Shown: positions 1 to 64,000 of the stretch, piece by piece
Layout of the letters: every line of letters begins with the position of its first letter
How positions within the stretch are numbered: position 1 is the stretch's first letter
Assembly: GCF_025165815.1 (NCBI RefSeq)
Contig: NZ_JAFFZE010000014.1
Coordinates: 62,001 to 126,000 of the forward strand
Length of the DNA stretch: 64,000 bases
Direction of reading: 5' to 3'
Origin: Actinophytocola gossypii
Lineage (GTDB): Bacteria > Actinomycetota > Actinomycetes > Mycobacteriales > Pseudonocardiaceae
The notes under the pieces: model-generated
Database searches by the model: none
What the model saw: only the letters and a program-made list of their open reading frames with translations
What the model was told of the DNA's origin: nothing
Position numbers and translations under genes: made by a program

Positions 1-309
1 CGAGCACGCCTCGACCGAGCACTCGGGCGGGTAGTTGCCGGTGAAGAACGCGGTGTCGACCACCACGCCGCGGACCACGCCGGGCAGGCCGAGGCGGACC
101 ACCGCGTGGTCGGAACCGGGCTCGCGCCGGCGGCGGGTCTCCCAGCCGTCGTAGACCTGGCCCTTGTGGCCGAACGTGGCCGGCTGGAACACCGGCTCGG
201 TCGGGCGGATCAGGTTCTCGCGTTCGGCGAACGACTCGTCGTTGGCCCACACCACGCTGCCACCGAGCCGGCGGTTCGCCAGGTCCGGTAGTCGTTGCCA
301 CTCGGTCAT
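1..309 (-). CDS. alc: Allantoicase, N-terminal part (3' end outside window)
   Basis: Allantoicase hydrolyses allantoate to ureidoglycolate and urea in the cytosol, the step after allantoinase. The visible ~103 residues start [20 protein letters not shown] and contain the family's [23 protein letters not shown] and [17 protein letters not shown] segments, which is enough to recognise the first of the two allantoicase repeats. The gene runs off the left edge, so only the N-terminal part is seen. The ATG at 309 overlaps the allB stop as ATGA, which points to translational coupling in a purine catabolism operon. No frameshift is seen in the visible part. Confidence 0.93.
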
Positions 310-1613
310 GCCAAGCCCCTCACGAGTAGGCGGCCTCGGGGCTCGGTGGAGACCTCGTGGCCGCGTAGCCAGGTCGAGCGGACGACGCCACGCAGGGTTC
401 GGCCCGCGTAGGCGGTGACCGGGTTGCGGTGGTGCAGTGCGGCGGGGTCGACGGTGAACGTCTCGTCGGGCGCGAACACGCAGAGGTCGGCGTCGTGGCC
501 GGGAGCGAGGCGACCCTTGTGCCGGAGGCCGATCAGGTCGGCCGGGGCGGAGGACATCCAGCGGACCACCTCGGCGAGGGGCACGCCGCGTGCGGACGCC
601 TCGGTCCACATCGCGGGGAGGCCGAGTTGCAGGCCGGCGATGCCGCCCCAGGCGGTGCCGAAGTCACCCGTGGCCTTCAGTTCCACCGTCGACGGGGAGT
701 GGTCGCTGACCACACAGTCGACCACGCCTTCGGCGAGTCCCCGCCACAGCAGGTCCTGGTTGGCGGACTCGCGGATCGGCGGGCAGCACTTGAACCGCGT
801 CGCGCCGTCCGGGACGTCCTCGGCGCGCAGGGTCAGGTAGTGCGGGCAGGTCTCGGCGGTGACCCGGACTCCGTCGCGGCGGGCGGCGGCGAGCATCGGG
901 AGGGCGTCCGAGGACGACAGGTGCAGCACGTGTACCCGCGCGTCGGCCCGGCGGGCGGCGGCGATCAGGGTCTCGATGGCCGTGTTCTCGGCGGCGCGGG
1001 GGCGGGAGGCGAGGAAGTCGGCGTACCGGCGGCCCTCGGTGTCCGACACGAGGGCCGGGTCCTCGGCGTGCACGATCATCAGCGCGCCGATGCCGTGCAG
1101 GAGGCGCAGGGCGCCGGCCAGCTCGTCGGGGTCGAGGTGACCGAACTCGTCGACGCCGGACGGGGACAGGAAGCACTTGAAGCCGAACACGCCGGCCTCG
1201 TGCAGAGCGACCAGGTTGCCGAGGTTGCCGGGCACGGCGCCGCCCCAGAAGCCGACGTCGACGTGAATCCGCTCGCGGGCCACCGCCCGCTTCAGCGCCA
1301 GCGCGGCGAGGTCGGTGGTCGGCGGGACGCTGTTCAGCGGCATGTCGACCAGCGTGGTGACCCCGCCGGCGGCGGCCGCGCGGGTGGCGGTGGCGAAGCC
1401 CTCCCACTCGGCGCGGCCCGGGTCGTTGACGTGCACGTGCGTGTCGACCAGCCCGGGCAGCAGCACCTCGTCGTCGGCCAGCTCGACCACGCGCTCGCCG
1501 GGCAGCGGCGACTCGGCGACCTCGACGACCGCTCCGTTCCGGACGGCGACCCAGCCCGACGCCTCGCCGGTCGGCAGGACCATGCGCGGCGCGTGGAACA
1601 CGAGGTCGTTCAC
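306..1613 (-). CDS. allB: Allantoinase
   Basis: Cyclic amidohydrolase that opens the allantoin ring to allantoate, using a binuclear metal centre. The 435-residue product shows the amidohydrolase metal-ligand pattern in order: the HVHVN motif after strand 1, the FKCFLSPSG lysine (normally carboxylated), HAEDP, the HLSSSD histidine and a SDHSP aspartate near the C-terminus. Length is normal for AllB. The GTG at 1613 is chosen because it overlaps the upstream stop (GTGA) and is followed at once by a typical start, [11 protein letters not shown]. Stop and start overlaps on both sides mark it as the middle of a coupled operon. An RNA-level dihydropyrimidinase role is less likely, because allantoicase follows. 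Confidence 0.95.
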
Positions 1614-2848
1614 CGCGGCTCCCGCCGGGCGAGGGCGGCGTCGAGGTCCACTTCGGACAGACCACACAGGTCGGTGACGTCCGAAGTGGACAGGGCGCCG
1701 CAGTCGACGGCGCGACGGATCGACATCGCCAGCGCCTGCGCGGTCGCTGGCTCGTCGAGGATCCCGGCGTCGGCGCCGTCCACATAGGTCCGGAGACGGC
1801 GGGCGTCGGCCGGGGCGTGCCGGAGGTGGTGGACGAACGTGGCCGCGTACCGGGTCACCAGCTGCGCGGGGTGCAGGTCCCAGCCCTGGTGGAAGCCGTG
1901 CGCGAGCGACCGCAGGACGAGGTCGTGGTGCGTGCGCCAGGCCGCCCACACCGACTCGGTGTCGCCGACCGGCAGCACGTTCGTCGACCCGTCGGACAGG
2001 CGCACGCCGGTGCCGGCCGCGCCGACCTGCATGGCGTGCCGGGCGAAGTCGCACGCCGAATGCGCCAGGTGCTGGTCGGCGGCGGACAGCCCGCACGCGG
2101 CGGTGTAGTCGTAGGTGCCGAAGTGCAGCGCGCTCACCCGGCCCTGGCCGGCGGTGATGAACCGAGGGACGGCGAAGCGGCCGTCGGCGTCCACTATGGA
2201 CTGGGTGGTCTCGATCTGGATCTCGAACCGGAGCGCACCGTGGTCGAGGCCGACGGCGGATTCCAGCTGGCCCAACAGGTCCACGAGTGCGGACACCTGC
2301 GCGACGTCGGTGACCTTGGGGAAGGTCAGCACCGGCGCGCGGCCGAGCTCGGTGACGAACAGGTCCAGCGTCCACACCGCGCGGGTGAAGGACGTCGGCG
2401 TGTCGAAGGACTTGAACCGGATGCCCACCCACGGCGGCGGCGCCGACCAGCCGGCGACCAGCGCGGCGCAGCGGACGGCGTCGGCGTCCTCCTCGTCGTC
2501 GGAGCGCTCGCCGTAGCCGTCCTCGAAGTCGATCCGCAGGTCCTCGACCGGCTCGCGGCGCAGCTTGGCGGTCACCTTGTCGCGCACCGTCTCGGCCAGG
2601 TCGCCGGGCAGGTCCAGCAGGTCGGCGAAGGCGGCCGCGTCGGGGGCGTGTTCGTCCAGGGCGGCCAGCGCCGCCGCGCCCCACTCCCCCGCCACGTCGC
2701 CGGTGACCCGGTCGGCCGGCACGTAGCAGGTGTGCACGGGCTGGCGGCCGCCGGGATCGCCGGGGTACCTGGTGGCGCGCGCTTCGTCCACGTGGGACAG
2801 CCGGTCGGCGATGGCGGCGACCGCCGATCCGGACAGCGACGTGCGCAC
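1610..2848 (-). CDS. DUF6986 family protein, aldolase/CitE-like barrel
   Basis: 412-residue protein of the DUF6986 family, sometimes labelled phosphoenolpyruvate kinase by automated pipelines. It looks like the phosphoenolpyruvate/pyruvate barrel superfamily that includes HpcH/HpaI aldolase, CitE and malate synthase: DFEDGYG (acidic metal-site-like motif), VGIRFKSF (arginine), FEIQIET (glutamate) and [10 protein letters not shown] follow one another as in those enzymes. Its real reaction is not established. It lies 2 bp after aceB and overlaps allB by GTGA; related genes accompany allantoin clusters in Streptomyces, so a role in handling glyoxylate or another ureide product is an inference. 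The GTG at 2848 fits the short spacing. Confidence 0.75.
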
Positions 2849-2850
2849 GC

Positions 2851-4428
2851 TCAGATCCGCTCGTAGGCCGGCAGGGTGAGGAAGTCGGGGAACTCGTCGG
2901 CCAGCGCCACCTGTTCGAACAGCTCGACGGCCGGGCCGAGGAGCTCGGCGGGGAGCTCGCCGGTGAGCGCGGTCTTCGTCTCGGCCAGCACGGAGCGGAC
3001 CAGGTCGGTGGTCACCCGCTGCCCGGTGTCCAGCTCGACGTCGTTGCGCACCCACTGCCACACCTGCGAGCGGGAGATCTCGGCGGTCGCCGCGTCCTCC
3101 ATGAGGTTGTGGATCGCCGCCGCGCCGTTGCCGCCGAGCCACGACGCCAGGTACCGCACGCCGACGTCGACCGCGGCGCGCAGCCCGGCCTCGGTCGCCG
3201 CGCCCGGCGTGGCCTTGACGTCGAGCAGTTGCGCGGCGGTGACCGAGACGTCCTCGCGCAGCCGGTCGACCTGGTTGGGCCTGTCGCCGAGCACCGCGTC
3301 GAACTCCTCGGCGCAGATGCCGACCAGATCCGGGTGCGCGACCCAGGAGCCGTCGAACCCGTCGCCCGCCTCGCGGCGCTTGTCGTCGTGCACCTTCGCC
3401 AGCGCCTTCTCGGTGACCTCCGGGTCGCGCCGGTTCGGGATGAACGCGGCCATCCCGCCCATCGCGAACGCGCCGCGCTTGTGGCAGGTGCGGACCAGCA
3501 GCTCGGTGTAGGCGCGCATGAACGGCGCGGTCATGGTGACGTCGTTGCGGTCCGGCAGCACGAAGTCGGCGCCGGCGTCGCGGAAGTACTTGATCAGGCT
3601 GAACAGGTAGTCCCAGCGGCCGGCGTTCAGGCCGGAGGCGTGCTCGCGCAGCTCGTAGAGGATCTCCTCCATCTCGAACGCGGCCGGGATCGTCTCGATC
3701 AGGACGGTGGCGCGGATGGTGCCGTGCGGGACGCCGAGGCGTTGCTGGGCGAGGGTGAACACGTCGTTCCACAGCCGCGCCTCGAGGTGGCTCTCCAGCT
3801 TCGGCAGGTAGAAGTACGGGCCGCTGCCACGCTCCCCCAGCGCCTTGACGTTGTGGAAGAAGTAGAGCCCGAAGTCGACCAGCGCACCGATCGCCCGGCG
3901 GCCGTCGAAGGTGAGGTGCCGCTCGTCGAGGTGCCAGCCGCGGGGGCGCATGACGATCACCGCGGGCCGGGCGCCGGGGGTGAGCTCGTAGCGCTTGCCC
4001 TCCGGGGAGGTGAAGTCGATCAGGCCGCGTACCGCGTCGTACAGGTTGACCTGGCCGGAGATCACGTTGGACCAGTGCGGGGTGTTGGCGTCCTCGAGGT
4101 CGGCGAGCCAGACCCGGGCACCGGAGTTGAGCGCGTTGATCGCCATCTTGCGCTCGGTCGGCCCGGTGATCTCGACCCGCCGGTCGGCCAGGTCCTCCGG
4201 CGCGTCGGCCACCCGCCACTCCGACGCGCGCACGTCGGCGGTCTCCGGCAGGAAGTCCAGCCGGCCGGTCCGCGACGCCTCGGCGCGCCGTTCCGCGCGG
4301 GCGGCGAGCAGCTCGTCGCGCCGGTCGGCGAACCGCGCGTGCAGTTCGGCGAGGAACTCCAGCGCCGCCGGGGTGAGGATCTCGTCGCTACGCTCGACGG
4401 GTCCGCCGAGTACCTGGGTGTCGACCAT
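2851..4428 (-). CDS. aceB: Malate synthase A
   Basis: Condenses glyoxylate with acetyl-CoA to malate; here it probably consumes glyoxylate released from ureidoglycolate. The 525-residue length is that of the A isoform (the G isoform is about 720). Seen motifs: [16 protein letters not shown] near residue 90, [10 protein letters not shown], the [11 protein letters not shown] segment with the catalytic arginine, [18 protein letters not shown], and the [11 protein letters not shown] segment. ATG at 4428 is preceded by GGGG as a weak ribosome site. It is first of the purine genes but only 19 bp from the aldo/keto reductase stop, so any dedicated promoter would have to lie in that gap or inside the upstream gene. 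Confidence 0.96.
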
Positions 4429-4447
4429 GGTCCCCAGCCTAGGACCA

Positions 4448-5401
4448 CTACGCCGTGGCGGCGGGGACGTCTTCGGCGAGGAGGCCGGCTCGTTTCGCGT
4501 CGTGCCACAGGGCGGGCGGCACCGGCCGGGACAGCCAGGCCATGCTGTCGGCGATCTCGCGGGGAGAGCGGGCGCCGACGACCGCCGCGTCGACGGCCGG
4601 GTGGGCGAACGGGAACCGCAGGGCCACGGCCGGCAGCGGCACGTCGTGGCGGTCGCAGAGCGCCTGCCAGGCCTGGACGCGCGGGTCGTCCCGCCCGGTC
4701 AGCAGGCCCCCCTGGTACACGCCGGCGGCGATCACGGACACCCCGCGCCGGTGGCAGAGCGGGAGCAGGTCGGCGAGGCCGGACTGGTCGAGCAGGGTGT
4801 ACCGGCCGGCGAGCAGCACGCAGTCCGGGCCGGGCGCCGCGGCCTCGCGGAGGAACCGGGCGGCGACGTCGGCGTGGTTGACCCCGATCGACACCGCGGC
4901 GATGGTGCCCTCGGCGCGCAGCTCCGCCAGCGCGCGGTAGGCGCCGGTGACGGCGGCGGGGAAATCCTGGTCGGGGTCGTGTACGTGCAGCACGTCGATC
5001 CGGTCGGTGCCGAGCCGGTCGAGGCTGGCGTCGACGGAGCGCCGGACGCCCGCGTAGGAGTAGTCGAGGCGCGGTCCGAGACCCGAGGGCGGGTCGGCCC
5101 AGATCGGCTGCGTGTCCGGGCCGCCGGGTTCGATCAGGCGGCCGACCTTGGTGCACAGCACGAACTCGGCCCGCGGGCGCGCGGCCAGGGACCGCCCGGC
5201 GTACTGCTCGGAGCGGCCGTACCCGTACACCGGTGCGGTGTCGTAGAGCCGCACGCCGAGGTCCCAGGCGTGGTCGACGGTGGCCAGCGCCTGGGGCTCC
5301 GGCACGGGCGCGAACAGGCCGCCGATCGACGCCAGGCCCAGTCCGAGCCGGCTGACCGTCAGGCCGGTGCGGCCAAGCGGGACGAGGTCGTCACCACGCA
5401 C
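4448..5401 (-). CDS. Aldo/keto reductase
   Basis: 317-residue NADP-type aldo/keto reductase, closest in appearance to the L-fucose / D-threo-aldose 1-dehydrogenase branch. It starts with the usual LGRTGLTVSRLGLGLASIGG and has the catalytic tetrad motifs: Asp and Tyr in LYDTAPVYGYGRSE, Lys in VLCTKVGR, and a His in IDVLHVHDPDQD. The C-terminal AVVGARSPREI is the nucleotide-binding segment. The physiological substrate cannot be read from the sequence. The start overlaps the nitroreductase stop by 11 bp, so the two are co-translated and may act on related carbonyl or quinone substrates; that link is inference. Confidence 0.88.
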   Translation of the reverse strand: MRGDDLVPLGRTGLTVSRLGLGLASIGGLFAPVPEPQALATVDHAWDLGVRLYDTAPVYGYGRSEQYAGRSLAARPRAEFVLCTKVGRLIEPGGPDTQPIWADPPSGLGPRLDYSYAGVRRSVDASLDRLGTDRIDVLHVHDPDQDFPAAVTGAYRALAELRAEGTIAAVSIGVNHADVAARFLREAAAPGPDCVLLAGRYTLLDQSGLADLLPLCHRRGVSVIAAGVYQGGLLTGRDDPRVQAWQALCDRHDVPLPAVALRFPFAHPAVDAAVVGARSPREIADSMAWLSRPVPPALWHDAKRAGLLAEDVPAATA

Positions 5402-5966
5402 CGCGGTGCACGACCTCGTCGAGCGGACGCCGGGCGCGGGTTCGGGGTGAGCCGGAGACCCGCGGCTCGTCCGGGTAGCCGATGGCGACCGCGCCGATCG
5501 GCTCGTGGTCGTCCGGGACGCCGTACAGCTCGCGGAACCGGGGCACGTCGTCGGGCATGATGCCGAAGTACAGCGCGCCGAGGCCGAGGTCGACGGCGGT
5601 CTGCAGGATGAGCAGGGTGGCCATCCCGGTGTCGATGTGCCAGAACGGCACCGGCCAGCGGGCCTCGTCGCGGTCGGTCCAGCCCTTGTCCGGCTGGGCG
5701 TAGCGATCGAGGTACACCCGCTTGCAGGACAGCGGCACGATCAGCAGCGGCGCGGTGCTGACGTCGTTGCCCTTGGGGCGCAGTGCCCAGAACTTCGCCA
5801 GGTCCTCGCCGTCGAGCACGAGGAACGCCTGGCCCTGGGAGAACCCGGCGGACGGGCCGCGGGTGGCGTTGTGCAGGATCCGCTCGAGGGCCTCCTCCGG
5901 CACCGGGCGGTCCGGCACGAACCTGCGGATCATCCGCCGCTTGCGGACGACGTCCTGGAACTCCAT
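5391..5966 (-). CDS. Nitroreductase family protein
   Basis: 191-residue FMN-dependent nitroreductase-fold protein. The N-terminal segment (RKRRMIRRFVPDRPVPEEAL, then the ATRGPSAGFSQGQAF segment) is the classical FMN-phosphate binding start, and the LQTAVDLGLGALYFGI and AVAIGYPDEP segments are the C-terminal flavin contacts. These proteins use NAD(P)H to reduce nitro groups, quinones or other acceptors; the true substrate is unknown. ATG at 5966 begins 4 bp after the ftsY stop. Together with the overlap to the aldo/keto reductase this makes a tight ftsY-nitroreductase-AKR string. Confidence 0.88.
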   Translation of the reverse strand: MEFQDVVRKRRMIRRFVPDRPVPEEALERILHNATRGPSAGFSQGQAFLVLDGEDLAKFWALRPKGNDVSTAPLLIVPLSCKRVYLDRYAQPDKGWTDRDEARWPVPFWHIDTGMATLLILQTAVDLGLGALYFGIMPDDVPRFRELYGVPDDHEPIGAVAIGYPDEPRVSGSPRTRARRPLDEVVHRGAW

Positions 5967-5970
5967 CCCG

Positions 5971-7284
5971 TCACCCCAGCAGTGCGTCGACGAACGCGGT
6001 CGGCTCGAACGGGGCCAGGTCGTCGGCGCCCTCGCCGAGCCCGACCAGCTTGACCGGCACCCCCAGCTCACGCTGCACCTGGAACACGATGCCGCCCTTG
6101 GCGGTGCCGTCGAGCTTGGTGAGCACGATGCCGGTGATGTCGACGACCTCGGCGAACACCCGGGCCTGGGTGAGGCCGTTCTGGCCGGTGGTGGCGTCGA
6201 GCACGAGCAGGACCTCGTCGACCCTGGTCTGCTTCTCCACCACGCGCTTGACCTTGCCCAGCTCGTCCATCAGGCCGGTCTTGGTGTGCAGCCGGCCGGC
6301 GGTGTCGACCAGGACGGCGTCGACGCCGGACTCGACGCCGCGCTTCACCGAGTCGAACGCGACGGCGGCCGGGTCGGCGCCCTCCTTGCCGCGCACGACC
6401 TCGGCGCCGACCCGCTGCGCCCAGGTGGCGAGCTGCTCGGTGGCGGCCGCGCGGAAGGTGTCGGCGGCGCCGAGGACGACGGTGCGGCCGTCGGCGACCA
6501 GCACGCGGGCCAGCTTGCCGGTGGTGGTGGTCTTGCCGGTGCCGTTGACGCCCGTGACCAGGACGACGGCGGGGAGCTTGGTGCCGTCGGAGGTGTGCGG
6601 CAGCGCCCGGACGGCGCGGTCCATCGACGGGTCGAGCGCGTCGACGAGGACCTCGCGCAGCAGGGCGCGGGCCTGGTCGGAGGTGCGGACCCCGCGGGCG
6701 ACGAGCTCGGACCGCAGCCGGTCGACGACCTCCTGGGTGGTTGTGGCGCCGAGATCGGCGAGCAGGAGGGTGTCCTCGACCTCGGTCCACGAGTCCTCGT
6801 CGAGGTCACCGGCGCCGAGCAGGCCGAGCAGACCGGCGCCGAAGGTGGACCGGGACCGGGACAGCCGGCCGCGCAGCCGCTCGAGCCGGCCGGAGGTGGG
6901 CTCGATCTCCTCGACGGGTTCCTGGACGGGCTCCACGGGACCGGGCGGCAGCTCGGCCTCGGGCTCGAACACGGGCTGGGGCTCGTCGGCGGGCTCCGGC
7001 GGCGCCTCGACGGCGGGTTCCGCCGGCTTCTCGACGGGTTCCGCCGGCTTCTCGACGGGTTCGGCCGGCGGCTCGGCGGCCGGCGGTTTCTCCTCCGTCC
7101 GCCGGCCCCCTGGCGCGAGGCTGATGCCGCCGCCGGCCTGGTAGCCCGTCGGCTTCTCCTGCTCGGCCCGCTCCCGTTCGGTCAGGCTGATCCGCCGCCG
7201 CCGGCTCAGCGTCACGCCCACGACCAGCGCGAGCAACAACAGAACAGCGACGACGACGATGATCACGATCACAGTGCTCGACAC
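5971..7284 (-). CDS. ftsY: Signal recognition particle receptor FtsY
   Basis: GTPase that receives SRP-ribosome complexes at the membrane and hands nascent membrane proteins to the translocon. 437 residues: an N-terminal transmembrane helix (about 4-25), a Pro/Glu/Ala-rich acidic linker (about 63-130) and the NG domain, with the G1 loop GVNGTGKT near 245-252, DTFRAAATEQL, DTAGRL and TKLDGTAKGG. A membrane anchor instead of a purely peripheral A domain is usual for actinobacterial FtsY. In Mycobacterium smc lies directly next to ftsY; here about 10 kb of other genes separate them. Confidence 0.97.
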   Translation of the reverse strand: MSSTVIVIIVVVAVLLLLALVVGVTLSRRRRISLTERERAEQEKPTGYQAGGGISLAPGGRRTEEKPPAAEPPAEPVEKPAEPVEKPAEPAVEAPPEPADEPQPVFEPEAELPPGPVEPVQEPVEEIEPTSGRLERLRGRLSRSRSTFGAGLLGLLGAGDLDEDSWTEVEDTLLLADLGATTTQEVVDRLRSELVARGVRTSDQARALLREVLVDALDPSMDRAVRALPHTSDGTKLPAVVLVTGVNGTGKTTTTGKLARVLVADGRTVVLGAADTFRAAATEQLATWAQRVGAEVVRGKEGADPAAVAFDSVKRGVESGVDAVLVDTAGRLHTKTGLMDELGKVKRVVEKQTRVDEVLLVLDATTGQNGLTQARVFAEVVDITGIVLTKLDGTAKGGIVFQVQRELGVPVKLVGLGEGADDLAPFEPTAFVDALLG

Positions 7285-7332
7285 GCCGCCATCCTCGCAT
7301 CACCGCCCGACCGGGGTGGTCGGTGCCCGGCG

Positions 7333-7707
7333 TCAGCGCACGACCGGCACCCGCGCACCGGCGAGCGCGTCGAGCACCGCGCCGGGATCGGCCACCTGTA
7401 GCACCAGCCGCGCGTACTTCTGCCCGGTCAGCTCGACGACGACGGTGTTCGACCGGTCCCGCCCCACCACGCTCCAGAACACCCGCCGTCCACGTTGGAC
7501 GAACGAACCAACGGAGATCAGCCAGGGAACGAAGATCATCATGCCGCGGAAGTGGCCGCCGGAGCCGGCGTCCGCGATCCGCTGCCCCGGACCGGCCTCC
7601 CGGACGGCGGACAGCGGTACCGTCAGCCGGCTCGGCCACATCACCAGGCCGAGGAAGCCGGTGAGCCGGACCACCAGCGTGTCGCCGCGAATCTCCACTT
7701 CGGTCAT
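7333..7707 (-). CDS. Hypothetical protein, PH-like fold suspected
   Basis: 124 residues, no recognised family. It opens with a strand-rich segment (MTEVEIRGDTLVVRLTG), then WPSRLTVPLSAVREA, a hydrophobic MMIFVPWLISVGSF stretch and a VVVELTGQKYARLVLQVADP segment. This order of short strands ending in a helix resembles small actinobacterial bacterial-PH-like proteins, but that is an impression from pattern only. The hydrophobic centre could be a buried strand or a short membrane contact. It stands alone: 48 bp before ftsY on the same strand and divergent from the histidine kinase. Function unknown. Confidence 0.7.
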   Translation of the reverse strand: MTEVEIRGDTLVVRLTGFLGLVMWPSRLTVPLSAVREAGPGQRIADAGSGGHFRGMMIFVPWLISVGSFVQRGRRVFWSVVGRDRSNTVVVELTGQKYARLVLQVADPGAVLDALAGARVPVVR

Positions 7708-7833
7708 ACCGGGAACGCTACGAACTCCGCGGCGCCGGGGCGAGGGCGCACGCTCCCCGGATCATGGTGTAGCGGGCTACACCATCGCGCTCGACCAGCG
7801 GTGATCCCGGCGGGGCCGTGTCAGACTGGCGGC

Positions 7834-9033
7834 ATGTCCCTGGTCCGTGCCGTCGTCGTCGCGGCCGGCCGCCAGCTCGCCGACGGCGTGCTGGCGCTCG
7901 GCACCGCCGGGGCGTCCGCGCTGATGGTGGTCATGGTGGGCACGACACCGTGGCTCGGGGTGTTCCTGCTGCCGGTCGCGGCACGGCTGAACCGCGCGCT
8001 CGCCGGCATCCAGCGGGCCAGGACGGCGCAGCGCACCGGCCGGCCCGTCGAGGAGGCGTACCAGCCGCCACCGGCACCAGTACCGGGACACGGGCCACTC
8101 CGGCGCTACCTCCGCCGGGTGGGACACGCGTTCACCGACCGGACGACCTACCGGGACGCCGGCTGGGTGCTGCTGCACACGGTCGTCGGCGGTGCCGGCG
8201 CGGCCTGGACGCTGACGCTGGTCGCCGCCGGCACGGCGCCGCTGTGGTGGTGGGTGCTGCCCATCCCGGCCTGGCCGGCGGTGCCGCTCCCCCTGGTCGC
8301 GCTCGCCGGCGCCGCCACGCTGCCGGTGCTCGCTGACTCGTCGGCCCGGCTGGCCGCCACGGCGCTGTCCCCGCCGGAGAGCAGCCGCCTGGCACGACGA
8401 GTCACCGAGCTGACCGCGACCAGGGCCGCCGTGCTCGACGCGCACGAGGCGGAGCTGCGCCGGATCGAGCGCGACCTGCACGACGGCGCCCAGGCGAACC
8501 TGGTGTCCTCGGCGCTGCGGCTCGGGATCGCCGAGCGCCGGGTGCGCGACGACCCGGACAAGGCGCTCGCCCTGCTCGCCGAGTCGCGGGAGGGCATCGA
8601 GCACGCGCTCACCGAGCTGCGCGGCGTCGTCCGCGGCATGTACCCGCCGGTGCTCGCCGACCGAGGGCTGGAGGGAGCCATCGCCACGCTCGCCGTGGAC
8701 GGCCCGGTACCGGTCCGGGTCGAGCTGGACGGGATCGGCCGGCAGCCGGCCGCGCTGGAGAGCGCCGCCTACCACGTGGTGGCCGAGGCGCTGACGAACG
8801 TCGCCAAGCACAGCGGCGCCACCCGGGCGGTGGTCGAGGCGCGGCTCGCCGACGACACCCTGCACCTCGAGGTGCGCGACGACGGCCGGGGCGGCGCGGA
8901 CCCGGATCGCGGTAGCGGGCTCGTGGGCGTGCGGCGCCGGGTCGCCGCGCTGGACGGGACGCTCGACCTGTCCAGTCCGGCCGGCGGACCGACCAGACTG
9001 GTCGCGCGGTTGCCCGGTGCGGAGCGGCCATGA
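7834..9033 (+). CDS. Sensor histidine kinase, NarL/DesK type
   Basis: 399-residue membrane sensor kinase. N-terminal third is hydrophobic with about four transmembrane segments (around 10-50 and 110-175). The HisKA_3 dimerisation helix carries the phospho-accepting histidine in RIERDLHDGAQANL, and the HATPase domain has the N box (ALTNVAKHSGAT), DDGRGGADP and GSGLVGVRRRVAALDG boxes. It autophosphorylates and passes phosphate to the response regulator whose ATG overlaps its stop. The signal is unknown. The ATG at 7834 is preferred over upstream in-frame codons because the coding pattern starts there. Neighbouring ngc genes are on the other strand, so a functional link is not shown. Confidence 0.92.
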   Translation: MSLVRAVVVAAGRQLADGVLALGTAGASALMVVMVGTTPWLGVFLLPVAARLNRALAGIQRARTAQRTGRPVEEAYQPPPAPVPGHGPLRRYLRRVGHAFTDRTTYRDAGWVLLHTVVGGAGAAWTLTLVAAGTAPLWWWVLPIPAWPAVPLPLVALAGAATLPVLADSSARLAATALSPPESSRLARRVTELTATRAAVLDAHEAELRRIERDLHDGAQANLVSSALRLGIAERRVRDDPDKALALLAESREGIEHALTELRGVVRGMYPPVLADRGLEGAIATLAVDGPVPVRVELDGIGRQPAALESAAYHVVAEALTNVAKHSGATRAVVEARLADDTLHLEVRDDGRGGADPDRGSGLVGVRRRVAALDGTLDLSSPAGGPTRLVARLPGAERP

Positions 9034-9677
9034 GGATCGTCGTCGTCGAGGACAACGTCCTGCTCGCCCAGGGCCTGAACCTGATGCTCACCGACGAGGG
9101 GCACGAGGTCGTCGCGCTCGCGGGCGACGCGGCGGAGTTCGAGCACGCGGTCGCCGAGCACCGACCCGACCTCGCCGTGGTGGATGTCCGCCTGCCGCCG
9201 TCCTTCCGGGACGAAGGGCTGCGCGCGGCGATCCGCGTGCGGTCGGCGCACCCCGGGTTCCCGGTCCTCGTGCTCTCCCAGTACGTGGAGTACAGCTACG
9301 CGACCGAGCTGCTGGCGCACGGCGACGGCGGGATCGGCTACCTGCTCAAGGACCGGGTGGGGCGGGTCTCGGAGTTCCTCGACGCCCTGGAGCGGGTGGC
9401 GGCCGGCGGCACCGCGATGGACCGCGAGGTGATCGGCCAGCTGGTCGGACACCGGACGGGGAACGGCGGCGTCGACCGGCTGACCTCGCGGGAGCGCGAG
9501 GTGCTGTCGCTGATGGCCCAGGGCCGGGGCAACACCGAGATCGCCGACCACCTGGTGCTCACCGAACGCGCGGTGAGCAAGCACATCAGCAACATCTTCG
9601 GCAAGCTCGACCTGCCCCCGAACACCACCGGACACCGCAGGGTGCGGGCCGTGCTCGCCTACCTCCGGCAGAACTGA
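9030..9677 (+). CDS. LuxR/NarL-family response regulator
   Basis: 215 residues. Receiver domain 1-120 with the acidic pair after the first strand (VVEDN), the phosphorylated Asp in LAVVDVRLPP, Ser in VLVLSQY and Lys in YLLKDRVG; the C-terminal LuxR helix-turn-helix is intact (LTSREREVLSLMAQGRGNTEIA, then LVLTERAVSKHISNIFGKL). It is the partner of the kinase just upstream (ATGA overlap). Targets are not evident; no repeated operator was noticed in the short flanks. The gene ends 1 bp before the stop of the convergent ngcG gene, with no terminator hairpin in between. Confidence 0.94.
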   Translation: MRIVVVEDNVLLAQGLNLMLTDEGHEVVALAGDAAEFEHAVAEHRPDLAVVDVRLPPSFRDEGLRAAIRVRSAHPGFPVLVLSQYVEYSYATELLAHGDGGIGYLLKDRVGRVSEFLDALERVAAGGTAMDREVIGQLVGHRTGNGGVDRLTSREREVLSLMAQGRGNTEIADHLVLTERAVSKHISNIFGKLDLPPNTTGHRRVRAVLAYLRQN

Positions 9678-9678
9678 G

Positions 9679-10617
9679 TCACTTCAGCACGCCGGCGGTG
9701 AGACCGGCCTGCACCTGCTTCTGGAACAGGATGTAGACGATCAGCACCGGCAGCAGGGCGATCACCAGGCCGGCGAACAGCGCGGTCCAGTCGCCCCGGT
9801 AGCCCTGGCTGATCGCCAGTGCGGCGAGGCCCTGGGCCAGTACCTTCTTCTCCGGTTCGTTCATCAGCACGACCGGGAGGATGTACTGGTTCCAGTGGCC
9901 GAGCACGTTGAACAGGCCGATGCTGATCAGCCCCGGCTTGGCCATCGGCAGCATCACCCGGAAGAACAACCCGAAGTGCGAGCAGCCGTCCATGATCGCC
10001 GCCTCGGCGATCGAGGTGGGTTGGGTGCGGAAGAACGCGGTCAGGAAGAACACCGTGAACGGCATCGAGAACGCCACGTACACCAGCGCCAGCGACAGGT
10101 GGCTGTTCAGCCCGAGGAACTCGCCGAGCAGCGGCAGGTTCTGCAGGTTGCGCACCACGAAGAACAGCGGCACCAGGGCCAGGAACACCGGGAAGATCAT
10201 CCCGCCGACGAAGCCGAAGTACACCACCCGGTTGCCCGGGAAGTCGTACCTGGCCAGCACGTACGCGGCCATCGCGCCGAGCAGCATGGTCAGCGGCACC
10301 GAGATGGCCACCACGATCACGCTGTTCACGAAGTACTGACCGATGTTCGCCGTGCTCCACGCGCGGGCGAAGTTGTCGAACCGCAGGGTCTCCGGCAGGC
10401 CCCACGGGTCGGACAGGAACTCGGTGTTCGTCTTGAACGACGAGATGATCGCCCACAGCAGCGGGAGCGTGGTGATCAGCGCCCAGACCAGCATGAACCC
10501 GCCGTTGAGCAGGTTCAGCGCCCCGGCCCCCGCGCCGACGCCTGGACCGCGGCGTGGGGACGCCGGCTCGGCGGGCGGCGCGGGCGGCGGGGGGTGGTCG
10601 ACGGATGTGGTGGTCAA
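9679..10617 (-). CDS. ngcG: Carbohydrate ABC transporter permease, NgcG-type
   Basis: 312-residue inner-membrane permease of the MalG type: six predicted transmembrane helices and the EAA loop (EAAIMDGCSHFGLFFRVMLP) that docks on the ATPase. The first ~30 residues are Pro/Ala rich. It is the third gene of the importer, after ngcE and ngcF. Its probable TTG start (10617) immediately follows the ngcF TAG in the same frame, so read-through or reinitiation would join the two permeases. No ATPase gene follows, which fits actinobacterial sugar importers that share the MsiK ATPase from elsewhere. The symbol rests on the partner binding protein. Confidence 0.88.
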   Translation of the reverse strand: MTTTSVDHPPPPAPPAEPASPRRGPGVGAGAGALNLLNGGFMLVWALITTLPLLWAIISSFKTNTEFLSDPWGLPETLRFDNFARAWSTANIGQYFVNSVIVVAISVPLTMLLGAMAAYVLARYDFPGNRVVYFGFVGGMIFPVFLALVPLFFVVRNLQNLPLLGEFLGLNSHLSLALVYVAFSMPFTVFFLTAFFRTQPTSIAEAAIMDGCSHFGLFFRVMLPMAKPGLISIGLFNVLGHWNQYILPVVLMNEPEKKVLAQGLAALAISQGYRGDWTALFAGLVIALLPVLIVYILFQKQVQAGLTAGVLK

Positions 10618-11607
10618 CTAGAGCTCCACTCGCTCGCGTCGGGCGGCCCGCATGAACAGCACCGAGATGATCAGGGTCAGGACGAGCAGCACGACCCCGA
10701 TCGCCGAGGCGTAGCCGAACCGGTAGCTGTTGAACGCGCTGCGGTACAGCGCGACACCGAGCACGTCACCCGCGCGGGACGGCCCGCCGCTGATGCCGAG
10801 CATGATGTGCACCAGCGCGAAGCCGTCCATCGCCTGGATGGCCATGTACACCCAGCCGACCTGCACGGTGTCCCACACCAGCGGCAGCGTCACGTGCCGG
10901 AACGTGGTGAACCGGCTGGAGCCGTCCAGCAGCGCGGCCTCGTAGATGTCCTTCGGGATCGACTGCATCGCCGCGGAGAACAGCACCACGTAGAAGCCCA
11001 CGAACGCCCAGATCATCACCACGACGACGCACCAGAACGCGAACCGCGGGTCGCCGAGCCACGGCTGGGTCAGCCCGTCGAGGCCGACGAGGCCCAGCAG
11101 GCCGTTGAAGATCCCGCCGGCCTCGGTCGGCGCGAAGACGTACTTGAACAGCACGCCGATGACCGCCATCGACAGCACCAGCGGGAAGAAGTACACGACC
11201 CGGTACACCTTCGACCCGCGGACACCCTCGATGCCGGACTTCCCGCGCCGGCCCACGTTGATCATCGAGGCGAAGAACAGCCCGAGCGCCAGCGTCACCA
11301 CCGGCACCACGAGCATCAGGATCACGTTGTTCTTGAGCGCGACCCAGAACTGGTCGTCCTCGAACAGCCGCACGTAGTTGTCGAACCCGACGAACGTCTG
11401 GCTGGCGGTCAGGCCGGACCAGTCGGTCAGCGAGATGTAGATCGCCTGCACGTAGGGCGAGAGGACGAACAGGCCGTAGATCACGACCGGCACCGCGAGG
11501 AAGGCCAGCACGAAGCCGACCTTCCCGTGCTGCAGCGCCGGTCCCGGCTTCGGCCTCCGGGGGGCGCCCCGCGCCTCGGCGCGCGGGGCGACGTCGATCA
11601 CCGACAA
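10618..11607 (-). CDS. ngcF: Carbohydrate ABC transporter permease, NgcF-type
   Basis: 329-residue MalF-type permease with an N-terminal cytoplasmic tail of about 30 residues, six transmembrane helices and the EAA motif (YEAALLDGSSRFTTFRHVTLP). With NgcG it forms the membrane channel of an importer for N-acetylglucosamine and/or diacetylchitobiose; the substrate is inferred from NgcE. The likely start is TTG at 11607, with GGAG six bases upstream; GTG at 11601 is a possible alternative. It lies 13 bp after ngcE and abuts ngcG, so the three genes form one transcription unit. Confidence 0.88.
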   Translation of the reverse strand: MSVIDVAPRAEARGAPRRPKPGPALQHGKVGFVLAFLAVPVVIYGLFVLSPYVQAIYISLTDWSGLTASQTFVGFDNYVRLFEDDQFWVALKNNVILMLVVPVVTLALGLFFASMINVGRRGKSGIEGVRGSKVYRVVYFFPLVLSMAVIGVLFKYVFAPTEAGGIFNGLLGLVGLDGLTQPWLGDPRFAFWCVVVVMIWAFVGFYVVLFSAAMQSIPKDIYEAALLDGSSRFTTFRHVTLPLVWDTVQVGWVYMAIQAMDGFALVHIMLGISGGPSRAGDVLGVALYRSAFNSYRFGYASAIGVVLLVLTLIISVLFMRAARRERVEL

Positions 11608-11620
11608 CGAGCTCTCCGGA

Positions 11621-13042
11621 TCAGCGGGTGTACTTGGTGATGGAGTCGTCCTCGCGGACCTTCTTGGCCTCCGCCTCGCAGCCCGCGACCCACTCGTCCA
11701 CCGAGATCCGGCCGGCCATCAGCTCGCCGGTGTGGGAGTTGATCCCCGGGTTCTCCATGTCCTTGTACCACGTCGGGTACATCCAGGTGAGCACGTCGTC
11801 CCCGGCCGCCTGCAGGCCCTGCTGGGCGGAGGTGAGGCCGCGCGGCAGCTCGACGCCGTCGGCCGCGCCCTTGACCACGGTGAGGCTGGAGACCTTCTCG
11901 GTGAAGCCGCGGGCGCCCTCCTGGGAGAGCATGATCCGCATGTACTCCAGGCCGCCGCGCGGGTTCTTGGCCTGCGCCGGCACGATGTAGGGCTCGCCGG
12001 CCTGTGCCCGCACGGTCTCCGCCGACATCGCGGAGTCCTGGGACAGCAGCGGCTCCGGCATGAACGCGATCTCGAAGCCCTCCGGGGTCACGTCGGCCTG
12101 CTCGCTCTCCAGCCACGACCCGCACGGCACGAACGCCGCCTTGCCCTCGCTCCACGCGCCCTGCGCCTGGATGTGGTCCATGCCGACGGTGCCGTCGAGG
12201 ATGAACCCGCTCTTCTGCAGGCCGGCCAGGGCGTTGGCGGACTCCTTGACCGCCTCGTGGCCCCACGCGCCCGGCTCGAGGTTGTCGATCGCGGTCAGGA
12301 CCTCGGGGCCGCCCAGCTTGGCGGCCATGGTCAGCAGCGGCCAGTTCATGTACCGCGCGTGCACGCCCTGGTAGGTCCACGGGGCGATGCCGGCCTTCTT
12401 GATCTCGCCGCAGAGGGCGGTCATCTCGTCCCAGGTGGTGGGCGTGGTCCAGCCGTGCTCGTCGAAGAGGGTCTTGTTGTACCAGAGGCCGTAGACGGTC
12501 AGCGCCATGTGCATGACGTACGGGGCGTCGCCGAAGACGCCGGACTCGACCGCGCCCGGCACGAGCGTGTCGCGGACCTTGACGTTCGGGTCGTCCCAGC
12601 TGGGGGCGTCGTAGAGGTCGGTGAGGTCGTACAGCTGCTTGTCGGAGACCAGCTGGCCGAGCGGGATCTGACCGTCGCCGGAGTCGTTGACGAAGTCCGG
12701 TGGGTTGCCGGCGACGAAGCGGGACTGCAGCGCGCCCGCGATGTCGACCTCGGCGTTGTGGTCGATCTTGGCGTTCGGGTACTTCTTCTTGAACATCGGC
12801 TGGTGCACGTCGGTGGCGTAGGCGTCACCGAAGCCGCCGTTGAAGATGTAGATCTCGAGCGTGGAGTCGGTCGGCACGCCGAGCGGGTTGTCGTCGGTGG
12901 CCTCGCCCTCCGTCTGCTCCTGCCCACCCCCCGAGGTGGCACAGCCGGCCAGCACGGTCGAGCCCGGCAGCACCAGGGCGCCGGTGGCGAGTGCGCCGCG
13001 CAGGAAGTTTCTCCTGCTCCACTCACTCGAAATCTTGGTCAT
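11621..13042 (-). CDS. ngcE: N-acetylglucosamine/chitobiose ABC transporter binding lipoprotein NgcE
   Basis: 473-residue extracellular solute-binding lipoprotein. The signal has twin arginines (SRRNFLRGALATG, R10-R11) and a lipobox LAGC with the lipidated Cys near 34, so it is probably exported by Tat and anchored to the membrane. The body (TLEIYIFNGGFGDAYATDVH, PPDFVNDSGDGQIPLGQL, YQGVHARYMNWPLL) resembles the NgcE family that binds GlcNAc and chitobiose. ATG at 13042 has a GAGGAGCGG ribosome site. A DasR-type operator lies 84-99 bp upstream. What it truly binds must be measured; family assignment is firmer than ligand. Confidence 0.88.
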   Translation of the reverse strand: MTKISSEWSRRNFLRGALATGALVLPGSTVLAGCATSGGGQEQTEGEATDDNPLGVPTDSTLEIYIFNGGFGDAYATDVHQPMFKKKYPNAKIDHNAEVDIAGALQSRFVAGNPPDFVNDSGDGQIPLGQLVSDKQLYDLTDLYDAPSWDDPNVKVRDTLVPGAVESGVFGDAPYVMHMALTVYGLWYNKTLFDEHGWTTPTTWDEMTALCGEIKKAGIAPWTYQGVHARYMNWPLLTMAAKLGGPEVLTAIDNLEPGAWGHEAVKESANALAGLQKSGFILDGTVGMDHIQAQGAWSEGKAAFVPCGSWLESEQADVTPEGFEIAFMPEPLLSQDSAMSAETVRAQAGEPYIVPAQAKNPRGGLEYMRIMLSQEGARGFTEKVSSLTVVKGAADGVELPRGLTSAQQGLQAAGDDVLTWMYPTWYKDMENPGINSHTGELMAGRISVDEWVAGCEAEAKKVREDDSITKYTR

Positions 13043-13125
13043 GCTCCGCTCCTCGTTCCTCGCGGTCAACGCTGGCCGCACCCGCTCCCCGCGGTGCGGG
13101 TGGCACGTGGGGCACACAGTATCGC

Positions 13126-13141
13126 CTTGGTCTATACCTTC
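13126..13141. promoter_or_regulatory. Candidate DasR-responsive element (dre)
   Basis: The 16-bp site reads CTTGGTCTATACCTTC. Its core GGTCTATACC differs by one base from the perfect dre palindrome GGTCTAGACC bound by the GlcNAc-responsive GntR regulator DasR. It lies in the divergent region between ngcE (84 bp away) and anmK (93 bp away) and may overlap the spacer of a ngcE promoter (CTGAAG, 16 bp, TACTGT on the minus strand), as expected for repression. The match and position are seen; DasR control is inferred. Confidence 0.75.
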
Positions 13142-13233
13142 AGACGGGAATACTCAACCTTTACCGACATCGATTCGGTCAAGAACTAACGTGTCGCCTT
13201 GCACAGCCGCGTGCGCTGGCATAACCAGAGCAG

Positions 13234-14442
13234 GTGACAGATGCGGTGAACACCTGCCGGGTGATCGGGTTGCTGTCCGGGACGTCGATGGACGGCGTCG
13301 ACGTGGCGGTGGCCGAGCTGCGGCTGACCGGGGAGACCATCGACCTGCTGCCGTGCGGACACGCCGAGGTGCCGTTCCCCACCGGCCTGCGCGGGCGGCT
13401 GCTGGCCGCGCTGCCGCCGAGCGCCTGCACCGCCGAGGAGCTGTGCCGGCTGGACACCGAGGTCGGGCAGGCGTTCGCGGCCGCGGCGGCCGACGCGCTC
13501 AGCACGATCGCTGGCGGGCGGGCGGACCTGGTCGCCTCGCTCGGGCAGACGCTGTACCACTGGGTGGCGGACGGCCGGGCGCTCGGCACGCTCCAGGTGG
13601 GACAGCCGGCGTGGATCGCCGAGACGACCGGGTTGCCGGTGGTGGCCGACCTGCGGGCCCGTGACGTCGCGGCGGGCGGGCACGGCGCGCCGCTGGCGAG
13701 CGTGCTGGACCAGCTGTGGCTGCGCTCGCCGGAGGTGATCACGGCGGGGCTGAACATCGGCGGGATCGCCAACGTGACGGTGGTTCCGCAGGCCGGCCCG
13801 GCGGTGGCGTTCGACACCGGGCCGGGCAACGCGCTGCTGGACGCGGCCGCACGGATGATCTCCAACGGGGTCTGGCAGCTCGACGTGGACGGGGACCTCG
13901 CCGCGCAGGGCAGGGTCGACGAGGCGCTGCTCGACGTGCTGCTGGCCGACCCGTACTACGCGCTGCGATCGCCGAAGTCGACCGGCAAGGAGCACTTCCA
14001 CGGTGATTACCTGCGGGCCGCGCTCGCGAAGGTGGGGCACGTCAGCGGCCCCGACCTGCTGGCCACGCTGGTCGAGCTGACCGCCGCCACGATCGCCGAC
14101 GCCTGCCGCGCGCACGGGGTGACCAGGGTGGTGGCAGCGGGTGGCGGGGTGCGGAACCCGACCCTGATGGCCGCGCTGCGCCGGCGCCTGGCCGAGGTGC
14201 CGGTCGAGACCAGCGACGAGCTCGGCCTGCCGGCGGCGGGCAAGGAGGCCTATCTGACCGCGCTGCTCGGCTTCCTGACCTGGCAGGGTGTGCCGGCGAA
14301 CGAGCCGCACGCGACGGGCGCGGCCGGGCCTCGGCTGCTCGGTTCGGTCACCCCCGGCCGCGTGCCGCTGCGCCTGCCGGAACCGACCACGACCACCGTC
14401 ACCCGGCTGCGGGTGACCCAACCGGCGATCAGCGGGAGGTAG
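13234..14442 (+). CDS. anmK: Anhydro-N-acetylmuramic acid kinase
   Basis: Converts 1,6-anhydro-MurNAc plus ATP to MurNAc-6-phosphate, recycling peptidoglycan fragments in the cytosol. 402 residues with the ASKHA-fold nucleotide motifs: VIGLLSGTSMDGVDVAV near the N-terminus, ASLGQTLYH, the LNIGGIANVTV and AFDTGPGNALLDA segments, and the late VAAGGGVRNPTL. The catalytic Asp is expected in MDGVD or DTGPGN. Start GTG at 13234; the ribosome site is weak. It is followed 2 bp later by a symporter gene and is divergent from ngcE across a dre site. The etherase that would complete the pathway (MurQ) is not in this window. Confidence 0.95.
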   Translation: MTDAVNTCRVIGLLSGTSMDGVDVAVAELRLTGETIDLLPCGHAEVPFPTGLRGRLLAALPPSACTAEELCRLDTEVGQAFAAAAADALSTIAGGRADLVASLGQTLYHWVADGRALGTLQVGQPAWIAETTGLPVVADLRARDVAAGGHGAPLASVLDQLWLRSPEVITAGLNIGGIANVTVVPQAGPAVAFDTGPGNALLDAAARMISNGVWQLDVDGDLAAQGRVDEALLDVLLADPYYALRSPKSTGKEHFHGDYLRAALAKVGHVSGPDLLATLVELTAATIADACRAHGVTRVVAAGGGVRNPTLMAALRRRLAEVPVETSDELGLPAAGKEAYLTALLGFLTWQGVPANEPHATGAAGPRLLGSVTPGRVPLRLPEPTTTTVTRLRVTQPAISGR

Positions 14443-14444
14443 GC

Positions 14445-16034
14445 GTGCGCGCCCTCGACGTCGCGATCATCGTGCTGTTCCTGGTGGGGATGCCGCTGCT
14501 CGGCGTCCTGCTGGGCGGGCGGCAGAAGTCGGCGACCGACTACTTCGTGTCCGAGCGCCGGATCCCGTGGTGGGTGGTGTGCGTGTCGGTGGTGTCGGCG
14601 GAGACGTCGACGCTGACCGTGCTGTCGGTGCCGGTGGTGTCCTACCTGGCGCCGCCGGAGGCCGGGGGGATGACGTACCTGACGCTCGCGTTCGGGTACA
14701 TCGTCGGGCGGATCGTGGTGTCGTTCGTGCTGCTGCCGAAGTACGTGGCGGGCGAACTGGTGACCGCGTACGCGTTCCTTGGCCAGCGGTTCGGTGACGG
14801 GATGCGGGCGACCGCGTCGGTGACGTTCCAGTTCACCCGGCTGCTCGCGGACGGCATTCGGCTGTTCGCGACCGCGATCCCGATCAAGGTGGTGCTGGCG
14901 GCGTACGGGGTCGACGCGTCGTACTGGGCGATCGTGATCGTGCTGGGGATCGCGATGGTGTGCTACACGTTCGTCGGCGGGGTGCGCGCGGTCGTGTGGG
15001 TGGACGCGATCCAGATGCTCTGGTACGTCGTCGGCGGGATCGTCGTGGTGGTGGCGCTGGCCGGCGCGCTCCCCGACGGGTGGTTCGGCGACGCGATGTC
15101 CGCGAACAAGTTCCAGGTGTTCGACTTCTCGTCGAACGTGCTGACCGGGAGCTTTCCGTTCGTCGCGGCGTTCTTCGGCGGCGCACTGCTGGCGATGGCC
15201 TCGCACGGGGTGGACCAGCTGATCGTGCAGCGGCTGATGTCCACGCGGGACGTGCGGGCGGCGCGGAAGGCACTGATCACGAGCGGGTTCGTGGTGACGC
15301 TGCAGTTCGCGTTCTTCCTGGTCATCGGCGTGATGATGTGGGCGTTCTACGCGGCCGCGGTGCCGACGGACCCGGTGTCGGCCGGTGGGCTGGGGCTGGG
15401 CAACAACGACGAGCTGTTCGCGAACTTCATCGTCACCGAGCTGCCGTCCGGACTGTCGGGCTTCGTGATCGCGGGCATCCTCGCGGCCGCGCTGTCGTCG
15501 TCGCTGGGCGCACTGGCCTCGGCGACGGTGACGGACGTGTACGAACGGGTGTCCCGCCGCACGCTGACCGAGCTGGAGCGACTGCGGTTGGGTCGCGTGT
15601 GGACGGTGGTCTGGGCGGGGCTGCTGATCGTGTGCGCCGGCCTGTTCGCGACCGGCAACCGGACCGCGGCGGATCCGATCGTGGTGCAGGCGTTGGGGAT
15701 CACCGGGTACACGTACGGGGCACTGCTCGGCGCGTTCCTGCTGGGCCTGATGATCCGCCGCGCGAACCAGACGGACGCGATCGTCGCGTTCGCCGCCACG
15801 GTCGCGGTGATGACGTTCGTGATCCTCGGGGTGAAGTTCGTCGGGCCGTCGGCGGAGGTCAGGATCGACTTCTCCCCCGCCGCCCCGGCGGAGGGCGTGC
15901 GCACCCTGGTCGCGTGGTGGTACACCCCGCTCGGCGTCGCCGTGACCCTGCTCGTCGGCGGCCTGCTGTCCCTGCGCCACCGCGATCGCCCCACACCCGG
16001 ACCGGTGAAGCAGGTCGACGCCGAGACGGCGTGA
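14445..16034 (+). CDS. Sodium:solute symporter
   Basis: 529-residue SSS-family (LeuT-fold) transporter with about 13 hydrophobic helices. The first segment (ALDVAIIVLFLVGMPLLGVLLG, interrupted here only for description) leads into the family hallmark TDYFVSERRIPWW, followed by VVSAETSTLTVLSVP and a YTFVGGVRAVVWVDAIQ loop. It should import an organic solute with Na+. Start GTG at 14445 is preceded by GGGAGG overlapping the anmK stop, so the two genes are translationally linked; a cell-wall sugar such as anhydro-MurNAc or a related amino sugar is therefore the best-guess substrate. That substrate is inference, as the family also moves sugars, sialic acid, proline and others. Confidence 0.88.
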   Translation: MRALDVAIIVLFLVGMPLLGVLLGGRQKSATDYFVSERRIPWWVVCVSVVSAETSTLTVLSVPVVSYLAPPEAGGMTYLTLAFGYIVGRIVVSFVLLPKYVAGELVTAYAFLGQRFGDGMRATASVTFQFTRLLADGIRLFATAIPIKVVLAAYGVDASYWAIVIVLGIAMVCYTFVGGVRAVVWVDAIQMLWYVVGGIVVVVALAGALPDGWFGDAMSANKFQVFDFSSNVLTGSFPFVAAFFGGALLAMASHGVDQLIVQRLMSTRDVRAARKALITSGFVVTLQFAFFLVIGVMMWAFYAAAVPTDPVSAGGLGLGNNDELFANFIVTELPSGLSGFVIAGILAAALSSSLGALASATVTDVYERVSRRTLTELERLRLGRVWTVVWAGLLIVCAGLFATGNRTAADPIVVQALGITGYTYGALLGAFLLGLMIRRANQTDAIVAFAATVAVMTFVILGVKFVGPSAEVRIDFSPAAPAEGVRTLVAWWYTPLGVAVTLLVGGLLSLRHRDRPTPGPVKQVDAETA

Positions 16035-16054
16035 CCCAACGGAAAGGAACGTCG

Positions 16055-16366
16055 ATGACAGTCCGCGGGACTCTCGCCGCGACGGCCACGGTGGCCGCGA
16101 CGGCACTGCTCGCCCCATCGGCCGCGGCCGACCCGGTGGTGCCGGAGCACGCGATCATCGTCTGCCAGAGCGCCACCATGTACACCAACTACGACAGCGC
16201 GTCGGGCCCGGTCGGCCCCAAGCGCGTGCTCGGCCACGGGAACAAGGTCGGCCACACGCGCGGCGCGCACCCCGTCTACAACGGCTGGGCCGCCATGTTC
16301 GACTTCGGCCCCAACGACTGGGGCTTCGTGCGCTACGAGTGCCTCGGCGGCTGGGGTTCCTGGTGA
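16055..16366 (+). CDS. Small secreted protein, SH3-like
   Basis: 103 residues with a Sec signal peptide (MTVRGTLAATATVAATALL, cleaved near SAAA-DP). The mature ~75 residues contain two cysteines (ICQS.. and YECL) and aromatic residues in an order (VYNGWAAMFDFGPNDWGFVRYECL) that recalls bacterial SH3 modules bound to peptidoglycan. A GGAAAGGAAC ribosome site precedes ATG 16055, 20 bp after the symporter stop, so it may be read with anmK. No precise family was recognised. It forms a pair with the next gene, which has a similar layout. Confidence 0.75.
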   Translation: MTVRGTLAATATVAATALLAPSAAADPVVPEHAIIVCQSATMYTNYDSASGPVGPKRVLGHGNKVGHTRGAHPVYNGWAAMFDFGPNDWGFVRYECLGGWGSW

Positions 16367-16395
16367 CCGCTCCCCCTACCGAAAGGAACAAGAGG

Positions 16396-16671
16396 ATGAC
16401 CCACCGACTCCCCGTTGTCCTGTCCGCCGCCGCGCTGGCGCTGGTGGCGGCGGCGTCCCCCGCATCGGCCGACAACGGCACCGTCGGCGAGCGCGAGACC
16501 GTGTGCGCCGAGAGCCTGGCCGTGCGCACGGCACCGGTCGGCGCCTGGATGGGCACCCTCACCCACCCGCAGACCTTCCTCGTCAAGGAGGTCCGCGGCG
16601 ACTGGGTGTACGGCTTCGCCTACGGCCACGTCAACCGCAACGGGTGGGTGCAGAACGGCTGGTTCTGCTGA
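16396..16671 (+). CDS. Small secreted protein, SH3b-like
   Basis: 91 residues: signal peptide 1-25 (cleavage after ASPASA) and a compact mature domain with ETVCAESLAVRTAPVGAWMG, a TFLVKEVRGDWVYGFAYGHVN segment and NGWVQNGWFC. The 'V-R-x-x-P' turn followed by a W-rich end is typical of SH3b modules. Two cysteines probably form a disulphide joining the ends. ATG at 16396 follows an AAAGGAACAAGAGG ribosome site. It is likely co-transcribed with the preceding SH3-like gene. Cell-wall association is inferred; there is no catalytic motif. Confidence 0.75.
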   Translation: MTHRLPVVLSAAALALVAAASPASADNGTVGERETVCAESLAVRTAPVGAWMGTLTHPQTFLVKEVRGDWVYGFAYGHVNRNGWVQNGWFC

Positions 16672-16681
16672 GCGGTACCGA

Positions 16682-17614
16682 TCACGTCGGCAGGGGGGCC
16701 TCGGCGCGGTGGTAGCTGACCAGTTCGGTGCGGCAGGTGAAGCCCAGTGCGGTGAACATCCGCTCCGAGGCGTGGTTGTCGAGGTTGACCAGGGCGGCCG
16801 CGCGGTCCCGGGAGCCCGCGGCCGCCACCAGTTCGACCAGCAGGCGGCGGACCAGCGACCGGCCGGCGCCCAGGCCGCGGACCGGCTCGTCGACGCCGAC
16901 CACGTCGACGTAGTGCTCGCCCGCCTGGGCGTAGCCGGCGGCGTAGCCCAGCAGGCCGGCGCTGCCGAGCAGGACCACGACCGTGTGCCCGCTCGCTCCG
17001 GACACCAGGCGGGGGCCGGACGTGGGGGCGTTCGGGAAACACGTGTCGTGCAGGTGGGCCACGGCCGCGCGGACGGTCGGGTCGGCGGGGAGCGGGACGA
17101 CTCGGTCCTGGTCGGCGGCGTCGGTGAGCAGGGCGCGTAGGTCGGCGCCGGTGAGGGTGAGCAGGCGGGTCGTGCTGGCCGCCGGGATGTCGTGGCGGGT
17201 GGCGAAGTCGGCGAGCAGGCGGTTGCGGCGGTGGCCGAACAGGTCCAGCGCCGTCACGCCGGCGACCGAGGGCAGGTGCAGGGCGGCGTCGAGCAGGGTG
17301 TCGGCGGTCTGTTGCCAGAGTTGGCCGGCCGCGGGATGGTTCGCCGGCACGTCGACGTACGGGCCGTACAGGAACGCGCGCCGCTGCTCGTCCTCCACCT
17401 CGACGCTGAGCACGCCGCGCAGCCGGCCGTTGCGGTCCTCGACGACCACGGCCAGCTCCGTCCAGTCGGGGCCGAGGCCGGCCAGTTCCTCGGCCACCTC
17501 GGCCTCGGTCTCGCCGTGGAAGGCGATGTGGTGGGCCGGTTCCCGCTGCAGGCGCGCGACCAGCTCGATCACGGCCGGCAGGTCGGCCGGGGACGCGGTT
17601 CGTACTCGATACAC
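16682..17614 (-). CDS. GNAT-family N-acetyltransferase, two-domain
   Basis: 310 residues with two GNAT-like halves. The N-terminal half begins YRVRTASPADLPAVIELV, as many GNATs do, but has no clear acetyl-CoA loop. The C-terminal half has the binding signature GVDEPVRGLGAGRSLVRRLL followed by a NLDNHASERMFTALGF segment, the usual motif A and B. The acceptor (small molecule, peptide or protein) is not predictable. It is convergent with the SH3-like gene and lies 40 bp downstream of smc on the same strand. Double GNAT proteins of this kind are common in actinomycetes. Confidence 0.85.
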   Translation of the reverse strand: MYRVRTASPADLPAVIELVARLQREPAHHIAFHGETEAEVAEELAGLGPDWTELAVVVEDRNGRLRGVLSVEVEDEQRRAFLYGPYVDVPANHPAAGQLWQQTADTLLDAALHLPSVAGVTALDLFGHRRNRLLADFATRHDIPAASTTRLLTLTGADLRALLTDAADQDRVVPLPADPTVRAAVAHLHDTCFPNAPTSGPRLVSGASGHTVVVLLGSAGLLGYAAGYAQAGEHYVDVVGVDEPVRGLGAGRSLVRRLLVELVAAAGSRDRAAALVNLDNHASERMFTALGFTCRTELVSYHRAEAPLPT

Positions 17615-17654
17615 AGGCGAAGCTTGACCTGCGGACAGCCCGGACGCGACTGGT

Positions 17655-20600
17655 TTACGCGGGCGCCCGCTCCTCCTCCTTGCCGTGCAGGCGCTGGGAG
17701 ATCACCTGGGTGATGCCGTCGCCGCGCATGCTGACGCCGTAGAGGGAGTCGGCGATGTCCATCGTCGGCTTCTGGTGGGTGATGATGATCAGCTGGGAGC
17801 TGTGCCGCAGCTCCTGCAGCAAACCGATCAGGCGGCGCATGTTCACGTCGTCCAGGGCGGCCTCGACCTCGTCCAGCACGTAGAACGGCGACGGGCGGGC
17901 CCGGAAGATCGCGACCAACATCCCGACCGCGACCAGGGACTTCTCGCCGCCGGACAGCAGCGACAGGCGCTTGATCTTCTTGCCGGGCGGCCTGGCCTCG
18001 ACATCGACGCCGGTGGTGAGCATGTCCTCGGGCTCGGTGAGCACCATCCGGCCCTCGCCGCCGGGGAACAGGGTCGCGAACACGGTCTCGAACTCGCGGG
18101 CCACGTCCTCGTAGGCGGAGGTGAACACCTCGAGGATCTTGTCGTCGACCTCCTTGACCACGGTCAGCAGGTCACGGCGGGTCGCCTTGAGGTCCTCGAG
18201 CTGGGTGGACAGGAACTTGTAGCGCTCCTCGAGCGCGGCGAACTCCTCCAGGGCCAGCGGGTTCACCTTGCCGAGCAACGTCAGGTCCCGCTCGGCGCGC
18301 TTGGCCCGCCGCTCCTGGGTCTGCCGGTCGTACGGGATCGGCTGCGGCGCGGACACGGTCTCGCCGCGCTCCTTGGCGGCCTCGTACTCGGCGACCTCGA
18401 CCGGGCTGGGCGGCACCGGGACCTCCGGGCCGTACTCGGCGACCAGGTCGTCCAGGCCGATGCCGAAGCTCTCCGCGATCTTCGTCTCCAGCTGTTCGAG
18501 GCGCAGCCGCTGCTCGGCCCGCAGCACCTCGTCGCGGTGCACGGCGTCGGTCAGCTTCTCCAGCTCGGTGGACAGCTCGCGCACGCGGTTGCGCACCTCG
18601 ATCAGCACGCGCTCGCGGTCGTGCCGCTCGGCCTGCACGGTGTCCCGCTCGGCCGCCGCCGCCGCGAGCGACCGCTCGATCCGCTCCAGGGCCAGCTCAC
18701 CGCCGGCGACCACCGCGCGGGCGATCCCCGCGCCCCTGGCCCGCGCGGCACGGGCCCTGGCGGCGCGTTCCCTGGCCTCGCGTTCGGCCCTGGCGGCGCG
18801 GCGCAGCTCCTCGGCCTTCCCGTACAGCGCCCGGTGCCGCTCCTCGGCGGTGCGCAGCGACAGCCGGGCGTCCATCTCCTGCTGGCGCGCGGTGGCCAGC
18901 GACTCCGACGCCTCGTCCCGCTCGGCGGTGTCCGGCTCGGCGTCCAGCGGCTCGTGCTCCTCGGCGGCGACCAGCCGCTCCTCCAGGTCGGCGAGCGTGG
19001 CGAGGGCCTCCTCGCGGGCCTGTTCGACCTTCGTCCGCTGCGACTGCACCCGCTCGGCCTCGGCCTGCGCGGACCGGACGGCCTGGCGCAGCCGGTTCAG
19101 CCGCTCGGACGAGCGCGCGGCACGCACCTTGGCCTCGTTGCGGGCCTCGGCGGCCGCCGTGACGTCGGCGGCGCGGGCCTGCTGCTCGGCCTTGGCGCCG
19201 GTCAGCGCGGCGGCGGCCCGTTCGGCGGCGCTCTCGCTGGCGGCGAGCTTCTCGTTGGCCTCGTCGACCGCGGCCTGGACCTCGATGACGCTCTGCCCGC
19301 GGTCCGCGCCGCCGACCACCCAGTGCTCGCCGAACACGTCGCCGTCGGCGGTGACCGCGCGCACCCGGGGGAAGCGGGCGACCAGGTCGTTGGCGGCGGT
19401 GAGGTCCTCGACGACGGCCACCTGGTCCAGGGCACGCAGCACGGCCGGGCGCAGCGGCTCCGGCGCGGCCACCAGGTCGACCGCCCAGCGGGCACCGGGC
19501 GGGAGCTGGGGCCAGTCGGTGCGGTCGGCGGCGCCCCGGCCGCCGACGAGCACGCCGGCGCGTCCGGCGTCGTCAGCGCGCAGCAGGCGCAGCGCGGCCA
19601 CGGCGTCGGCGCCCGAGGACACCGCGACCGCGTCGGCGACCGGGCCGAGCGCGGCGGCCAGCGCGGCCTCGTGCCCCGGCTCGACGGTCAGCAGCGCGGC
19701 CACCGAGCCGAGCAGGCCGGGCAGCCGGTCGGCCGCGGCCAGCAGCGCGCCGGCGCCGTCCTTGCGGGACAGGCCCATGGCCAGGGCGTCCACCCGGGCC
19801 TTCCACGAGGCGATGTCCTTCTCCGCCGAGCGCTCGGCGGCGACCAGCTCGTCGACCCTGGCCTGGGCCGCGCGCTGGGCCTCCTTGGCCTGCTCGAACC
19901 GGTCGGCCAGGCCGGCGTCGTCGGCGTCCTCCACGCCGGTCTCCGCCTCGGCCTCGGCCAGCTCGACGGCGGCCTGCTCGGCGCGCTCGGTGGCCTCGAC
20001 CAGCGTGGTGGACAGCCGCTCGATCTCGTCGGCGGTGGCGCCGGTCTTGCTGCGCAGGGCCTCCACCTGGCCGGACAGCCTGGCCAGGCCCTCCCGCCGG
20101 TCGGCGACCGCGCGCACCGCCGCGAGGTGCGCCTTCTCCGCGGCCTGCACGACCTGCTCCAGCTCGGCGCGGCGCTCCGCGGTCTCGCCGAGCATCGACC
20201 GGGCGACCTCGACGTGCTCGGCCAGCTCCGCCTCGCGGATCGCGATCTCGGTGGCCTCCTCCTCCAGCTCGTCCGGGTCGCGGCCGGCGGACTCGGCCGC
20301 CTCGTTCGACGCGGACAGGTGCCGTTCCCGCTCGACCGCGAGCCGCACGGTGCCGCGCAGCCGCTCCTCGAGCGCGGACAGCCGGTACCAGGTGTCCTGG
20401 GCGGCGGCCAGGCGCGGCGCGTCGGCGGCGAGCTGGTCCTCCAGCGCGGTCTGCTTGGCGTCGGCGACCTCGAGCAGCTGCTCCACCTCGTGCCGGCGGG
20501 CGCGGGCGGCGGCCTCGTCGGCCTGCTCCCTGGCGATCTGGGTGCGCTGGGTGACCAGGTCGTCGGCGTGCAGGCGCAGCCGGGCGTCCCGCAGCTCGGC

Positions 20601-21257
20601 CTGCACGGCCTGGGCCTTGCGGGCGATCTCGGCCTGCTTGCCGAGCGGCTTGAGCTGGCGGCGCAGCTCGCTGGTCAGGTCGGTGAGCCGGGTGAGGTTG
20701 GCCTGCATCGCGTCGAGCTTGCGCAGGGCCTTCTCCTTGCGCTTGCGGTGCTTGAGCACGCCGGCTGCCTCCTCGATGAAGGCGCGCCGCTCCTCCGGCT
20801 TGGACTCGAGGATCTGGGCGAGCTGGCCCTGCCCGACGATGACGTGCATCTCCCGGCCGATGCCGGAGTCGGAGAGCAGCTCCTGGATGTCCATCAGCCG
20901 GCAGGTGTTGCCGTTGATCTCGTACTCGCTGGCGCCGTCGCGGAACATCCGGCGGGTGATCGAGACCTCGGTGTACTCGATCGGCAGCGCACCGTCCGTG
21001 TTGTCGATGGTGAGGCTGACCTCGGCGCGGCCGAGCGGGGCGCGGCCGGCGGTGCCGGCGAAGATGACGTCCTCCATCTTGCCGCCGCGCAGATCCTTCG
21101 CGCCCTGGGTGCCCATGACCCAGCGCAGGGCGTCCAGCACGTTGGACTTGCCCGATCCGTTTGGCCCGACGACGCAGGTGATCCCCGGTTCGAACCGCAG
21201 CGTGGTCGCCGACGCGAACGACTTGAAACCCTTGAGCGTCAGGCTCTTCAAATGCAC
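17655..21257 (-). CDS. smc: Chromosome segregation protein SMC
   Basis: Condensin ATPase that, with ScpA/ScpB, organises and segregates the chromosome. 1200 residues, the normal length: Walker A GPNGSGKS at about 31-38, two long coiled-coil arms, a hinge near the middle (AVDLVAAPEPLRPAVLRAL region), the ABC signature LSGGEKS at about 1101, Walker B YVLDEVEAALDD and a terminal ITHQKPTMD switch. Start GTG at 21257 gives VHLKSLTLKGFKSFA, the universal SMC beginning. The long opposite-strand open frames across this gene are shadows of its biased third codon positions. In Mycobacterium acyP and ftsY flank it directly; here a sigma/anti-sigma pair sits between smc and acyP. Confidence 0.98.
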   Translation of the reverse strand: MHLKSLTLKGFKSFASATTLRFEPGITCVVGPNGSGKSNVLDALRWVMGTQGAKDLRGGKMEDVIFAGTAGRAPLGRAEVSLTIDNTDGALPIEYTEVSITRRMFRDGASEYEINGNTCRLMDIQELLSDSGIGREMHVIVGQGQLAQILESKPEERRAFIEEAAGVLKHRKRKEKALRKLDAMQANLTRLTDLTSELRRQLKPLGKQAEIARKAQAVQAELRDARLRLHADDLVTQRTQIAREQADEAAARARRHEVEQLLEVADAKQTALEDQLAADAPRLAAAQDTWYRLSALEERLRGTVRLAVERERHLSASNEAAESAGRDPDELEEEATEIAIREAELAEHVEVARSMLGETAERRAELEQVVQAAEKAHLAAVRAVADRREGLARLSGQVEALRSKTGATADEIERLSTTLVEATERAEQAAVELAEAEAETGVEDADDAGLADRFEQAKEAQRAAQARVDELVAAERSAEKDIASWKARVDALAMGLSRKDGAGALLAAADRLPGLLGSVAALLTVEPGHEAALAAALGPVADAVAVSSGADAVAALRLLRADDAGRAGVLVGGRGAADRTDWPQLPPGARWAVDLVAAPEPLRPAVLRALDQVAVVEDLTAANDLVARFPRVRAVTADGDVFGEHWVVGGADRGQSVIEVQAAVDEANEKLAASESAAERAAAALTGAKAEQQARAADVTAAAEARNEAKVRAARSSERLNRLRQAVRSAQAEAERVQSQRTKVEQAREEALATLADLEERLVAAEEHEPLDAEPDTAERDEASESLATARQQEMDARLSLRTAEERHRALYGKAEELRRAARAEREARERAARARAARARGAGIARAVVAGGELALERIERSLAAAAAERDTVQAERHDRERVLIEVRNRVRELSTELEKLTDAVHRDEVLRAEQRLRLEQLETKIAESFGIGLDDLVAEYGPEVPVPPSPVEVAEYEAAKERGETVSAPQPIPYDRQTQERRAKRAERDLTLLGKVNPLALEEFAALEERYKFLSTQLEDLKATRRDLLTVVKEVDDKILEVFTSAYEDVAREFETVFATLFPGGEGRMVLTEPEDMLTTGVDVEARPPGKKIKRLSLLSGGEKSLVAVGMLVAIFRARPSPFYVLDEVEAALDDVNMRRLIGLLQELRHSSQLIIITHQKPTMDIADSLYGVSMRGDGITQVISQRLHGKEEERAPA

Positions 21258-21340
21258 GAGAAGCGAGCCTCTCAGGTCCTCGGAAGTGCGGCCTATTCCC
21301 CCGAGGGTACCTGTGGGGCCCGTCCGGACGTGGGACCTGG

Positions 21341-22111
21341 TCAGCCGACCGGCGCGTGCACGGTCAGGAACGTGCGCCGGTCGTCGAGCCGGAACTCCAG
21401 CCGGTCGATCTTGCTGCGCTGGATCGAGGTGGACGCCGGGATCTCCTCGTCGGCTGCGTGGTCGGTGCCCCACCAGCCGGCGGTCTGGCGGTGTCCGTAG
21501 TGGTCGTAGACGATCACGTAGCACTCCCGGTTCGGGGGCACGTTGGCCATCGTGATCTGCAGCTCGGTGCCCCATTCGTGATCGATCAGCCGAACGTCGG
21601 CGCTGACGTCGCTCTCCGGCGCGGTGGCCGTCCAGGTGATGCCGGGCTCGGCGGCGGGCGGCGAGTGGCGCAGCGCCCGCCAGCCGAACATGCCGCCCAC
21701 CACGACGGCGACCACCACGACGGCGGCCGCGGCGATCTGCCACATCCGCTTCCGTCGCCGGTACGCCGGGTCCGGCGTGTCGGGCGCGGCCGGCGGGTCC
21801 GCGGTGACCGGCGGCTGCGGGGCGGTCGGCGGCTCCAGCAGCTCCGGCGGCGGGGCGAGCAGCCGGGGGGTGGGGGCGGCGAGGGTCTGGATCGGCATCG
21901 GCGCGGTCGGGTAGAGCTCGCCGGGCGGCAGGCCCTCGTCGAAGTCCTCGACGGAGATCTGGTTGAGCATGCCGGGCAGCGGGGCGAGCCGGACCAGCTC
22001 GGTGCGGCAGTTGTCGCAGCCGGCGATGTGCGCCTCGAACTCGTAGCGTTCCGGCGGCTCGAGCGCACCGAGCAGGTACGCGCCGAGCGTCACGGTCTGG
22101 GTGCAGGTCAC
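21341..22111 (-). CDS. Anti-sigma factor, zinc-finger type, membrane-anchored
   Basis: 256 residues. The cytoplasmic N-terminus carries the ZAS motif, here H-x3-C-x2-C in FEAHIAGCDNC, which holds the partner sigma factor. A Pro-rich linker (about 95-155) leads to one transmembrane helix (IAAAAVVVVAVVVGGMFGW) and an extracellular domain of about 90 residues containing ANVPPNRECYVIVYD and the TAGWWGTDHA segment, which may sense a signal outside the cell. GTG at 22111 overlaps the sigma-factor stop (GTGA), so the two are made together. The inducing signal is not evident. Confidence 0.9.
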   Translation of the reverse strand: MTCTQTVTLGAYLLGALEPPERYEFEAHIAGCDNCRTELVRLAPLPGMLNQISVEDFDEGLPPGELYPTAPMPIQTLAAPTPRLLAPPPELLEPPTAPQPPVTADPPAAPDTPDPAYRRRKRMWQIAAAAVVVVAVVVGGMFGWRALRHSPPAAEPGITWTATAPESDVSADVRLIDHEWGTELQITMANVPPNRECYVIVYDHYGHRQTAGWWGTDHAADEEIPASTSIQRSKIDRLEFRLDDRRTFLTVHAPVG

Positions 22112-22626
22112 GGCTCGGTCACCCCCCGCTCCTCCAGTGCGTCTCGTAGGGCCCGCAGCGCGTAGAACGAGCGGGACTTCACGGTGCCGGGCGGCACCCC
22201 GAGGACCGAGGCCGCCTCGGTGATCGTGCGGCGCCGGAAGAACAGCTCCGCGATCACCGCCCGGTGGTCCTTCGACAGCACCCGCATCGCCTCGGCGACC
22301 TGCCAGCCCTGCAGGACGCGGTCGAAGTCGTCGCTCGGACGGGCCCAGTCGCGCTCCAGCATCGGCACCTCGTCGACCCGGGCGTTCTGCTTGCGGTAGC
22401 CGGAGACGACCAGGTTGCGGGCGACCGTGTAGAGCCACGGGCCGGCCTGGTCGACCGACAGCGCGTGCGCGTTGCGCCAGGCGCGGAGCAGGGTCTCCTG
22501 CACCACGTCCTCGGCGTGCTGGTGGTCGCCGCCCACCGCTCTCAGCACGTAGCCGTAGAGCGGGCGCCGGTAGCGGCTGTAGAGCTCACGGATGAGCTCG
22601 TCCTCCTGGTCCGGGGTGTTCCCCAC
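22108..22626 (-). CDS. ECF-type RNA polymerase sigma factor
   Basis: 172-residue group 4 sigma factor. Region 2 (ELIRELYSRYRRPLYGYVLR, then AEDVVQETLLRAWRN) binds core polymerase and the -10 element; region 4 (AVIAELFFRRRTITEAASVLG, then GTVKSRSFYALRALRD) binds the -35. It resembles the mycobacterial SigL type. It should be silenced by the overlapping anti-sigma gene. A candidate autoregulatory promoter with SigL-like elements lies directly at its start codon, leaving no untranslated leader. The GTG start at 22626 is the first codon of the frame that matches the family. Confidence 0.93.
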   Translation of the reverse strand: MGNTPDQEDELIRELYSRYRRPLYGYVLRAVGGDHQHAEDVVQETLLRAWRNAHALSVDQAGPWLYTVARNLVVSGYRKQNARVDEVPMLERDWARPSDDFDRVLQGWQVAEAMRVLSKDHRAVIAELFFRRRTITEAASVLGVPPGTVKSRSFYALRALRDALEERGVTEP

Positions 22627-22634
22627 ACCGCAGG

Positions 22635-22662
22635 ATTACGCCTGAATCGTCGCCGCGGTTCA
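22635..22662 (-). promoter_or_regulatory. Candidate ECF promoter of the sigma/anti-sigma operon
   Basis: On the minus strand TGAACC (22662-22657), a 16-bp spacer and CGTAAT (22640-22635). This resembles the promoter of the mycobacterial SigL type (TGAACC, 16-18 bp, CGT). The expected transcription start falls on or within two bases of the GTG at 22626, so the mRNA would be leaderless. Elements are seen; use by this sigma factor is inferred. Confidence 0.55.
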
Positions 22663-22711
22663 ACCCCGACACGGCTGTGACCTGGCCGTTATCGATCGAC
22701 TGTCGGGAGGA

Positions 22712-23005
22712 TCACCGCTCCGCGAAGCCGGCGAGGTTGCCCTTGGCGTCCGACCAGCGTTCCACGACGGTGTCCACCGTGCCCGGTGTGCCGGCGGATC
22801 GCAGCAGGTCGAGCAGGCTCTGGCAGGATTTTCGGTCGCCTTCCGCAACCACTTCCACCCGGCCGTCGTTGAGGTTGCGGGCGTAGCCGATGAGGCCCAG
22901 TTCGAGCGCGCGGGCGCGGGTCCACCACCGGAACCCCACGCCCTGCACCCGGCCGTGGACCCAGGAGGTCAGCCGAACGGGTTGGTCAACTACGGTGTGG
23001 CCCAC
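22712..23005 (-). CDS. acyP: Acylphosphatase
   Basis: 97-residue acylphosphatase that hydrolyses carboxyl-phosphate bonds such as acetyl phosphate. The active-site loop VQGVGFRWWTRARALELGL contains the phosphate-binding loop and arginine, and GYARNLNDGRVEV has the catalytic asparagine. Length and motif order are normal. ATG at 23005. In Mycobacterium acyP lies directly next to smc; here the sigma/anti-sigma pair separates them. Divergent from the PKD-domain gene, with only about 70 bp between, so the two share a promoter region. Confidence 0.95.
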   Translation of the reverse strand: MGHTVVDQPVRLTSWVHGRVQGVGFRWWTRARALELGLIGYARNLNDGRVEVVAEGDRKSCQSLLDLLRSAGTPGTVDTVVERWSDAKGNLAGFAER

Positions 23006-23074
23006 GGTGATAACTTACCGCGTTGTACTACGCCGTCCGGAGCAATGGCGCAGTCTAGGAGGTTGGACCCCAGC

Positions 23075-23839
23075 ATGTCCGAGCCGAGTGACGAGCTGAC
23101 ACCGCTGCCGGAACAACCTCCCGGGACCCGGTCGAGGTTGACCCGGTCCCCGTACGTGTCCCTCGGCGTGGCCGCCGTCGTGGTGTCGACGGTGTTCGCC
23201 ACCGTGGCCGCGCTGTCCGCCTCGCGGGACGACGAGCAGGCGGCGCCGAAACCGGAGAGCCGCGGGACGATCGAGTCGACGACGTACGACCCGGACACCA
23301 CGGACCCGACGACCACCACCTCCGAGCCCGGCAAGTCCTCCTCGAAGAAGCAGACGACGTCGTCGACCACCACGACGACCGACGAGGAGACCACCGAGGA
23401 CGAGACCACCACCGAGGACGGCCAGGACGGGGACACCGGCGGCAACCACCCGACGCCCCCGACCGGCGGCGGTGGTGGCGGCGGCGGAGGTGGCGGTGGT
23501 GGTGGCGGCACGACCCCACCGGGCGAGACAACGCCGCCACCGCCGGTGAACAAGGCGCCGACCGCGCAGGCCGCCTGTGTGACCTGCCCGGCGACGGGTG
23601 GCGACTTCTCCTTCTCGAGCAGCGGCTCCAGCGACCCCGAGGGCCGCTCGCTGACCTACTTCTGGGATTTCGGGGACGGCGGGACGAGTTCCTCGCCGAA
23701 TCCGTCCCACACGTACACCGCCTCCGGCAGCTACACGGTGACGCTCACGGTGACCGACGACAAGGGCAAGAGCGACTCGGCATCGGTCAGCGTCACGGTC
23801 GAGATTCCCCCGCCGGACACCACTACCTCGAGTAACTGA
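23075..23839 (+). CDS. Membrane-anchored surface protein with PKD domain
   Basis: 254 residues: cytoplasmic tail 1-26, one transmembrane helix (about 27-49), a Thr/Ser/Glu-rich region (60-125), a run of 15 glycines (about 131-145), a Pro linker and a C-terminal PKD domain (about 160-245) with the hallmark YFWDFGDGG, PSHTYTASGSYTVTLTVTD. PKD modules are surface beta-sandwiches that mediate contacts; there is no enzyme domain. An AGGAGG box at 23057 supports ATG 23075, although ATG 23045 is also in frame. The layout suggests display of the PKD domain beyond the cell wall on a long flexible stalk. Partner unknown. Confidence 0.85.
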   Translation: MSEPSDELTPLPEQPPGTRSRLTRSPYVSLGVAAVVVSTVFATVAALSASRDDEQAAPKPESRGTIESTTYDPDTTDPTTTTSEPGKSSSKKQTTSSTTTTTDEETTEDETTTEDGQDGDTGGNHPTPPTGGGGGGGGGGGGGGGTTPPGETTPPPPVNKAPTAQAACVTCPATGGDFSFSSSGSSDPEGRSLTYFWDFGDGGTSSSPNPSHTYTASGSYTVTLTVTDDKGKSDSASVSVTVEIPPPDTTTSSN

Positions 23840-23883
23840 TCCACCCTTTGTAACGCCACCCGTTAGTGGTACGTTGCCGGACC

Positions 23884-24618
23884 GTGACATCGTCACGAAG
23901 AAGACGGCACCCCATGCTCCCCGCCCTCAGCGCTGCCCTCGTCGGCGCGATGGTGGCCGGCGCGGCGACGCTCGTCGCCAGCGGCCAGACGGTGGCACAC
24001 CTCGGCACGGTCAGCCTTGCGGTCGAGGAACCCGGCCCGCCCGGCTCCGAGACCGCCGCCTCTGAGGACGCCGCCGCGACCTCGACGCCCACCGAGCGCA
24101 CGACCGAGGCCGGGACCTCCCGGGAGCGGTCGCCCGACGCCCCGCCGCCGGAGCCGACCCCCGAGGAGACCGGGACCAGCGAGGCCCCGGCGCCTCCGCC
24201 CTCCCCCGAGCCGAGCGAACCGGCGACGCCGAGCGCCCCTCCCACGCAGGTCACCGAGGCGGAGCAGGTCGTCACCCTGGTCAACGACGCGCGCACCAAG
24301 CGCGGGTGTGACCCGTTGCGGGTGGTACCCGAGCTGGTCGACGCGGCCAATGGCCACAGCAGCGACATGGCCGACCGGGACTACTTCGACCACACCACCC
24401 CGGAGGGCGTCGGCTTCGCCGAGCGCATCGTCGCCGCCGGCTACCCGAACCCGGGCGCGGAGAACATCGCCCGCGGCCAGCGCAGCGCCACCCAGGTGAT
24501 GAACAGCTGGATGGAGTCCGACGGCCACCGGGCCAACATCCTGAACTGCCAGCTGACCGCCATCGGCGTCGGTCTGGACAAGGACGGCTGGTACTGGACC
24601 CAGAACTTCGGGTACTGA
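23884..24618 (+). CDS. Exported CAP/SCP-domain protein
   Basis: 244 residues with an N-terminal basic and hydrophobic export signal (SSRRRRHP, then LSAALVGAMVAGAATLVA), a long Pro/Glu/Thr-rich linker (about 45-125) and a C-terminal CAP domain (about 130-244): VTLVNDARTKRGCDPL, AANGHSSDMADRDYFDHTTP, AENIARGQ, ESDGHRANILNCQLTAIGVG. The CAP histidines (GHSSDMA and GHRANIL) and glutamate that form the cavity are kept. The role of bacterial CAP proteins is unclear, with lipid or sterol binding and envelope stress proposed. GTG at 23884 is chosen because it gives the basic signal; GTG 23866 and ATG 23914 remain possible. Confidence 0.85.
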   Translation: MTSSRRRRHPMLPALSAALVGAMVAGAATLVASGQTVAHLGTVSLAVEEPGPPGSETAASEDAAATSTPTERTTEAGTSRERSPDAPPPEPTPEETGTSEAPAPPPSPEPSEPATPSAPPTQVTEAEQVVTLVNDARTKRGCDPLRVVPELVDAANGHSSDMADRDYFDHTTPEGVGFAERIVAAGYPNPGAENIARGQRSATQVMNSWMESDGHRANILNCQLTAIGVGLDKDGWYWTQNFGY

Positions 24619-24622
24619 GCGC

Positions 24623-25303
24623 TCAGACCTCGAAGCGGTAGCCCATGCCCGGCTCGGTCACCAGGTGCGCGGGCCGCGCGGGATGCGGTTCCAGCTTGCG
24701 GCGCAGCTGCGCCAGGTACACCCGCAGGTAGTGCGTCTCCGACGCGTACGCGGGCCCCCACACCTCCCGCAGCAGCTGCTTCTGCCCCACCAGCTTCCCC
24801 CGGTTGCGCACCAGCAGCTCCAGGATGCCCCATTCGGTCGGCGTCAGGTGCACCTCGGCGCCGCCGCGGCGGACCTTCTTGGCCGCCAGGTCGACGGTGA
24901 ACGCCGCCGTCTCGACCACCGCCTCCTCACCGGCCGGCACCGCCGACGCCCGCCGGACCGCCGCCCGCAGCCGGGCCAGCAGCTCGTCCATGCCGAACGG
25001 CTTGGTGACGTAGTCGTCCGCGCCGGCGTCCAGGGCCGCCACCTTGTCGCCGGAGTCGGAGCGTGCGGACAGCACGATGATCGGGGCCCCGGTCCAGCCG
25101 CGCAGGCCGTCGATGACCGTGACGCCGTCGATGTCCGGGAGGCCGAGGTCGAGGATCACCACCTCCGGCCGGAACGAGGCCGCCACCCGCAGCGCCTCCT
25201 CACCGGACAGCGCGGTCGCCACCTCGTAGCCCCGCGCGGTCAGGTTGATCCGCAACGTCCGCACGATCTGCGGCTCGTCGTCGACCACCAGTACCCGGGT
25301 CAC
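24623..25303 (-). CDS. kdpE: Response regulator KdpE
   Basis: 226-residue OmpR/PhoB-type regulator that activates kdpFABC when potassium is low. Receiver domain with VLVVDDEPQIVRTL, the phospho-acceptor in VILDLGLPDIDG, and the KPFGMDELLARL lysine; C-terminal winged helix with HLTPTEWGILELLVRNRGKLV and a VYLAQLRRKLE recognition region. GTG at 25303 overlaps the kdpD stop (GTGA). It is the last gene of the kdp block and ends 4 bp from the convergent CAP gene. Direct repeats upstream of kdpF may be its binding site. Confidence 0.95.
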   Translation of the reverse strand: MTRVLVVDDEPQIVRTLRINLTARGYEVATALSGEEALRVAASFRPEVVILDLGLPDIDGVTVIDGLRGWTGAPIIVLSARSDSGDKVAALDAGADDYVTKPFGMDELLARLRAAVRRASAVPAGEEAVVETAAFTVDLAAKKVRRGGAEVHLTPTEWGILELLVRNRGKLVGQKQLLREVWGPAYASETHYLRVYLAQLRRKLEPHPARPAHLVTEPGMGYRFEV

Positions 25304-27873
25304 GCGTCGCCTCCCGCGACCGGTAGGGAGATCACCACGGTCAGCCCGCCGCCCGGGGTGTCCTCGGTCCTGATCGTGCCCGCCATCGCGTCGACGAACC
25401 CCTTCGCCACCGACATGCCGAGCCCGATGCCGCTCGTCGAGTCGCCGAGGCGCTGGAACGGCAGGAACACCGTGTCCGCCACGCCCTTCGGCAACCCCCT
25501 GCCATGATCCACGACCCGCAACTCGACCCGCTCGCCGTGGGTGCTCGCGCGGATCGCGATCGGCGGCTCGGCCGGCGGAACCGCGCGGGCCAGGCCGGGC
25601 GAGCCGTGCCGCAGCGCGTTGTCGACCACGTTCGCCACCACCCGCTCCAACAGGCCGGCGTCGGCGGTGACCGGCGGCAGCGACTCGTCGACATCGATCT
25701 CGACGTCGACCTCGACCGCGGCCCGGCCGTCCACTCCGGACAGGGCGCGCGCGACCACCTCGTCGTAGGTGACCGGGCGCAGCCGGGGCCGGACCGCGCC
25801 GGTGGCCAGGCGGGACGAGTCGAGCAGGTTGTCGACCAGGCTCGACAGCCGGTCCGCCGACTCCTCGACCGTGGCCAGGAGTTCCTGGGAGTCCCGCGGC
25901 GACAGTTCGAGGTCGGGTGCGCGCAGGCTGCCCGCGGCGGCCTTGATCGACGTGAGCGGGGTGCGCAGGTCGTGGCCCACCGCGGACAGCAGCGCGGTGC
26001 GCAGCTCGGTGGTCTCGGCGTGCCGCCGCGCCTCCGCCGCCTCGGCCGCCATCCGCTGTTGGCGCAGGGCCAGCAGCGCCTGCCCGGCGGCGGTCTCCAG
26101 CACGCCCCGGGTCTCGGCGGGCAGCGCGCGGCCGCGCAGCGCCAGGTGCACGTCCGGGGTGACCGCCACGTCGACGTCCGCCTCGTCGGGGCCGGCGCAC
26201 TCCGACGGCCCGGCGCACGCGACCCGGTGCCACTCCCCCGCACGCCGCTCCAGCAGGGTGACCGACGACAGGCCGAAGTTCTCCCGCACCTTCTCCAGCA
26301 GCCGGTCCACCGGGCGCGGCGAGGTCAGCACCGTGCGCGCGTAGGAGGTGAGCAGCGACGCCTCGGTGCGGGCCGCGGTGGCCTGCGCGGTCCGCCGCGC
26401 CGCCCGGTCCACCACGGTCGCGACCAGCACGGCGACGACCACCATGGCCAGCAGCATGACCAGGTTCTCCTCGTCGGCCACGTGCAGCGAGTGGTAGGGC
26501 TGGGTGAAGAAGAAGTTCAGCAGCGCGCCGGACAGCAGCGCCGCCAGCAGCGCGGGCACCAGCCCGCCGACCAGCGCGACCAGCACCGTCACCAGGAAGT
26601 AGGCGACCAGGTCGGTGGAGATGCTGAACTCCTCGCGCAGCACCACACCGGCGACCGTGGCGAGCGCCGGGCCGACCACGGCGAGCACGAACGCCGCGAC
26701 CCGGCGGGAGACGCCCAGCGGGTTGCGGCCGAGCCGCCGCCACCCGCGCCCGGCCTCCTCGTGGGTGACCATGTGCACGTCGATCCGGCCGGAGCGCTGC
26801 ACGACGCCGGCGCCGATGCCCTCGTCGAACAACCGCGCTACGCGGGACCGGCGGGACGTGCCGAGCACGAGCTGGGTGGCGTTCACGCCGCGGGCGAAGT
26901 CCAGCAGGGCGTCCGGCACGTCGTCGCCGACGACCGTGTGGAACGTCGCCCCGAGGTCGGCGGCCAGCCTGCGCATGCCGGACACGGCGCCGGGCGACAC
27001 GCCGGTGAGGCCGTCGCCGCGCAGTACGTGCAGTACCAGCAGCTCCGCGCCGGCGCGGGCCGCGATCCGGCTCGCACGGCGGACCAGCGTCTCGGTCTCC
27101 GGGCCACCGGTGACGGCGACGACCACGCGCTCGCGGGCCTCCCATGGGTCGGTGATCCGCTGCTCGTCCCGGTACCGGCGCAGCGCGACGTCGACCTGGT
27201 CGGCCACCCACAGCAGCGCCAGCTCGCGCAGCGCGGTCAGGTTGCCGGGGCGGAAGTAGTTGCCGAGCGCGGCGTCGATGCGGCGGGCCGGGTAGACGTT
27301 GCCGTGCGCGAGACGGCGGCGCAGCGCCTCCGGGGTGATGTCGACCAGCTCCAGCTGCTCGGCCCGGCGCACCACCTGGTCCGGCACGGTCTCCCGCTGC
27401 CGGACGCCGGTGATCGCCTCCACGACGTCGTTGACGCTCTCCAGGTGCTGCACGTTCACCGTGGACAGCACGTCGATGCCGGCGTCGAGCAGCTCGTGGA
27501 CGTCCTGCCACCGCTTGGCGTTGCGGGAGCCCGGCGCGTTGGTGTGCGCGAGCTCGTCGACCAGCACCACCTCCGGCCGGCGGGCGAGCACCGCGTCCAG
27601 GTCCAGTTCGGCGAGCTCGTGCCCTCGGTGGCGCACGACCCGGCGCGGGACGACCTCCAGACCCTCGAGCAGCCGGTCGGTCCTGGCCCGCTCGTGCGTC
27701 TCGACCAGGCCGGCCACCACGTCGGTGCCGCGCTCCAGCCTGCGGTGCGCCTCGCCGAGCATGGCGTAGGTCTTGCCGACCCCGGGCGCCGCGCCGAAGT
27801 AGATGCGCAGCTCGCCCCGGCGGCGCGGCCGCGTGCTCTGCTCCACGGGGCCAGTCTGCGCCTGCCCGCTCAC
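25300..27873 (-). CDS. kdpD: Osmosensitive K+ channel histidine kinase KdpD
   Basis: 857-residue sensor kinase. N-terminal KdpD domain with Walker A-like GAAPGVGKTYAML and VLVDELAHTNAPGS, a Usp-like domain (about 250-370, ending before VHMVTHEEAG), four transmembrane helices (about 395-490), a GAF-like stretch, and the transmitter with the phospho-accepting histidine in SAVGHDLRTPLTSIKAAAG and nucleotide boxes (VVDNALRHG, VVDHGRGLP, SGIGLGMSVAKGF). GTG 27873 overlaps the kdpC stop. It has both kinase and phosphatase roles in other bacteria. In some actinobacteria the Usp domain binds c-di-AMP; whether this one does is unknown. Confidence 0.96.
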   Translation of the reverse strand: MSGQAQTGPVEQSTRPRRRGELRIYFGAAPGVGKTYAMLGEAHRRLERGTDVVAGLVETHERARTDRLLEGLEVVPRRVVRHRGHELAELDLDAVLARRPEVVLVDELAHTNAPGSRNAKRWQDVHELLDAGIDVLSTVNVQHLESVNDVVEAITGVRQRETVPDQVVRRAEQLELVDITPEALRRRLAHGNVYPARRIDAALGNYFRPGNLTALRELALLWVADQVDVALRRYRDEQRITDPWEARERVVVAVTGGPETETLVRRASRIAARAGAELLVLHVLRGDGLTGVSPGAVSGMRRLAADLGATFHTVVGDDVPDALLDFARGVNATQLVLGTSRRSRVARLFDEGIGAGVVQRSGRIDVHMVTHEEAGRGWRRLGRNPLGVSRRVAAFVLAVVGPALATVAGVVLREEFSISTDLVAYFLVTVLVALVGGLVPALLAALLSGALLNFFFTQPYHSLHVADEENLVMLLAMVVVAVLVATVVDRAARRTAQATAARTEASLLTSYARTVLTSPRPVDRLLEKVRENFGLSSVTLLERRAGEWHRVACAGPSECAGPDEADVDVAVTPDVHLALRGRALPAETRGVLETAAGQALLALRQQRMAAEAAEARRHAETTELRTALLSAVGHDLRTPLTSIKAAAGSLRAPDLELSPRDSQELLATVEESADRLSSLVDNLLDSSRLATGAVRPRLRPVTYDEVVARALSGVDGRAAVEVDVEIDVDESLPPVTADAGLLERVVANVVDNALRHGSPGLARAVPPAEPPIAIRASTHGERVELRVVDHGRGLPKGVADTVFLPFQRLGDSTSGIGLGMSVAKGFVDAMAGTIRTEDTPGGGLTVVISLPVAGGDA

Positions 27874-28490
27874 CCCGACGACCCGGCCTCCGCCTGGACG
27901 GCCAGGTTCAGCGCGAGCACGTTCACCGCCGGCTCGCCGAGGAACCAGAGCACCCGGTCCGAGGTGTGCTCGGCGACCAGTGCGCGCACCCGGTCCTCGG
28001 ACAGACCGGTGACCCGGGCGACCCTCGGGACCTGGAGCTCGGCGTAGGCGGGGCTGATGTGCGGGTCCAGGCCGGACGCCGAGGCGGTGACCGCGTCCGG
28101 CGGCACCCGGTCGCGGGGCACACCCTCGCGGACCGCGATCAGGTCCTTGCGCTCGTTCACCAGGGCGGTCAGGTCCGGGTCGCTCTGGCCCTTGTTGCTC
28201 CCGCCCGAGGCGGCCGGGTCGCCGGGACCGAGCGGACCGGACGAGCCGGCCGACGGACGGGTGTGGAACCACGGGTCGGCGTCGGGGTCGGCCGGGACCG
28301 GGTCGATGCCGATGTGCGCGGAGCCGACCGCGCGGCCGTCCCGGACGACGACCGAGCCCTCGGCGTTGTCGTGCAGGCCGGGTACGCGGCTGACCAGCCA
28401 GATGCCGAGCGGGTAGAGGACGCCGACGAGCACGGTGAGCACGAGCAGTGCCCGTAGGCCGGCGCGGGTCTGGGCGAGGAGTGTGTGCAC
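27870..28490 (-). CDS. kdpC: Potassium-transporting ATPase subunit KdpC
   Basis: 206-residue single-span subunit that stabilises the KdpA-KdpB complex. It has the N-terminal transmembrane helix (LRALLVLTVLVGVLYPLGIWLV) and conserved periplasmic segments: WFHTRPSAG, then a Gly/Ser/Pro-rich insertion, DAVTASASGLDPHISPAYAELQVPRVA and a VNVLALNLAV end. Start GTG at 28490, 3 bp after kdpB. Size is usual for the family. The overlap with kdpD places sensor and pump genes in one operon. Confidence 0.95.
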   Translation of the reverse strand: MHTLLAQTRAGLRALLVLTVLVGVLYPLGIWLVSRVPGLHDNAEGSVVVRDGRAVGSAHIGIDPVPADPDADPWFHTRPSAGSSGPLGPGDPAASGGSNKGQSDPDLTALVNERKDLIAVREGVPRDRVPPDAVTASASGLDPHISPAYAELQVPRVARVTGLSEDRVRALVAEHTSDRVLWFLGEPAVNVLALNLAVQAEAGSSG

Positions 28491-28493
28491 GGG

Positions 28494-30440
28494 TCACCCG
28501 ATTCCGGGGATGAGACGGACGAGGAGGTCGATCAGCCAGATGCCGGCGAACGGCGTGGCGACACCGCCGAGGCCGTAGACCAGCAGGTTGCGCCGCAGCA
28601 GCGCGGACGCGCTGGCCGGGCGGTAGCGGACCCCGCGCAGCGCGAGCGGGACCAGCGCGACGATGACCAGGGCGTTGAAGATCACCGCGGAGAGGATCGC
28701 CGACCGGGGCGTGGCCAGGTTCATCACGTTCAGCCGGTCGAGCTGCGGGAGGATCCCGGCGAACATGGCCGGCAGGATCGCGAAGTACTTCGCGAGGTCG
28801 TTGGCGATGCTGAAGGTGGTCAGCGCGCCGCGGGTGATCAGCAGCTGTTTGCCGATCTCCACGATCTCGATCAGCTTCGTCGGGTCGGAGTCGAGGTCGA
28901 CCATGTTGCCGGCCTCCTTGGCCGCGGCGGTGCCGCTGTTCATGGCGACCCCCACGTCCGACCGGGCCAGCGCGGGCGCGTCGTTGGTGCCGTCGCCGGT
29001 CATCGCGACCAGCCGTCCGCCCTCCTGCTCGGACCGGATCAGGGTCAGCTTGTCCTCCGGCGTGGCCTCGGCGAGGTAGTCGTCGACGCCGGACTCGGCG
29101 GCGATCGCCTTCGCGGTCAGCGGGTTGTCGCCGGTGACCATGACGGTCCGGATGCCCATCCGGCGCAGCTCGGCGAACCGTTCCCGCATCGCCGGCTTGA
29201 CCACGTCGGAGAGCCGGATGACGCCGAGCACGGTGTCGTTCTCGGCCACCACGAGCGGGGTGCCGCCGGCGGCGCTGATCTCGTCGACGACCAGGCGGGT
29301 CTCGGCGGTGACCGGGAAGCCGCTCGCGGCGCCCTTGCGGATGCGGCGATCCCCGAGGTCGATGCCGCTCATCCTGGTGCGCGCGGTGAACGGCACGAAC
29401 TCGTGCGGTTCGGCCGGCTCGACCGGGCCGCCGCACAGTTCCAGGACGCTGCGGCCCTCCGGCGTCCCGTCGGCCAGGCTCGCGAGGCGGGCGGCCTCGG
29501 TCAGCACCGGCAGCGGGGTGCCGTCGACCGGGATCAGCTCGGTGGCCCGCCGGTTGCCGAAGGTGATCGTGCCGGTCTTGTCCAGCAGCAGCGTCGACAC
29601 GTCACCGGCGGCCTCGACGGCACGGCCGGAACCGGCGAGCACGTTGCGCCGCACCAGCCGGTCCATGCCGGCGATGCCGATCGCGGACAGCAGGGCGCTG
29701 ATCGTGGTCGGGATCAGGCAGACCAGCAGCGCGACCAGCACGACGACCGGCTGCGCGGCCCCGGAGTAGGCGGCCATCGGCCGCAGTGCGAGCACGGCGA
29801 GCAGGAAGATGACCGTGAGCGTGGACAGCAGGATGGTCAGGGCGATCTCGTTCGGGGTGCGCTGCCGGCTGGCGCCCTCGACGAGCGCGATCATCCGGTC
29901 CACGAAGGACTCCCCTGGCGCGGTGGAGATCCGCACCACGATCCGGTCGGACAGCACGGTGGTGCCGCCGGTGACCGAGGAGAGGTCGCCGCCGGACTCG
30001 CGGACCACCGGGGCCGACTCGCCGGTGATGGCCGACTCGTCGACCGCGGCGACACCCTCGACCACGTCGCCGTCGCCGGGGATCACCTGCCCGGCCTCGA
30101 CGACGACCCGGTCGCCGACGCGCAGTTCGGCACCCGGCACCAGGGTCTCGGTGCCGTCGGCGGCGAGCCGGCGGGCCATGGTGTCCTTCCTGGTCCGCCG
30201 CAGGCTCTCCGCCCGCGCCCGGCCCCGGCCCTCGGCGACCGCCTCGGCCAGGTTGGCGAACAGCACGGTCAGCCACAGCCACGCGGTCACCAGGATCGGG
30301 AACACGCCTGGGTCGGCGACCGCGTAGCCGGTCGCGAGCAGCGAGCCGAGCCAGACGACGAACATCACCGGGTTGTGCAGCTGGTGGCGGGGGTGCAGCT
30401 TGCGCAGGGCGTCCGGGAGGGACGCCGCCAAGCGGGTCAT
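28494..30440 (-). CDS. kdpB: Potassium-transporting P-type ATPase subunit KdpB
   Basis: 648-residue P-type ATPase energising K+ uptake through KdpA. Seen in order: [13 protein letters not shown] (TM1), actuator-domain loop [27 protein letters not shown] (TM4 proline region), the phosphorylation site [14 protein letters not shown] with Asp in DKTGT, the nucleotide-site KGAASG, and [25 protein letters not shown]. About seven transmembrane helices. ATG 30440 overlaps the kdpA stop (ATGA). It is slightly shorter than the E. coli protein, mainly at the N-terminus, but all core motifs are present. Confidence 0.97.
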
Positions 30441-32089
30441 GCCAGGGCCTCCGCGATCGGTCCGAGGGCGAGAGCGGGGATGAAGGTGAGCGCGGCGACC
30501 AGTACGACCGTGCCGCCGAGCATCGAGGCGAACAGCGGGCCGGTGGTGGGCAGCGTGCCGGCCGTGCGCGGCACCTTCGGCTGCGCGACGAGGGAGCCGG
30601 CCAGGCACAGCACGGCGAGGATCGGGACCAGCCGGCCGAGCAGCATGCACAGGCCGAGCGAGGACTGGAACCACGGGCTGGTCACGGTGAGGCCGGCGAA
30701 CGCGCTGCCGTTGTTGTTGCTCGCCGAGGTGTAGGCGTAGAGGACCTCGGACAGGCCGTGCGGGCCGGAGTTGTTCAGTGCCCGGTCGAGTTCGGCGGGC
30801 ATGGTCAGCGCGATCCCGGTGCCGAGCAGCAGGACCGTCGGCATGGCCAGGATCGCGACCGCGGCGCAGGTGACCTCGCGCCGGCCGAGTTTCTTGCCCA
30901 GGTACTCCGGGGTGCGGCCGACCAGCAGGCCCGAGACGAACATCGCGACGACGGCGAGCACGAGCATGCCGTAGAGCCCGCTGCCGACCCCGCCCGGCGC
31001 GACCTCGCCGAACATCATGTTCAGCAGCTGCGCGCCGCCGCCGAGGCCGGAGAAGCTGTCGTGCATGGAGTTGACCGCACCGGTCGAGGTGCCGGTGGTG
31101 GCGATGGAGAACAGCGCCGACCCGGCGATGCCGAACCGCTGTTCCTTGCCCTCCATCGCGGCGCCGGCAGCGGTGGCGGCGGTCCCGCCGGCATTGGCCT
31201 CGGCGAGCCAGGTGACGGTCAGCACGGCCGCGAAGATCGCGGTCATCACGCCGAGCAGCACCCGGCCCTGACGCCGGTCACCGACCAGGACGCCGAAGGT
31301 GCGGGTCAGGGAGACCGGGATGACCAGCAGCAGGAACAGCTCGACCAGGTTGGTGAACGCGTTCGGGTTCTCGAACGGGTGCGCGGAGTTGGCGTTGAAG
31401 ATCCCGCCGCCGTTGGTGCCGAGTTCCTTGATCGCCTCCTGACTGGCCGCGGGCGCCAGCGGGATCGTGCTCGACGAGCCGTCCGGATTGGTCACGTCGA
31501 CACCGGCGGCGAGGCTCTGCACGACCCCGCCGGCGATCAGCACGACGGCCGAGACGGCGGCGATCGGCAGCAGGATCCGGATCACGCCGCGGGTCAGGTC
31601 CACCCAGAAGTTGCCGAGCCGGTCACCGCCGGTGCGGGCGAACCCGCGGACCAGCGCGACGGCGACCGACATGCCGACCGCGGCGGAGACGAAGTTCTGC
31701 GTGGTCAGGCCGAGCATCTGCACCGAGTGGCCCATGACCGCCTCTGGCACGTAGGACTGCCAGTTCGTGTTGGTCACGAAGCTGATCGCGGTGTTGAACG
31801 CGATGCCCGGTTCGACCGCGCCTCGGCCGAACCCGAACGGCAACAGCGGCTGGACGCGCTGGATCAGGTAGAGCAGCACGATGCCGGCGAACGAGAAGCC
31901 GAGCACGCCGGCCGCGTAGGTGGTCCAGCGCTGCTCGGAGCCGGGGTCGACGCGGACGACGCGGTAGATTGCTCGTTCCACCCGCCAGTGCCCGGTGCTG
32001 GTGTAGACGCTGGCCATGTGGTCGCCGAGCGGCTTGTAGGCGGCGGCCAGGGCCACCACGAGCAGGCCGACCTGGAGTAATCCGGTCAC
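30437..32089 (-). CDS. kdpA: Potassium-transporting ATPase subunit KdpA
   Basis: 550-residue K+-binding channel-like subunit with about ten transmembrane helices and four degenerate selectivity-filter repeats: [49 protein letters not shown] and [15 protein letters not shown]+ enters here and is moved by KdpB. GTG 32089 overlaps the kdpF stop (GTGA). The order kdpF-A-B-C-D-E with overlaps at nearly every junction indicates one polycistronic mRNA. High-affinity potassium scavenging is well established for this family. Confidence 0.97.
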
Positions 32090-32169
32090 ATCCGCTCCAG
32101 TCCGCGCAGGACCAGCGCCAGCACGGCGAAGCCGGCGACCAGCAGCACGGCGAAGGCCAGATCGGCCAT
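32086..32169 (-). CDS. kdpF: Small membrane subunit KdpF
   Basis: 27-residue single-helix peptide, MADLAFAVLLVAGFAVLALV followed by LRGLERM, the length and pattern of KdpF, which stabilises the Kdp complex. It is normally missed because of its size. ATG 32169 is preferred over the in-frame ATG 32178, since an AAAGGA box lies eight bases before it. Its stop overlaps the kdpA start. First gene of the kdp operon. Confidence 0.88.
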   Translation of the reverse strand: MADLAFAVLLVAGFAVLALVLRGLERM

Positions 32170-32254
32170 CGGTGCCATCCTTTCGGTGGGGCCGCCCCGT
32201 CGGCGGCCCGGTCGGCACCAGCCTGCGCGCGGTCGGCGGGAACTCGAGCCCGGC

Positions 32255-32291
32255 TGACGGAACCTTGACGCCGCTGGTCACGGTGTTGACG
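32255..32291 (-). promoter_or_regulatory. Candidate KdpE operator upstream of kdpF
   Basis: Three CGTCA direct repeats (minus strand, at 32259, 32270 and 32291, counted from the 5' base) spaced 11 and 21 bp, that is one and about two DNA turns. OmpR-family regulators bind such phased repeats. They lie 86-122 bp before kdpF. The remaining 222-bp kdpF/TetR intergenic region shows no other clear signal; a short CGAA-TTCG hairpin lies near the TetR start. KdpE binding is inference. Confidence 0.4.
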
Positions 32292-32400
32292 GGTTCCTTA
32301 CGGGCGCGAGTGGTTGTGATGGCAACGAAAGGCCCTAGTGGTGGCCGCTCGGCTCGAGTAACGTTTCTTTCCGAAGGATTTTCGTCCGGATAAGGCCCCA

Positions 32401-33126
32401 ATGAACGAGACCAACGGTCACCGACCCAAGCAGCGCCGGATGCGTGCGGACGCCCTCCGCAACCGGGAGCAGATTCTGCGATCCGCCGTCGACCTGCTGA
32501 TCGAGCAGGGACCGGCGGCTCCCATGGAGGCGATCGCGCGGCGCGCGGGCGTCGGGATCGCCACCCTGTACCGCCATTTTCCCGACCGCTCGGTATTGCT
32601 TCGGCAGGTCGCCCTCGACACGCTGCGACAGTCGGCCCACGAGGCCACCGTGTCGCTGGCCGAGGAGCCGGACGCGTTCGCCGGGCTCAGCCGGTTCATG
32701 CACGACTCGATCGACCTGCGGATCGGCGCGGTGATGCCGGTACTGGCCGACCGCGTCCCGATGGACGACGAGTTGATGGCCGCCAGGCGGGAGTCCCGCG
32801 ACGCGGTGGACGCGCTGGTCGACGCGGCGCACCGGCAGGGCTACCTGCGCGAGGACGTGACCAGCGGCGACATCGGGCTGCTGATCATCCGGCTGACCCC
32901 GCCGCTGCCCGGCGAGATGGACCCGGAGGACAACCACCAGCTCAGCCACCGCCACCTGGAGCTGCTGCTCGACGGCCTGGTCCGGGTGATGTCCGACCAG
33001 GAGCTGCCCGGTCCGGTCCTCTCGACCGACGAGCTCACCCGGATCCCGCCGGGGCCCGGTCCCGGCTACGCGGGGATGACCGACGAGCTGCGCGCCAAGG
33101 TGCAGGGGCGCTGCCACCCGCGCTGA
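32401..33126 (+). CDS. TetR-family transcriptional regulator
   Basis: 241-residue repressor-type protein. The N-terminal helix-turn-helix is clear (NREQILRSAVDLLIEQG, PMEAIARRAGVGIATLYRHF, then PDRSVLLRQVALDTL), while the C-terminal ligand domain is variable and the Pro/Gly-rich tail is unusual. It is divergent from kdpF across 222 bp and could regulate itself and possibly kdp, but the convergent mutM gene 6 bp downstream suggests a stand-alone gene. Ligand and targets unknown. ATG 32401 is preceded by a weak AAGG. Confidence 0.9.
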   Translation: MNETNGHRPKQRRMRADALRNREQILRSAVDLLIEQGPAAPMEAIARRAGVGIATLYRHFPDRSVLLRQVALDTLRQSAHEATVSLAEEPDAFAGLSRFMHDSIDLRIGAVMPVLADRVPMDDELMAARRESRDAVDALVDAAHRQGYLREDVTSGDIGLLIIRLTPPLPGEMDPEDNHQLSHRHLELLLDGLVRVMSDQELPGPVLSTDELTRIPPGPGPGYAGMTDELRAKVQGRCHPR

Positions 33127-33132
33127 CGTGCC

Positions 33133-33987
33133 TCAGCGAGGGCGGGGCTGGCACCTCGGGCACGAGAACGAGCTGCGGTTCATGAACGGCTCCCGCCGGA
33201 TGGGGCGGCCGCAGCGCGGGCACGGCAGGCCCTCCTGCCCGTAGACCGCCAGGCTGCGGTCGAAGTACCCGGACTGGCCGTTGACGTTCACGTAGAGCGC
33301 GTCGAACGACGTCCCGCCCGCGCCGAGCGCCTCGGTCATCACCTCGGTCGCCGCGGTCAGCACCTGCGCGGCCTTGGCCGGGGTGACCCGCTCGGTCGGC
33401 CTGGCCCAGTGCAGCCGCGCCCGCCACAGCGCCTCGTCGGCGTAGATGTTGCCGATGCCCGACACGAGCGTCTGGTCCAGCAGGGCTCGTTTCAGCTCGG
33501 TGCGCTTGCGGCGCAGCGCGCGCACGGCCGCGGCCGGGTCGAACAGCGGGTCCATCGGGTCGCGGCCGATGTGCGCGATCGGCGCCGGCAGAACGGTTCC
33601 GTCGACGGTGACCAGCTCGCCCATGGAGAACCCGCCGAAGGTCCGCTGGTCGACGAACCGCAGCTCGGGGCCGTCGTCGTCGAACCGGAACCGGACCCGC
33701 AGGTGCCTCTCGTCCGGCGCGCCGACCGGCTGCACCAGCAGCTGGCCGCTCATCCCGAGGTGTGCGAGCAGCGCCTCGTCGCCGGACAGCTCGGCCCACA
33801 GGTACTTGCCCCGCCGCCGCACGGCCTCGACCTTGTGCCCCGCCAGGCGGGCGGCGAAGTCGGCGGCGCCGGGCGGGTGCCGGCGGACCGCGCGGGGGTG
33901 CAGCACCTCGACGGAGCTGATCAGCCGCCCGGTGACGTGGACGTCGACGCCGGTGCGGACGACCTCGACCTCGGGCAGCTCAGGCAT
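33133..33987 (-). CDS. mutM: Formamidopyrimidine-DNA glycosylase
   Basis: 284-residue bifunctional base-excision repair glycosylase/lyase removing oxidised purines such as 8-oxoguanine. The N-terminal PELPEVEVV supplies the catalytic Pro (after Met removal) and Glu, a Lys sits in [11 protein letters not shown], the H2TH helices include [13 protein letters not shown], and the C-terminal zinc finger is complete ([11 protein letters not shown] and [11 protein letters not shown]). ATG at 33987 lies inside the last codons of rnc (8-bp overlap), the same mutM-rnc order as in Mycobacterium. Confidence 0.97.
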
Positions 33988-34726
33988 CCGAGTCCTGGGT
34001 GGCCGACTTGACCATCTCGGACAGCGTGCGCCAGGCCGCCTCGGCCGCCTTCTGCTCGGCTTCCTTCTTGGTCTTGCCGTCGCCGCTGCCCCGGTCCTGC
34101 CCGGCGACGACCACCGTGGCGGTGAACTCCTTGCGGTGGTCGGGGCCCTGCTCGTCCACCCGGTACTCGGGCACCCCGAGGCCGGCGTGCGCGGTGAGCT
34201 CCTGCAGCGAGGTCTTCCAGTCGAGCCCGGCGCCGAGCAGCGGCGCCTCGGTGAGCAACGGGTCGAACAGGCGGTGCACCAGCGTGCGCGCGACCTCGAT
34301 CCCGTGCTGGAGGTACACCGCGCCGATCACGGCCTCCATGCCGTCGGCCAGGATGCTGGCCTTGTCACGGCCGCCGGTGAGCTCCTCGCCCTTGCCGAGC
34401 AGCAGGTGCGGGCCGAGGCCGCCGTCGCCAAGACCACGGGCGACGCCGGCGAGCGCGTGCATGTTGACCACGCTGGCCCGCAGCTTCGCCAGGTTGCCCT
34501 CGGGCAGGTCGGGATGGGCGTTGTAGAGGTGGTCGGTGACGACGAGCCCGAGCACGGCGTCACCGAGGAACTCCAGCCGCTCGTTCGGCGGCAGGCCGCC
34601 GTTCTCGTAGGCGTAGGAGCGGTGGGTCATGGCAAGCGTGAGCAGCTCGGCGTCCAACTCGACGCCGAGCGCTTCGAGCAGCCTGGCCGGGTCGGCCGCC
34701 GGACCGCGTGCCGACCTAGCCCCCAC
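33980..34726 (-). CDS. rnc: Ribonuclease III
   Basis: 248-residue double-strand-specific endoribonuclease processing rRNA and structured mRNAs. The catalytic domain has the signature [16 protein letters not shown] with the metal-binding Glu and Asp, and [12 protein letters not shown]; the C-terminal dsRNA-binding domain ends with [23 protein letters not shown] 34726. It overlaps mutM and follows rpmF and the YceD gene, the normal actinobacterial arrangement. Nothing unusual. Confidence 0.97.
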
Positions 34727-34754
34727 TACCGCTGACCACCTTCATCAGCCCTGG

Positions 34755-34937
34755 TCAGGCCGGCTCGTTGACCTGACGGCCGCTGTACTGGCCACACGCC
34801 GGGCAGACCACGTGCTGCGGCTTCGGGGTGCGGCAGGCCCGGTTGGAGCACTCCACCAGGTGCGGGGCGCTGGTCTTCCACTGCGACCGGCGCGTGCGCG
34901 TGTTGGAACGCGACATCTTCCGCTTGGGGACGGCCAC
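34755..34937 (-). CDS. rpmF: 50S ribosomal protein L32
   Basis: 60 residues starting [20 protein letters not shown] after the initiator, the invariant L32 start. Four cysteines (CSNRAC and CPAC) form a zinc ribbon, so this is the zinc-dependent (C+) form. ATG 34937 follows a GGAGAG ribosome site. It lies between the YceD gene and rnc, a conserved pairing since YceD-like proteins are linked to L32 and rRNA. Confidence 0.97.
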
Positions 34938-34982
34938 GACTGACTCTCCTTCAAACGACAGGGTGGGACCGGACGGAACACA

Positions 34983-35537
34983 TCACTCGTCCCGGTCGGT
35001 GCTGAACCGCTCGGTGAGCGCGGCCCACCGAGGGTCAATGCTCTCATGCCGGTGATCGGGACCCGCATCGGCCCACTTGACGCCGCATTCCGGGCACAGC
35101 CCGGCGCAGTCGGGCGTGCACAGCGGCACGCTCGGCAGCGCGAGCACGGCGGCGTCGCGGACGACCGGCTCCAGGTCGACGAGGTCGTCGACCAGGCGCG
35201 CTATCTCGTCGGAGTCGGTGGTCTGGTCGGTGGCGCTGTCCGGGTAGGCGAACAGCTCGGTGAACTCGACCTCGATCTCCTCGTCGGCGATCGGGTCGAG
35301 GCACCGCGAGCACTCCCCCGCCACCGGCGCGACCGCGGTGCCGGACACGAGCACGCCCTCGACCACCGACTCGAGCAGCACGTCGAGCTCGACCTCGGCG
35401 CCCTTGGGTACGGCGATCACGCCCTCGACCCCGAGGGCGGCGCTGGTGGGGGCCTCACGGTGCACCTGGCGGGACAGGCCCGGCCTGCGGCCGAGGTCCC
35501 TGGTGTCGATGACCCACGGGCTCTTGCGTTCGGACAT
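34983..35537 (-). CDS. YceD/DUF177 family protein
   Basis: 184-residue DUF177 protein (YceD), linked in other bacteria to 23S rRNA accumulation. The signature C-x2-C pattern is present (GECSRCLDPIADEEIEVEF), and a second cluster CTPDCAGLCPECGVKW near the C-terminus is probably zinc-binding. The family's 'W-V-I-D-T-R-x-L-G-R-R-P-G' beginning supports ATG 35537; GTG 35576 would add 13 residues and is possible. Located directly before rpmF as usual; the Mycobacterium counterpart sits in the same order between rnc and sepIVA. Confidence 0.9.
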   Translation of the reverse strand: MSERKSPWVIDTRDLGRRPGLSRQVHREAPTSAALGVEGVIAVPKGAEVELDVLLESVVEGVLVSGTAVAPVAGECSRCLDPIADEEIEVEFTELFAYPDSATDQTTDSDEIARLVDDLVDLEPVVRDAAVLALPSVPLCTPDCAGLCPECGVKWADAGPDHRHESIDPRWAALTERFSTDRDE

Positions 35538-35601
35538 GGCGAACTCGACGCTTCCCAACGGTTGATGTGGCGGCACGGTCCGTCAAGCCTACGCCTGCTG
35601 G

Positions 35602-36339
35602 TCAGGCCGTGTAGTCGAACGGCGCCGCGCCCGGCGGCGCGCCGGTGGCCGAGCTGAGCGCGGCCGCGCCGCGCAGGTGGGCGCGGCCCTTGCCGACCGT
35701 GCGGAGCGTGTGGCTGAGCAGGTCGGAGAACTCGGCGAGCTTGCTGTCGACGTACTCGTCGCACTCGGCGCGCTGGCGGGCCGCCTCGTCGGCGGTCGCG
35801 TCGAGGATGCGGGCGGACTCGGCGTGCGCGGCCTGCACGACCTCGGTCTGGGAGACCAGGCGCTGCTGCTCGATCCGGCCGTCCTCGACGGAGCGCTCGT
35901 AGGACTCGCGGCCGGCCTGGATCATCCGGTCGGCCTCGACCTGGGAGCGGTTCACCAGGTCGTCGTACTTGGCCTGGCCGGCGGCGACGGTCTGGTCGGC
36001 GCGGGCCTCGGCGTCGGCGACGAGGCGCTCGGCGTGCGCGGTGGCGTCGGCGACCATGCGCTCGGCCTCGGCACGGGCGTCCTCGACGGTCTTCTCGGCC
36101 TCCATGTTGGCCTTGCTGACGGTCTGCTCGGCCTGGTGCTCGGCGGCGCCGATGATCTCGTCCTTGCGGTCCAGGACGTCCTGGGCGTCGTCGACCTCGG
36201 CGGGCAACGCGTCGCGGACCTCGTCGAGCAGTTCGAGGATATCCCCGCGCGGGACCACGCAACTGGAGGTCATCGGCACGCTCCTGGCTTCCTCCAGGAT
36301 CGTGACGAGCTCGTCCAACGCCTCGAACACCTTGTACAC
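35602..36339 (-). CDS. sepIVA: Septation/polar growth coiled-coil protein SepIVA
   Basis: 245-residue DivIVA-like coiled-coil protein. It starts VYKVFEALDELVTILEEARSV and PMTSSCVVPRGDILELLDEV, matching mycobacterial SepIVA from memory, then carries a long helix with 11-residue periodicity (AEAERMVADATAHAERLVAD) and ends with CDEYVDSKLAEFSDLLSHTL. In Mycobacterium it is needed for septation and placement of cell-wall precursor synthesis. GTG 36339 is chosen because GGAGGAGG lies five bases upstream and gives the same length as the mycobacterial protein; GTG 36369 would add ten residues. It keeps its place next to YceD-rnc-mutM. Confidence 0.9.
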   Translation of the reverse strand: MYKVFEALDELVTILEEARSVPMTSSCVVPRGDILELLDEVRDALPAEVDDAQDVLDRKDEIIGAAEHQAEQTVSKANMEAEKTVEDARAEAERMVADATAHAERLVADAEARADQTVAAGQAKYDDLVNRSQVEADRMIQAGRESYERSVEDGRIEQQRLVSQTEVVQAAHAESARILDATADEAARQRAECDEYVDSKLAEFSDLLSHTLRTVGKGRAHLRGAAALSSATGAPPGAAPFDYTA

Positions 36340-36420
36340 CCGGGCCTCCTCCACCGCCACCTGCGTCACCCAGTCTGCCGCGTCGCCGGGGGTGAGCGGT
36401 GGAGGTGGCCCGCTGGCGTG

Positions 36421-37167
36421 TCAGCCGTCGAGGTTCACGTGGACGAACGTGCCGTACCGGTCGGGGGTGTAGTAGAACTCGCCCGCGTCGCCCGCGACGA
36501 GGCGGCGCTCACCGCGGTCCGGGGCGCCCGGGGTGGGCACGGTGTACAGGCTGTAGTAGCCGGCGGCGCAGTCCGGCAGGACGCCCTCGCGGTTCTCGTA
36601 GGTCTGGCCGTCCTCGGGGTACGGGTAGGGGCCGCCCGCCTGGACGAGCGCGATCGTGTCGGCGACCTCGGCGGGGAGGGTGGACAGGCCGGCCTCGTCG
36701 ATGCCAGTGGGGTCGCCGCACTCGCTCGGCGCGCCACCGAGGTCGATGAGCACGAAGCTGGCGTAGTGGTCGGCGGTGTAGAAGTGCTCGCCCTCGGAGC
36801 CGGTGACGATGCGGCGGGCGCCGCGGTGGTCGCTGCCCGGGGTCTCGACGGTGTACTCGTGGTAGTAGCCCTCGGCGCAGTCCGGGAGGAGGTCCTCGCG
36901 GTTCTGGAAGACGGTGCCGTCCTGCGGGTAGGGGAACGGTCCGCCCTGCGCGATCAGGTCCGCGGTGTCCTCGGCCTCCGGCGGCAGGTCGCCGAGCGGG
37001 ACGAGGTCGTAGCTCGATGTGTCCCCGCAGACCGGCTGGGCAGCCGGGGCGGTCTCGGTCGGGGTTTCGGTCGCCGCGAACGTGGCGGTGGTCAGGCCGA
37101 ACACGCCGAGCGCGGCGACCAGCAGGGTGAGGAGCGTCTTCACAGGCTTGGATGTGACGTTGCTCAT
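36421..37167 (-). CDS. Secreted tandem RNase Sa-like protein, second domain degenerate
   Basis: 248 residues: signal peptide (about 1-31) and two guanyl-specific ribonuclease domains of the RNase Sa/barnase family, about 47-143 and 150-247, repeating with a period of 103. The first domain keeps the catalytic set: Glu104 in YYHEYTV, Arg115 and Arg119 in HRGARRI, His134 in DHYASF. The second keeps the fold (PYPYPEDGQTYENREGVLP) and arginines 218 and 222 but has Leu207 in place of the catalytic Glu and Arg237 in place of the His, so it should not cut RNA. Cysteines 47/97 and 150/200 occupy matching places. No barstar-like inhibitor gene is adjacent. Start ATG 37167 gives the signal peptide. Confidence 0.9.
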   Translation of the reverse strand: MSNVTSKPVKTLLTLLVAALGVFGLTTATFAATETPTETAPAAQPVCGDTSSYDLVPLGDLPPEAEDTADLIAQGGPFPYPQDGTVFQNREDLLPDCAEGYYHEYTVETPGSDHRGARRIVTGSEGEHFYTADHYASFVLIDLGGAPSECGDPTGIDEAGLSTLPAEVADTIALVQAGGPYPYPEDGQTYENREGVLPDCAAGYYSLYTVPTPGAPDRGERRLVAGDAGEFYYTPDRYGTFVHVNLDG

Positions 37168-37222
37168 TTTCCGACCGTAACCCGGTCGAGTGACGCACCA
37201 GTAGCCGCCATTCGTCGCTTCA

Positions 37223-37681
37223 ATGACGCGAATGGACACCCTCACGATCCGCCGGGCGACCCGGGACGACGTCGCGGCGATCGTGGCGATGCTGGCCGAC
37301 GATCCGCTTGGTGCGCGGCGCGAGTCGCCGGGCGACCCGGCCTACGAGCGGGCGTTCACGTTGATCGACGCGGACCCGCACCAGTACCTGGCGGTGGCCG
37401 AGGTGGGCGGCGAGGTGGTCGGCACGCTGCAGCTGACGTTCGTTCCCGGCCTGTCCCGGCGGGGCGCGACGCGGGCGCTGATCGAGGCGGTCCGGGTGCG
37501 GGCGGACCACCGGGGCTCTGGCCTGGGCAGGCGGTTGGCGGAGTGGGCGATCGAGGAGTCCAGGGCACGGGGAGCGGCGCTGGTCCAGCTCACCACCGAC
37601 GCGAGCCGCGTCGACGCGCACCGGTTCTACGAACGCCTCGGCTTCGTCGCGAGCCACGTCGGCATGAAGCTGGCCCTCTAG
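37223..37681 (+). CDS. GNAT-family N-acetyltransferase
   Basis: 152-residue GNAT protein: LTIRRATRDDVAAIVAMLADD start, acetyl-CoA loop in VRVRADHRGSGLGRRLAEWAI and the SRVDAHRFYERLGFVASHVGM motif B. It resembles small acetyltransferases of unknown substrate. Divergent from the RNase Sa-like gene with 55 bp between the starts, and 4 bp of overlap with the convergent coaD stop. ATG 37223 or the in-frame ATG 37232 may be used. Confidence 0.85.
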   Translation: MTRMDTLTIRRATRDDVAAIVAMLADDPLGARRESPGDPAYERAFTLIDADPHQYLAVAEVGGEVVGTLQLTFVPGLSRRGATRALIEAVRVRADHRGSGLGRRLAEWAIEESRARGAALVQLTTDASRVDAHRFYERLGFVASHVGMKLAL

Positions 37682-38163
37682 GAAGGGTCGTCGGCGATGC
37701 GGGTGAGCAGGCGGCGGTGGACCGTCTCCGGGAGCAGGTGGGCCACGTCGCCGCCGTAGGTGGCGACCTCCTTGACCAGGGAGCTGGACAGGAAGCTGTT
37801 CAACGGCTTCGTCGGCATGAAGAGGGTCTCCACGCCGGTGAGCTGCTGGTTCATCTGGGCCATCTGCAGCTCGTAGTCGAAGTCGCTGATCGCGCGCAGG
37901 CCCTTCACGATCGCCTTGATGTCGTGCTGGCGGCAGTACTCGACCAGCAGCCCGTGCCACGAGTCGATCCGCACGTTCGGCAGGTGCGCGGCCGCCTCCG
38001 CGAGCATCTCCATCCGCTCGTCGACGGTGAACAGGCCGCGCTTGTTCTTGTTGATCAGAACCGCGACCACGACCTCGTCGAACACGTCCGCGGCTCGCTC
38101 GAGGATGTCGAGGTGCCCATTGGTCGGCGGGTCGTAGGAACCGGGACACACCGCGCGCCGCAT
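37678..38163 (-). CDS. coaD: Phosphopantetheine adenylyltransferase
   Basis: 161-residue enzyme that joins 4'-phosphopantetheine and ATP to dephospho-CoA. The nucleotidyltransferase motif is in CPGSYDPPTNGHLDIL (T-x-G-H), with KGLRAISDFDYELQMAQMN and the SSSLVKEVATYGGD C-terminal motif for ATP. Length is normal. It forms the usual coaD-rsmD pair, with rsmD 80 bp upstream on the same strand. ATG 38163. Confidence 0.97.
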   Translation of the reverse strand: MRRAVCPGSYDPPTNGHLDILERAADVFDEVVVAVLINKNKRGLFTVDERMEMLAEAAAHLPNVRIDSWHGLLVEYCRQHDIKAIVKGLRAISDFDYELQMAQMNQQLTGVETLFMPTKPLNSFLSSSLVKEVATYGGDVAHLLPETVHRRLLTRIADDPS

Positions 38164-38243
38164 TGGCGGACCGTACCAGCCGGAACCGGCCGTTCTGGGC
38201 GAACGGTGGTGGTGATCACCCGACCGTGACTCAGACCCGTGAC

Positions 38244-38789
38244 TCAGACGGTGGCCCAGTGCAGCGCGGTGTCCCCGTAGGTCCGCACCCGGCCGCGCTC
38301 CCACGCCGGCGGCCACTCGACGCCGGCCGAGCGGCTGGCGCGTTCGACCACGACCAGGGTCCCCGGGCGGGTCCAGGCGGCCAGGGCCACCAGGTCGGCG
38401 GACAGCGACGGCTCCGGCAGCGCGTACGGGGGATCGGCGAGAACCAGGTCGAACGGGTCCGGCGCCGGCTCGGCGAGGACGGTGGCGACCTTGCCCTGGC
38501 GCACCGACGCCCCGGCCAGGCCGAGGGTCGACACGTTCCGGCGCAGCACCGACACCGCCCCGGGGTCCGACTCGACGAGCAGGGCGTGAGCCGCACCACG
38601 GGACAGGGCCTCGAGGCCGAGCGCGCCGGTCCCGGCGTACAGGTCGAGCACCCGCGCGCCATCGAGGTCCATCGCGGCCTCGACCGCGCTGAACAGGGCC
38701 TCGCGTACCCGGTCGGAGGTCGGGCGGGTGCCGCGCCGGGGCACCGCGAGCCGACGTCCGCCCGCCGTTCCGGCCACGATCCTGGTCAC
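38244..38789 (-). CDS. rsmD: 16S rRNA (guanine(966)-N(2))-methyltransferase
   Basis: 181-residue SAM-dependent methyltransferase of 16S rRNA. The N-terminus (RIVAGTAGGRRLAVP, then RPTSDRVREALFSAV) is the RsmD hallmark; SAM site VLDLYAGTGALGLEALSRGA and catalytic DPPYALPEP are present. GTG 38789 is selected because the conserved region begins there. It stands before coaD in the same order as Mycobacterium. Confidence 0.94.
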   Translation of the reverse strand: MTRIVAGTAGGRRLAVPRRGTRPTSDRVREALFSAVEAAMDLDGARVLDLYAGTGALGLEALSRGAAHALLVESDPGAVSVLRRNVSTLGLAGASVRQGKVATVLAEPAPDPFDLVLADPPYALPEPSLSADLVALAAWTRPGTLVVVERASRSAGVEWPPAWERGRVRTYGDTALHWATV

Positions 38790-38899
38790 CGGGACATCGT
38801 CGCGCAGTGATCTGTGATCAGGGTGTCCACCCCCACCGCCGCCAATTCGCGTAGGCTCGCTCTTCCCATTCCACACCGCAGGCACATCGGGGAGAGTGC

Positions 38900-41020
38900 G
38901 TGTCGCACATCTCTGTCAGGCAGGCCGAGATCGCTGCCGAGCAGGCGCATGTCGACGTCGTCTACGCGCGCGTCGAGGAGATGCGGGCCGAGGCCCGTGA
39001 CATGCGCCGCAAGGGCGACCAGCTCGCCCACGGCGCACGCAACGAGGCGATCTTCGAGCAGGCGTCCATGCTGTTCGAGCGCGACGTCATGGTCCGGCAC
39101 GCCAACCAGATCCTGCGCAGCCTCGACGCCGAGCACGAGGGCCTGGTGTTCGGCCGGCTGGACACCACCGACGACGAGACGATGTACGTCGGACGGCTCG
39201 GGATCCGGGACGCCAACTTCGACAACCTGGTCACCGACTGGCGCGCGCCGGCCGCCGCCGCGTTCTACCAGGCCACCGCCGAGCAGCCGATGAACGTGGT
39301 GCGCCGCCGGGTCATCCGCTCCACCGGGCAGAACGTGGTCGACATCGACGACGACCTGCTCGCGCCGGAGAAGCAGCCGGAGGGCATGGCGGTCGTCGGC
39401 GAGGGCGCCCTGATGGCGAGCCTCACCCGCGCCCGCGGCGACCGGATGCGGGACATCGTCGCCACCATCCAGAAGGAGCAGGACGAGGCGATCCGCGCAC
39501 CGTGGCGCGGCATCACCGAGATCACCGGCGGTCCGGGCACCGGCAAGACCGCGGTCGCCCTGCACCGGGTGGCGTACCTGCTCTACCGCGACCGGCGGCG
39601 GATGGGCGGCTCCGGCGTGCTGGTCATCGGCCCGTCCCCGGCGTTCACGTCCTACATCTCGCGGGTGCTGCCGTCGATGGGCGAGGACACCGTCGAGCTG
39701 CGGTCCCTCGGCGAGGTGCTGGACGGCGCCACGGCGACCGGCATGGACTCCCCCGAGGTGACGCGGGTCAAGGGCTCGCTGCGGATGCGGCGGGTGCTCA
39801 AGCGGGCGCTGCGCGCGGCCCCGCCCGGGGCGCCGGACGAGCTGCGGATCACCTTCCGCGGCGAGGTGCTGCGGCTCGACGAGCGTGAGTTGGCGAAGGT
39901 CCGCCGGCAGGTGCACTCGAAGGCGCGGCCGCCGAACCAGTCCCGGGTGGACGCGGCGGAGGCGCTGCTGGAGGCGCTGTGGCGGCAGGCCGAGGGCCGG
40001 CCGGGCATGGCGCACGACGAGCTGGTCACCGAGCTGGGCGAGCGGATCGACTTCCACCGGTTCGTCGTGGTGTGGTGGCCGATCCTGACCGAGAACGAGG
40101 TGCTTGGCTGGCTCGCCGACCGGGACCGGCTGGCCGACGCGGCCGGGCGCTCGCTGTCGCCTGCCGAGGTGGACCTGCTGGCCGACTCGTGGGCGGCCGG
40201 GACCGGGCCGACGGTCGGCGACATCGCGCTGCTCGACGAGCTGCGGGTGCTGCTCGGCCCGCCGCCGAAGCGGCACCGCCGCCGGACGGCCGCGCGGGAG
40301 GCCGAGCTGCGGGCCTACGGCGAGGCGGGTGACGCGCCGGTCTACCGCCGCGCGGCGCACTACGACGAGTACTCGCACATCGTGGTCGACGAGGCGCAGG
40401 ACCTGTCGCCGATGCAGTGGCGGATGGTCGGCCGGCGCGGCCGGTACGCGAGCTGGACGATCGTCGGCGACCCGGTGCAGAGCTCGTGGCCCGACCCGGC
40501 GGAGGCCGAATCGGCGCGCACGTCCGCGCTCGGCGCCCGAACGACCCGGCGTCGGTTCACGCTCGGCACGAACTACCGCAACTCGGCGGAGATCTTCGAG
40601 CTGGCCGCGCAGGTCGTCACCGACGTGTCCACTCCGGACCAGCTGCCGAACGCGGTGCGCAGCACGGGGGTGAAGCCCGCGGTGCGCGCGGTGGGGCCGG
40701 CGGAGCTGGTGGCCGCGGTCCTGCCGGAAGCACGCACGCTGCTGTCCGAGGTGGACGGCACGGTCGGGGTGATCACCTCGACCGGCAGGCTGGCCGAGGT
40801 GCGGGCCGCGCTGTCCGTGGGCTCCGACGTGGACGAAGCCCGACTGTCCGTGGTGGACGGTCTGGAGGCCAAGGGCCTGGAGTACGACGCGGTGGTCCTG
40901 GTCGAGCCAACCGAGCTGGTGACCGAGTCGACCACCGGGCCGCGCACCCTGTACGTGGCGCTGACCAGGGCGACCCAGCGGCTGACCGTGTTGACCACCG
41001 ACCCGTCGTGGCCGGCCTGA
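38900..41020 (+). CDS. helD: HelD-family RNA polymerase recycling ATPase
   Basis: 706-residue UvrD/Rep superfamily 1 protein of the HelD/HelR type, which pulls stalled RNA polymerase off DNA and can protect it from rifamycins in some actinobacteria. N-terminal coiled coil (AAEQAHVDVVYARVEEMRAE), a YVGRLGIRDANF/VTDWRAPAAAAFY region, Walker A GGPGTGKTAVALHRVAYLL, Walker B VVDEAQDLSPMQW, the LGTNYRNSAEIFELA motif and a C-terminal VALTRATQRLTVLTT. The GGGGAGA box 5 bp before GTG 38900 fixes the start. No rifamycin-associated element (a GC-rich inverted repeat) was seen upstream. It could be annotated simply as a UvrD-like helicase; the N-terminal part is why I favour HelD. Confidence 0.82.
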   Translation: MSHISVRQAEIAAEQAHVDVVYARVEEMRAEARDMRRKGDQLAHGARNEAIFEQASMLFERDVMVRHANQILRSLDAEHEGLVFGRLDTTDDETMYVGRLGIRDANFDNLVTDWRAPAAAAFYQATAEQPMNVVRRRVIRSTGQNVVDIDDDLLAPEKQPEGMAVVGEGALMASLTRARGDRMRDIVATIQKEQDEAIRAPWRGITEITGGPGTGKTAVALHRVAYLLYRDRRRMGGSGVLVIGPSPAFTSYISRVLPSMGEDTVELRSLGEVLDGATATGMDSPEVTRVKGSLRMRRVLKRALRAAPPGAPDELRITFRGEVLRLDERELAKVRRQVHSKARPPNQSRVDAAEALLEALWRQAEGRPGMAHDELVTELGERIDFHRFVVVWWPILTENEVLGWLADRDRLADAAGRSLSPAEVDLLADSWAAGTGPTVGDIALLDELRVLLGPPPKRHRRRTAAREAELRAYGEAGDAPVYRRAAHYDEYSHIVVDEAQDLSPMQWRMVGRRGRYASWTIVGDPVQSSWPDPAEAESARTSALGARTTRRRFTLGTNYRNSAEIFELAAQVVTDVSTPDQLPNAVRSTGVKPAVRAVGPAELVAAVLPEARTLLSEVDGTVGVITSTGRLAEVRAALSVGSDVDEARLSVVDGLEAKGLEYDAVVLVEPTELVTESTTGPRTLYVALTRATQRLTVLTTDPSWPA

Positions 41021-41067
41021 ACACCGTCCGGTCGGCCGGGCCGGTGCTGGTGGACTTCCTCAGCTGA

Positions 41068-41667
41068 TCAGGGGTTCCTGGCGGCGTGCGCGCGGACCTT
41101 GGCGCGGTTGCCGCAGGAGGCCATGCTGCACCAGACCCGCCGGCCGCGCGGGTCGAGGAACAGCCAGCCGCAGCCGTCGCCGGGGCAGGCTCGGACGGTG
41201 TTCCGCTGTGGGCCGCTGAGCAGGTCCACAGCGGACAGCGCGACGGAACGCAGTGGCAGCAACGGATTCCCGTCGTCGACGAGTTCGAAGTGGACGGTTT
41301 CGGTGGTGGCGGTGAGGCGGGTGTGCCGGTTCGCCTCGTCGGCCTCGGCGGCCAGCACGTCGAGCGCCCCGAGGTCGCGGTGGCGCAGGATCCGGTACAG
41401 CGCGACGCGCAGTGCGCGGGCGCGGGCGAGGACCGCGTCCTCGGCCCGGCCGCGCAGGCGGGCCGCGGCGGACGCCGGGACCAGACCGGTGAACTCGGCC
41501 CAGAGGACGAACCGGTCGTAGTCGACGAGCCATTCCGCGCCCGGCGCCTCGGGTTCGCCCCAGCCGGCCCAGGTGTTGCAGAACTCGAGCGCGGGGTGGC
41601 CGGCGACGGGCTTGGGCAGGGCGTGGCCGTCGACCAGCACGGCGTGCGGCGGCACCTTCGCGGCCAC
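41068..41667 (-). CDS. CGNR zinc-finger regulator (ABATE domain)
   Basis: 199-residue protein with an N-terminal ABATE-type domain (PVAGHPALEFCNTWAGWGEP, then the EWLVDYDRFVLWAEFTGLV segment) and the C-terminal CGNR zinc finger (CPGDGCGWLFLDPRGRRVWCSMASCGNRAKVRAH, described here by its C-x4-C...C-x4-CGNR cysteines). Such proteins are thought to be stress-linked DNA-binding regulators. GTG 41667 follows a strong AAGGAGG. It is divergent from a secreted protein gene, with an inverted repeat in between that may be its operator. Confidence 0.88.
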   Translation of the reverse strand: MAAKVPPHAVLVDGHALPKPVAGHPALEFCNTWAGWGEPEAPGAEWLVDYDRFVLWAEFTGLVPASAAARLRGRAEDAVLARARALRVALYRILRHRDLGALDVLAAEADEANRHTRLTATTETVHFELVDDGNPLLPLRSVALSAVDLLSGPQRNTVRACPGDGCGWLFLDPRGRRVWCSMASCGNRAKVRAHAARNP

Positions 41668-41679
41668 GGGGGGTCCTCC

Positions 41680-41725
41680 TTGACAGCTCCGCGAACTAAC
41701 CAGTTGAATCCCGCCGAAAGGTTAG
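41680..41725 (+). promoter_or_regulatory. Promoter and inverted repeat between CGNR regulator and secreted protein
   Basis: On the plus strand TTGACA (41680-41685) and TTGAAT (41704-41709) are spaced by 18 bp, a good housekeeping-type promoter for the secreted protein gene. An inverted repeat CTAACC (41696-41701) / GGTTAG (41720-41725) brackets the -10 region and could be a regulator site. Sequence features are seen; binding is inferred. Confidence 0.45.
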
Positions 41726-41740
41726 CAGGAGGGACCAGAC

Positions 41741-42274
41741 ATGCGAACGAGAACACTCGTACGGGCCGTGCTCGCGGCCCTGACGATCACCGCCGTCACC
41801 GCCACGGCTCCGGCACAGGCCGACGAGGGGCCGGTCGGTCCGGAGCCGTGGCTGCCCTACGAGACGACCGACTTCGTGGCGCCGGCCGGCCGCTACTGCG
41901 ACTTCGAGCTGTCGGTGACGGCCGTCGAGGACGAGGAGGAGTACCGGGTCGTCTCGCGCTACCCGGACGGCGCGGTGCGGGTCTACGAGTACCGGGGCAA
42001 GCTGATCACCCGGTTCACCAACGTCGCCACCGGCGAGTCGGTGACCCGCGACCTGTCCGGGCACGCCTGGACCGAGATGTACCCGGACGGCGTCACGATG
42101 CGGTCGTTCACCGGCATCGGCCCGTTCGGCTTCGGGTTCCGGGAGACCGACCCGTACCCGCGCGGGTACTACCGGCTGGACGGCCTGCACGTGATCACCA
42201 TCGACGAGGACGGAACGCGGAGCATGCCGGTCGCCGCCGGTGACGCCGAGAACGTCTGCACCGCGCTCGACTGA
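41741..42274 (+). CDS. Secreted protein of unknown function
   Basis: 177 residues with a signal peptide (MRTRTLVRAVLAALTITAV, cleaved near AQA-DE) and a mature domain beginning GPVGPEPWLPYETTDFVAP, followed by RYCDFELSVTAVEDEEEYRV and repeated strands ending in NVCTALD. Two cysteines (about 52 and near the C-terminus) may pair. No recognised family; the alternation of strands suggests a beta-sandwich. An AGGAGGG box precedes ATG 41741. Convergent with pyc, 9 bp apart. Confidence 0.78.
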   Translation: MRTRTLVRAVLAALTITAVTATAPAQADEGPVGPEPWLPYETTDFVAPAGRYCDFELSVTAVEDEEEYRVVSRYPDGAVRVYEYRGKLITRFTNVATGESVTRDLSGHAWTEMYPDGVTMRSFTGIGPFGFGFRETDPYPRGYYRLDGLHVITIDEDGTRSMPVAAGDAENVCTALD

Positions 42275-42283
42275 GCCCAGAGG

Positions 42284-45200
42284 TCAGCTCAGCACGACCA
42301 GCAGGTCGCCGCCCTCCACCTGGGCGACCGAGCCGATCGCCAGCCGTTCGACGGTGCCGGCCTTCGGGGCGGTGATCGAGGCCTCCATCTTCATCGCCTC
42401 GATCGTCGCGACCGTCTCGCCCGCCTCGACCGTGTCGCCCTCCCCCACCGCGAGCGTCACCACGCCCGCGAACGGGGCCGGCACGTGCCCGGGGTTCGAG
42501 CGGTCCGCGCGCTCCGCGGCCGGCACGTCGGAGGCGATCGACCGGTCCCGCACCTGGATCGTGCGGAGCTGGCCGTTCAGGGAGGCCATGATGTTGCGCA
42601 TGCCGCGCTCGTCGGCCTCGCCGATCGCCTCCAGCTCGATCAGCAGCCGCACGCCCTTCTCCAGGTCGACCGGGTACTCGATGCGGGGCTGCAGGCCGTA
42701 GAAGAAGTCCTTGCTGGCCAGCACGCTGGTGTCGGAGAACTGCTCGCGCTTGGCCAGGAACTCCTTCGCCGGCTCCGGGAACAGCAGCCGGTTCAGCGTC
42801 GCCCGGCGGTCGGACTCGAGGCCGGCGCGGTCGTCGTCGGTCAGCGGCACCACCGGCTTCGGCTCCGCCCGGCCGCGCAACGCCTTGGCGCGGAACGGTT
42901 CCGGCCACCCGCCGGCCGGGTCGCCGAGCTCGCCGCGCAGGAAGCCGATCACCGAGCCGGGCACGTCGAACCGGCCGGGGTCGGCCTCGAACTCGGCCGG
43001 GTCCACTCCCGCGCCGACCAGGTGCAGCGCCAGGTCACCGACCACCTTGGACGACGGGGTGACCTTGATCAGCCTGCCCAGCATGCGGTCCGCGGCGGCG
43101 TAGGTCGCCTCGATCTCCTCGAACCGGTCGGCCAGGCCGAGCGCGGTCGCCTGGGTGCGCAGGTTCGACAGCTGCCCGCCGGGGATCTCGTGGGTGTAGA
43201 CCCGCCCGCTCGGGCCGGGCAGACCGGCCTCGAACGGCGCGTACACCTTGCGGACGGTCTCCCAGTACGGCTCGAGGTCGCAGACCGCGCGCAGGTCGAG
43301 GCCGGTCTCGCGCGGGCCGTGGTCGGTCGCGGCCACGATCGCCGACAACGACGGCTGGGAGGTGGTGCCGGCCATGGACGCGCTCGCGCCGTCGACCGCG
43401 TCCACTCCGGCCTGGATCGCGGCCAGGTAGGTGGCCAGCTGGCCGCCGGCGGTGTCGTGCGTGTGCAGGTGGACCGGCAGCTCGAACTCCTTGCGCAGCG
43501 CTGTGATCAGCCGGTGCGCGGCCGGCGGGCGGAGCAGCCCGGCCATGTCCTTGACGCACAGCACCTGGGCGCCCGCGCCGACGATCTGCTCGGCGAGCTT
43601 GAGGTAGTAGTCGAGCGTGTAGAGGTTCTCCGACGGGTCGGAGAGGTCGGCGGTGTAGCAGAGGGCGACCTCGGCGACCGCCGTGCCGGTCTCCAGCACG
43701 GCGTCGATGGCCGGGCGCATCTGCTCGACGTCGTTGAGCGCGTCGAAGATCCGGAAGATGTCGATCCCGGTGCTCGCGGCCTCCTGCACGAACGCGGTGG
43801 TGACCTCGGTCGGGTACGGCGTGTAGCCCACGGTGTTGCGCCCGCGCAGCAGCATCTGCAGGCAGAGGTTGGGCAGCGCGGTACGCAGCGCGGCCAGCCG
43901 CTCCCAGGGGTCCTCGGCCAGGAACCGCAGGGCCACGTCGTAGGTCGCGCCGCCCCAGCACTCGACGGACAGCAGCTCCGGGGTCATCGCGGCGACGTGC
44001 GGCGCGACGTTCACCAGGTCCTTGGTGCGCACGCGGGTGGCGAGCAGCGACTGGTGCGCGTCGCGGAACGTCGTGTCGGTGACGCCGACCGACGGGGACT
44101 CGCGCAGCCAGCGCGCGAAGCCCTCGGGGCCCAGCTCGTCGAGCCGCTGCTTGGAGCCGGCGGGCGGGTTGGCGAGGTCGACCTTGGGGAGCTTCGCGAC
44201 CGGGTCGATCACGGCCGGGCGGTCGCCGTGCGGCTTGTTCACCGTGACGTCGGCGAGGTAGGTGAGCAGGCGGGTGCCCCGGTCGGCGGACTGCCGCGCG
44301 GTCAGCAGGTGCGGGCGGTCCTCGATGAACGAGGTGGTGACGTTGCCGGCGATGAAGTCGGCGTCGTCGAGCACCGCCTGCAGGAACGGGATGTTCGTGG
44401 CCACGCCGCGAATCCGGAACTCGGCCACCGCGCGCCTGGACCGGGACACCGCGGCCTGGAAGTCCCGGCCACGGCAGGACAGCTTCACCAGCATGGAGTC
44501 GAAGTGCGCGCTGATCTCGGTGCCGGAGGAGGACGTGCCGCCGTCCAGCCGGATCCCGGCGCCGCCCGGGGAGCGGTAGTGGCTGATGATGCCGGTGTCC
44601 GGGCGGAACCCGTTGGCCGGGTCCTCGGTGGTGATCCGGCACTGCAGGGCGGCGCCGCGCAGCCGGACGTCCTCCTGCCGCAGGCCGAGGTCGGCGAGCG
44701 TCGCGCCGGCGGCGATGCGCAGCTGCGACTGCACCAGGTCGACGTCGGTGACCTCCTCGGTGACCGTGTGCTCGACCTGGATGCGCGGGTTCATCTCGAT
44801 GAACACGTGCTGCCCGTTCGCGTCGAGCAGGAACTCGACGGTGCCGGCGTTGCGGTAGCCGATGTGCCTGGCGAACGCGACCGCGTCGTCGCAGATGCGC
44901 CTGCGCAACTCGGGGTCGAGGTTCGGGGCGGGCGCGATCTCGATGACCTTCTGGTGCCGGCGCTGCACCGAGCAGTCCCGCTCGAACAGGTGGATCACCC
45001 CGCCCGGCTCGCCGGTGCCGTCGGAGAGGATCTGTACCTCGATGTGCCGGGGCGAGACCACGGCCTGCTCCAGGAATACCGTCGGGTCGCCGAAGGCCGA
45101 CTCGGCCTCGCGCATGGCGGCCTCGAGCGACTCGCGCAGCGCGCCGGGCTCCATGACCCGCCGCATGCCGCGCCCACCACCGCCGGCGACCGCCTTGACG

Positions 45201-45667
45201 AACAGCGGGAACCCGAGCTCGTCGCCGGCGGCGAGCAGCTCGTCGAGGTCGGCGGACGGCGCCGAGGAGCGCAGGACCGGCAGGCCGGCCTCGCGGGCGG
45301 CGGCCACCGCGCGGGCCTTGTTGCCGGTCAGCTCGAGGATCTCGGTGGACGGGCCGACGAACGTGATACCCGCCTGTTCGCAGGCCCTGGCCAGCTCCGG
45401 GTTCTCGGAGAGGAACCCGTAGCCGGGGTAGACCGCGTCCGCGCCGGCCCGCCGGGCGGCGTCGATGATCGCGTCGACCGACAGGTACGCGCGGACCGGA
45501 TGGCCCGGTTCACCGATCTCGTAGGCCTCGTCGGCCTTCAGCCGGTGCAGGGAGTTGCGGTCCTCGTGGGGGAAGACCGCGACGGTGCCGGCACCGAGCT
45601 CGTAGCCGGCGCGGAACGCCCGGATGGCGATCTCACCCCGGTTGGCGACGAGGACCTTGCGAAACAT
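42284..45667 (-). CDS. pyc: Pyruvate carboxylase
   Basis: 1127-residue anaplerotic enzyme carboxylating pyruvate to oxaloacetate. Biotin carboxylase domain first (MFRKVLVANRGEIAIRAFRA, VKAVAGGGGRGMRRV, HIEVQ, VEFLLDANGQHVFIEMNPRIQVEH split by other residues), then carboxyltransferase barrel (VTDTTFRDAHQSLLATRVRT, VECWGGATYDVALRFL, LHTHDTAGG with the metal-binding histidines) and a C-terminal biotin domain with Lys near 1093 in EAMKMEA. ATG 45667 follows AGGAGG. It keeps the rsmD-pyc order of Mycobacterium, with three accessory genes between. Confidence 0.97.
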   Translation of the reverse strand: MFRKVLVANRGEIAIRAFRAGYELGAGTVAVFPHEDRNSLHRLKADEAYEIGEPGHPVRAYLSVDAIIDAARRAGADAVYPGYGFLSENPELARACEQAGITFVGPSTEILELTGNKARAVAAAREAGLPVLRSSAPSADLDELLAAGDELGFPLFVKAVAGGGGRGMRRVMEPGALRESLEAAMREAESAFGDPTVFLEQAVVSPRHIEVQILSDGTGEPGGVIHLFERDCSVQRRHQKVIEIAPAPNLDPELRRRICDDAVAFARHIGYRNAGTVEFLLDANGQHVFIEMNPRIQVEHTVTEEVTDVDLVQSQLRIAAGATLADLGLRQEDVRLRGAALQCRITTEDPANGFRPDTGIISHYRSPGGAGIRLDGGTSSSGTEISAHFDSMLVKLSCRGRDFQAAVSRSRRAVAEFRIRGVATNIPFLQAVLDDADFIAGNVTTSFIEDRPHLLTARQSADRGTRLLTYLADVTVNKPHGDRPAVIDPVAKLPKVDLANPPAGSKQRLDELGPEGFARWLRESPSVGVTDTTFRDAHQSLLATRVRTKDLVNVAPHVAAMTPELLSVECWGGATYDVALRFLAEDPWERLAALRTALPNLCLQMLLRGRNTVGYTPYPTEVTTAFVQEAASTGIDIFRIFDALNDVEQMRPAIDAVLETGTAVAEVALCYTADLSDPSENLYTLDYYLKLAEQIVGAGAQVLCVKDMAGLLRPPAAHRLITALRKEFELPVHLHTHDTAGGQLATYLAAIQAGVDAVDGASASMAGTTSQPSLSAIVAATDHGPRETGLDLRAVCDLEPYWETVRKVYAPFEAGLPGPSGRVYTHEIPGGQLSNLRTQATALGLADRFEEIEATYAAADRMLGRLIKVTPSSKVVGDLALHLVGAGVDPAEFEADPGRFDVPGSVIGFLRGELGDPAGGWPEPFRAKALRGRAEPKPVVPLTDDDRAGLESDRRATLNRLLFPEPAKEFLAKREQFSDTSVLASKDFFYGLQPRIEYPVDLEKGVRLLIELEAIGEADERGMRNIMASLNGQLRTIQVRDRSIASDVPAAERADRSNPGHVPAPFAGVVTLAVGEGDTVEAGETVATIEAMKMEASITAPKAGTVERLAIGSVAQVEGGDLLVVLS

Positions 45668-45768
45668 GGGCGAACCTCCTGGGTAGGGGGACGTCCCGGG
45701 GGACGTTACCGCCCCGTCCCGCCCACCGGGAGTTTCATCCCACGTGACGGGCACCATGCCAGCTGGGT

Positions 45769-46905
45769 TCAGGCGACGCCCGCGTAGAGCAGGCGGTTCG
45801 CGGTGCCGGCCGGGACGCCACAGAGGACGCCCTCGGTGGCGGCGTCGACCACGGCGGCCGAGGCGGTGCCGGCGTCGGCGGTCGGGTGCGCGTGCAGGTA
45901 CATGCCGACCACGCCGGCCACGTGCGGGGCGGCCAGTGACGAACCGGACATCGTCTGGCTGCCGCCGCCGGGCCACGGGCCGGTGATGTCCTGGCCGGGG
46001 GCGAACATGTCGATCACCGAGCCGTAGTTGGACTGGCGGGCGACGCAGTCGTTCCGGTCCATGGCGCCGATCGTCAGTGCCTCCGGCACGCGCGCGGGCG
46101 AGAAGTTCGACGCGTCGCTGGCCGAGCTGCCGGCGGCCACCGCGTAGGGCACGCCGGCGGCGATCGAGCCGCGCACGGCGGCGTCCAGGGCCGTGTTCGC
46201 GCCGCCGCCGAGGCTCAGGTTCGCCACCGCCGGCCCGGCGGCGTTCGCGGTCACCCAGTCGATGCCGGCGATCACGTCCGAGATCGAGCCGGAGCCGTTG
46301 TCGTCGAGCACCCGGACCGGCACGATCGTGATCTCCTTGGCCACGCCGTAGGAGGTGCCGCCGATGATGCCGGCGACGAAGGTGCCGTGCCCGTTGCCGT
46401 CGTCCGGGACGCCGTCGCCGTCGACGAGGTCGACCCCGGGCGCGATCCGGGCGCCGAGGTCGGGGTGCGCGCTGACGCCGGTATCGATCACGTAGGCGTG
46501 CACGTCGCTCGCCGTGTTCGGGTACCGGTACACCCCGTCCAGCGGCAACGACGGCTGGTCGATCCGGTCCAGCCCCCACGACGGCGGGTCCACCTGCACG
46601 CCGAGCGCCCGCACCGGCGTGTCCCGGACGACGTCGGCCACCCCCGGCTCGCGGGCGAGTTCCTTGGCCTCGGCGGCGGTCAGCGACAGGGCGAAGCCGT
46701 CCAGCGCGGCGGTGTAGGTGTGCTCGACCGTGCTGCCGAACCGATCGGCGACCCGGTCGGCCAGGTCGGCCGCCCGGACCCCGCGGTCGTCGGACAGCAC
46801 CACGACGTATCCGTCCGTCGGCACCGCGCCGGCGGGCACCGCCGCCGAGCCGACCGCCACCACGCCGAGCAGGAACGCGACCCCGACCCTCGCCATTCGC
46901 CTCAT
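45769..46905 (-). CDS. Secreted S8-family serine peptidase, oxyanion Asn replaced
   Basis: 378-residue subtilisin-like preproprotein: signal peptide (about 1-27), an I9 prodomain ([19 protein letters not shown] to about 98) and the catalytic domain with the Asp141 motif [12 protein letters not shown], His173 in NGHGTFVAG (usual THVAG has Thr-His; here Thr-Phe) and Ser323 in [12 protein letters not shown]. The oxyanion-hole residue, normally Asn in AAGN, is Ser260 ([17 protein letters not shown]). This may lower activity or shift specificity. Three cysteine residues only (287, 362 and none paired obviously). Likely start ATG 46905; ATG 46896 is also possible. Divergent from the coiled-coil gene. 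Confidence 0.9.
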
Positions 46906-47138
46906 ACCTATTGTCGGTAGTCGCTCGGAGGAACGTGAGCAAGCTTCACCAGTTGCCAGCTGCGGACGACACGATCGGATGCTCGCTCGATCGGCCCGCG
47001 AGAGTGGTTAACACAATTCGCGACGTGATCACCAGTGGGTCGGCGCTACTTCACCGGATCGCGTGGGAAGTGGCCGTTTGCTGCAATCGGCCGCCCACCG
47101 AGGTTCACTCTCCGAGGCGACCACTCTAAGGTGGGGCA

Positions 47139-48734
47139 ATGCCCGCTGGTGATTCCGATGCAAACAGCCGTGTCCCCCGCTTCGACACCGTTCTCCGGGG
47201 TTACAACCAGCGTCAGGTCAACGAGAGAGTCACCCGCCTGACGTTCGACCTGGGACATGTGCAGAAGAGCCGCGACGAGGCCGTCGCCAAGGTGGCCGAG
47301 CTGACCAAGGCGCTCGGCAGCGCCCAGCAGCAGCTGATCGACGCGAAGGCGCAGCTCAACCGCATCACCACGAACCCGACCAGCAACGAGGCGATGTCCG
47401 AGCGGCAGCGGCTCATGTGGCAGCTGGCCGAGGAGGAGATCGCGGAGTTCAAGCGCGACGCGGACAACTACGACCGCACCACCCGGGCCGACGCCGACGA
47501 GTACAGCCACGCGACCCGCGCGAAGGCCGACTCGCACGCCTCCTCCACCCGGGAGGCCGCCGACAAGTACGCGGCCGCCGTGCGCAAGGAGGCCGACGAC
47601 CACGCCACCGAGCGCCGCACCGCCGCCGACGAGTACGCGACGTCGACCAAGGCGGCGGCCGACGAGTACGCCGCCGGGGTCCGCGCCGACGTGGCCGCCT
47701 TCGCCAAGGAGCAGAAGGCCAAGCACGAGGCCACGACCGCCGACCTGGCCCGTCGCCGCAAGGAGCTCGAGGAGGAGTACGCGAAGAACCACGCGTCCCT
47801 CGAGACCGAGTACGAGGGTCTGCGGGCGCGGGCCGCGGCCGAGCACGAGCAGCTGATGGCCGACGCGCGGGTCGAGCTGGAGCGCGCGACGAAGGCCAAC
47901 GAGCAGCGCATCGCCCAGCTCGACGCCGAGGCGCGGCAGCGGCGCGAGCAGCGGGACGCCGAGGCGGCCAAGCAGCGGGAGCTGCTCGACGCGAAGGCCG
48001 CCGACAAGCGGGCCTCGCTGGAGCAGGAGGCCGAGGCGGCCATGCAGGCGCAGCGGTCGGAGCTGGACCGTGAGCTGGCCGAGCGCGCGGCGGTCGCGAA
48101 GGACCGGGCGGCCAAGATCGTCGCCGACGCGGAGCGCGAGATCGGCAAACTGCGCGAGGCGTGGACCGCCGAGCGCGCCGAGGCCGAGCAGGCGCTGTCC
48201 CAGCGCGAGGCGGCCGCGGAGGCTCAGGCGGCCAAGATCGTCGACGACGCGAAGCGCCGCGCGGACGAGTCGGACAAGGCGCTGACCGAGAAGCGCACGG
48301 CGACCGAGAAGCACCTCGGCGAGCTGGAGACCATGGCCCAGCAGCAGGCGGAGAAGACCGTCGCCGACGCCGAGGCGAGGAGCCAGGCCAGCGACAAGGA
48401 GATCGCCGAGCGCCGCGCCAGGGTCGAGAAGGAGCTGACCGAACAGCAGGCCAACGCCAAGATCCGCGCCGCGAAGATCATCGAGGACGCCGAGCAGCGG
48501 CTGGCCGAGGCCAACGACCGCACCCGCCGCGCGGACGACTTCGAGCGCCGCGTGTCCGAACAGGTCAGCGCCACCTACGCCATCCTGGGCGAGGCCCGTC
48601 GCCACTTCGGCAAGGCGATGGGCGCGGAGGCCGGCCAGGGCCAGGCGCCCGCGCCCGCGGCCGCGGAGAAGCCGTCCCCGCAGCCCAAGCCGCAGCAGGG
48701 CAACCAGGTCCGCTCACACGTGAACGGGAAGTAG
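47139..48734 (+). CDS. Scy/FilP-like cytoskeletal coiled-coil protein
   Basis: 531 residues, nearly all helical. The N-terminal FDTVLRGYNQRQVNERVTRL segment resembles a DivIVA-type start, after which eight hendecads (11-residue units, consensus x-x-A-D-x-Y-A-x-x-x-R) run from about 106 to 193, then long heptad coiled coil and a Pro/Gln-rich tail (about 495-531). Streptomyces Scy and FilP have a DivIVA-like or repeat-rich plan with hendecads, so a role in a filamentous polar scaffold is likely but inferred. Start ATG 47139 has an AAGGTGGGG ribosome site. The 233-bp upstream region holds a GTGATCAC palindrome and no clear operator. Confidence 0.82.
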   Translation: MPAGDSDANSRVPRFDTVLRGYNQRQVNERVTRLTFDLGHVQKSRDEAVAKVAELTKALGSAQQQLIDAKAQLNRITTNPTSNEAMSERQRLMWQLAEEEIAEFKRDADNYDRTTRADADEYSHATRAKADSHASSTREAADKYAAAVRKEADDHATERRTAADEYATSTKAAADEYAAGVRADVAAFAKEQKAKHEATTADLARRRKELEEEYAKNHASLETEYEGLRARAAAEHEQLMADARVELERATKANEQRIAQLDAEARQRREQRDAEAAKQRELLDAKAADKRASLEQEAEAAMQAQRSELDRELAERAAVAKDRAAKIVADAEREIGKLREAWTAERAEAEQALSQREAAAEAQAAKIVDDAKRRADESDKALTEKRTATEKHLGELETMAQQQAEKTVADAEARSQASDKEIAERRARVEKELTEQQANAKIRAAKIIEDAEQRLAEANDRTRRADDFERRVSEQVSATYAILGEARRHFGKAMGAEAGQGQAPAPAAAEKPSPQPKPQQGNQVRSHVNGK

Positions 48735-48742
48735 GACCGCCA

Positions 48743-48780
48743 CGAGAACGCCCCCGCCGGGTTCGGCGGGGGCGTTCTCG
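48743..48780. terminator. Bidirectional terminator-like hairpin
   Basis: Perfect 17-bp inverted repeat with a GGTT loop: the arm CGAGAACGCCCCCGCCG pairs completely with its complement. It lies between the convergent coiled-coil gene and recG and should work in both directions. There is no T run, as is common in high-GC actinobacteria. Confidence 0.88.
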
Positions 48781-48782
48781 GG

Positions 48783-50951
48783 TCAGACCTTCTGCAGGAA
48801 CTCGGCGCGGGTCTCGTTCACCAGGTTGGCGACCAGCCGGGCGAGCCCGGGGTACTCGGTCAGGTCCGGGGACTCGGCGACCAGGCGTTGGGCGACCTCG
48901 CGGGCCTCGGTGATCAGGTCGGCGTCGCGCAGCAGGGACAGCAGTTTGAGCTGGGACTGCTTGCCGGACTGGGTGGCACCGAGGATGTCGCCCTCGCGGC
49001 GCATCTCCAGGTCGACCTGGGCCAGCTCGAAACCGTCCAGTGTGGACGCGACGGCGTCCAGGCGATCGCGGGTCGCGGTGCCGGCGAGCGCGTCGGTGAC
49101 CAGCAGGCACACGCCGGCCGCCGAGCCGCGGCCGACCCGGCCGCGCAGCTGGTGCAGCTGGCTGACCCCGAACCGGTCGGCGTCCATGATGACCATGGCG
49201 GTCGCGTTCGGCACGTCCACGCCGACCTCGACGACCGTGGTGGCCACGACGACGTCCAGCTCCCCCGCCGCGAACGCGCGCATCACGGCGTCCTTCTCGT
49301 CGGTCGGCAGCTTGCCGTGCAGGACCGCGAGGCGCAGGCCCTTGAGGGGTCCCTCGGCCAGTTCGGCGGCGACGTCGAGCACCGCGAGCGGGGGGCGGCG
49401 GCTGTCGTCCTTCTCCAGGGCTTCCAGTTCGGCGGCCTCGTCGGTCTCGCCGATGCGCGGGCAGACGACGTAGGCCTGGTGGCCCTCGGCGACCTCCTCG
49501 CGCAGCCGCTGCCAGGCGCGGTCGAGCCAGGCCGGCTTCTCCGCGACCGGCACCACGGCGGTGCTGATCGGCGAGCGCCCGGCCGGCAGCTCGCGCAGCG
49601 ACGAGGTCTCCAGGTCGCCGTAGACGGTCATCGCGACCGTGCGCGGGATGGGCGTCGCGGTCATCACCAGCACGTGCGGGCTGGTGTTCTCGCCGGCGCG
49701 GGTGCGCAGCGCGTCCCGCTGCTCGACGCCGAACCGGTGCTGTTCGTCGACCACGACGAGACCGAGGTCGGCGAAGGAGACCTTGTCCTGGATGAGCGCG
49801 TGCGTGCCGACGACGATGCCGGCGGCGCCACTGGCCACGTCGAGCATGGCCTGCTTGCGCTGCGCGGCGTTCAGCGACCCCGTGAGCAGGGCGACGCGGG
49901 TGGCGTGCTCGGCGGCGCCCAGCTCGCCCGCCTGGGCGAGGTCGCCGAGCATGGCGGCGAGCGAACGGGCGTGCTGGGCGGCGAGGACCTCGGTGGGGGC
50001 GAGCAGCGCGGCCTGCCGGCCGGCGTCGACGACCTGCAGCATGGCCCGCAGCGCCACGATGGTCTTGCCGCTGCCGACCTCGCCCTGCAGGAGCCGGTTC
50101 ATCGGGTGCGCGTCGCCGAGATCGGCGGCGATGGCCTCGCCGACCTCGCGCTGGCCGTCGGTCAGCTGGAACGGCAGCCGCTCGTCGAACGCGGCGCGGA
50201 TGCCGTCGTCCTTGCGTGGGCAGGCGGGGGCCGGTCGCGCGGTCGCGGCGCTGCGCCGCTGGGCGAGCGCGAGCTGGACGGCCAGCGCCTCGCCCCACTT
50301 GAGCCGCTTGCGGGCGGCGTTGACCCCGGCCCAGTCCTTCGCGGAGTGGATCGCGCGGATCGCCTCGTCGAAGGTCATCCTGCCGTCGCGGAGCTCGGCG
50401 GGCATCGGGTCGTCGAGCGGGTCGAGGAGTTCGAAGGTCTGCCGCACGCACTTGGCGATCTGCCAGGACTGGACCTTGGCGGCGGCCGGGTAGACCGGGA
50501 TGAGCCCGAGGAAGTCGTCGATAGCGGCATCCTCCGCGGTCTCCTCCTCGACCGGCTGGTATTCGGGATTGGTGAGCTGGAGCTTGTTCTGGTAGATCGA
50601 CACCTTGCCGGCGAACAGCGCGCTCACGCCCGGCTTGAGCTTGACCGAGTGCTGGCGCATGTTGAAGAAGGTGCAGTTCAGCGTGCGCGAGCCGTCGGTG
50701 ATGACGACCTCGAGGATCCACCCCCTGCGCTGCCGCATCCGCCGCTCGTTCACGCTCTTGACCCGCGCGAGCACGGTGGCGTGCTCCCCGAGCTCCAACC
50801 CGGCGATGTCGGTGAGCTCCCCACGCTCGGCGTAGCGGCGGGGATAGTGGTGCACGAGATCACCGACGGTGTGCAGGTCCAGGGCACCGGCCAGCGCCTT
50901 GGCGGTCTTGGCGCCCACCGCCAGCTCGAGCTTGTCGTCCAGGGAGACCAT
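48783..50951 (-). CDS. recG: ATP-dependent DNA helicase RecG
   Basis: 722-residue branch-migration helicase acting on stalled replication forks and Holliday junctions. N-terminal wedge/OB region (about 60-165), Walker A GEVGSGKTIVALRA, the DEQH box in VVVDEQHRFGVEQ, TATPIPRTVAM, and motif VI (QLRGRVGRGSAAGVCLL). ATG 50951. A perfect inverted repeat is upstream of this start, in the region shared with a divergent DinB-like gene. In Mycobacterium recG is followed by the two-gene DAK2 pair, here a single fused gene. Confidence 0.97.
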   Translation of the reverse strand: MVSLDDKLELAVGAKTAKALAGALDLHTVGDLVHHYPRRYAERGELTDIAGLELGEHATVLARVKSVNERRMRQRRGWILEVVITDGSRTLNCTFFNMRQHSVKLKPGVSALFAGKVSIYQNKLQLTNPEYQPVEEETAEDAAIDDFLGLIPVYPAAAKVQSWQIAKCVRQTFELLDPLDDPMPAELRDGRMTFDEAIRAIHSAKDWAGVNAARKRLKWGEALAVQLALAQRRSAATARPAPACPRKDDGIRAAFDERLPFQLTDGQREVGEAIAADLGDAHPMNRLLQGEVGSGKTIVALRAMLQVVDAGRQAALLAPTEVLAAQHARSLAAMLGDLAQAGELGAAEHATRVALLTGSLNAAQRKQAMLDVASGAAGIVVGTHALIQDKVSFADLGLVVVDEQHRFGVEQRDALRTRAGENTSPHVLVMTATPIPRTVAMTVYGDLETSSLRELPAGRSPISTAVVPVAEKPAWLDRAWQRLREEVAEGHQAYVVCPRIGETDEAAELEALEKDDSRRPPLAVLDVAAELAEGPLKGLRLAVLHGKLPTDEKDAVMRAFAAGELDVVVATTVVEVGVDVPNATAMVIMDADRFGVSQLHQLRGRVGRGSAAGVCLLVTDALAGTATRDRLDAVASTLDGFELAQVDLEMRREGDILGATQSGKQSQLKLLSLLRDADLITEAREVAQRLVAESPDLTEYPGLARLVANLVNETRAEFLQKV

Positions 50952-50971
50952 CGCAGGCGATTATGTCGCGC

Positions 50972-51014
50972 CGCACCGACAGTCCGGTTCGCGCCACCCC
51001 GGACTGTCGGTGCG
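50972..51014. repeat. Perfect 16-bp inverted repeat in divergent promoter region
   Basis: Arms CGCACCGACAGTCCGG (50972-50987) and its exact complement (50999-51014) with an 11-base loop, between recG (start 50951) and the DinB-like gene (start 51034). It starts 20 bp before either gene, so it is not a terminator; an operator or a cruciform is more likely. No regulator gene is adjacent. Confidence 0.75.
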
Positions 51015-51033
51015 CGGTGCGATGCTCCGGCGC

Positions 51034-51582
51034 ATGACGCTTCAGCCAATACCCGAGTCGAACATCTCCGGCAAGATCACCGATCCCGCGCGGTTCGACC
51101 CGCCCCTGCTCGCCGACGAGCACACGATGCTCGCCGCCTACCTGGACTTCCAGCGTGAGACGCTGGCGCTCAAGTGCGCGGACATCCCCGGTCGCGAGCA
51201 CTCGGCGGCACTGCTGCCCCCGTCCACGCTGACCCTGCACGGCCTGGTGCGGCACCTGTCCGGGGTCGAGCGCTGGTGGCTGCACCTGCAGTTCGCCGGC
51301 GACGACACCGGGATGCTGTACTACTCCGACGACGACCCCGAGCAGGACTTCGAGTCCCTCGACGGCGACTTCGACGCCGCGGTCGCCGTGTGGCGGGCGC
51401 AGGTCGAGCGGTCCAGGGAGATCGTCGCCGGAGCGGCTCCCGAGGACACCGGGACGCAGATCCAGACCGGCGACGCGTTCTCCCTCCGATGGGTGCTGCT
51501 GCGGATGATCGCGGAGTACGCGCGGCACCTCGGGCACGCCGACCTGCTGCGCGAACGCATCGACGGGGCCACCGGGTGGTGA
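51034..51582 (+). CDS. DinB-like protein (DUF664)
   Basis: 182-residue helical-bundle protein of the DinB/YfiT superfamily, DUF664 subfamily. Segments ADEHTMLAAYLDFQRETL, TLHGLVRHLSGVERWWL and RHLGHADLLRERIDGATGW contain histidines in the places used for metal binding in the family (HLSGVER and the final RHLGHADLLRE). Such proteins are often thiol-transferases using mycothiol or bacillithiol, but the substrate is unknown. ATG 51034 chosen over 51022, both in frame. Stop abuts the convergent DAK2 gene. Confidence 0.85.
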   Translation: MTLQPIPESNISGKITDPARFDPPLLADEHTMLAAYLDFQRETLALKCADIPGREHSAALLPPSTLTLHGLVRHLSGVERWWLHLQFAGDDTGMLYYSDDDPEQDFESLDGDFDAAVAVWRAQVERSREIVAGAAPEDTGTQIQTGDAFSLRWVLLRMIAEYARHLGHADLLRERIDGATGW

Positions 51583-53223
51583 CTACTCGACCCCCAGGAT
51601 GACCACCGCGTCGGGCTGGCCGCCGTGGTAGACGACGACCTCGGTCTCCGGGTGCTCGCGGCGCAGGTAGTCGGTCAGCTCGTCGGCCAGCTCGTCGGAC
51701 GCGGACGCGCCGAGCAGGACCGTGACCAGCTCGCCGCCCACACCCAGCATGCGCTCGGCCACCCCGCACGCGGCCCGGTCCAGGGCGTCCACCCCCGCCG
51801 GGCCGGGCTCGATCAGCACCACCTCGCCGTCGGCGAAGCCGAGCACGTCCCCGGCCGAGCAGGCGCCGATCCAGGTGATGCCGTCCTCGGCCGCCACCAC
51901 GACCTCGCCCCGGCGCGTCGCGGCCGCCGCCTCGGCCATCGCCACCACGTCGTCGCCGGCGCGGCGGCGCGGGTCGTGCACGGCCACGGCGGCGAGCACC
52001 TGGACCGGCGACGCGCACGGCACGACCACCACGTCCTGGCCGGCGGCGACCGCGCGGATCGACGCCTCGTCGGCGGTCTCGGTCAGGCCCGCGTCGGCGG
52101 GCAGCACGCTGACGTGTGACGCGCCGGTCGCCGTGATGGCCTCGAGCAGGCGGAACGCGGGTTCCTCACCCTCCACGGGCACCACGGTGACGCCCTCGCC
52201 GACCAGCAGGTCACCCAGCTCGGTGCCGCGCACGAGCACGACCACCGCCCGGTCCCGGACGAACCGCGACGCCTCCGCCGACGGCGCGTCCGCGAACCGG
52301 GCCACCCGGATGTTCCTCGGCCGCCCGGTCTCGATCCCGGCCTCGATCGCCGCGCCGACGTCGTTGCAGTGCACGTGCACGGTCCACAGCCCGGCACCGT
52401 CCCCGACCACCGACACGCAGTCCCCGAGGCCGACGAGCGCGTCGCGGAGCCGCCCGACCGGGTCGACACCGTTCCCGGCGACCTCGGACAGCAGGTACAT
52501 GACCTCGTAGGCGAACTGGTCCGACCCGGCCTCCCGCGCGGTGTACATCGACAGCTCCGGCGCGGGCAGCTCCCTGGCCCGCGCGGCCGCGACCAGCGCC
52601 GCCGGCTGCTCGGCGACCACCGCGACCAGCGCGTCCAGCAGTACCGCCACCCCCCGCCCGCCCGCGTCGACCACGCCGGCCTCGGCGAGCACGGCGAGCT
52701 GGCGGGGGGTCCGCTCCAGCGCGGCGGCCGCCCCGGTGGCGGCGGCACCGGCCACGTCGCCGAGCTCGTCGGAGTCCGCGGACCGGGCGGCCTCGGCCGC
52801 GCCCTGGACGACGCTGATCATGGTGCCGGGCACCGGGTGGGACAGCGCCGCCTCGGCCCGGGCGGCCGCCGCGTCGAGCGCCGACCGCAGTTCGGCGCCG
52901 CCGAGCTCGGTGCTGCCGGCCAGCGCGTCGGCGAAGCCCCGCAGCAGCTGGGAGGCGATCACGCCGGAGTTCCCGCGCGCGCCGGCGAGCGCCCCGCGCG
53001 CCAGCTCCGCGAGCGCCGCCCCCGCCTCCGACCTGGCCCTGGCCGGCGCGCGGAGCAGGGCGTCGAGGGCGGCCCGCATGGTGTGCAGCAGGTTGGTGCC
53101 GGTGTCGCCGTCGGCCACCGGGTAGACGTTGATCCGGTCGATCGCCTCCCGGTGCGCGTCGAGCGACTGCACACAGGCCACCGCCCAGCGCCGCACCTGG
53201 GCGGCGTCCAGCGCCCGCAACAT
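51583..53223 (-). CDS. DAK2/DegV-like fused protein (FakA-related)
   Basis: 546-residue protein with an N-terminal DAK2 (DhaL) domain, motif NVYPVADGDTGTNLLHTM with the metal-binding aspartates, GARGNSGVIASQLLRG, and a middle/C-terminal region with DAGGRGVAVLLDALVAVV and a YEVMYLLSE segment, ending TEVVVYHGGQP. This is the plan of FakA, the kinase that phosphorylates fatty acids held by FakB; no FakB gene is nearby. In Mycobacterium the equivalents seem to be two genes (Rv2974c and Rv2975c from memory), so one fused gene here is worth noting. Fatty-acid kinase activity is inferred. ATG 53223. Confidence 0.85.
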   Translation of the reverse strand: MLRALDAAQVRRWAVACVQSLDAHREAIDRINVYPVADGDTGTNLLHTMRAALDALLRAPARARSEAGAALAELARGALAGARGNSGVIASQLLRGFADALAGSTELGGAELRSALDAAAARAEAALSHPVPGTMISVVQGAAEAARSADSDELGDVAGAAATGAAAALERTPRQLAVLAEAGVVDAGGRGVAVLLDALVAVVAEQPAALVAAARARELPAPELSMYTAREAGSDQFAYEVMYLLSEVAGNGVDPVGRLRDALVGLGDCVSVVGDGAGLWTVHVHCNDVGAAIEAGIETGRPRNIRVARFADAPSAEASRFVRDRAVVVLVRGTELGDLLVGEGVTVVPVEGEEPAFRLLEAITATGASHVSVLPADAGLTETADEASIRAVAAGQDVVVVPCASPVQVLAAVAVHDPRRRAGDDVVAMAEAAAATRRGEVVVAAEDGITWIGACSAGDVLGFADGEVVLIEPGPAGVDALDRAACGVAERMLGVGGELVTVLLGASASDELADELTDYLRREHPETEVVVYHGGQPDAVVILGVE

Positions 53224-53249
53224 CAGCCCTCCCGCACCCCGCCCCGTTG

Positions 53250-53274
53250 GTCTCCGGCATCGACATGCGGAGAC
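53250..53274. repeat. Short inverted repeat between DAK2 gene and rpmB
   Basis: GTCTCCG (53250-53256) and CGGAGAC (53268-53274), a perfect 7-bp inverted repeat with an 11-base spacer, in the divergent promoter region. A TACCCT -10-like element for rpmB lies about 35 bp downstream (near 53311). Possible operator; weak evidence. Confidence 0.4.
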
Positions 53275-53396
53275 TAGTGGGCCGGTGTGCGCGCCGCCGA
53301 CGCGAGCCGTTACCCTGTTGACCTGCCCGGCATGAACGCCGGCCAGATGAACCTGCTGACCGTATCGGTCGGTTCCCCGAGAAAGGAGTGCCTGAC

Positions 53397-53588
53397 GTGG
53401 CTGCCGTCTGCGACGTCTGTGGCAAGGGGCCAGGCTTCGGCAAGTCGGTCTCGCACTCGCACCGGCGCACCAACCGCCGGTGGAACCCGAACATCCAGAC
53501 CGTGCACGCGAAGATCGGTGTTTCGCAGCGCAAGCGCATGAACGTGTGCACCTCCTGCCTGAAGGCGGGCAAGGTCACCCGCGGCTGA
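53397..53588 (+). CDS. rpmB: 50S ribosomal protein L28
   Basis: 63 residues beginning [20 protein letters not shown] and containing [18 protein letters not shown], the L28 core. Two C-x2-C pairs (CDVC and CTSC) make it the zinc-binding form. GTG 53397 has AAAGGAG eight bases upstream. A strong terminator follows. Single stand-alone gene between DAK2 and the YbaB-like gene. Confidence 0.97.
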
Positions 53589-53614
53589 GGTTCCGCGAGC
53601 CGACAGACACGAAC

Positions 53615-53646
53615 CGGGCCCTGGGAGCATCCCAGCGGCCCGTTTT
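53615..53646 (+). terminator. Rho-independent-like terminator of rpmB
   Basis: Hairpin with CGGGCCCTGGGA (53615-53626), loop GCA, then TCCCAG, a bulged C and GGCCCG (to 53642), followed by TTTT. It lies 27 bp after the rpmB stop and before the convergent YbaB-like gene. Well-formed with a short U tail. Confidence 0.85.
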
Positions 53647-53658
53647 CGTGTCCGCCAC

Positions 53659-54291
53659 TCAGGTTCGTTCGAATTCCCGGCGCAGCCCGGCGAACAGGGT
53701 CTCGGTCGCGGCGCGGGCCGTGGCGACGACGGACTCCGACAACCAACGCGTGTCGCTGCGGCGGAGGGCTCGTTCGTCCAGTTTCAGGTCGGTCAGCTCG
53801 CCCCGGCCGCCGACCGTGGCGACGACCAGGCCGTCGGGGGACTCCGCGCTCTGCTCGGCGTCGGCCATGAGGTCGCGCAGCGCCAGGAGCGACGCGCGCA
53901 ACGCGGCGAGGTCGGGTGGGTCGACCGAGGGGCGTCCGTCCAGGCTCGGCAGCGGCGGGGGCAGCGCGGCCCTGCGGTCGAGTTCGGCGAGCACCGGACC
54001 GAAGACAACGTCGACCGGGCCGTGGGCACGGTGTGTTCCGAGCATGGGGCGGACCAGGTCGTGCACGGGGTCGGCGGCGAGGTCGCGGGCCTCGTCGGCG
54101 GTCAGCACGATCGTCCGGGCCAGCGCGTCGGCCTCCGACCCGAACACCCGCGGGTCGAGCGCCACGTCCACCAGCTCGCCGCGGGGGCCGACGGTGACCT
54201 CGACGAGGTCGTCGGCGGACACGGCGGTCATCCGGAACCGCTCGAGTTCGTCGCGGGCCTGAACCAGCCGGTCGACCATCGTCGAGTCCAT
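53659..54291 (-). CDS. YbaB/EbfC-like protein, duplicated domain
   Basis: 210 residues with two YbaB/EbfC-like halves. The first runs from ARDELERFRMTAVSADDLVEV through VGPRGELVDVALDPRVF; the second from about 140, with SPDGLVVATVGGRGELTDLKLDERALR. Each half has the characteristic 'T-V-G-x-x-G-E-L-x-D-(V/L)' strand pair and following helix. Typical EbfC is about 100 residues and binds DNA as a dimer, so one chain might act as a built-in dimer; that is inference. Similar proteins lie near type VII secretion or DNA-processing genes elsewhere, but there is no such neighbour here. Confidence 0.75.
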   Translation of the reverse strand: MDSTMVDRLVQARDELERFRMTAVSADDLVEVTVGPRGELVDVALDPRVFGSEADALARTIVLTADEARDLAADPVHDLVRPMLGTHRAHGPVDVVFGPVLAELDRRAALPPPLPSLDGRPSVDPPDLAALRASLLALRDLMADAEQSAESPDGLVVATVGGRGELTDLKLDERALRRSDTRWLSESVVATARAATETLFAGLRREFERT

Positions 54292-54354
54292 CCGCTCAGC
54301 ATGGTGGAACGGCGGCCGTGGCGACGGCCGGTGACACCTAGCTGACAGGCGGGG

Positions 54355-55032
54355 TCAGGGCAGCTTCCAGTCGATGGGCTGGGCGCCCTGGCTCTCCAGC
54401 AGCTCGTTGGCGCGGCTGAACGGCCGGGAACCGAAGAAGCCGCTGCGTGCCGACAGCGGGCTGGGGTGCGCGGACTCGATGCACGGCACCGTCCCGAGCA
54501 GCGGCTTGAGGTTCCGTGCGTTGCGGCCCCACAGGATCGCCACCAGCGGCCCGCCCCGCGCGGCGAGTGCGCGGATGGCCTGCTCGGTGACCTCCTCCCA
54601 GCCCTTGCCCTGGTGGGAGTTCGGCCGGCCGGGCTCCACGGTGAGCGCGCGGTTCAGCAGCAGCACACCGTTCTCGGTCCACCGGGACAGGTCGCCGTTG
54701 GCCGGCGGCGGGTACCCGAGGTCGGTGCCGTACTCCTGGTAGATGTTCACCAGGCTCTTCGGCAGCGGGCGCACGTCCGGTGCCACCGAGAAACACAACC
54801 CGATCGGGTGACCGGGCGTGGGGTACGGGTCCTGCCCGACGATCAGCACGCGCACGTCGGCGAACGGCTGCTGGAAGGCACGCAGCACGTGCTCCCCGGC
54901 CGGCAGGTACGTCCGTCCGGCGGCGATCTCGGCGCGGAGGAACTCGCCCATCGCGGTGATCCGGTCGGCGACCGGGGCGAGCGCCTCGGCCCAGCCTGCT
55001 TCGACGATCTCGGACAGGGGTCGTGCCGTCAC
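54355..55032 (-). CDS. ung: Uracil-DNA glycosylase, family 1
   Basis: 225-residue repair enzyme excising uracil from DNA. Water-activating motif [18 protein letters not shown] with the catalytic Asp, and the minor-groove loop [21 protein letters not shown] with the His. Length normal. GTG 55032. It precedes thiL in the core order, here with a gamma-carbonic anhydrase and a GNAT gene between. Confidence 0.97.
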
Positions 55033-55055
55033 AGCGGCAGACCCTATCGGGTCGC

Positions 55056-55577
55056 TCAGGACAGGCGGCGCAGCCCCGCCTTGTACGGGGCGATCCGCGC
55101 CACGTAGTTCGCCACGATCGCGGCGACCAGCTCGGGGGCCACCTCGTGGTTCTCCCGCACCCGCGCCGGCACGCCGAGCGCCATCCGGCGGGCCGGCAGG
55201 TGACCGTCGAACGACATCACCGCGCCCGCGCCGAGCACCGAGCCGTCCTCCAGCACGGATCCGTTGAGCAGCACCGAGCCGGACGCCACCAGGCAACCGG
55301 TGCCGATCGTGGCGCCCTCGATGTGCGCGTTGTGCCCGACGGCCGAGTCGGGGCCGATCCGGGTCGGGTGCCACTCGGTGCAGTGCACGATCGTGCCGTC
55401 CTGGACGTTGGTGCGCTCCCCCACCCAGATGCCGCCCGAGTCGCCGCGCAGCACGGCCGTCGGCCACACCGACGACTCCGCGGCGAGGTGCACGTTGCCG
55501 ATCACGACCGCATCGGGGTGCACGTAGGCGTCCGGGTGGATCGTCGGCTCGTGCTCGCCTAGCGCGTAGATGGGCAC
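55056..55577 (-). CDS. Gamma-carbonic anhydrase family protein
   Basis: 173-residue left-handed beta-helix protein of hexapeptide repeats (for example [20 protein letters not shown]). The zinc-ligand histidines are present in [10 protein letters not shown] and VGHNAHIEG. It may be a real carbonic anhydrase or one of the many CaiE/PaaY-like relatives with little activity. ATG 55577 lies inside the end of the GNAT gene upstream (overlap of 19 bp). Trimeric assembly is typical. Confidence 0.92.
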
Positions 55578-56035
55578 GCGACCTCCTCCAGCGGCTTGCC
55601 GAGGTGCACGCTCAGCGGCTCGTCCGCGTAGTGCCCGAACCGGGGCGCCTCGGTGTACCCGGACGACCGGTACAGCGCGATCGCTTCCGGCTGGCGGAGG
55701 CCGGTCTCCAGCACGAGCCGACGGTGCCCGGCCAGGGCCGCGGTGCGCTCCAGCTCGGCGAGCATCGACCGGGCGAGGCCGCGGCCACGCGCGGCCGGGG
55801 TCACGTACATGCGCTTGAGCTCCGCGTCGCCGTCGCCGTGTACGCGCCAGCCGCCGCAGACGACCGGGGCGCCGTCGAGGTAGCCGACCAGGAACAGGCC
55901 CTCGGGCGGGGCGAACTCGGCCGGGTCGACCGGAGCCCGGTCCGGCGCGCCGTAGCGCACCACGTACTCCTGCTGCACCTCGGCGATCAGGGTGACCGCG
56001 TCCGGGTGGTCATAGGGCAACACATCGATCCGCAC
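55559..56035 (-). CDS. GNAT-family N-acetyltransferase
   Basis: 158 residues with [22 protein letters not shown] start, the acetyl-CoA loop [20 protein letters not shown] and [14 protein letters not shown] motif B. GTG 56035 is chosen because the conserved domain begins there; GTG 56086, overlapping the thiL stop, would add 17 low-complexity residues. Acceptor unknown. Co-transcribed with thiL and the carbonic anhydrase gene by spacing. Confidence 0.85.
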
Positions 56036-56082
56036 GGCCCGATCCTGCCCGCGACCGGACCGGCCGCGCCATGGGTTTTGCG

Positions 56083-57045
56083 TCACCGCCAGTGCTGCCA
56101 GCCCGGCGGCTTCTCGTACGGGAGGCCGTCGACGGTGACCCCGCCGCCCCGGCCGACGGTGCCGATCGTGACCCAGCCGTCCGGGACCTCCCTCGGGTCA
56201 GGGAACGTCGCCGCGAGCGCGTGGTCCTCGCCGCCGGTGAGCACCCAGTGCCGCGCGTCCGCGCCGAGCGCGGAGGCCACCTCGACGAGCCGCTGGTGGA
56301 CCTGGACCAGAGAGGTCCGCACGTCGATGGCCACGCTGGACTCCTCGGCGATGTGCGCCAGGTCGGCCAGCAGGCCGTCGGACACGTCGATCATCGCGGT
56401 GGCCCCGGCGAGCGCGGCCTGCGGACCGGCCGGGTACGGCGGCTCCGGCGCGCGGTAGGCGCCGACGACGGTCACCGGGGACCGGAAGCCGCGGCCGAGC
56501 ACGGCGAGCCCGGCCGCGGACCAGCCGAGCCGCCCGCACACCGCGACCACGTCACCGGGCATCGCGCCGCCGCGCGTGACCGGGGCGCGACCTTCGAGGT
56601 CGCCGAGCGCCGTGACGCTGATCACGATCTGGTCGGCGGCCACCACGTCGCCGCCGACGAGTCCGGCGCCCGCGCGGGCGGCCTCCTGCCACATGCCGGC
56701 GGCCAGCGCCTCGGCCACCCCCGCGTCGGTGGACTTCGGGCAGGCGAGCCCGACGAGGAGCGCGGTCGGCACCGCGCCCATCGCGGCGACGTCCGCCATG
56801 TTGACCGCGATCGCTTTGCGCCCCACGTGTTCCGGCGTTGACCAGTCCATCCGGAAGTGCACGCCCTCGACCAGGACGTCGGTGCTGGCGACCACGCGCC
56901 CGTCCGCGGCGGCCACCACGGCGGCGTCGTCACCCGGCCCGAGCAGCGTCGTGGCCGGCTGGCGGCGGCCGGCGGTGACGCGGCCGATGAGCCCGAACTC
57001 ACCGATGTCGGCCACGGTCTCCCGCGGTTCATCGCTGTCCGGCAC
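56083..57045 (-). CDS. thiL: Thiamine-monophosphate kinase
   Basis: 320-residue kinase making thiamine diphosphate from the monophosphate. Motifs: LLGPGDDAAVVAAADGRVV, STDVLVEGVHFRMDW, KAIAVNMADVAAMGA, VGGDVVAADQIVISV, and MIDVSDGLLADL, all in the PurM-like fold order. GTG 57045 is chosen for the GGAGGT box four bases upstream. Divergent from the Lrp-like gene. Part of the conserved ung-thiL-DUF3515-ddl order. Confidence 0.95.
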   Translation of the reverse strand: MPDSDEPRETVADIGEFGLIGRVTAGRRQPATTLLGPGDDAAVVAAADGRVVASTDVLVEGVHFRMDWSTPEHVGRKAIAVNMADVAAMGAVPTALLVGLACPKSTDAGVAEALAAGMWQEAARAGAGLVGGDVVAADQIVISVTALGDLEGRAPVTRGGAMPGDVVAVCGRLGWSAAGLAVLGRGFRSPVTVVGAYRAPEPPYPAGPQAALAGATAMIDVSDGLLADLAHIAEESSVAIDVRTSLVQVHQRLVEVASALGADARHWVLTGGEDHALAATFPDPREVPDGWVTIGTVGRGGGVTVDGLPYEKPPGWQHWR

Positions 57046-57148
57046 GACCACCTCCGATAGTCGGATCCCCAAACGATCGAGAACTGCGGTACCTTTTGCT
57101 GCTCACGTTCCTACCTCTAGAGGACTGTTCGACACGAAGGGGCGCGCC

Positions 57149-57382
57149 GTGGTCCACGCATACATCCTGATCCAAACGGAGGTCGGTCAGGCCGCCGCCG
57201 TCGCCGCGAAGATCGGGCAGATCGCCGGGGTGACCACCGCCGAGGATGTCACGGGCCCCTACGACGTGATCGTGCGCGCCGAGGCGGAGAACGTCGACCT
57301 GCTCGGCCAGCTGGTCGTGGCCCGGATCCAGAACGTGGACGGGATCACCCGAACGTTGACCTGCCCAGTGGTTCATCTCTGA
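57149..57382 (+). CDS. Lrp/AsnC ligand-binding (RAM) domain protein
   Basis: 77-residue protein consisting only of the ligand-binding domain of Lrp/AsnC regulators: HAYILIQTEVGQAAAVAAKI, VTTAEDVTGPYDVIVRAEAE and a ITRTLTCPVVHL end. No DNA-binding helix-turn-helix is present, so it is a stand-alone RAM domain and probably works by amino-acid-dependent oligomerisation. GTG 57149 follows GAAGGGG. It sits divergently from thiL and 19 bp before the DUF3515 gene, as in other actinobacteria. Confidence 0.9.
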   Translation: MVHAYILIQTEVGQAAAVAAKIGQIAGVTTAEDVTGPYDVIVRAEAENVDLLGQLVVARIQNVDGITRTLTCPVVHL

Positions 57383-57401
57383 CACCTGCTCTAGTAGAGG
57401 C

Positions 57402-57974
57402 GTGTCGGAACAGCAGCTGTCCCCGGTCGGGCTGCGGGTCGCGGTGGGGCTCGTCGTCCTGCTCGTGCTCGGCGTGATCGTGGCGAGCCGATTCGTCGGC
57501 GGCGACGACACGGACACGAGCGGCGAGACCGCCCAGACGTCCGCGGCACCCCGAACCGGCCCGGTGGCGTTGGTCACGGTCGACGCGCCGGGTGCCGGCT
57601 CGGCGGAGTGCCGGACGCTGACCGGCGCGCTCCCCGACGCGCTGCCCAACGCCGGCGACGCGCTCGACCGCCTGCCGCTCGCCGAGCCGGCCCCACCGGC
57701 GACCGCCGCGTGGGGCGACCAGGTCCGCGAGCCGGTCGTGCTGCGCTGCGGCCTGAACCGGCCGGCCGAGCTGACCCCGACCTCGCCGCTGCGCGTCATC
57801 GACGACGTCCAGTGGCTGGTGGTTCCCGGCGAGAGCGCCGCGACCTGGTACGTGGTCGACCGCGGCGTCTACATCGCACTGACCGTGCCAGAGCACACCG
57901 GGACCGGGCCCCTGCAGCAGATCTCCGCCACCGTCGCGTCCACGCTGGACCCCGCGCCGGTCCGGACCCGCTGA
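57402..57974 (+). CDS. DUF3515 membrane-anchored protein
   Basis: 190-residue protein with one N-terminal transmembrane helix (about 8-28) and an extracytoplasmic domain with LVTVDAPGAGSAECRTLTGAL, AAWGDQVREPVVLRCGL and a WLVVPGESAATWYVVDRGVY segment. This is the DUF3515 family, present next to ddl/thiL in Mycobacterium (Rv2980 from memory) and Streptomyces. Function unknown; a cell-envelope role is suggested only by location. GTG 57402 starts the frame. Confidence 0.85.
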   Translation: MSEQQLSPVGLRVAVGLVVLLVLGVIVASRFVGGDDTDTSGETAQTSAAPRTGPVALVTVDAPGAGSAECRTLTGALPDALPNAGDALDRLPLAEPAPPATAAWGDQVREPVVLRCGLNRPAELTPTSPLRVIDDVQWLVVPGESAATWYVVDRGVYIALTVPEHTGTGPLQQISATVASTLDPAPVRTR

Positions 57975-57983
57975 CGGCGTCCT

Positions 57984-58616
57984 TCACCGCACTATCCGGA
58001 TGTGGCGGACCCCGGTCCACGCGCGGCGTGCCCGGCCGCGCAACGGGCCGTCCGTGTTCGGGGCGAGCGGGAGCCCGGCCGACGCGGCGACTCGCTCGGC
58101 GACGCGCGGCACCGGAAGGTCGTCGGTCCACACGTGCTCGGCGAACTCCTCGCCGCGCAGCCGGTCCAGGCAGCCGTCCAGTTTGGCCACCGCGAAGCTC
58201 TCCCGCCGCAACGACACCTGCCCGGCGACGACGGACAGCGCGTGCCCGATCCCGCGTTCCCGCAGCCGGCGCAGCACGGTCTCCCGGGAGGCGAGCAGCG
58301 CGAAGTGCCGCACGTCGTGCCCCAGGTCGCGCAGCCGCCCGACGACCTCGGCGAAGTACCTCGGCTCGACGAGCGTCATCGGCGCGATGACCGGGCCGTC
58401 GTGGCGCCGCAGCACCAGGTCCAGCACCTCGACCACGCCCTGCCGCCACGCCGCGAGGTCCTGGAAGTCGCCGCGCAGCGTCCTCGGCATCGTCCGGTGC
58501 AGCCCGAAACCGACCTGCTCCGGGTCGCAGACGACGCTGCCCGGCAGCCGGCGGCGCAGTTCGAAGGCGGTCTGGGTCTTGCCGCCGCCGAACGGCCCGT
58601 TGAGCCAGAGCAGCAC
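57984..58616 (-). CDS. P-loop ATPase / nucleotide kinase-like protein
   Basis: 210 residues with a Walker A NGPFGGGKTQTAFEL at the N-terminus, VVCDPEQVG, and a later KLDGCLDRLRG region. It resembles small phosphotransferases of the chloramphenicol phosphotransferase/AAA_33 type (e.g. tunicamycin resistance TmrB-like: WLNGPFGGGKT), which might modify or tolerate an antibiotic, though that is inference from the P-loop alone. GTG 58616 overlaps the ddl stop by one base (TAGTG). Not part of the core order I recall from Mycobacterium. Confidence 0.8.
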   Translation of the reverse strand: MLLWLNGPFGGGKTQTAFELRRRLPGSVVCDPEQVGFGLHRTMPRTLRGDFQDLAAWRQGVVEVLDLVLRRHDGPVIAPMTLVEPRYFAEVVGRLRDLGHDVRHFALLASRETVLRRLRERGIGHALSVVAGQVSLRRESFAVAKLDGCLDRLRGEEFAEHVWTDDLPVPRVAERVAASAGLPLAPNTDGPLRGRARRAWTGVRHIRIVR

Positions 58617-59713
58617 TACCGCAGCCCGGTGCCCCGGGCCACGGCGGTGTCGACCAGCGTGGACAGCAGGGTCGGGTAGTCCATGCCGGTGACCGCCCAC
58701 ATCTTCGGGTAGGCCGACATCGGCGTGAAGCCGGGCATCGTGTTCAGCTCGTTGACGGTCAGCGTGCCGTCCGGGCCGACGAAGAAGTCGACCCGGGCCA
58801 GGCCCTGGCAGTCCAGGGCGCGGAACGCGGCCACCGCCGTCTCCCGCAGCCGCTCCAGCACCACGTCGTCGAGCTTGGCCGGGATGTCGAGCTCGGCGGC
58901 GTCGCTCAGGTACTTGGTCTCGAAGTCGTACCACTCCGGGCCGTCCGCGGTGATCCGGATCTCCGCCGGCAGCGACGCCTCGACCCGGCCGTCCGGGAAC
59001 TCCAGCACGCCGCACTCCACCTCGCGGCCGACGATCGCGGCCTCGACGAGCACCTTGGGGTCGATCTCCCGCGCGGCCGCGACCGCACCGTCCAGTTCGG
59101 ACCAGTCGGTGACCTTGGTGATCCCGGTCGACGAGCCGGCGCGGGCCGGCTTGACGAACACCGGCAGCCCGAGGCGTTCCCGCTGGTCGCCGGTCAGCGT
59201 CGCGGTGTCGCGGTCCAGCACCTCGTACCGGCCGACCGGGAGCCCTTCGGCGGCGAGGAGCTTCTTGGTGAACGCCTTGTCCATGACGACCGCGCTGGCG
59301 AGTACCCCGGCGCCGACGTAGGGCAGGCCCACCATCTCCAGCAGCCCCTGGATCGTGCCGTCCTCGCCGTAGGCGCCGTGCAGCACGGGGAACACCACGT
59401 CGACGCGGGACAGCACCTCGCCCTCGCGGCCGCGTTCGAGCACCACGAGGCCGGTCGAGGTCGGGTCGGCCGGCATGGTGAGCGCGGTGCCGCTGGTGAT
59501 CGAGGGCAGCGTGCTCCCCTCGATCCGCAGCCGGTCCGGGTCGGCCGGCCCGAGTACCCAGGCACCCTCCGGGGTGATCCCGACCGGCAGCGCCTCGAAG
59601 CGGTCCTGGTCGAGGTTGGCGAGCACGCTCGCCGCCGACACGCAGGACACCGTGTGCTCGCTGCTCCGTCCACCGAACACCACTGCCACGCGCATACGCT
59701 CTTGGCTGGCCAT
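58616..59713 (-). CDS. ddl: D-alanine--D-alanine ligase
   Basis: 365-residue ATP-grasp ligase making the D-Ala-D-Ala end of the peptidoglycan stem peptide. Motifs: [55 protein letters not shown] and the C-terminal [33 protein letters not shown]. The Lys-Tyr of ETKYLSD is kept, as expected for D-Ala (not D-Lac) ligases. ATG 59713, with the in-frame ATG 59695 as an alternative. In the core order it would lie next to gpsA; a 3-kb accessory patch separates them here. Confidence 0.96.
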
Positions 59714-59763
59714 GGCGCTCGACCCTACTCGCCGCCGCTCGGCACGCAGCGCCGAACCGGGGC

Positions 59764-61161
59764 CTAGGGCGCGTCGCGGACCAGCTCGACGAGGACCGGC
59801 AGCGCGTCCCGCAGTTCGTCGCGGGAGCAGGCCGCGTAGCCGAGGGCGATGCCGAACCAGGTGGCCCGGCCGACGTGGTGGCGCGCCAGGCCGTCGAGCA
59901 GCAGGCGCCGGCCGAGCGCGCGGCGGACCAGGTCGCGCTCGACCTCGGCGGAGGACACCGGGACCACGACGTGCGCGCCCGCCTCGTCGCCGAGCACCCG
60001 GACCCCGCCGCGCACGAGCGTGTCGACGACCAGCGAGCGGCGCTCGGACAGCTCCCGGCGCAGGCGGCGCAGGTGCCGGCCGAGGTCGCCGCCGCGGGCG
60101 AACTCGACGACGACCAGCTGGCCGGCGGGTGCCGGGCTCGAGCCGGTGCGGTCGCGGTGCGCGAGGATCGCGGACACCACGCGCGGTGGGGCGACCATCC
60201 AGCCGACCCCGAGCGTCGGGGTGAGGATCTTGCTGGTGGTGCCGAGGTGCACCACGACGTCCGGGGCCAGGGCGGCCAGCAGCGGCAGCGGGGCCACGTC
60301 GTAGCGCAGCTCGCCGTCGTAGTCGTCCTCGACGACCAGCCAGCCGCGCTCGCGGGCGCGCTCCACGAGGGCGACCCGGCGGGCGGCCGACATGCGCCCG
60401 CCGAGCGGGTACTGGTGCGCCGGCGAGCAGTACACCGCGCGGGCGGCGGCCGGCACCGAGTCGATCACCAGGCCTTCCGCGTCCACGGGGGCCGGCACGA
60501 CGGTGAGCCCGGCCGCCCGCAGCGCGCCGACCGCCCGCTGGTAGCCGGGTTCCTCGACGGCGACCACGTCGCCGGGGTGGAGCACGGCGTTCGCCAGCTC
60601 GGCGGCGGCGTGGCTGGTGCCGGAGGTGGCGAGGACGGCGTCCCCGCCGTCCTGCCCGGACAGGGTCCCGACCCGCAGGCCGCGGTGGCGGAGCAGGTGC
60701 TCGGCGACCGTGGCGCGGTAGGCCGGCAGCCCGGCCCGGTTCGGCCGGACCATGGGTGCCACGTGCGCGGCGGCCCGCCAGGCCCGGCGCCAGGCGGCGC
60801 GGTCGATGCCACCGGCCCACGGGGAGCCGGGGGTGAGGTCGAGGGCGGTGACGTCGCCGGTGGCGCGGCGGGCGGGGCGGGTGGCGGGGCGGGGCGAGCC
60901 GGGTGGCTCGGTGGTGACGTAGGTGCCGGAGCCGTGCCGGCCGGCGATCCAGCCCTCGGCGTGCAGCTGCTCGTAGGCCGCGGCGGTGACGGTGCGGCTC
61001 ACTCCCAGCTCGCCGGCCAGCGCGCGGGTGGAGGGCAGGCGGTCCCCGGCGCGCAGGCGGCCGTCGCCCGCGGCGGCGCGGAGCTGTTCGGCGAGCTGGA
61101 CGGCGAGCGGGGTGACCGACGCGCGGTCCAGCGTCACCGGCAGCGCTGGGGTCTCCGGCAT
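59764..61161 (-). CDS. MocR/PdxR-type regulator (GntR-aminotransferase fusion)
   Basis: 465 residues: N-terminal GntR winged helix ([40 protein letters not shown]) joined to an aminotransferase-fold domain with the PLP lysine in [16 protein letters not shown] and [25 protein letters not shown]. MocR proteins sense PLP or amino acids and regulate vitamin B6 or amino-acid genes. It is divergent from a pyridoxamine-phosphate oxidase-like gene, the classical PdxR-style partner. ATG 61161. Three GTGGC half-sites between the two genes may be its operator. Confidence 0.92.
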
Positions 61162-61165
61162 GGAA

Positions 61166-61211
61166 GTGGCCTTTCGGAAACGGCGACTCGTGGCCCTTCA
61201 AGGATGCCACT
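61166..61211. promoter_or_regulatory. Candidate MocR operator
   Basis: Between the divergent MocR and PNPOx-like genes: two GTGGCC half-sites (61166-61171 and 61190-61195, spaced 24 bp) and one inverted GCCACT (61206-61211). MocR/PdxR proteins typically bind direct repeats in such regions. Repeats are seen; binding is inferred. Confidence 0.45.
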
Positions 61212-61226
61212 ACCCCGGCGACGCTG

Positions 61227-61889
61227 GTGGACGTGAACGCACTGTCACCCACTGAGCGCAGCACGATCCGCCGGGGCAAGAAGCGGGCCGTGGCCGACCG
61301 CGGCGCACTGCACGCGGTGCTCGACGCCGGGCTGATCTGCCACCTCGGGTTCGTCGCGGACGGCGCGCCGGTCGTCCTGCCCACCGGCTACGGGCGGGAG
61401 GGCGACACGCTGTACGTGCACGGCTCGACCGGGGCGGCGAGCCTGCGGGCCGCGGCCGGGGGCGCCGAGGTGTGCGTGACCGTCACCCTGCTGGACGGGA
61501 TCGTCTACAGCCGGGCGGTGTTCCACTTCTCGGTGAACTACCGGTCGGCGGTGGTGCACGGCCGGGCCAGGGCGGTGACCGGGCGGGACGAGAAGCTGGC
61601 CGCGCTGCGGGTGATCACGAACCATCTCGCGCCGGGGTCGTGGGAGTACGCCCGCGAGCCCGACCAGCGTGAGCTGGCCGCGACAGCGGTGCTGGCGCTC
61701 GACCTGACCGAGGCCGCGGTGAAGATCCGCACCGGCCCGCCCGGCGACGAGCAGGCGGACCTGGACCGGCCGACGTGGGCGGGTGTGCTGCCGCTGCGGC
61801 GGTCCTGGGGCCCACCGGACCCGTGCCCGGAGCTGCCGGCCGGGGTGCCCGTGCCGGAGCACGTGACGAGCCGGCCGGGGCCGGGCTAG
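61227..61889 (+). CDS. Pyridoxamine 5'-phosphate oxidase-like flavoprotein
   Basis: 220-residue FMN-binding split-barrel protein. Segments [60 protein letters not shown] and [15 protein letters not shown] are the family pattern. It is often annotated as PNPOx-related; true substrate could be a flavin-dependent reductant. GTG 61227 follows a weak site. Divergent from the MocR gene and 4-bp overlap with the convergent cysteine dioxygenase stop. Confidence 0.88.
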
Positions 61890-62329
61890 GAGACGTTCCG
61901 CAGCGCCCGGTAGGCGGTCATCGTGCGGGTGGCCCGGTAGACGTGCAGGCTCACCGCCGGATCCGCGCCCTCGTTGCCGACCTCGTGCAGGTAGCCCGGG
62001 GCGAAGACCCGCGACTGGCCGGCCACCAGGCGGTGGGTGCCGCCGTCGCGGAGCACGTGCTCGGTCAGCTCACCCGAGACGATCGTGAAGGCGCCGACGG
62101 ACGGGCCGTGGTCGTGCAGGCCGGTGGCCTGGCCGGGGAGCCAGCTCATCAGCCACACCTCCTGCTCGGGCGTCCGGTGCACCAGGGCGGTGTACCGCTC
62201 GTCCGGGTCGTAGCGCAGCAGGTGCGCCCAGCTGGCGCGGTCCTCGGCGTACTGGCGGGCGATCAGGGCGGGATGCACGGTCGGGGCGGTGGTGGCGCGC
62301 GCGACGGTGTTCTCTGGCACGGCGAACAT
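61886..62329 (-). CDS. Cysteine dioxygenase family protein
   Basis: 147-residue cupin iron enzyme oxidising cysteine to cysteine sulfinate. The metal-ligand histidines are in GLHDHGPSVGAFTIVSGELTEHVLR (split by motif, H-x-H) and PGYLHEVGN, as expected. ATG 62329 gives the MFAVPENTV beginning common in actinobacterial homologues; the open frame continues upstream without a good start. Convergent with the PNPOx gene. Iron cysteine dioxygenase activity is inferred from family. Confidence 0.9.
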   Translation of the reverse strand: MFAVPENTVARATTAPTVHPALIARQYAEDRASWAHLLRYDPDERYTALVHRTPEQEVWLMSWLPGQATGLHDHGPSVGAFTIVSGELTEHVLRDGGTHRLVAGQSRVFAPGYLHEVGNEGADPAVSLHVYRATRTMTAYRALRNVS

Positions 62330-62516
62330 CGGGGTCGGAACCTTCTCGGGAGAACCAGCGGAGGACGGCGGCTCGATCACCGGGAGGGACAGCTCGTGGT
62401 CACGCCACCAGCAGACCACCCGGGCCGGCGGCGGGCAACACCGCCCACGATGTGGGAGCGTGCCGGGGCCAATCCGGTTCGGCGGCCGCTCCGAAAACCT
62501 GTCGAACGTCCAGCAC

Positions 62517-62737
62517 GTCACCCACGACCTGCCCGCACCCGGCCCCGACCGCGACTACCAGGCCTGGAAGATCGGCGACGGCGCCGTCCGCTCGGCCGGC
62601 CTGCTCCCCGACGGCGGCACCACCACCCTCGCCGTCGACGACCTCGGCCAGGCGGACCTGATCGGCATCACGATCGAGCCCACCGGCGGCTCCCCCGACC
62701 CACGATGGACCCGGTCATGCGGTTCCCTCTCGCCTGA
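62517..62737 (+). pseudogene. Frameshifted remnant of anti-sigma factor RskA (C-terminal part)
   Basis: Translated fragment VTHDLPAPGPDRDYQAWKIG, VRSAGLLPDGGTTTLAVDDL and ADLIGITIEPTGGSPDP matches the extracytoplasmic C-terminal domain of RskA anti-sigma factors; the typical C-terminus TMDPVMRFPLA-stop follows in the next reading frame, so one base is missing near 62698-62703. The N-terminal zinc-binding part and any sigma gene are absent. The region between the cysteine dioxygenase start (62329) and here (about 190 bp) shows nothing else. It looks like a decayed gene, though a sequencing error in the run of C bases could explain the frameshift alone. Confidence 0.75.
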
Positions 62738-62752
62738 CCGCGACCGACCGGG

Positions 62753-63757
62753 TCAGCGTTCGGGTTTGGTCTTGCGGCCGATGAGGTCGGCGGCCATCTC
62801 GCGAGGGTCGAAGCCGTCGTGGCAGACGCGGTGGACGACCTCGGTGATGGGCATCTCGACGTCGTGGCGCTTGGCGAGCTCGCGGATCGCGGAGCAGGAC
62901 TTCACGCCCTCGGCGACCTGGCCGTGGGCGGCGGCCTGCGCCTGGACGACGGTCTCACCCCGGCCGAGGCGTTCGCCGAACGCGCGGTTGCGGGACAGCG
63001 GCGACGCGCAGGTGGCCACCAGGTCGCCGAGGCCGGCCAGGCCGGCGAACGTCATCGGGTCGGCGCCGAGCGCGACGCCGAGGCGCGAGGTCTCCGCCAG
63101 GCCTCGGGTGATCAGCGTGGCCAGCGTGTTGTCGCCGTAGCCGAGACCGCCGGCCATCCCGCAGGACAGCGCGATCACGTTCTTGCACGCACCACCCAGC
63201 TCGCAGCCGACCACGTCGGTGATGGTGTACGGGCGGAAGTAGCCGGTCGTGCAGGCCTCCTGCACCGCCACCGCCCGGTCGTGGTCGGTGCACGCGATCA
63301 CCGACGCGGTCGGCTGCTCGGCCGCGATCTCCTTGGCCAGGTTCGGCCCGGACACCACCGCGACCTGGCTCTCCGGCACCCCGAGCACCTCGACGATCAC
63401 CTCGGACATCCGCCGCAGCGTGCCCAGCTCGACGCCCTTGGCCAGTGAGATCAGCGTGGCCGACGGGTCGATCAGGTTCCGCCACGCGGTGAGGTTGTGC
63501 CGCAGGCTCTGGCTCGGCACCGCCAGGACCACCGCCTCGGCGCCGTTCAGCGCCACCCGGGGATCCGAAGTGGACCGCAGGGCCGGCAGCGGCACGCCGG
63601 GCAGGTAGTCCGGGTTCGACCGCTCCGCCGCGATCGACTCCGCCACCGCGGCCCGCCGCGCCCACAGGGTCACCTCGCTGCCGGCGTCGGCCAGGACCTT
63701 CGCGAACGCGGTCCCCCACGAGCCGGCGCCGAGCACCGCGATGGGACCGGTGCTCAC
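62753..63757 (-). CDS. gpsA: NAD(P)H-dependent glycerol-3-phosphate dehydrogenase
   Basis: 334-residue enzyme reducing dihydroxyacetone phosphate to glycerol-3-phosphate for phospholipid synthesis. Rossmann motif [16 protein letters not shown] at the N-terminus, [23 protein letters not shown] and the catalytic-domain [20 protein letters not shown] with the active-site Lys, then [24 protein letters not shown] 63757 overlaps the plsC stop (GTGA). Stops 16 bp from the rskA remnant. Confidence 0.97.
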
Positions 63758-64000
63758 TCGACGGTCCGCCGGGCGACGTAGAACTCCGACGGCGCCGGCT
63801 CCTGGCGGATCTCGGCGAGCTCGTCGCGCACCTTCACCATCAGCAGGTCGGTGACCTCGCGCAGCAGCTCGTTGGTCATCGGCCGGTCACGGTAGGCGGA
63901 CAGGTCCACCGGCTCACCCAGCCGGATGTGCACCTTCTTGCGCGGGAACGGCCGGAACTTCTTGCTGTAGCCGTCGAAGATGTGGTTCGTGCCCCACCGG
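63754..64000 (-). CDS. plsC: 1-acyl-sn-glycerol-3-phosphate acyltransferase, C-terminal part (5' end outside window)
   Basis: The last ~81 residues of an acyltransferase: [20 protein letters not shown] and [20 protein letters not shown], the C-terminal segment of actinobacterial PlsC-like proteins. The catalytic HX4D region lies outside the window. Its stop overlaps the gpsA start, linking acyl transfer to glycerol-3-phosphate supply. Assignment rests on this segment and on the plsC-gpsA pairing known from actinobacteria. Confidence 0.8.

Follow-up and report, generated by a model that had tools for sequence, protein, structure and literature searches.

The window analysed here is a stretch of 64,000 nucleotides from Actinophytocola gossypii (assembly GCF_025165815.1, contig NZ_JAFFZE010000014.1). 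Positions 36421–37167 of its minus strand form an open reading frame of 248 amino acids plus a stop codon, which would encode a secreted protein made of two RNase Sa-type domains joined by a short linker. The gene, its parts and its neighbours are given below; the products of the neighbouring genes and the guanine-recognition role of the loop, which is taken over from RNase Sa, are our assumptions.

36421..37167, minus strand: whole gene, putative secreted tandem RNase Sa-type protein (open reading frame with two PF00545 matches)
37075..37167, minus strand: predicted Sec-type signal peptide, residues 1–31, ending ...TTATFAA (cleavage site judged by eye)
36721..37029, minus strand: domain 1, residues 47–149, active-type RNase Sa (Glu104, Arg115, Arg119, His134)
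36424..36720, minus strand: domain 2, residues 150–248, predicted pseudo-RNase Sa (PF00545 match, catalytic losses)
36583..36600, minus strand: presumed guanine-recognition loop of domain 2, Tyr-Glu-Asn-Arg-Glu-Gly, residues 190–195 (Asn, Arg and Glu in 36/36 dead copies, see below)
36856..36858, minus strand: Glu104, the catalytic Glu of domain 1
36547..36549, minus strand: Leu207 of domain 2, in place of the catalytic Glu (RNase Sa Glu54)
36457..36459, minus strand: Arg237 of domain 2, in place of the catalytic His (RNase Sa His85)
35602..36369, minus strand: downstream neighbour, presumably a DivIVA-like coiled-coil protein (homologues by tblastn)
37678..38316, minus strand: upstream neighbour, which we take to be coaD (phosphopantetheine adenylyltransferase); it flanks the RNase slot in related loci

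A divergent gene on the plus strand (37223–37681), presumably for a GNAT-type acetyltransferase, lies between coaD and the tandem RNase and was matched in two of 25 compared loci, both from the window's genus (L118 and L124). Promoter and terminator scans of the tandem gene gave no signal, such scans being uninformative in this high-GC DNA.

Two RNase Sa domains in one chain

PF00545 matches the protein twice: the whole protein gives E 3.5e-44 (149.8 bits against a cut-off of 24), the region of domain 1 alone E 1e-24 (87.4 bits) and domain 2 alone E 2.2e-18 (67 bits). An earlier note, made from the letters of this stretch, had proposed two RNase Sa/barnase-type domains repeating with a period of 103 residues; the two matches bear this out and the offset is exact (Cys47/Cys150, Glu104/Leu207, Arg115/Arg218, Arg119/Arg222, His134/Arg237). 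The residues it named as kept in domain 1 (Glu104, Arg115, Arg119, His134) and as replaced in domain 2 (Leu207, Arg237) are all correct. Aligned to each other, the two domains share 52 of 99 residues (53%) without a gap at E 1e-37, which excludes chance resemblance. No second PF00545 gene was found elsewhere in the window's genome.

RNase Sa, a textbook enzyme for catalysis and stability, has a catalytic set of four residues (Glu54, Arg65, Arg69 and His85), of which Glu54 is the general base and His85 the general acid; the loop at 38–41 reads guanine and Tyr86 contacts the nucleotide. Domain 1 matches full-length chains of the RNase Sa family in the PDB at E 1.2e-33 to 1.8e-29 and domain 2 matches chains of that family at E 7.1e-25 to 6.7e-22. 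Equivalents of all four catalytic residues are present in 30/30 copies of domain 1 (the sample is described below), and with its active site thus intact, domain 1 is probably a functional guanyl-specific enzyme of the RNase Sa type. The cysteines, one at the domain start and one behind the loop in all 30 copies of domain 1 and all 36 dead copies, differ from the Cys pair of RNase Sa.

AlphaFold2 models were made from shallow alignments of six rows, which are enough to judge the fold, though neither the pocket nor how the domains are arranged. The model of the window's protein has a mean pLDDT of 74.7 and a pTM of 0.50, the relative placing of its domains being unreliable; that of a short form from Amycolatopsis reached 77.5 and 0.54. 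The predicted helix and strands of domain 2 repeat the order of those in domain 1, 102–103 residues further on. Superposition on RNase Sa had been proposed in the earlier note, and Foldseek does lead from the models to RNase Sa, Sa2 and Sa3 (TM 0.86–0.93 on full-length targets), through domain 1 only: the program reports the best-aligned domain, which by identity is domain 1. The likely fold of domain 2 is thus drawn from the modelled order of secondary structure together with its sequence. The likeness to RNase Sa, Sa2 and Sa3 (PF00545) is one of fold and sequence, with the full catalytic set in domain 1; the matched PDB chains are single-domain, whereas here a second, apparently dead copy follows in tandem.

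Spread, gene slot and a second carrier

A profile (A2) built from ten tandem proteins found the full-length tandem in 30 of 297 sampled genomes of the family, several genera among them, where the earlier note had suggested looking for the duplicated form in relatives. The tandems score at least 331 bits, against 245 for the next row (positions 1–170 of 244, across a stop codon). By genus the tandem is present in 6/6 genomes of the window's own (g1), in 20 of the 25 listed for g16 and in four of the seven listed for g33, the denominators 25 and 7 being genomes listed, since 31 family genomes devoid of a match were not assigned to a genus. Genus g16 includes Amycolatopsis, and one g16 protein is identical to a protein of A. 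coloradensis. The five listed g16 genomes and three listed g33 genomes that have no tandem indicate that the second domain is dispensable there. Wider sampling with the tandem model, which would miss tandems of two quite different RNases, gave 16 full-length matches among 397 genomes of the order, all within the window's family; in the phylum sample of 396 genomes the tandem occurred in the window's genome only (0/395 others). The match lists for the family and the order extend to lower scores than those of the tandems.

The gene occupies a recurrent slot, with coaD (and rsmD beyond it) on one side and the DivIVA-like gene, YceD and, further on, rnc on the other; these names are presumptive, the homologues having been tested by tblastn. 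In eight loci (L106–L110, L120–L122) a single-domain RNase occupies the same slot, which suggests that the slot predates the second domain. None of these neighbours, on the coaD or the DivIVA side, occurs at L119, the only tandem locus of g33 that was examined. In five Amycolatopsis-type loci (L117, L123, L018, L019, L020) the tandem RNase and the DivIVA-like gene lie about 1.5 kb apart, with other sequence in between; in the remaining loci that have both, the DivIVA-like gene follows close behind the RNase.

A second carrier came to light when the profiles of the tandem and of domain 2 were used for searching. In g33, domain 2 alone ends open frames of 368–460 residues, and six such proteins are endonuclease I homologues (PF04231, E 2.6e-43 to 2.4e-41), found in six of the seven listed g33 genomes. 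The fused domain is C-terminal, is joined through a Pro/Glu- or Gly-rich linker and scores 24.5–35.3 bits against PF00545 (cut-off 24). The nuclease fold of this family is its own and unrelated to that of RNase Sa. PF04231 was further searched in ten genomes (G117 and nine outside g33): four, G117 included, have a homologue and six, the window's genome among them, gave none. The dead-module profile found no match in the loci of these four, and the four module-free homologues stop about where the linker would begin. One of the four (L158; G035:C2:1334065-1334694) carries another accessory domain, an N-terminal DUF6359.

No third carrier appeared among the matches listed at dead-copy scores in the 297 family genomes. 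Queries with the dead module gave no match in phage records, no confirmed match in viral contigs and three weak matches in plasmid records (32.6–37.8% identity, one annotated as a ribonuclease). These records (NZ_CP081497.1, NZ_AP024649.1 and NZ_LR134454.1, from Streptomyces, Arthrobacter and Tsukamurella) likely hold ordinary PF00545 domains. The module is thus carried by two types of hydrolase acting on the same class of substrate, RNase Sa-type (30 genes) and endonuclease I (six genes). Judged from these architectures, the reading of the dead domain as a portable, presumably non-catalytic module of secreted nucleases is well supported. Its presence on two unrelated secreted nucleases points to a function of use to nucleases in general, of which substrate capture is the first to consider.

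Residues, descent and selection

The residue comparison is based on an alignment of 30 copies of domain 1, 30 of domain 2, six endonuclease-fused copies and 58 single-domain RNases, the last being the distinct sequences above 86 bits from the examined loci (seven weaker ones, at 26–44 bits, were dropped). The 30 copies of domain 1 and the 58 single-domain RNases make up the active-type reference of 88 domains; the copies of domain 2 and the fused copies are the 36 dead copies.

Glu54, Arg65, Arg69 and His85 are present in 88/88 active-type domains. The dead copies have Leu (35) or Phe (1) at the Glu54 position and Glu in none of 36. The Arg65 equivalent is kept in four and gone in 32, and in 30 of the 36 the Arg65 hairpin and PFPYP loop are deleted, so that the pocket may be remodelled. 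At the His85 position Arg occurs 18 times, His 13, Tyr four and Leu once, His thus being gone in 23/36. Every dead copy lacks, besides Glu54, either Arg65 or His85, and 19 of the 36 lack all three. Because of these losses we class domain 2 as a pseudo-enzyme relative of PF00545, presumably inactive, and not as an active RNase. The earlier note had described a pseudo-enzyme domain fused to an active RNase: the description extends to all 36 copies, each devoid of Glu54 and of Arg65 or His85, and agrees with the purifying selection reported below. A sequencing error as the cause of Leu207 was considered and rejected, since the catalytic Glu is missing from domain 2 elsewhere too and the tandem is present in 6/6 genomes of the genus.

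The residues that would read the substrate have fared differently. Asn39, Arg40 and Glu41 of the guanine loop, Arg69 and Tyr86 are retained in 36/36 dead copies, the placing of Arg69 beside the hairpin deletion being alignment-dependent. Active-type domains have the loop as well (Asn39 and Glu41 in 88/88, Arg40 in 83/88), so its conservation is by itself no proof of binding. Three residues are newly fixed in the dead copies and absent from all 88 active-type domains: Tyr37 (36/36), Leu54 (35/36) and Pro83 (36/36). At 34 positions the active-type domains are near-invariant; in the dead copies 15 of these are kept, 17 are variable and two have been swapped (Phe37 to Tyr, Glu54 to Leu). From these patterns the dead site looks to have been rebuilt once and held thereafter. 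Net charge is not conserved, ranging from -12 to -6 in the window's genus, from -10 to +4 in g16 and from -16 to -11 in g33 together with the fusions, which argues against a general electrostatic grip: a specific pocket would be needed.

In the phylogenetic tree one branch, with support 100/97, has all 36 dead copies on the same side of it; the tree program warned that the alignment has few columns for so many rows. Within the limits of such an alignment, the tree shows the dead copies to be a single lineage of common descent. The copies of domain 1 do not form one clade: their placement takes five label changes, of which well-supported branches force at least four, and single-domain genes lie in between. 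Having arisen once, the dead domain must thus have been repeatedly lost or passed between RNase genes. At L108 (G245:C2:584500-592900) a single-domain RNase is nested in the tree among tandem domain 1s; behind it comes an apparent remnant of the domain 2 end, eroded and out of frame. Secondary loss of domain 2, leaving a broken copy in one species, is likely at this locus.

Summed dN/dS is below one for both domains in each genus (domain 1/domain 2: 0.298/0.359 in g1, 0.353/0.379 in g16 and 0.142/0.259 in g33) and is 0.268 for the endonuclease-fused copies, with bootstrap upper bounds for the dead copies of 0.378–0.555. Domain 2 is under purifying selection, which by point estimate is slightly weaker than on domain 1, although the ranges overlap. 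Its frame is open in all 30 tandem genes found, by a search that favours open copies.

Proposed function and its alternatives

We propose that domain 2 grips guanine, or nucleic acid that contains it, without cutting, and thereby holds the attached nuclease on its substrate; we put the probability of this reading at roughly one half, the ligand being deduced from retained residues. The tandem protein would be exported and domain 1 would cut RNA. The duplicated RNase Sa domain, having apparently lost the general base and further catalytic residues, would still possess the Asn39-Arg40-Glu41 loop, Arg69 on the phosphate side and the nucleotide-contacting Tyr86. With these it could grip exposed guanines and keep the nuclease in place, and the same module would have been set on a secreted nuclease of the endonuclease I type. 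Carbohydrate-binding modules are non-catalytic binding domains that hold secreted glycosidases on their polymer; only the proposed working principle is shared, fold, ligand and origin differ, and no relationship is claimed. Loss of activity, binding of guanine or nucleic acid and a gain in nuclease efficiency are each inferred, and substrate gripping appears to be the most economical explanation of a domain in which the residues for cutting are lost and those for reading kept. A broader version, in which a dead RNase Sa domain serves as a guanine-reading module shuffled between unrelated secreted nucleases and catches guanines of RNA, perhaps also of DNA given the endonuclease I carrier, to hold the catalytic domain there, is put forward tentatively, at somewhat less than even odds.

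A precedent comes from the powdery mildew effector CSEP0064/BEC1054, a RALPH protein of the T1/F1 RNase fold, which according to PMC6464244 has lost the catalytic residues, binds RNA in vitro and is devoid of the guanosine-binding arrangement. By analogy, a dead protein of RNase-like fold may bind RNA, although in CSEP0064 the guanosine site itself is lost. The likeness to RALPH effectors such as CSEP0064 lies in the RNase-like fold and the lost catalytic residues; CSEP0064 is a lone fungal effector, whereas the present domain is bacterial, keeps the guanine loop and is joined to an active-type nuclease. The tandem protein accordingly lies outside the RALPH group, which is fungal, single-domain and without a guanosine site. 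Folding offers another reason for what was kept. According to PMC2716378, the Asp-box motif of the RNase Sa fold includes Y80, Y81, H85 and Y86; the loop, Asp84, Tyr86 and Phe89 may have been retained for folding, the loop perhaps for that alone.

The earlier note had named RNA, a receptor and a barstar-like inhibitor as possible ligands, and had suggested looking for a barstar gene elsewhere on the chromosome. In barnase–barstar pairs the inhibitor gene lies often, not always, beside the RNase gene. No barstar gene adjoins the tandem gene; the window's genome has one PF01337 match only, on another contig. Its locus (L003, G000:C4:13406-16645) aligns with those of three relatives (L010–L012) except for the RNase stretch before barstar, which is missing in the window's genome. 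In the three relatives a single-domain RNase directly precedes barstar; in L003 barstar is continuous, in a single frame, with an anchor-like segment upstream of it. Barring an assembly error, barstar in this genome is an orphan inhibitor. With the partner RNase missing, the tandem enzyme is the sole possible barstar target among the PF00545 proteins of the genome. There is thus room for a contact between barstar and domain 1; domain 2 is not thereby a decoy, its pocket having lost residues.

A decoy role, in which domain 2 soaks up barstar-type inhibitors and leaves domain 1 free, would fit the presence of barstar in the window's genome and, as read from the match rows, in all 30 tandem genomes. 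That presence carries little signal, barstar being general in the family (265 of 297 genomes), and in at least 19 of the 30 tandem genomes, among the matches listed, a different RNase, of the single-domain type, is found no more than about 0.5 kb from barstar; of the other 11, those that the listings cover show no such partner. The Arg65 and His85 equivalents are gone in 32 and 23 of the 36 copies, and, to our knowledge, endonuclease I is no target of barstar, so that a decoy would be useless to that carrier. We consider this role very unlikely. The ligands first named are thus reordered: RNA is favoured by the loop kept in 36/36 copies and by the endonuclease I fusion, and a barstar-like inhibitor is disfavoured by the missing pocket Arg or His and by the place of barstar beside another RNase.

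A target other than nucleic acid deserves more weight, though we think it unlikely: the old pocket might have been reused for protein or glycan, directing the nuclease to a receptor protein, to the surface of a competitor or to the producer's own cell wall. Tyr37, Leu54 and Pro83, newly fixed around that pocket, give the site together with the hairpin deletion a remodelled look, and the portability of the module between two secreted nucleases is as compatible with targeting as with substrate capture. A new protein interface, however, would not need the Asn-Arg-Glu loop, Arg69 and Tyr86, unchanged in all 36 copies, and both known carriers are nucleases, with no third among the matches listed at dead-copy scores. 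More improbable is that domain 2 acts on domain 1 within its own chain, whether by helping it to fold, by stabilising it or by restraining the active RNase internally until export. The short linker and a constraint on domain 2 near that on domain 1 would suit it; the same module, however, sits through a Pro/Glu- or Gly-rich linker on endonuclease I, which has a different fold, and single-domain relatives in the same gene slot manage without it, and the placing of the domains in the model (pTM 0.50) is unreliable. Weak or different catalysis through Arg69, Tyr86 and, in the 13 copies that keep it, His85 has a slimmer chance than even the decoy, given that every copy is without Glu54 and also without Arg65 or His85, the window's own lacking both Glu54 and His85. 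The remaining reading, a functionless leftover in decay, could draw on the eroded domain 2 of G245 and the eight listed g16 and g33 genomes that have no tandem. It is already contradicted by the selection data (open frames in 30 tandem genes, dN/dS of 0.26–0.38 with the upper bounds given above), is opposed by the residues kept and replaced in common and by re-use on a second nuclease, and retains next to no probability.

The families of the parts are already known; what appears to be new is the arrangement and its spread. In the open-licence full texts searched, PMC2716378, PMC7857584 and PMC6464244 among them, we found no account of RNase Sa in tandem or as a pseudo-enzyme, nor of an endonuclease I with such a domain attached.

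For annotation, the consequence is that a PF00545 match in such genomes should be read as an active RNase only after a check of the catalytic Glu. A naturally dead copy of RNase Sa with an intact guanine loop, kept across genera, separates base recognition from cleavage in a testable way, and its adoption by an unrelated endonuclease would illustrate a route by which secreted nucleases acquire modules for substrate binding, a subject that is, as far as we know, less charted than its counterpart in glycosidases. If the broader version, with a guanine-reading module shuffled between nucleases, proves true, the domain would be the founding case of a class of nuclease accessory domains made from the nuclease's own corpse.
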